From Streptomyces sp. WM6378 (GTDB taxonomy: Bacteria; Actinomycetota; Actinomycetes; Streptomycetales; Streptomycetaceae): 12,575 nt of DNA. The notes under the pieces were generated by a model. The model was not told the DNA's origin. It searched no databases and saw only the letters and a list, made by a program, of their open reading frames with translations. The stretch lies in NCBI RefSeq assembly GCF_001279695.1, contig NZ_LGDD01000044.1, forward strand, positions 1-12,575, written 5' to 3'. The position numbers and the translations under genes were made by a program. Positions 1 through 12,575 of this stretch are shown here, piece by piece; the first letter of the stretch is position 1, and each line of letters starts with the position of its first letter.

Positions 1-119
1 GGGGGAAAAATGGGGGGCGGGGGCTTCCCCCCACCCCCCCGGGGGGGGCCGCGGGGCGCGCCCGAAAATTTTTGGGGGGGGGGGGGGAGGGCCCCCCGCC
101 CCGCCCCAGCCCCGGCCCC
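1..119. other. Homopolymer-rich window edge, possible contig end
   Basis: No gene is seen here. The stretch is built of long G and C runs, including a run of 14 G at 74-87, C-runs at 26-40 and 92-97, and an A4T5 block at 65-73. Such sequence is unlike the rest of the window and typical of poorly resolved contig ends in high-GC assemblies. If real, it would be the region downstream of the ABC permease gene and could form hairpins or G-quadruplexes. The frames open across it give only repetitive Gly/Pro/Arg peptides and are not taken as genes. Confidence 0.6.
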
Positions 120-899
120 CTACCCGCTCAGTCTCCGGAACCGCCCCACCGCCAGTGGCAGAAACAACCCCACCAGCACCACCGGCCATCCCACGGCCAA
201 CACCCCCGCATGTTCGGCCGCCCAGGACGAACCCCCCGCCCCCGCGCCGCACAGCTCCCGCACCGCCGTAGCCGTCGCGGACAGCGGGTTCCATTCCACG
301 ACCGCCCCCAACCACCCCGGCATCGACGCCGGCGCGGCGAACGCGTTGGACAGGAAGCCGACCGGCCACACCAGGATCTGCACCGCCTGCACCAGCTCCG
401 GCCGCCCCGCCACCATCGCCAGGTGAATCCCGACCCACAGCATCGCGAAGCGGAGGAGGAGCAGGAGACCCAGCGCCGCGAGGAAGCCCGCACCCCCGTC
501 CGGCCGCCACCCGATCGCGTACCCCACGCCGATCATCACGACCAGCCCCGCCGCCGACTGCAGCATGTCCGCCACCGCCCGCCCGACCAACACCGTCCCC
601 GACACCATCGGCATCGAGCGGAACCGGTCGACCACCCCCTTGTTGAGGTCCTGCGTCACCGCCAGCATCGTGCCTTCGAGCCCGAACGCCATGGTCAGCG
701 CCAGCATCCCCGGCACCAGGAAGTCGACGTACGGGCCGGACACGCCCCGCCCGCCGCCCACCAGGTAGCCGAACACAAGGAGCAGCATCACGGGGAAGAC
801 AAGACCGACCACCACCTGCACCGGCTGCCGCGCCCAGTGCGCGAGCTCGCGCCGCGTCATGGTCCAGGAGTCCGCGACCACCCAGCCGACCGCACTCAC
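120..899 (-). CDS. DrrB-like ABC-2 type transporter permease
   Basis: This is the membrane subunit of a drug- or natural-product-type ABC exporter, working with the ATPase encoded just upstream. The 259-residue product has a short cytoplasmic N-terminus with the ABC-2 entry motif [12 protein letters not shown] (15-26). About six hydrophobic segments follow (around 28-48, 60-80, 105-130, 138-160, 172-190 and 234-252). DrrB hallmarks are [13 protein letters not shown] (86-98) in the cytoplasmic loop and [16 protein letters not shown] (202-217) before the last segment. The chosen start is GTG at 899, whose codon overlaps the ATPase stop (GTGA, 4-base overlap), indicating translational coupling. 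An ATG at 860 would leave out the first 13 residues and is the alternative. The substrate cannot be told from sequence; daunorubicin-type resistance exporters are the family prototype. Confidence 0.93.
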
Positions 900-1882
900 A
901 CCGCCACCTCCCGCTCGCACTCCGTCAGAGAGAGGAACACCTCGTCCAGCGTCGGTCTGCGCACCGCGATGTCCTCCGCCTCGATACCGGCCGCCGACAG
1001 TTCCCGTACGACATCGACCAGCACCCCCATCCGGTCCGCGACCGGCGCGCTCAGCAAGCGACGGTCCCGGTCCACGACCGCCCCGGGCAGCCCCAACACC
1101 CGTACCGCGTCCGACAGTTGGGAGTGGTCGGCCACCACCACCTCGATACGGTCCGAACCCACCGTCGCCTTCAGCTCGTCCGCCGTGCCCTCGGCGGCCA
1201 CCCTGCCGCCGTCGATCAGGGAGATCCGGTCGGCCAGCTGGTCCGCCTCCTCCAGGTACTGCGTGGTCAGCAGGACCGTCGTACCGCCGCCCACCAGCGA
1301 GCGCACCGCCTCCCACACCTCCGCCCGGCCGCGCGGATCGAGCCCGGTCGTGGGCTCGTCCAGGAACAGCACCTCCGGGTCGGTGATGAGCGACGCCGCC
1401 AGGTCGAGCCGCCTGCGCATGCCCCCGCTGTAGTGCCGCACCGCCTTGCGGCCGGTGTCCGCCAGGCCGAAGCGGACCAGGAGTTCATCGGCCCGCGCAC
1501 CCGCCCGGCGCGCCCCGAGATGGTGGAGCCGGCCGAACATCTCCAGGTTCTGCCGCCCGCCCAGCTCCTCGTCGACGGCCGCGTGCTGCCCGAGCAGCCC
1601 GATCCGCCGCCGCACCTCGCCCGCCTCGCGCCGTACGTCGTGGCCCGCGACCAGCACCCGGCCCGCGTCGGGGCGCAACAGCGTGGTCATGATCCGTACG
1701 GCCGTGGTCTTGCCTGCCCCGTTGGGCCCGAGCACCGCGTGCACCGTGCCGCGCCGCACGGCCAGGTCGAGCCCGTCGAGCACCCGCTTCGCCCCGTACC
1801 GCTTGCCGACTTCCTCCACGAGGATCGAGTATCCGTTCACGTCCGCGTCGGGCAATCTCTTCTCCTTCAACTGCTCTCGCAC
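896..1882 (-). CDS. DrrA-like ABC transporter ATP-binding protein
   Basis: This is the cytoplasmic ATPase that powers the DrrB-like permease. Numbered from GTG at 1882 (328 residues) it shows Walker [10 protein letters not shown] (51-59), Q-loop region GLLGQH (94-99), signature SGGMR (151-155), Walker B LFLDEP (171-176) and TTQYLEEAD (205-213). A Gln stands where most ATPases have the H-loop His, as is usual in the DrrA group. The C-terminal part, ending in [13 protein letters not shown], matches the DrrA C-terminal domain. The start is uncertain: a TTG at 1855 (residue 10, giving [10 protein letters not shown]...) is preceded by AAGGAG at 6-base spacing, a better ribosome site than that of the GTG. 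The gene is the first of a two-gene operon with its own promoter and probable operators upstream, downstream of padR. Confidence 0.95.
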
Positions 1883-1907
1883 CTCGCGGATTCAGCAGCC
1901 TCCGCGC

Positions 1908-1927
1908 AGTAATCAAGCTTGACTACT
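1908..1927. promoter_or_regulatory. Putative PadR operator, box 1
   Basis: The 20-bp sequence AGTAATCAAGCTTGACTACT is a palindrome with 9 of 10 base pairs matching, including a perfect 10-bp TCAAGCTTGA core. It begins at the predicted transcription start of the ABC operon and extends downstream, a position from which a bound dimer would block the polymerase. A related box lies 46 bp away (centre to centre). Assignment to the PadR protein rests on adjacency and is inferred. Confidence 0.6.
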
Positions 1928-1933
1928 CGGTCG

Positions 1934-1962
1934 AAGGTAACCGATCGCCTCTTACTCGTCAA
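1934..1962 (-). promoter_or_regulatory. Predicted promoter of the ABC transporter operon
   Basis: On the minus strand a -35 TTGACG (1962-1957) and a -10 TACCTT (1939-1934) are separated by exactly 17 bases. The predicted transcript start is near 1927, 45 bases before the GTG at 1882 and 72 before the TTG at 1855. The promoter lies in the gap between padR and the ATPase gene. The transporter can therefore be transcribed separately from padR, although read-through from padR remains possible. Confidence 0.6.
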
Positions 1963-1973
1963 ACTTGATTAGT
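1954..1973. promoter_or_regulatory. Putative PadR operator, box 2
   Basis: ACTCGTCAAACTTGATTAGT is an imperfect palindrome (7 of 10 pairs) with core TCAAACTTGA. Its arm is the inverted copy of box 1: AATCAAGTTTGAC on one strand here against AATCAAGCTTGAC in box 1, 12 of 13 identical. It covers the -35 hexamer of the ABC operon promoter and overlaps the padR stop codon (1969-1971). Binding here and at box 1 would bracket the promoter. Confidence 0.55.
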
Positions 1974-2610
1974 GATCGTCCCCGGGGTCCCGCTCACCCG
2001 TCGCGAACGGGTTCTCCTCGCCCTCGGCCAGGACCCCCACGAACGGCTCGCCCTCGCCCGCGAAGACGTACGCCCCGCCTTCGATCCGGGCGATCAGACC
2101 GCGGGTCCACTCCGCCTCGGCATCCGCGGAGTGGACCCACATGTTCATGATTTCGCCGATGTGGCCGAGCTGGCCCGGGCCCTCCTCCGGCGTGTAGTAC
2201 TCCGTCGCCGAGGCGCGCCAGCCCGCCAGCTTGTCCAGCCGGTCACGCAGCAGGGCGACCGCCTCCGCGCGCGGCAGGTCCACCATGAAGCCGAGCGCCG
2301 CCGACAGGACGTCCATCTTCTGGTCGTAGGAGGCGAGCGCCTCGCGCAGCAGCCGGAAGAACTCCTCGCGGCCCGCGTCCGTCAGCTCGTACTCCGTGCG
2401 CGGCGGCCCGCCGACCGTGCTGGGAGCCACCTCATGGGCGAGGAGGACGCCCTGCTTCGCCATCTGCTTGAGCGCGTGGTAGATCGAACCCGGCTTGGCG
2501 TTGGACCACTCGTGGGCGCCCCAGTACTCCAGGTCGTTGCGCACCTGATAGCCGTGTGCCCGGCCGTGCTGACGTACCGCGCCGAGGACGAGGAGACGGA
2601 TGCTTGACAT
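1969..2610 (-). CDS. PadR-family transcriptional regulator
   Basis: The 213-residue product is a winged-helix repressor of the PadR/Vir type, probably controlling the adjacent DrrAB-like exporter and released by an exported or toxic ligand. The N-terminal 80 residues carry the PadR fold: LLVLGAV at the start, HGYQVRNDLE (19-28), the recognition-helix motif SIYHALKQMAKQGVL and the wing ending YELTDAGRE. The C-terminal half is helical and probably forms the dimer, with an acidic tail. The ATG at 2610 has no good ribosome site, but a TAGGCT hexamer stands 7 bases upstream, so the message may be leaderless. The gene ends 36 bases into the operator/promoter region of the transporter. It begins 36 bases after the stop of the DinB gene and may be co-transcribed with it. 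Confidence 0.93.
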   Translation of the reverse strand: MSSIRLLVLGAVRQHGRAHGYQVRNDLEYWGAHEWSNAKPGSIYHALKQMAKQGVLLAHEVAPSTVGGPPRTEYELTDAGREEFFRLLREALASYDQKMDVLSAALGFMVDLPRAEAVALLRDRLDKLAGWRASATEYYTPEEGPGQLGHIGEIMNMWVHSADAEAEWTRGLIARIEGGAYVFAGEGEPFVGVLAEGEENPFATGERDPGDDH

Positions 2611-2617
2611 GGCCGCA

Positions 2618-2623
2618 AGCCTA
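2618..2623 (-). promoter_or_regulatory. Possible -10 box of padR (leaderless)
   Basis: TAGGCT on the minus strand is followed by exactly 7 bases and then the ATG of padR. This spacing would place the transcript start on or next to the start codon. I see no matching -35 hexamer, so the promoter call is weak and rests on the spacing and on the absence of a ribosome-binding site. Confidence 0.35.
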
Positions 2624-2646
2624 TGGCCCCACCCGTCGCGGCCGGC

Positions 2647-3183
2647 TCAGCGGTTCGCGAGATCCACCAGCTCGAACGCCGTCTTGCCGTCGATGGACTC
2701 GCGGATGATGTCCGCGTGCCCGGCGTGCCGGGCCGTCTCCTCGACGAGGTGCATCATCAGCCAGCGCATCGAGACCCGGCCCTCCTTCGGGAACCACGGG
2801 GCCGGCGGCAGCGGGAAGGTGTCGTCGAGCGAGGGGACCTTGCGGATGAACTCCTCGGTCTCGACGGCCACTTCGGCCCAGAAGGCGAGCATGCCCTCGG
2901 TGGTCTCGTCACCGAGGAGCTGGAAGCTCTCGTGCCAGTTCGACTGGTCCCGCTGCTTCTCGTTGGGGCGCTGCTGTGCCATCCGCAGCCAGTTCAGTTC
3001 GGTCTCGGCGACGTGCTTGATCAGTCCGCCGAGGGACAGCGCACTGGCGCTCGGGCGGCTGGTGTTCTGCTCCTCGGTGAGGCCGAGGACGGCGCGGCGC
3101 AGCCCGCCGCGCTGGGCTTCCACAAAGCTGAGGAGAGCGCCGCGCTCGTCGCCGTGTGCCTCTGCGGGAACGTGAGTGGGCAT
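2647..3183 (-). CDS. DinB/DUF664 superfamily protein
   Basis: The 178-residue product is a four-helix-bundle protein of the DinB/DUF664 group. Family members bind a divalent metal, and several are thiol (mycothiol or bacillithiol)-dependent transferases. The specific reaction is unknown here. Candidate metal ligands are H57 in LIKHVAETELNWL and H153/H156 in the C-terminal helix EETARHAGHADIIRE, the usual DinB pattern. W64 and the tract FPLPPAPWFPKEGRVSMRW (123-141) also fit DUF664. I chose ATG at 3183, preceded by AAGGCGG, rather than the upstream GTG at 3243, because the first 20 residues of the longer form do not resemble the family. A TAGCGT hexamer at 3247-3242 could be its -10. The gene precedes padR on the same strand with a 36-base gap; a functional link is not evident. 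Confidence 0.85.
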   Translation of the reverse strand: MPTHVPAEAHGDERGALLSFVEAQRGGLRRAVLGLTEEQNTSRPSASALSLGGLIKHVAETELNWLRMAQQRPNEKQRDQSNWHESFQLLGDETTEGMLAFWAEVAVETEEFIRKVPSLDDTFPLPPAPWFPKEGRVSMRWLMMHLVEETARHAGHADIIRESIDGKTAFELVDLANR

Positions 3184-3268
3184 GATCCGACCGCCTTCGT
3201 TCGAGTGCTGCATCCGGTGTCCCGGCCTGCTGACAAGAACCACGCTAGAGACGAAAGAGGTCAGATTC

Positions 3269-3303
3269 TGTCCTCTGTCAGCTGTCAGTTGTCCTCTGTC
3301 AGC
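3269..3303. repeat. 14-bp direct repeat with tandem CTGTCAG units
   Basis: TGTCCTCTGTCAGC occurs at 3269-3282 and again, identical, at 3290-3303. The heptamer CTGTCAG is present three times (3275, 3282 and 3296), the first two in direct tandem. It lies between the aldehyde dehydrogenase stop and the DinB promoter region. A single CTGTCAG also occurs at 6650 in another gene gap. No hairpin is evident. It may be a slippage-derived spacer or a binding site. Confidence 0.6.
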
Positions 3304-3319
3304 GGCTCTCTGATTTCCG

Positions 3320-4777
3320 TCAGAACGGGAAGGGGCTGCGCTCGTGCTGGACCGAGATCCACTTCTGCGTGGTGAACGCCTCGACCGTGGAGTCGCCGTT
3401 CAGCCGCCCGAGCCCCGAGTACTTCTCGCCGCCGAAGGCTACAAGGGGCTCGTCCTGGATCGTCGAGTCGTTGACGTGCATCATCCCGGTGTCGATCCGC
3501 TTGGCGAACCGCACCCCGCGCTCCACGTTGGCGGTGTGCACGGCACCGCTGAGTCCGTACGGGCTGTCGTTCGCCATGCGTACGGCCTCCTCCTCCCCGT
3601 CGAACGGGATGAGCAGGGCGACCGGTCCGAAGATCTCCTGGCGCAGGACGGGAGAGTCGGCGGGCAGTCCCGTGAGCACGGTGGGCTCCACCAGGTTGCC
3701 CCGCGTGCGGCCCCGTACGAGCGCGGTCGCGCCCTCGGCGAGGGCCTGGTCGACCAGTGAAGTCAGCGCCTCCGCCTGGAAGTTGTTGATGACGGGGCCG
3801 ATGTCGGTGGCGGGGTCGGCCGGGTCGCCGGTCCGGAGCGAGGTCACCTTCGCGAGGAACTTACCGGTGAACTCCTCCAGGATCGAGCGGTCGACCAGGA
3901 TCCGGTTCGCAGCCATGCAGACCTGGCCCTGATAGACGAAGCGGCTGAAAACCGCCGCGTCCACCGCGTAGTCGAGGTCGGCGTCGTCGAGGACGACCAG
4001 GGCGCTGTTGCCGCTCAGCTCCAGGATGACGCGTTTGAAGTGACTGCCGGCGACCGAGGCGACGTGGCGGCCGGTGCGGTCCGAGCCGGCGAACGAAATC
4101 ACCTTGGGCACGGGGTGCTCTATGAGCGCGTCGCCTATCTCGGCGATGTCGGTGACCAGGACGTTCAGGAGCCCTGCGGGCAGCCCCGCGTCCTTGAAGA
4201 TCTTCGCTATGAGCCCGCCGCCGACGACCGGCGCGTTCTGGTTCGGCTTGAGGACGACCGCGTTGCCCAACGCCAGTGCCGGGGCTATGGACTTGATGGT
4301 GACCAGGAACGGGAAGTTGAACGGGCTGATCACCCCGATCACGCCGACCGGGAGGCGGTAGACCCGGTTCTCCTTGCCGTCGACCGGCGACGGCAGGATC
4401 CGGCCCTCGGGGCGCAGCGCCAGCTGGATCGCCTCGCGCAGGAACTCCTTGGCGAGGTGGACCTCGTACACCGCCTTGAGCCGCGTGCCGCCGAGCTCGG
4501 TGGTGATCGCCTCGATGATCTCCGCCTCGCGCTCCTCGGTGATGCGCAGGGCGCGCTCGAAGACGAGTCTGCGGGTGTACGGATTGGTCTCGGCCCACTC
4601 GCGCTGGGCGCGCTCGGCCGCCCGGTAGGCCTCGTCGACCTCTTCGACGGTGGCGACCGTGATGGCGGCGAGCTTCTCCCCGTTGTACGGATCGAAGTCG
4701 ATGATGTCCCACGACCCGCTGCCGGTGCGCCACTGGCCGTCTATGAACTGGTGGGCGAGGTCGGTGAAGAAGGACAT
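3320..4777 (-). CDS. Aldehyde dehydrogenase (benzaldehyde/vanillin-type)
   Basis: This is an NAD(P)-dependent oxidoreductase that oxidises an aldehyde to the carboxylic acid in the cytoplasm. The 485-residue product has normal family length and all key residues: Asn154 in SPFNFP, Lys177 in VLKPNQ, the general base Glu253 in LELSGN, nucleophile Cys287 in YQGQVCMAANR, and EIFGPV at 381-386. The motif reads ELSGN where many families have ELGGK. Together with YQGQVCMA and EKYSGLGR this places it nearest the benzaldehyde/vanillin dehydrogenase group, so aromatic aldehydes are the likely substrates (inference). ATG 4777 is chosen because it is preceded by GGGGA at 6-base spacing and gives the typical family N-terminus. 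The frame stays open to 4846, but that extension looks non-conserved. A perfect inverted repeat lies 33-46 bases upstream. Confidence 0.94.
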   Translation of the reverse strand: MSFFTDLAHQFIDGQWRTGSGSWDIIDFDPYNGEKLAAITVATVEEVDEAYRAAERAQREWAETNPYTRRLVFERALRITEEREAEIIEAITTELGGTRLKAVYEVHLAKEFLREAIQLALRPEGRILPSPVDGKENRVYRLPVGVIGVISPFNFPFLVTIKSIAPALALGNAVVLKPNQNAPVVGGGLIAKIFKDAGLPAGLLNVLVTDIAEIGDALIEHPVPKVISFAGSDRTGRHVASVAGSHFKRVILELSGNSALVVLDDADLDYAVDAAVFSRFVYQGQVCMAANRILVDRSILEEFTGKFLAKVTSLRTGDPADPATDIGPVINNFQAEALTSLVDQALAEGATALVRGRTRGNLVEPTVLTGLPADSPVLRQEIFGPVALLIPFDGEEEAVRMANDSPYGLSGAVHTANVERGVRFAKRIDTGMMHVNDSTIQDEPLVAFGGEKYSGLGRLNGDSTVEAFTTQKWISVQHERSPFPF

Positions 4778-4809
4778 GCCATCCCCTACTGCTGTGTCCG
4801 CCGGCTCCG

Positions 4810-4823
4810 CGCGGTCAACCGCG
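4810..4823. promoter_or_regulatory. Inverted repeat upstream of aldehyde dehydrogenase
   Basis: CGCGGTCAACCGCG has perfect 6-bp arms with a 2-base centre. The centre is too short for an RNA hairpin, which favours a protein-binding site. It lies in the 81-base gap between the XRE stop codon and the aldehyde dehydrogenase start. A second short palindrome, TGACGTCA, is at 4838-4845. The bound regulator is unknown. Confidence 0.4.
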
Positions 4824-4858
4824 TTACTGGCCTGATGTGACGTCATCCTACTGATGAG

Positions 4859-5800
4859 TCAGCTGAGTTGAAGGAGTCCGCGCAGAAGATCGCGGCTTTC
4901 CTCCGGGCCCGGGCTGTCCTGCTGGAGCCGGGCCATCGCCCGTTCGTACTGCGCGACCTCCTCCGCCTTGTCCAAATACAGTGCGGAGGTGAGCTGTTCG
5001 AGATACACGATGTCCGACAGGTCCGACTCGGGGAACCGCAGCATCGTGAAGGCACCGCTCTCCCCCGCGTGCCCGCCGAAGCTGAACGGCATTATCTGAA
5101 GGTTGATGTTGGGCTGCTCCGACATCTCGATGAGGTGCTTCAACTGCCCCCGCATCACGTCCCGTTCGCCGTACGGGCGGCGCAGCGCGGCCTCGTCGAG
5201 GACCGCGTGGAACTGCGGGGCCCGCTCCGACACCAGGGCCTTCTGCCGCTCAAGACGCAGCGCGACGCGCTTGTCGATCTCGGCGGCGGGCGCTCCGTGC
5301 ATGCCCCGCGAGACCACCGCGTGGGCGTACGCCTCGGTCTGCAACAGGCCGTGCACGAACTGGACTTCGTAGATGCGGATCAGTGAGGCCGCGCCCTCCA
5401 GGCCGATGTATGTCTGGAACCAGCCGGGCAGCACATCGCCGAAACTGTGCCACCAGCCCGCGATGTTGGCCTCCTTGGCGAGCCCGAGCAGCGACTGGCG
5501 CTCCGCCTCGTCGCCGACGCCGTAGAGCGTGAGCAGGTCCTCGACATCCCTGGCCTTGAAGCTCACCCGCCCCAACTCCATACGACTGATCTTGGACTCG
5601 GACGCCCGGATCGAATAGCCGGCTGCTTCCCGCGTGATGCCGCGCGACTCGCGCAGGCGCCTCAGCTGAGAGCCCAGCAGAATGCGCCGGACCACCGAAC
5701 CTCCGCCGGCCTCGACTGCACTCGGCCGGGGGGATCCCCATGCCTCCCCTGCGGTCACTTCGCCGTCCTCCCCATCCAATGGTGGTGGGCAGTCTGCCAT
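4859..5800 (-). CDS. XRE-family regulator with DUF5753 (WhiJ/Scr1-like)
   Basis: This is a DNA-binding protein of the large actinobacterial XRE-DUF5753 family (WhiJ, Scr1, AbaA-locus type). Its members act with DUF397 and HATPase partners in development and antibiotic control. Numbered from ATG 5800 (313 residues), an XRE helix-turn-helix spans about 39-95 (RRILLGSQLRRLRESRGITREAAGY, SESKISRMELGR). DUF5753 fills about 113-305, with WFQTYIGLEGAASLIRIYEVQFVHGLLQTEAYA as the clearest block. The start is doubtful. The first 35 codons end in A or T in 13 cases, with CCA, GCA and GGA codons unlike the rest. A GTG at 5695 preceded by GGAGGT would give 278 residues, a more usual length. It is divergent from the HATPase gene across a 260-base gap holding a tandem repeat and the TGCA element. 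Confidence 0.92.
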   Translation of the reverse strand: MADCPPPLDGEDGEVTAGEAWGSPRPSAVEAGGGSVVRRILLGSQLRRLRESRGITREAAGYSIRASESKISRMELGRVSFKARDVEDLLTLYGVGDEAERQSLLGLAKEANIAGWWHSFGDVLPGWFQTYIGLEGAASLIRIYEVQFVHGLLQTEAYAHAVVSRGMHGAPAAEIDKRVALRLERQKALVSERAPQFHAVLDEAALRRPYGERDVMRGQLKHLIEMSEQPNINLQIMPFSFGGHAGESGAFTMLRFPESDLSDIVYLEQLTSALYLDKAEEVAQYERAMARLQQDSPGPEESRDLLRGLLQLS

Positions 5801-5862
5801 CAAAACGCTTCACCCCGTACCCGCGTGATTACGGAAATGGTCAAGGAGTGAAATCGGCCTGA

Positions 5863-5882
5863 GGAACTTCTGGGAACTTCTG
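5863..5882. repeat. Perfect tandem 10-bp repeat upstream of XRE gene
   Basis: GGAACTTCTG is repeated twice without a gap, a period of one DNA helical turn. Flanking bases (CTGA before, AGGAA after) partly continue the pattern. It lies 63-82 bases upstream of the XRE ATG, in the divergent gap with the HATPase gene. The spacing would put two binding units on the same face of the helix, so an operator or activator site is plausible but unproven. Confidence 0.6.
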
Positions 5883-5926
5883 AGGAAGAAATGAGCAAGA
5901 AACGGCACGGTCGGGGACAGGTCGGT

Positions 5927-5952
5927 CGCGTGCACGTGCATCTGCCCTTGCA
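5927..5952 (+). promoter_or_regulatory. TGCA-triplet element upstream of HATPase gene
   Basis: The element starts CGCG, continues as the perfect palindrome TGCACGTGCA (5931-5940) and has a third TGCA at 5949-5952. TGCA units thus begin at 5931, 5937 and 5949. The same 26-bp block, 24 of 26 identical, occurs on the opposite strand at 6969-6994 upstream of the DUF397 gene. In both cases the third TGCA is followed by 18 bases and then a -10-like hexamer (AACCAT here at 5971-5976, poor). It probably binds a shared regulator, most simply the adjacent XRE protein. Confidence 0.7.
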
Positions 5953-6060
5953 TCGGGCCGAAGCATTCGGAACCATGGTCCCCGCGCACCTGCGTGCTCA
6001 ACTGCGTCTAGTCGCTTGCGTCCTGTACCGCCACGGCCGCGAACCACGGGAGTGCCTCGC

Positions 6061-6561
6061 ATGGGGACGAATGGATCGACCATGCTGGAGCCTTTTGAGC
6101 CCTTGAGGCAGGCGCTTCCCCCCATCGACCCCTCGACCGTGGCGGGTTCCGCATCCTGTGCGCTGCCCGCCCGTTACGAAGCGGTGCGCGGGGCACGGAA
6201 GTTCACCGGGTCCACCCTCACGCAGTGGGGCCTCGGCGAGCGCTTCGACGATGTCGCCCTGGTCGTCTCGGAACTCGTCACCAACGCGCTGCGGCACGCC
6301 CTGCCCGCCGACACCCCGCGCGAGACCGAGGTGCCGGTACGGCTCCATCTCATGCGCTGGACAAGCCGGTTGGTGTGCGCGGTGCGCGACCCCAGCAACG
6401 AGAGCCCGGTCGAGCGCGAGAGCGACGACTTCGGCGCGGAGTCGGGCCGCGGCCTGTTCCTGGTCGAGTCCTTCGCGGACAGCTGGGGCTGGCACCCGCT
6501 GTCGGGCGCGATCAGCGGCAAGGTCGTATGGGCACTGTTCCGGCTGGCGCCGGCGGAGTGA
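6061..6561 (+). CDS. HATPase-domain protein (RsbW/anti-sigma-like)
   Basis: The 166-residue product is a small GHKL-type ATP-binding protein of the group found next to XRE-DUF5753 and DUF397 genes in Streptomyces. Relatives of RsbW bind sigma or anti-anti-sigma factors, but the partner of this one is unknown. The domain starts at about residue 37. The N-box is ELVTNALRHA (71-80) with the Mg-binding Asn75, the G1 position is DPSNESP (110-116) with Asp110, and the G2 glycine loop is SGRGLFLVESFADSWG (128-143). ATG 6061 is chosen for its GGGAG ribosome site 8 bases upstream; a TTG at 6016 would add 15 unconvincing residues. It is transcribed away from the XRE gene and toward DUF397, sharing with the latter a 26-bp upstream element. 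Confidence 0.92.
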   Translation: MGTNGSTMLEPFEPLRQALPPIDPSTVAGSASCALPARYEAVRGARKFTGSTLTQWGLGERFDDVALVVSELVTNALRHALPADTPRETEVPVRLHLMRWTSRLVCAVRDPSNESPVERESDDFGAESGRGLFLVESFADSWGWHPLSGAISGKVVWALFRLAPAE

Positions 6562-6629
6562 GCTGACACATTTCAGAGTTGGCCGGCTGCCAGCCGTCGT
6601 CCGTCATCTGCCATCTGTCGGCCGTCGGC

Positions 6630-6648
6630 CGGCAGCCGTGCGCTGCCG
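6630..6648. terminator. Bidirectional hairpin between HATPase and DUF397 genes
   Basis: CGGCAGC and GCTGCCG form a perfect 7-bp stem around a 5-base loop (CGTGC). The hairpin lies 5 bases beyond the DUF397 stop and 69 bases beyond the HATPase stop, in the gap where these convergent genes meet. There is no T-tract, as is common for Streptomyces terminators. The surrounding 6582-6640 stretch is rich in repeated GCCGTC/GGCCGG units that allow alternative pairings, for example GGCTGCC at 6586 with GGCAGCC at 6631. Confidence 0.5.
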
Positions 6649-6652
6649 CCTG

Positions 6653-6892
6653 TCAGTCGGCTATCAGATGGTCGAACTCGCCGTCCTTGATGCCGAGCAG
6701 CATCGCCTCTATCTCCGCCCTGGTGTAGACCAGAGCGGGCCCGTCCGGGTGGCGTGAGTTGCGTACCGCCACCCCTCCGCCGGGCAGTTTGGCGAATTCG
6801 ACGCAGGATCCCTGCGAGTTGCTGTGCCGGCTCTTCTGCCACGCGGCACCCTGAAGCTCCGCTGCCGCCATGCCGTTGTACGCGTGGTGCAA
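6653..6892 (-). CDS. DUF397 small protein (Scr2-like partner of XRE)
   Basis: The 79-residue product belongs to DUF397, small proteins almost always encoded beside XRE-DUF5753 genes in actinomycetes; the pair has been described as toxin-antitoxin-like (Scr1/Scr2) or as developmental regulators (WhiJ locus). Diagnostic blocks are WQKSRHSNSQGSCVEFAKL (18-36), VAVRNSRHPDGPALVYTRAE (41-60) and the tail DGEFDHL. The start chosen is TTG at 6892, because GGGAG stands 5 bases before it and the resulting MHHAYNGMAA... resembles homologues as I remember them. An ATG at 6871 is the alternative but lacks a ribosome site. It converges with the HATPase gene, and its promoter region carries the shared TGCA element and a clear -10. 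Confidence 0.9.
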   Translation of the reverse strand: MHHAYNGMAAAELQGAAWQKSRHSNSQGSCVEFAKLPGGGVAVRNSRHPDGPALVYTRAEIEAMLLGIKDGEFDHLIAD

Positions 6893-6944
6893 GGTCGCTC
6901 CCGGGATGTGCGGACGTGCAACTGTGAATGGTCAACTGCCCCGG

Positions 6945-6950
6945 ATCATA
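6945..6950 (-). promoter_or_regulatory. Predicted -10 of the DUF397 promoter
   Basis: TATGAT on the minus strand (6950-6945) differs from TATAAT at one position and would give a transcript start near 6938, about 46 bases before the TTG start. No good -35 hexamer is found at 17-18 bases; that position (about 6968-6973) is occupied by the third TGCA of the conserved element. This suggests an activator-dependent promoter or a repressor that directly covers the -35 region. Confidence 0.5.
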
Positions 6951-6968
6951 GCTGTGTTCATGTGCGCC

Positions 6969-6994
6969 TGCATGGGAAGATGCACGTGCACGCG
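6969..6994 (-). promoter_or_regulatory. TGCA-triplet element upstream of DUF397 gene
   Basis: This is the second copy of the 26-bp element, reading on the minus strand CGCG, TGCACGTGCA, then TCTTCCCA and TGCA. Plus-strand TGCA units begin at 6969, 6981 and 6987, so the 12/6 spacing mirrors the 6/12 spacing upstream of the HATPase gene. The only two differences lie in the linker between the palindrome and the third TGCA. Orientation relative to the downstream gene and distance to the -10 position (18 bases) are the same in both copies. Confidence 0.7.
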
Positions 6995-7111
6995 GGGTGC
7001 CCGGGCGGTTACAGCCGTCACGGGTCGCATCCCCGCACCGGAAGAAGAGACGCGTCCCTGGCCCGCAAGGTTCAAACACCCGCACGACCGCGCCCGCGTC
7101 CGCATACGGGA

Positions 7112-7151
7112 CCGGCCCCCTCAGCACCTTGAGAGTGCCGACGGGGGCCGG
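7112..7151 (-). terminator. Terminator downstream of rpsR2 operon
   Basis: CCGGCCCCC (7112-7120) pairs perfectly with GGGGGCCGG (7143-7151). An inner stem GCAC/GTGC (7124-7127 with 7135-7138) tops it, leaving a 7-base loop. The hairpin begins 23 bases after the rpsR2 stop on the minus strand. It has no T-tract but is very stable, as expected of the end of the four-gene Zur-regulated operon, and it insulates the DUF397 promoter downstream. Confidence 0.75.
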
Positions 7152-7174
7152 GAGAGCGGGGAGCGGATCCGGGG

Positions 7175-7414
7175 CTATGTCCGGGCGGTCGAGGAGTACG
7201 GCAGCAGGGCCATCTCGCGGGCGTTCTTGATCGCTCGGGCCAGCGCGCGCTGCTGCTGGGCCGAGACCCGGGTGACCCGGCGGCTGCGGATCTTGCCGCG
7301 GTCGGAGATGAACTTCCGCAGCAGGTCGGTGTCCTTGTAGTCGATGTACGTGATGCCGTCGCGGTCCAGCGGGTTCGGCCGGGGCTTCGTAGCGGTGCGG
7401 GGTCGCTTGGGCAC
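7175..7414 (-). CDS. rpsR2: 30S ribosomal protein bS18, zinc-free paralogue
   Basis: The 79-residue product is bS18, which binds the platform of the small subunit next to bS6. The family blocks [20 protein letters not shown] and [13 protein letters not shown] are present. No cysteine occurs, whereas the housekeeping actinobacterial S18 has a CxxC zinc site near its N-terminus (PLRKPKKKVCAFC type), so this is the 'C-minus' form made during zinc shortage. The start is GTG at 7414 with GGAGG 8 bases upstream, inside the end of the preceding gene. Only 3 bases separate it from the stop of the CobW-like gene. It is the last gene of the operon and is followed by a strong hairpin. Confidence 0.96.
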
Positions 7415-7417
7415 GGG

Positions 7418-8563
7418 TCAGACCTCCAGGAAGGCGTCGAAGGCGGGCGGCAGGAGCTTCCAGGAGTCGCGGCCCGCGGCGTACTCGGCGTCGGTGAGCA
7501 GGCAGGAGTCGAGCAGCGCGGACAGGCCGTCGCGGTCGAGGCCCGGCGAGGTGAAGACCAGGTGCTGGCAGCAGTCGCCGTGCTCGGGGTGCCAGTCGAG
7601 GGCGGCCGCCGCTCTGCGTACCGGCGGGACCATCTCCCAGGCCGCGTCGGGAAGGGCGACGAGCCAGGGGCCCGCGCTCTCCACACAGAGCGCGCCGCCC
7701 GCGGCGTCCCAGGCGAGCAGCGTGTCGGGCCGGTCGGCGAGCCAGAACCGCCCCCGGCTGCGGGCGGCCGCACAGCACAGGTCCTCCAACGCCTCGTACA
7801 GGCGCCCGGGGTGGAAGGGGCGGGTGCGGTGCCAGACGTACGTGCCGACGCCGGCGTCGTCCGCGTCCTGCGGCAGCAGCGCGCACGCCGGATGCTGGCG
7901 GGCGGCAGCCGCCTCCACGTCGAATCCGGCGAGGGAGGCTTCCGCCAACTCACCTGATTCGTAAGGGATGTGACGGGCCGTCGGATGCAGCTGGGCCAGC
8001 AGCGCGCGGTCCTCGTCGTCGGCCTCCCCCTCATCCACGATCGCGAGGACCGGGGCGTACTCCAGTTGGCGGGCCCAGGTGTCGGCGACCGTGCGCCGGT
8101 CGGAGGCCGCCGCGGCGAGCCCGACGTCGGCGAGGTCGTCGCCGTTGCCCAGGCAGGGCAGCAGGAGGGCGGGGTCGACGGCGGTGATGACGGAGGTGAT
8201 GGTCAGCACCCCACTCTGGGCGTCGATGACTTCGGCCATGGCCTTCGGCTCGACCGAGTCCCACAGTTCGACGATCGCGAGCCGGGTGGAGCCGCCGTCC
8301 GCGAGGCGCACGAGTTCGGGGACCAGGTCTTCGCGCAGGGCGCAGCACGCACAGTCGTTGACCAGCGGGGCCTCGCCCTCGTCCCGTACGCCCAGGGTGT
8401 CGCGGACCGTGCGGCGGACCGTTCCCTTCGCGGCGGCGCCCGCCAGGTCGTGGTGGAGGGCGATGCTGCCGGGGACGGCGCGCAGCAGCCGCTCCACCAC
8501 GGCCCGGCGGGCGTCGGCGTGCAGCCCGCCGACGATCGCGACGGGCAGTTTCTGACCGGTCAT
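7418..8563 (-). CDS. CobW/COG0523-like protein, Mrf-like, degenerate P-loop
   Basis: The 381-residue product belongs to the CobW/G3E superfamily (COG0523), usually GTP-dependent metal chaperones. It keeps the metal-binding CxCC motif at [16 protein letters not shown] (C71, C73, C74). The N-terminal strand [13 protein letters not shown] (8-20) lacks the Walker A GxxxxGK[ST]. The region [13 protein letters not shown] (95-107) replaces the usual ESSGxxxP, and [11 protein letters not shown] has no NKxD. GTP binding is therefore doubtful. From memory, the equivalent operon of mycobacteria encodes Mrf, a CxCC protein that recruits a hibernation factor to ribosomes in low zinc; this is the likeliest role here (inference). 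The C-terminal half contains the CobW C-terminal domain ([18 protein letters not shown]). ATG 8563 overlaps the rpmE2 stop (ATGA), indicating coupled translation. Confidence 0.92.
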
Positions 8564-8847
8564 GCGGCGCCGGACCGCCGCTCGGAGCCGCCCTGGCGCC
8601 CGGATCCGTACCGGCGCTCGAAGCGCTCGACTCGGCCCGCCGTGTCCATCACGCGCGCGTTGCCCGTGTAGAAGGGATGGCTCCGGTCGGAGATCTCGAC
8701 GTCGACGACGGGGTAGACGTTGCCGTCCTCCCACTCGATGCGCTTCGCCGTGCTCGACGCCAGCGTGGAGCGGGTCAGGAAGGCGTGCCCGGCCGCCTTG
8801 TCGCGGAAGACGACGGGTCCGTACTCGGGGTGGATCGAAGGCTTCAT
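8560..8847 (-). CDS. rpmE2: 50S ribosomal protein bL31 type B (zinc-free)
   Basis: The 95-residue product is bL31B, a bridge protein between the subunits. The N-terminus [16 protein letters not shown], the block [32 protein letters not shown] and the arginine-rich tail are diagnostic. It has no cysteine, unlike the type A form that carries a CxxC zinc site, and is expected to replace type A in low zinc and free its zinc. The start ATG 8847 follows the L33 stop by 6 bases, with GAGAGGAG about 12 bases upstream. The stop overlaps the next start by 4 bases. Confidence 0.96.
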
Positions 8848-8853
8848 CGCTGT

Positions 8854-9018
8854 TCAGCGCTCCTCTCGGAAGTCGACGTGGCGGCCGGCCACGGGGTCGT
8901 ACTTGCGGATGGTCATGCGGTCGGGGTCGTTCCGCCGGTTCTTGCGGGTCACGTACGTGTACCCGGTGCCCGCCGTGGAGCGGAGCTTGATGACCGGACG
9001 GAGTTCGTTGCGAGCCAT
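8854..9018 (-). CDS. rpmG2: 50S ribosomal protein bL33, zinc-free paralogue
   Basis: The 54-residue product is bL33, located near the E site of the large subunit. The sequence [29 protein letters not shown] and the ending [16 protein letters not shown] are family-typical. It has no cysteine, so it is the zinc-independent form. It is the first gene of the minus-strand operon rpmG2-rpmE2-CobW-like-rpsR2. ATG 9018 has no usable ribosome site (five G end one base before it), but a TATACT hexamer lies exactly 7 bases upstream, so the transcript is probably leaderless. Expression is likely controlled by the Zur-like site inside that promoter. The frame continues open well upstream but without coding character. 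Confidence 0.95.
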
Positions 9019-9025
9019 GCCCCCG

Positions 9026-9053
9026 AGTATATGGAAATGGTTTTCATTTGCAA
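9026..9053 (-). promoter_or_regulatory. Predicted leaderless promoter of rpmG2 operon
   Basis: On the minus strand TTGCAA (9053-9048), a 16-base spacer and TATACT (9031-9026) are followed by 7 bases and the ATG of rpmG2. The 16-base spacer contains the whole Zur-like palindrome, so repressor and polymerase cannot bind together. Confidence 0.65.
9032..9046. promoter_or_regulatory. Zur-box between divergent zinc-free ribosomal operons
   Basis: TGGAAATGGTTTTCA is an interrupted palindrome (TG..AAA...TTT.CA) that fits the Zur operator of actinobacteria, TGNNAANNNTTNNCA in outline. The symmetry extends one base on each side. The site sits between the -35 and -10 of the rpmG2 promoter and over the expected -35 region of the rpmB2 promoter. 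One bound Zur dimer could therefore silence both operons in zinc-replete cells. Protein identity is inferred from motif and gene content; zur itself is not in the window. Confidence 0.85.
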
Positions 9054-9060
9054 GAGGGGT

Positions 9061-9066
9061 TAGGGT
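9061..9066 (+). promoter_or_regulatory. Predicted -10 of the rpmB2-rpsN2 promoter
   Basis: TAGGGT at 9061-9066 fits TANNNT. The expected -35 position (about 9037-9043) is inside the Zur-like palindrome and has no strong TTGAC match. The predicted leader is about 50 bases, with a proper ribosome site before rpmB2, in contrast to the leaderless gene on the other strand. Confidence 0.45.
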
Positions 9067-9121
9067 GGCCCTGGCCTCCCTGGCCCATCGCCCCCCGTCC
9101 CTGTCTCCGAGAGGAACGACC

Positions 9122-9358
9122 ATGTCCGCCCGCTGCCAGCTGACCGGTGCCGAACCCGGTTTCGGCAACCGCATCTCGCACTCCCACCGGCGCACGTCCC
9201 GCCGCTTCGACCCGAACGTCCAGCGCAAGCGGTACTGGCTGCCCAGCGAGGGCCGGTACGTGCGGCTCGCGCTCAGCGCCAGGGCCATCAAGACCGTCGA
9301 CACCATCGGCATCGAGGCCGCCGTGGCCCGGATCCGTGGCCGTGGGGTGAAGGTCTGA
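9122..9358 (+). CDS. rpmB2: 50S ribosomal protein bL28, zinc-free paralogue
   Basis: The 78-residue product is bL28. The blocks [40 protein letters not shown] and [17 protein letters not shown] are family-typical. Only one cysteine (C5) remains of the set used for zinc binding in the C-plus form, so it should not need zinc. ATG 9122 is preceded by GAGAGGAACGACC, a good ribosome site. Its stop shares one base with the rpsN2 start (TGATG), so the two are coupled. It is divergent from rpmG2 and shares its Zur-like site. Confidence 0.95.
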
Positions 9359-9663
9359 TGGCGAAGAAGAGCAAGATCGCCAAGAATGAGAAGCGGAAGA
9401 TGGTCGTCGCCCGGTACGCCGCACGGCGGGCCGTGCTGACCGCGATCATCCGCAGCACGTCCGCGAGCGAGGACGAACGGGCCGCCGCACGGCTGGAGTT
9501 GGACCGCCAGCCGCGGGACGCGAGCGCCACCCGGGTGCGCAATCGCGACGCCGTGGACGGCCGGCCGCGCGGACACTTCCGTAAATTCGGTCTTTCGCGG
9601 GTGCGGCTGAGGCAGGAGGCGCATGCCGGATTCCTGCCCGGCGTGCGCAAATCCTCCTGGTAG
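9358..9663 (+). CDS. rpsN2: 30S ribosomal protein uS14, zinc-free paralogue
   Basis: The 101-residue product is the long, cysteine-free form of uS14, which binds the head of the small subunit. [13 protein letters not shown] at the N-terminus, the arginine-rich middle ([30 protein letters not shown]) and the KSSW terminus are diagnostic. The housekeeping actinobacterial S14 is a 61-residue type with a CxxC...CxxC zinc site, so this is the replacement made in zinc shortage. Its start codon overlaps the rpmB2 stop by one base. Confidence 0.96.
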
Positions 9664-9727
9664 GCGGCGCCCGTCCGGCTGGTAGCTTGCTGCGGTCCCA
9701 AACACCGTTCACAGGGGGAAGACAGCC

Positions 9728-10204
9728 GTGCACAGGCACATACGTACCGCGGGATTCGCCGCCGCCGGGCTCTCGGTCGCGCTCGTTCTGACCGGCTGCG
9801 GCAGCAGCAAGAGCGACGACAAGCCTGCCACCAAGCCGCCGTCCGGCTCGGACAGCTCCTCGTCGGCGCCGGGCGGCGGCGGCACTGCGGCCAAGTCCAG
9901 TGAGCTGCAAGGGAGTTGGACCGCGACGAGCGGCGGCAAGGCCGTCACCATGGCCATCGCGGACAAGGGCGTGGCCCTGCTCTCCCCGCACGTGTGCTCC
10001 GGCACCGTCGCCGAGACCTCGGGCATGACCATGCTCACCCTGAAGTGCGCGGACGGGAACACCGAGCGCACCCAGGGCATGGCCACGATCAAGGGCGGCG
10101 CCCTTGAGGTCAAGTGGCAGGGCGGCGGGACGGACTCCTTCGCCCGGGGCAAGGCGGGCTCGCTCCCGACCGGCCTCCCGACGGCCGGCCTTCCGACCCC
10201 GTAA
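9728..10204 (+). CDS. Small secreted lipoprotein, function unknown
   Basis: The 158-residue product starts with a lipoprotein signal peptide: positive MHRHIRT, hydrophobic AGFAAAGLSVALVL and the lipobox LTGC with Cys24, followed by a Ser/Pro/Gly/Asp-rich linker to about residue 58. The folded part is 59-145 (ELQGSWTATSGGKAVTMAI..., with C91 and C108 as a possible disulfide). It ends in the repeat LPTGLPTAGLPTP. It should be anchored on the outer face of the cytoplasmic membrane. I do not recognise a family. GTG 9728 is chosen for the signal peptide and the GGGGGAAG ribosome site. It follows rpsN2 by 64 bases, and TAGCTT at 9681-9686 may be its own -10, so co-regulation with the zinc locus is possible but not shown. 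The gene is close in position to a hypothetical lipoprotein beside the same cluster in S. coelicolor, from memory. Confidence 0.85.
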   Translation: MHRHIRTAGFAAAGLSVALVLTGCGSSKSDDKPATKPPSGSDSSSSAPGGGGTAAKSSELQGSWTATSGGKAVTMAIADKGVALLSPHVCSGTVAETSGMTMLTLKCADGNTERTQGMATIKGGALEVKWQGGGTDSFARGKAGSLPTGLPTAGLPTP

Positions 10205-10212
10205 CGCCGAAA

Positions 10213-10249
10213 GTGCCCAACTCCCTTATGGCTTAGGGGTGTTGGGCAC
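10213..10249. terminator. Bidirectional terminator between lipoprotein and FUSC genes
   Basis: GTGCCCAAC (10213-10221) pairs perfectly with GTTGGGCAC (10241-10249). After one mismatch a second stem CCCTTA/TAGGGG-type (10223-10228 with 10234-10239, one G-T pair) closes on a short loop. The hairpin starts 8 bases after the lipoprotein stop and covers the FUSC stop codon (10226-10228) and its last codons. It therefore constrains the C-terminal sequence VPNTPKP of the FUSC protein. Confidence 0.8.
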
Positions 10250-12286
10250 AGCCAGGGCGTCGGTCAGGTCGTCGAGGCAGTGCACGATCAGACCGGCTCC
10301 CCTGCGCACCACGCGGTCGGGCACGCCCTCGCCGTCCCAGGCGGCCAGGGCCTGCTCGACTTCCTCCCACCGCGGCACCCGCCGCTCGCGCACCGCCTTC
10401 GCCCCCTGCTCGGTGGCCTCCCGCAGCGCCTCGGCGAACTTCGCGGCAGCCGGCACCGGGACCGCGTCCCGGTCCGGCAGATGCGCCTCCATCAGCATGG
10501 CCGTGCGCCCCAGCTGGCTGAGCGCGTGGGCGGCCTCCTCGGCCGCCGAACGCGAAAGGCCCCGGTGCCGCACCGGCTCGTGGGTGGCCTTGTCGAGCGC
10601 CTCCTGCCAGGCGATGCGGGCGGCGCGCGTATCAAGCAGCGCCTGACGGATCTCGCCGGAGCCGCGCCCGGGGTCGGCGTAGTGGGCGACGACGGCCGAG
10701 GCGTAACGGCCGTTCGCGGCAAGCCAGTCGGCGAGCCGGGTGCGCAGGCGCGGCGTCTCCCAGGCCGGGTAGACGGCGTAGGAGATCATCGCGAGCGCCC
10801 CGCCGAGCAGCGTCAGGAACACCCGGTCGGGCACGGTCTGGGTCCACTGGAGGCCGCCCATGCCGAGCAGGAACACGACGTACGCGGAGACGCAGCCGCT
10901 CAGCACCGCATAGCCCGTACGCATCAGCAGATACGCCAGGAACGCGCAGGTCACCGCGATGGCGGCGGACAGGCCGGTGTCGGGGTGGGTGAGCTGGACG
11001 ATGCCGGTGGCCAGCGCGACGCCGACGAGGGTGCCGCCGAACCGGGCGACCGCGCGGGCGTAGGTGAGCGAGAAGTCGGGGCGCATCACCATCACGGACG
11101 CCATCGGCGCCCAGTAGCCGTGGCCGAACGGCAGGACGTGGCCGAGCAGATAGCCCGCCGTCGCCACCGCGCAGACCCGTACCGCGTGCCGGAACACCGG
11201 GGAGCGGCGGCGGCCCAGCTCGTCGCGCATGGTGCGCAGGGCGACCGGCACCAGGCGGAGCAGGGTGGGCCGCAGGAGCGGTTCCGCTCCCCCGCCGGTG
11301 CCACTGCCCCGGGCGGTTTCGACGACGTCGGCGAGCAGCGCGGTGAGCCGGGCGGCGGCCCGGCGGGCGGGGCCGGTGAGGATGGCACCGGTGTCGGGGG
11401 TGGCGAGCGCGGCCTCGGCGGCGGGCGGGACGACGGGGGCCTCGCCGTGCCGGATGGCCCGGGCGGCGGCGTCAAGAACGGTGCCCGCGGCGGCCAGCAA
11501 CTCCCGTACCCGGTGACGTTCGTCGCCCTCCGCGGGCACGCCGAGCGCGGGGTCGGCGAGCGAGGCGAGCACCGGCCGGATCCGCTCGGCCACGCCCCGG
11601 GCGCCGTGCAGCTCGGCGGGCCGGCGGCGGGCCTCGCGCGGGGTGACGGCTGCGGCGAGCCGGGCGGTCATCAGGGGCTCCGGGTCGAAGGGGGCGACCG
11701 GGTCGTGCCGCAGCCGCCGCGCGTAATCGGCCTCCGCGGCCAGTGCGTCGGCGAGCGCGTCGCGCTGGGCGCCCCATCTGCGGATCGGGAAGAGAACGAC
11801 GAGAGCGGCCTGCACGACCCCGCCGAACGCGATCATCCCGGCGTGCCCGGCGGCATCGACGAGCGAGCTCGGCAGGGTGACGGTGACCAGCATGATCGCC
11901 ACGTTGGACGAGGCGATCACCCCGACGGTCGGCCCGACGGCCCAGGCGAGACCGGCCAGGAAGGTCCACAGCGCGAGCAGGACGAGAAAGAACGGCGAAT
12001 GGGTACCGACGAGGTATCCGAGGAAGGTGGAGATCGCGAGCGAGAGCCCCGAGGCGAGGGCGAGCACGGGCCTCGGGCGCCAGCTGCGCTGGTACGTGGC
12101 GATGGCCCCCTGGAACGCGCCGAACGCGGAGCTCGCGGCGACGGAGGGGCCGAAGAGGCTGAGGCTGATGCCGACGACGATGGCGAGTCCTGCCGCGCCG
12201 CGCAGGGCGACGAGCGGTTCGAGCCGCCGCCGCTCGACCTTCAGCCCCGAGCGGGCGGTCTCCCTCAGCGCCCGAAGCCAGCTCAT
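10226..12286 (-). CDS. FUSC-family integral membrane protein
   Basis: The 686-residue product resembles the fusaric acid resistance/aromatic acid exporter (AaeB, YccS) family of inner-membrane proteins. It has two membrane blocks. The first, about 26-195, contains FGAFQGAIATYQRSWRPRP, five or six hydrophobic helices and ends VVLFPIRRWG. A soluble region rich in Arg/Ala follows to about 375. The second block, about 378-520, carries the FUSC signature GYWAPMASVMVMRPDFSLTYARAVARFGGTLVG. The C-terminal 160 residues are soluble and helical. ATG 12286 is chosen because MSWLRALRETARSGLKV begins a typical amphipathic start. The frame runs open to 12364 without coding character. A TACGCT hexamer 7 bases before this ATG suggests a leaderless message. 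The exported substrate is unknown. It converges with the lipoprotein gene on a shared terminator. Confidence 0.92.
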   Translation of the reverse strand: MSWLRALRETARSGLKVERRRLEPLVALRGAAGLAIVVGISLSLFGPSVAASSAFGAFQGAIATYQRSWRPRPVLALASGLSLAISTFLGYLVGTHSPFFLVLLALWTFLAGLAWAVGPTVGVIASSNVAIMLVTVTLPSSLVDAAGHAGMIAFGGVVQAALVVLFPIRRWGAQRDALADALAAEADYARRLRHDPVAPFDPEPLMTARLAAAVTPREARRRPAELHGARGVAERIRPVLASLADPALGVPAEGDERHRVRELLAAAGTVLDAAARAIRHGEAPVVPPAAEAALATPDTGAILTGPARRAAARLTALLADVVETARGSGTGGGAEPLLRPTLLRLVPVALRTMRDELGRRRSPVFRHAVRVCAVATAGYLLGHVLPFGHGYWAPMASVMVMRPDFSLTYARAVARFGGTLVGVALATGIVQLTHPDTGLSAAIAVTCAFLAYLLMRTGYAVLSGCVSAYVVFLLGMGGLQWTQTVPDRVFLTLLGGALAMISYAVYPAWETPRLRTRLADWLAANGRYASAVVAHYADPGRGSGEIRQALLDTRAARIAWQEALDKATHEPVRHRGLSRSAAEEAAHALSQLGRTAMLMEAHLPDRDAVPVPAAAKFAEALREATEQGAKAVRERRVPRWEEVEQALAAWDGEGVPDRVVRRGAGLIVHCLDDLTDALAVPNTPKP

Positions 12287-12293
12287 GAGCCCG

Positions 12294-12299
12294 AGCGTA
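12294..12299 (-). promoter_or_regulatory. Possible -10 box of FUSC gene (leaderless)
   Basis: TACGCT on the minus strand is followed by 7 bases and the ATG at 12286. No ribosome site and no convincing -35 are seen. The spacing repeats that of rpmG2 and padR. Confidence 0.35.
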
Positions 12300-12364
12300 G
12301 CCGGAAGCAGGACGAGCCCGGCATTTTGGCCCCGCCGGGGGCTGTGCGGCGAGGCGGGGTGCAC

Positions 12365-12575
12365 TGGGGCTCCGCCGCGTGGCCTCCGGGGTGGGTGCTT
12401 CGGCTCGGGGTGGGGTGCTTCGGCTGCGGACCGTGCGTGGCTGGTCGCGCAGTTCCCCGCGCCCCTGGCGGGGTCGGCATCTTCAGCCTGTCATGGGGGT
12501 CCCCCCTGGCCCTTGAGGCCTTGGGGGAGTTTGAGGACGAGCGCCCTTCAGGCGCGAACGGGGGTCCGGGGCGGA
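12365..12575. repeat. Non-coding block of short repeats and hairpins
   Basis: No gene is seen in these 211 bases. There is a near-perfect direct repeat, GGGGTGGGTGCTTCGGCT (12388-12405) and the same with one extra G (12407-12425). Three hairpins follow: CCCCGC/GCGGGG (12455-12473), TCCCCC..GGCC with GGCC..GGGGGA (12500-12528) and GCGCC/GGCGC (12541-12555). The strings CGCAGTTCCCCGCGCCCC and TTTGAGGACGAGCGCC are familiar to me as extragenic sequence repeated many times in Streptomyces genomes. They may act as terminators upstream of the FUSC gene for whatever lies to the right. Confidence 0.6.

What the first reader, a model, noticed from the sequence alone, without database searches (positions are those of the whole stretch)
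5927..6994. Matched TGCA-triplet element in front of both small partners of an XRE/HATPase/DUF397 module
A 26-bp block at 5927-5952 recurs inverted at 6969-6994 with 24 of 26 bases identical. In each, three TGCA units are spaced 6 and 12 bases, and the last is followed by 18 bases and then the -10 position of the downstream gene. The HATPase gene (plus) and DUF397 gene (minus) are convergent, so the inversion keeps the same orientation relative to each gene. This is strong evidence of co-regulation. The XRE-DUF5753 protein next door is the obvious candidate binder. WhiJ/Scr1-type modules are known, but I do not know of a described operator of this form; novelty is an inference.
Basis: partly seen in the sequence, partly recalled or inferred. 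Interest (0 to 1): 0.78.

Follow-up and report, generated by a model that had tools for sequence, protein, structure and literature searches.

The report
Conserved twin operator of WhiJ-like regulator
Two matching DNA switches in front of two small partner genes of a Streptomyces development-type regulator are kept almost unchanged across the genus and beyond, and the regulator next door is very probably the protein that reads them.

Summary
In detail: a 26-bp block (24/26) recurs inverted at 5927-5952 and 6969-6994. Its core TGCACGTGCA-N8-TGCA occurs only twice in the 9.49-Mb genome and in 293 of 295 Streptomyces genomes, 232 with exactly one copy per strand. The core belongs to a 6-bp-phased TGCNNN array overlapping the -35 region of the HATPase and DUF397 promoters. 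In 25 of 80 loci the DUF397 array is 12 bp longer, yet its last TGCA stays exactly 18 bp from TATGAT. Outside Streptomyces, 40 of 55 cores in genomes with a relative of this XRE lie within 2 kb of one (0.11 expected; 0 of 32 positioned reversed-control sites), all on the opposite strand. The HTH is largely kept in 20 box-bearing XREs, altered in ten 45-47% homologues without a box, mixed in ten others. So this is very probably the cognate operator of a WhiJ-subfamily regulator. Binding was not tested; activation versus repression is unresolved. WhiJ9 (PMC10294661) makes the kind known; this sequence, geometry and breadth were not found in print (searches listed).

The parts
4859..5803 (-). XRE (HTH_31) - DUF5753 regulator, WhiJ-like; proposed binder
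   Evidence: Pfam DUF5753 6.7e-59, HTH_31 5.8e-16; NCBIfam equivalog NF058600 'Sco1979 family', 385 bits, cut-off 350
5927..5952 (+). operator copy in front of the HATPase gene (core 5931-5952)
5948..5953 (+). TTGCAT, probable -35 of the HATPase promoter, embedded in the last unit of the operator
   Evidence: TTGCAT in 80 of 80 Streptomyces loci; role inferred
5971..5976 (+). AACCAT, weak candidate -10 of the HATPase promoter
   Evidence: AACCAT 65, AAGCAT 8, AACGAT 7 of 80; role inferred
5985..5996 (+). second in-phase element CGCACCTGCGTG, 54 bp from the core start, about +3 to +14 of the inferred transcription start
   Evidence: CGCACCTGCGTN in 71 of 80 Streptomyces loci; TGCA at exactly +54 in 15 of 18 loci outside Streptomyces; place in window
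6061..6561 (+). HATPase_c_2 protein (AbaA / anti-sigma-like partner)
   Evidence: Pfam HATPase_c_2 3.2e-14 on the ORF 6016-6561; start from conserved ATG context
6653..6892 (-). DUF397 protein (BldB-like partner), TTG start
   Evidence: Pfam DUF397 1.6e-19
6945..6950 (-). TATGAT, -10 of the DUF397 promoter
   Evidence: TATGAT in 80 of 80 Streptomyces loci; role inferred
6955..6990 (-). hexamer-phased array in front of DUF397, from about -52 to about -17
6969..6994 (-). operator copy in front of DUF397 (core 6969-6990)

Best explanation
The two blocks are the cognate operators of the XRE-DUF5753 regulator encoded next door. Several XRE subunits bind side by side on a 6-bp-phased TGCNNN array that overlaps the -35 region, and so set the promoters of both partner genes (HATPase and DUF397) together. 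In the own genome the exact sites are confined to this module, so it looks like a self-contained switch. By analogy with WhiJ9/BldB I infer that DUF397 antagonises the XRE protein, so that producing DUF397 closes a feedback loop, negative if the XRE activates. Supported by comparative sequence data: site, spacing, linkage, HTH association. Inferred: binding, stoichiometry, transcription starts, sign. My lean on sign is activation (about 0.5) over repression (about 0.4). The confidence given is for 'operator of this XRE acting on both promoters', not for the sign.
For: Two exact cores in the own genome, both here. 293 of 295 Streptomyces genomes carry an exact core: 232 one per strand, 48 one in all, 13 three, 2 none (my tally of the table); 551 cores in all against 46 matches of the reversed control. 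The two genomes without, and four of the 48 with one, do have the XRE and keep cores with one or two mismatches; G292 has a core with one extra base before the HATPase gene (printed). Linkage: outside Streptomyces 40 of 55 cores in the 40 XRE-bearing genomes lie within 2 kb of an XRE hit, 0.11 expected from genome sizes, and 0 of the 32 reversed-control sites with listed positions do; all 40 are on the opposite strand. Of 20 such sites fetched (of the 40), 12 point at a HATPase (6) or DUF397 (6) gene and 7 more stand 55-157 nt upstream of DUF397 in the other orientation (coordinates). HTH segment largely kept in box-bearing XREs, altered in ten 45-47% homologues. Spacing lock: last in-phase TGCA exactly 18 bp from TATGAT in 46 loci with the basic array and in 25 with 12 more bp, 71 of 80 in all; 18 bp to CATGAT also in L278-L281 (printed). 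Precedent: WhiJ9 binds direct repeats and is required for activation of the adjacent gene iosA in a bldB mutant (PMC10294661, abstract, passages and sections 10 and 14 seen).
Against: No binding or expression data for this module. The 80 Streptomyces loci, and many of the 40 linked sites (several from one genus), are near relatives, so counts are not independent events. The number of cores in the 40 XRE-bearing genomes (55) is no higher than the reversed control (50); only their positions are informative. Of ten 53-61% XREs chosen for having no exact core, L299 (15/17) and L297, L298, L305 (14/17) have degraded ones, L302 one with an extra base (13/17), L301 equals the shuffle maximum, and L296, L300, L303, L304 show nothing above shuffles. 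Against activation: the second site at the HATPase start; arrays reaching 6 bp from the -10 in other genera (L249, L250) and abutting it in f18 (L238-L242). In 8 of the 20 fetched sites (L266, L268, L278-L281, L284, L285) the box points at neither a HATPase nor a DUF397 gene that tblastn recognised, and L284 has neither gene in the stretch.
Confidence: 0.85

Rival explanations
1. Same operator and same binder, but the XRE represses both genes; DUF397 or a signal relieves it, giving positive feedback.
For: The array overlaps the -35 position of both promoters; the HATPase promoter has a second in-phase element just downstream of the inferred start; in other genera arrays run into the spacer or up to the -10. 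Loss of WhiJ9 raised whiJ9 transcription 2-fold, consistent with autorepression (PMC10294661, section 14).
Against: Core centred at -41.5 if the -10 is at -12 to -7 and constant 18-bp spacing are typical of activators that touch RNA polymerase; no sigma-70 promoter passes the consensus scan of 5700-7100; WhiJ9 is required for activation of iosA.
Confidence: 0.4
2. The box is bound by another, more global regulator and merely sits beside the XRE.
For: Binding has not been measured; sigma-E sites are reported at SCO3423 and SCO3424 (PMC10771440, PMC6767563, one passage each), so other inputs exist.
Against: A global regulator would have other sites; exact cores are confined to this module in the own genome, and elsewhere they track this XRE subfamily, three per genome in four f17 genomes.
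Confidence: 0.08
3. Recent duplication, repeat element or chance.
For: A 26-bp inverted pair is unusual enough to suggest duplication.
Against: None in 200 shuffles; reversed control 46 matches in 41 of 295 Streptomyces genomes against 551 true matches; both copies are exact in 79 of 80 loci and differ from each other in a consistent way, the HATPase copy ending CCCTTGCA or close to it and the DUF397 copy mostly CATGCA.
Confidence: 0.02

Closest known systems
WhiJ9 - iosA - BldB9 locus of Streptomyces venezuelae (PMC10294661)
   Same: WhiJ-family XRE protein next to a DUF397 gene and a divergent partner gene; operator made of direct repeats in the intergenic region; binding measured by SPR there.
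   Different: Three repeats with consensus CGXXCTCAAC, 113 bp upstream of the iosA start; here TGCNNN hexamer arrays over the -35 of two promoters. One CGNNCTCAAC match occurs in the window (5993-6002), 0.46 expected.
SCO3421-SCO3423-SCO3424 of S. coelicolor
   Same: By recalled gene order (aldehyde dehydrogenase, XRE, HATPase, DUF397, S18, CobW, L31) this window is the orthologous locus; [quoted passage not shown]
   Different: No operator is described there in the passages seen; the window's own HATPase gene lacks TTA, while 77 of 80 relatives have it. NCBIfam labels the XRE 'Sco1979 family', so the SCO3421 assignment rests on recalled synteny; S. coelicolor itself was not among the loci fetched by name.
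WhiJ / SCO4542 / SCO4544 and Scr1/Scr2 (SCO4441/SCO4442)
   Same: Same three protein kinds or two of them; regulators of development or antibiotics (PMC6262351, PMC10364602, passages). Cpb1 of S. lividans, 99% identical to Scr1, is reported to bind the chiA promoter (PMC6262351, passage).
   Different: Other paralogues, in which the DUF397 gene follows the XRE gene; no operator sequence was given in the passages seen.

Membership tests
WhiJ-type XRE / DUF397 / AbaA-HATPase module | XRE-type HTH with C-terminal DUF5753 | tested here: met
WhiJ-type XRE / DUF397 / AbaA-HATPase module | small DUF397 protein nearby | tested here: met
   79 aa, separated from XRE by the HATPase gene
WhiJ-type XRE / DUF397 / AbaA-HATPase module | HATPase_c (AbaA-like) protein adjacent | tested here: met
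WhiJ-type XRE / DUF397 / AbaA-HATPase module | XRE binds repeats near partner genes | not testable with these tools
   repeats found; binding not measured
WhiJ9-type operator (three CGXXCTCAAC repeats) | three copies of the repeat near the XRE gene | tested here: not met
   1 match in the window, 0.46 expected
Type II toxin-antitoxin pair | two genes in one operon | tested here: not met
   DUF397 lies beyond the HATPase gene, same strand as XRE but upstream of it, with its own conserved -10 (promoter inferred)
Type II toxin-antitoxin pair | toxicity of one partner | not tested
   no experiment; overexpressed paralogue Scr2 was not deleterious (PMC6262351, passages)
SCO3421 orthologue group | synteny with S18-CobW-L31 on one side and aldehyde dehydrogenase on the other | tested here: met
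   window genes; L255 keeps all of them; that SCO3421 has this context is recalled

The most novel reading that the evidence does not exclude
A whole WhiJ subfamily, found with its box in five actinomycete families (f1, f17, f18, f19, f37), reads one ancient DNA code: 6-bp-phased TGCNNN arrays that lengthen by 12-bp units upstream of a fixed contact at -35. Because several paralogous modules in one genome carry the same core (three each in G377, G444, G493 and G511), they could form a cross-regulating network in which DUF397 partners tune array occupancy.
Probability: 0.35. Interest if true: 0.75.

Novelty: new variant of a known kind. Interest (0 to 1): 0.62.

Why it matters
WhiJ/DUF397/AbaA modules are among the most multiplied regulatory families of Streptomyces, yet in the papers seen here only WhiJ9 has a mapped operator (and Cpb1, a Scr1 orthologue, a named target promoter). 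This gives a defined binding site, two defined target promoters and a defined subfamily HTH for what is, if the SCO3421 assignment holds, the most widely conserved member. What WhiJ-like proteins bind, and how DUF397 and BldB act on them, becomes testable with short oligonucleotides. It also suggests why DUF397 and the HATPase gene are kept together: they share one switch.

Tried and rejected
Upstream short ORF: an ATG 40 nt before the HATPase core heads an open frame in many loci, but a start codon is absent there in 25 of 80, conservation differs little by codon position (1.58, 1.47, 1.49 bits), and the box-to-gene distance varies from 92 to 137 nt without keeping frame; rejected. The long conserved block after the HATPase box is better explained by the second in-phase element.

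Matched boxes as a general property of all such modules: 13 other DUF5753 modules of the own genome were compared (of 26 other DUF5753 hits; 20 regions fetched). Best scores were 18 of 24 (L203, L213, L218), reached in 1 to 5 of 60 shuffles over 34 comparisons, against 22 of 24 and 0 of 60 for the window. Gene starts there were approximate and only four modules allowed a HATPase-DUF397 comparison. No sign that it is general.

Anti-phage defence: no PADLOC match for the three proteins. Solved structure of a relative: none for XRE; one weak hit (E 0.023, an ABC transporter protein) for DUF397. Consensus promoter and terminator scan of 5700-7100 found nothing. An XRE promoter in the conserved stretch upstream of XRE could not be assigned.

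Sigma-E promoter upstream of DUF397: the window has a match starting at 7074 (-), and 8 of 80 loci have one in the 200 nt before the box (1.65 expected by shuffling); five of the eight are the window's closest relatives L030-L034. Not part of the core mechanism.

Literature searches: DUF397+Streptomyces+operator; SCO3421/3423/3424; WhiJ/DUF397/BldB; WhiJ+direct repeats since 2023; the string TGCACGTGCA and two longer forms; DUF5753; AbaA-like+WhiJ+anti-sigma+operator. None gave this operator; none of the 21 papers holding the string has a title about Streptomyces (titles and abstract starts seen). Papers seen: PMC10294661 abstract, passages, sections 10 and 14; PMC6262351, PMC10364602, PMC4255298 passages; PMC6767563, PMC10771440, PMC4848846 one passage each; the rest as listings. 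Subscription papers, including the original whiJ paper, are not in the library.

Limits: the XRE list scored at most 11 candidates per genome at E 1e-70 or better; the loci were picked by me (20 of 40 linked sites; 20 XREs without an exact core nearby).

Its list was cut, so 32 of 50 control sites in the XRE-bearing genomes have positions.

Full report
Observation. The inverted pair 5927-5952 / 6969-6994 is real (24 of 26). Its exact core TGCACGTGCA-N8-TGCA occurs twice in the window, never in 200 shuffles, and nowhere else in the 9.49-Mb assembly. With two mismatches allowed, the genome shows no excess over the reversed control (61 and 71 against 100 and 108).

Genes. Minus strand 4859-5803: HTH_31 plus DUF5753. 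Plus strand: HATPase_c_2 ORF 6016-6561. Minus strand 6653-6892: DUF397. Beyond it on the minus strand lie S18, a CobW protein and L31; on the other side an aldehyde dehydrogenase. Conserved context puts the HATPase start at ATG 6061 and the DUF397 start at TTG 6892. By recalled gene order this is the SCO3421-SCO3427 region of S. coelicolor. NCBIfam gives the XRE the label Sco1979 family, so the SCO3421 name rests on recalled synteny.

Conservation in Streptomyces. The exact core is in 293 of 295 genomes. From the printed table, 232 have one copy on each strand, 48 have one copy in all, 13 three and 2 none: 551 cores, against 46 matches of the reversed control in 41 genomes (my reading of the table; sums). 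I checked the two without and four of the 48 with one: all six have the XRE. The cores that are not exact there have one or two mismatches, and G292 has a core with one extra base before the HATPase gene (sequence printed). In 80 named Streptomyces loci, the best 80 of 308 found, both exact cores are present in 79; L104 has one mismatch at DUF397. The two copies differ consistently: CCCTTGCA in nearly all HATPase copies, mostly CATGCA at DUF397.

Anatomy. The core is part of an array of hexamers TGCNNN (TGCACG TGCATC TGCCCT TGCATC). At DUF397 the -10 is TATGAT in 80 of 80 loci. It lies 18 bp after the core in 51 loci, 19 in 3, 30 in 25 and 32 in 1. In the 25 loci with 30 the last in-phase TGCA is again exactly 18 bp from TATGAT, as in 46 of the 51 with 18; the other 9 loci deviate. 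So the promoter-proximal end is locked and the array differs in length by 12 bp upstream. With a -10 at -12 to -7 the 22-bp core spans -52 to -31, centre -41.5. At the HATPase gene the last unit forms TTGCAT (80 of 80), 17 bp from AACCAT (65), AAGCAT (8) or AACGAT (7).

Second element. In Streptomyces the HATPase promoter keeps CGCACCTGCGTN 54 bp from the core start in 71 of 80 loci; the other nine have variants. In the 18 loci outside Streptomyces with a HATPase hit, anchored on the best match to the HATPase-type core, a true TGCA stands at exactly +54 in 15 and within one base in 17. This places a second contact just after the inferred start of transcription and explains the long conserved block downstream of the first box.

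Linkage to this XRE. Among 197 genomes of the class, 16 are Streptomyces. In the other 181 the pattern TGCACGTGCA-N8-TGCW gave 115 sites: 55 in the 40 genomes with an XRE hit (E at most 1e-70) and 60 in the rest. Of the 55, 40 lie within 2 kb of an XRE hit, where 0.11 would be expected from genome sizes. All 40 are on the strand opposite to the XRE gene. The reversed pattern has 50 matches in the same 40 genomes, so the number of cores alone means nothing; but of the 32 control matches whose positions were listed none is within 2 kb of an XRE hit. The linked XREs are only 51-65% identical to the query and include three per genome in G377, G444, G493 and G511. The other 15, and the 60 in genomes without the XRE, look like background. 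Many of these genomes are close relatives, so 40 is not a count of independent events.

Rearranged modules. I fetched 20 of the 40 linked sites. In six the DUF397 gene is convergent with XRE and the box stands directly before DUF397 and points at it (L267, L269-L273). In six it points at the HATPase gene (L274-L277, L282, L283); in two of these, L275 and L283, as in L243 and L244, DUF397 directly follows XRE and there is one box. In seven more (L266, L268, L278-L281, L285) the box stands 55-157 nt upstream of DUF397 but points the other way, with CATGAT 18 bp on in L278-L281 and no recognised gene there. L284 has neither partner gene in the stretch (all). In L252 the XRE has another position and orientation, yet cores remain beside DUF397 and the HATPase gene. 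In f18 (L238-L242) no HATPase hit was found; a core ending in TGCT or TGCC stands on the DUF397 strand, about 190 to 450 nt before the DUF397 match, and runs directly into TATCGT or TACTGT.

HTH association. The segment around RASESKISRMELGR is nearly constant in the orthologues of Streptomyces, other Streptomycetaceae and f18 that were aligned, and very different in the own-genome paralogues. Twenty box-bearing XREs at 50-61% identity keep it largely, with box scores of 15-17 of 17 against shuffle maxima of 12-14. Ten homologues at 45-47% have altered helices (ENGR, ETGQ or EQGR in place of ELGR) and best scores of 11-13, at most one above five shuffles. Ten at 53-61% without an exact core are mixed: four have degraded cores (14 or 15 of 17), L302 scores 13 and holds a core with one extra base, L301 equals its shuffle maximum, four have nothing above shuffles. 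The last five count against a perfect rule.

Mechanism. The best-supported reading is that the XRE binds the array cooperatively and sets both partner promoters. [quoted passage not shown] For repression: overlap with -35, the second element at the HATPase start, and arrays reaching the -10 in other lineages. I lean slightly to activation, with DUF397 as antagonist closing a negative feedback loop. Only experiments can decide.

Known versus new. Modules of this kind, and one mapped operator of another member, are published; WhiJ9's operator is three copies of CGXXCTCAAC, a sequence not enriched here. [quoted passage not shown] The searches listed under Tried and rejected found no account of the TGCA operator. 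Hence: new variant of a known kind, unusually well conserved and directly testable.

Noticed in passing
window 6061-6561: The window's HATPase gene has no TTA codon, while 77 of 80 relatives have one at codon 12-15; PMC4255298 reports TTA in 12 of 14 SCO3423 orthologues. The window's species may have lost that bldA-type layer.
   Followed up: partly
window 7074 (-): Sigma-E-like TGAACC...CGTCT upstream of the DUF397 box; sigma-E binding at SCO3423 and SCO3424 is reported in PMC10771440 and PMC6767563 (one passage each). Found in 8 of 80 relatives only.
   Followed up: partly
window 7175-8847: S18, CobW-type and L31 genes in a row on the minus strand, resembling the zinc-regulated alternative ribosomal protein cluster (recalled).
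   Followed up: no
G377, G444, G493, G511 (family f17): Three XRE modules per genome carry the same operator core, suggesting cross-regulation between paralogues.
   Followed up: partly
L266 3183-3392 and 3765-3974: Two DUF397 genes follow one XRE gene.
   Followed up: no
G302:C31 and G316:C6: Tandem XRE copies (65-70% identity to the query) with several TGCA arrays near them (L190, L194).
   Followed up: no
window 1-120: Start of the contig is unusually rich in runs of G and C, perhaps poor sequence at the contig end.
   Followed up: no
L278-L281 (families f19, f37): Box 18 bp from CATGAT upstream of a DUF397-XRE pair, pointing away to a gene that was not identified.
   Followed up: no
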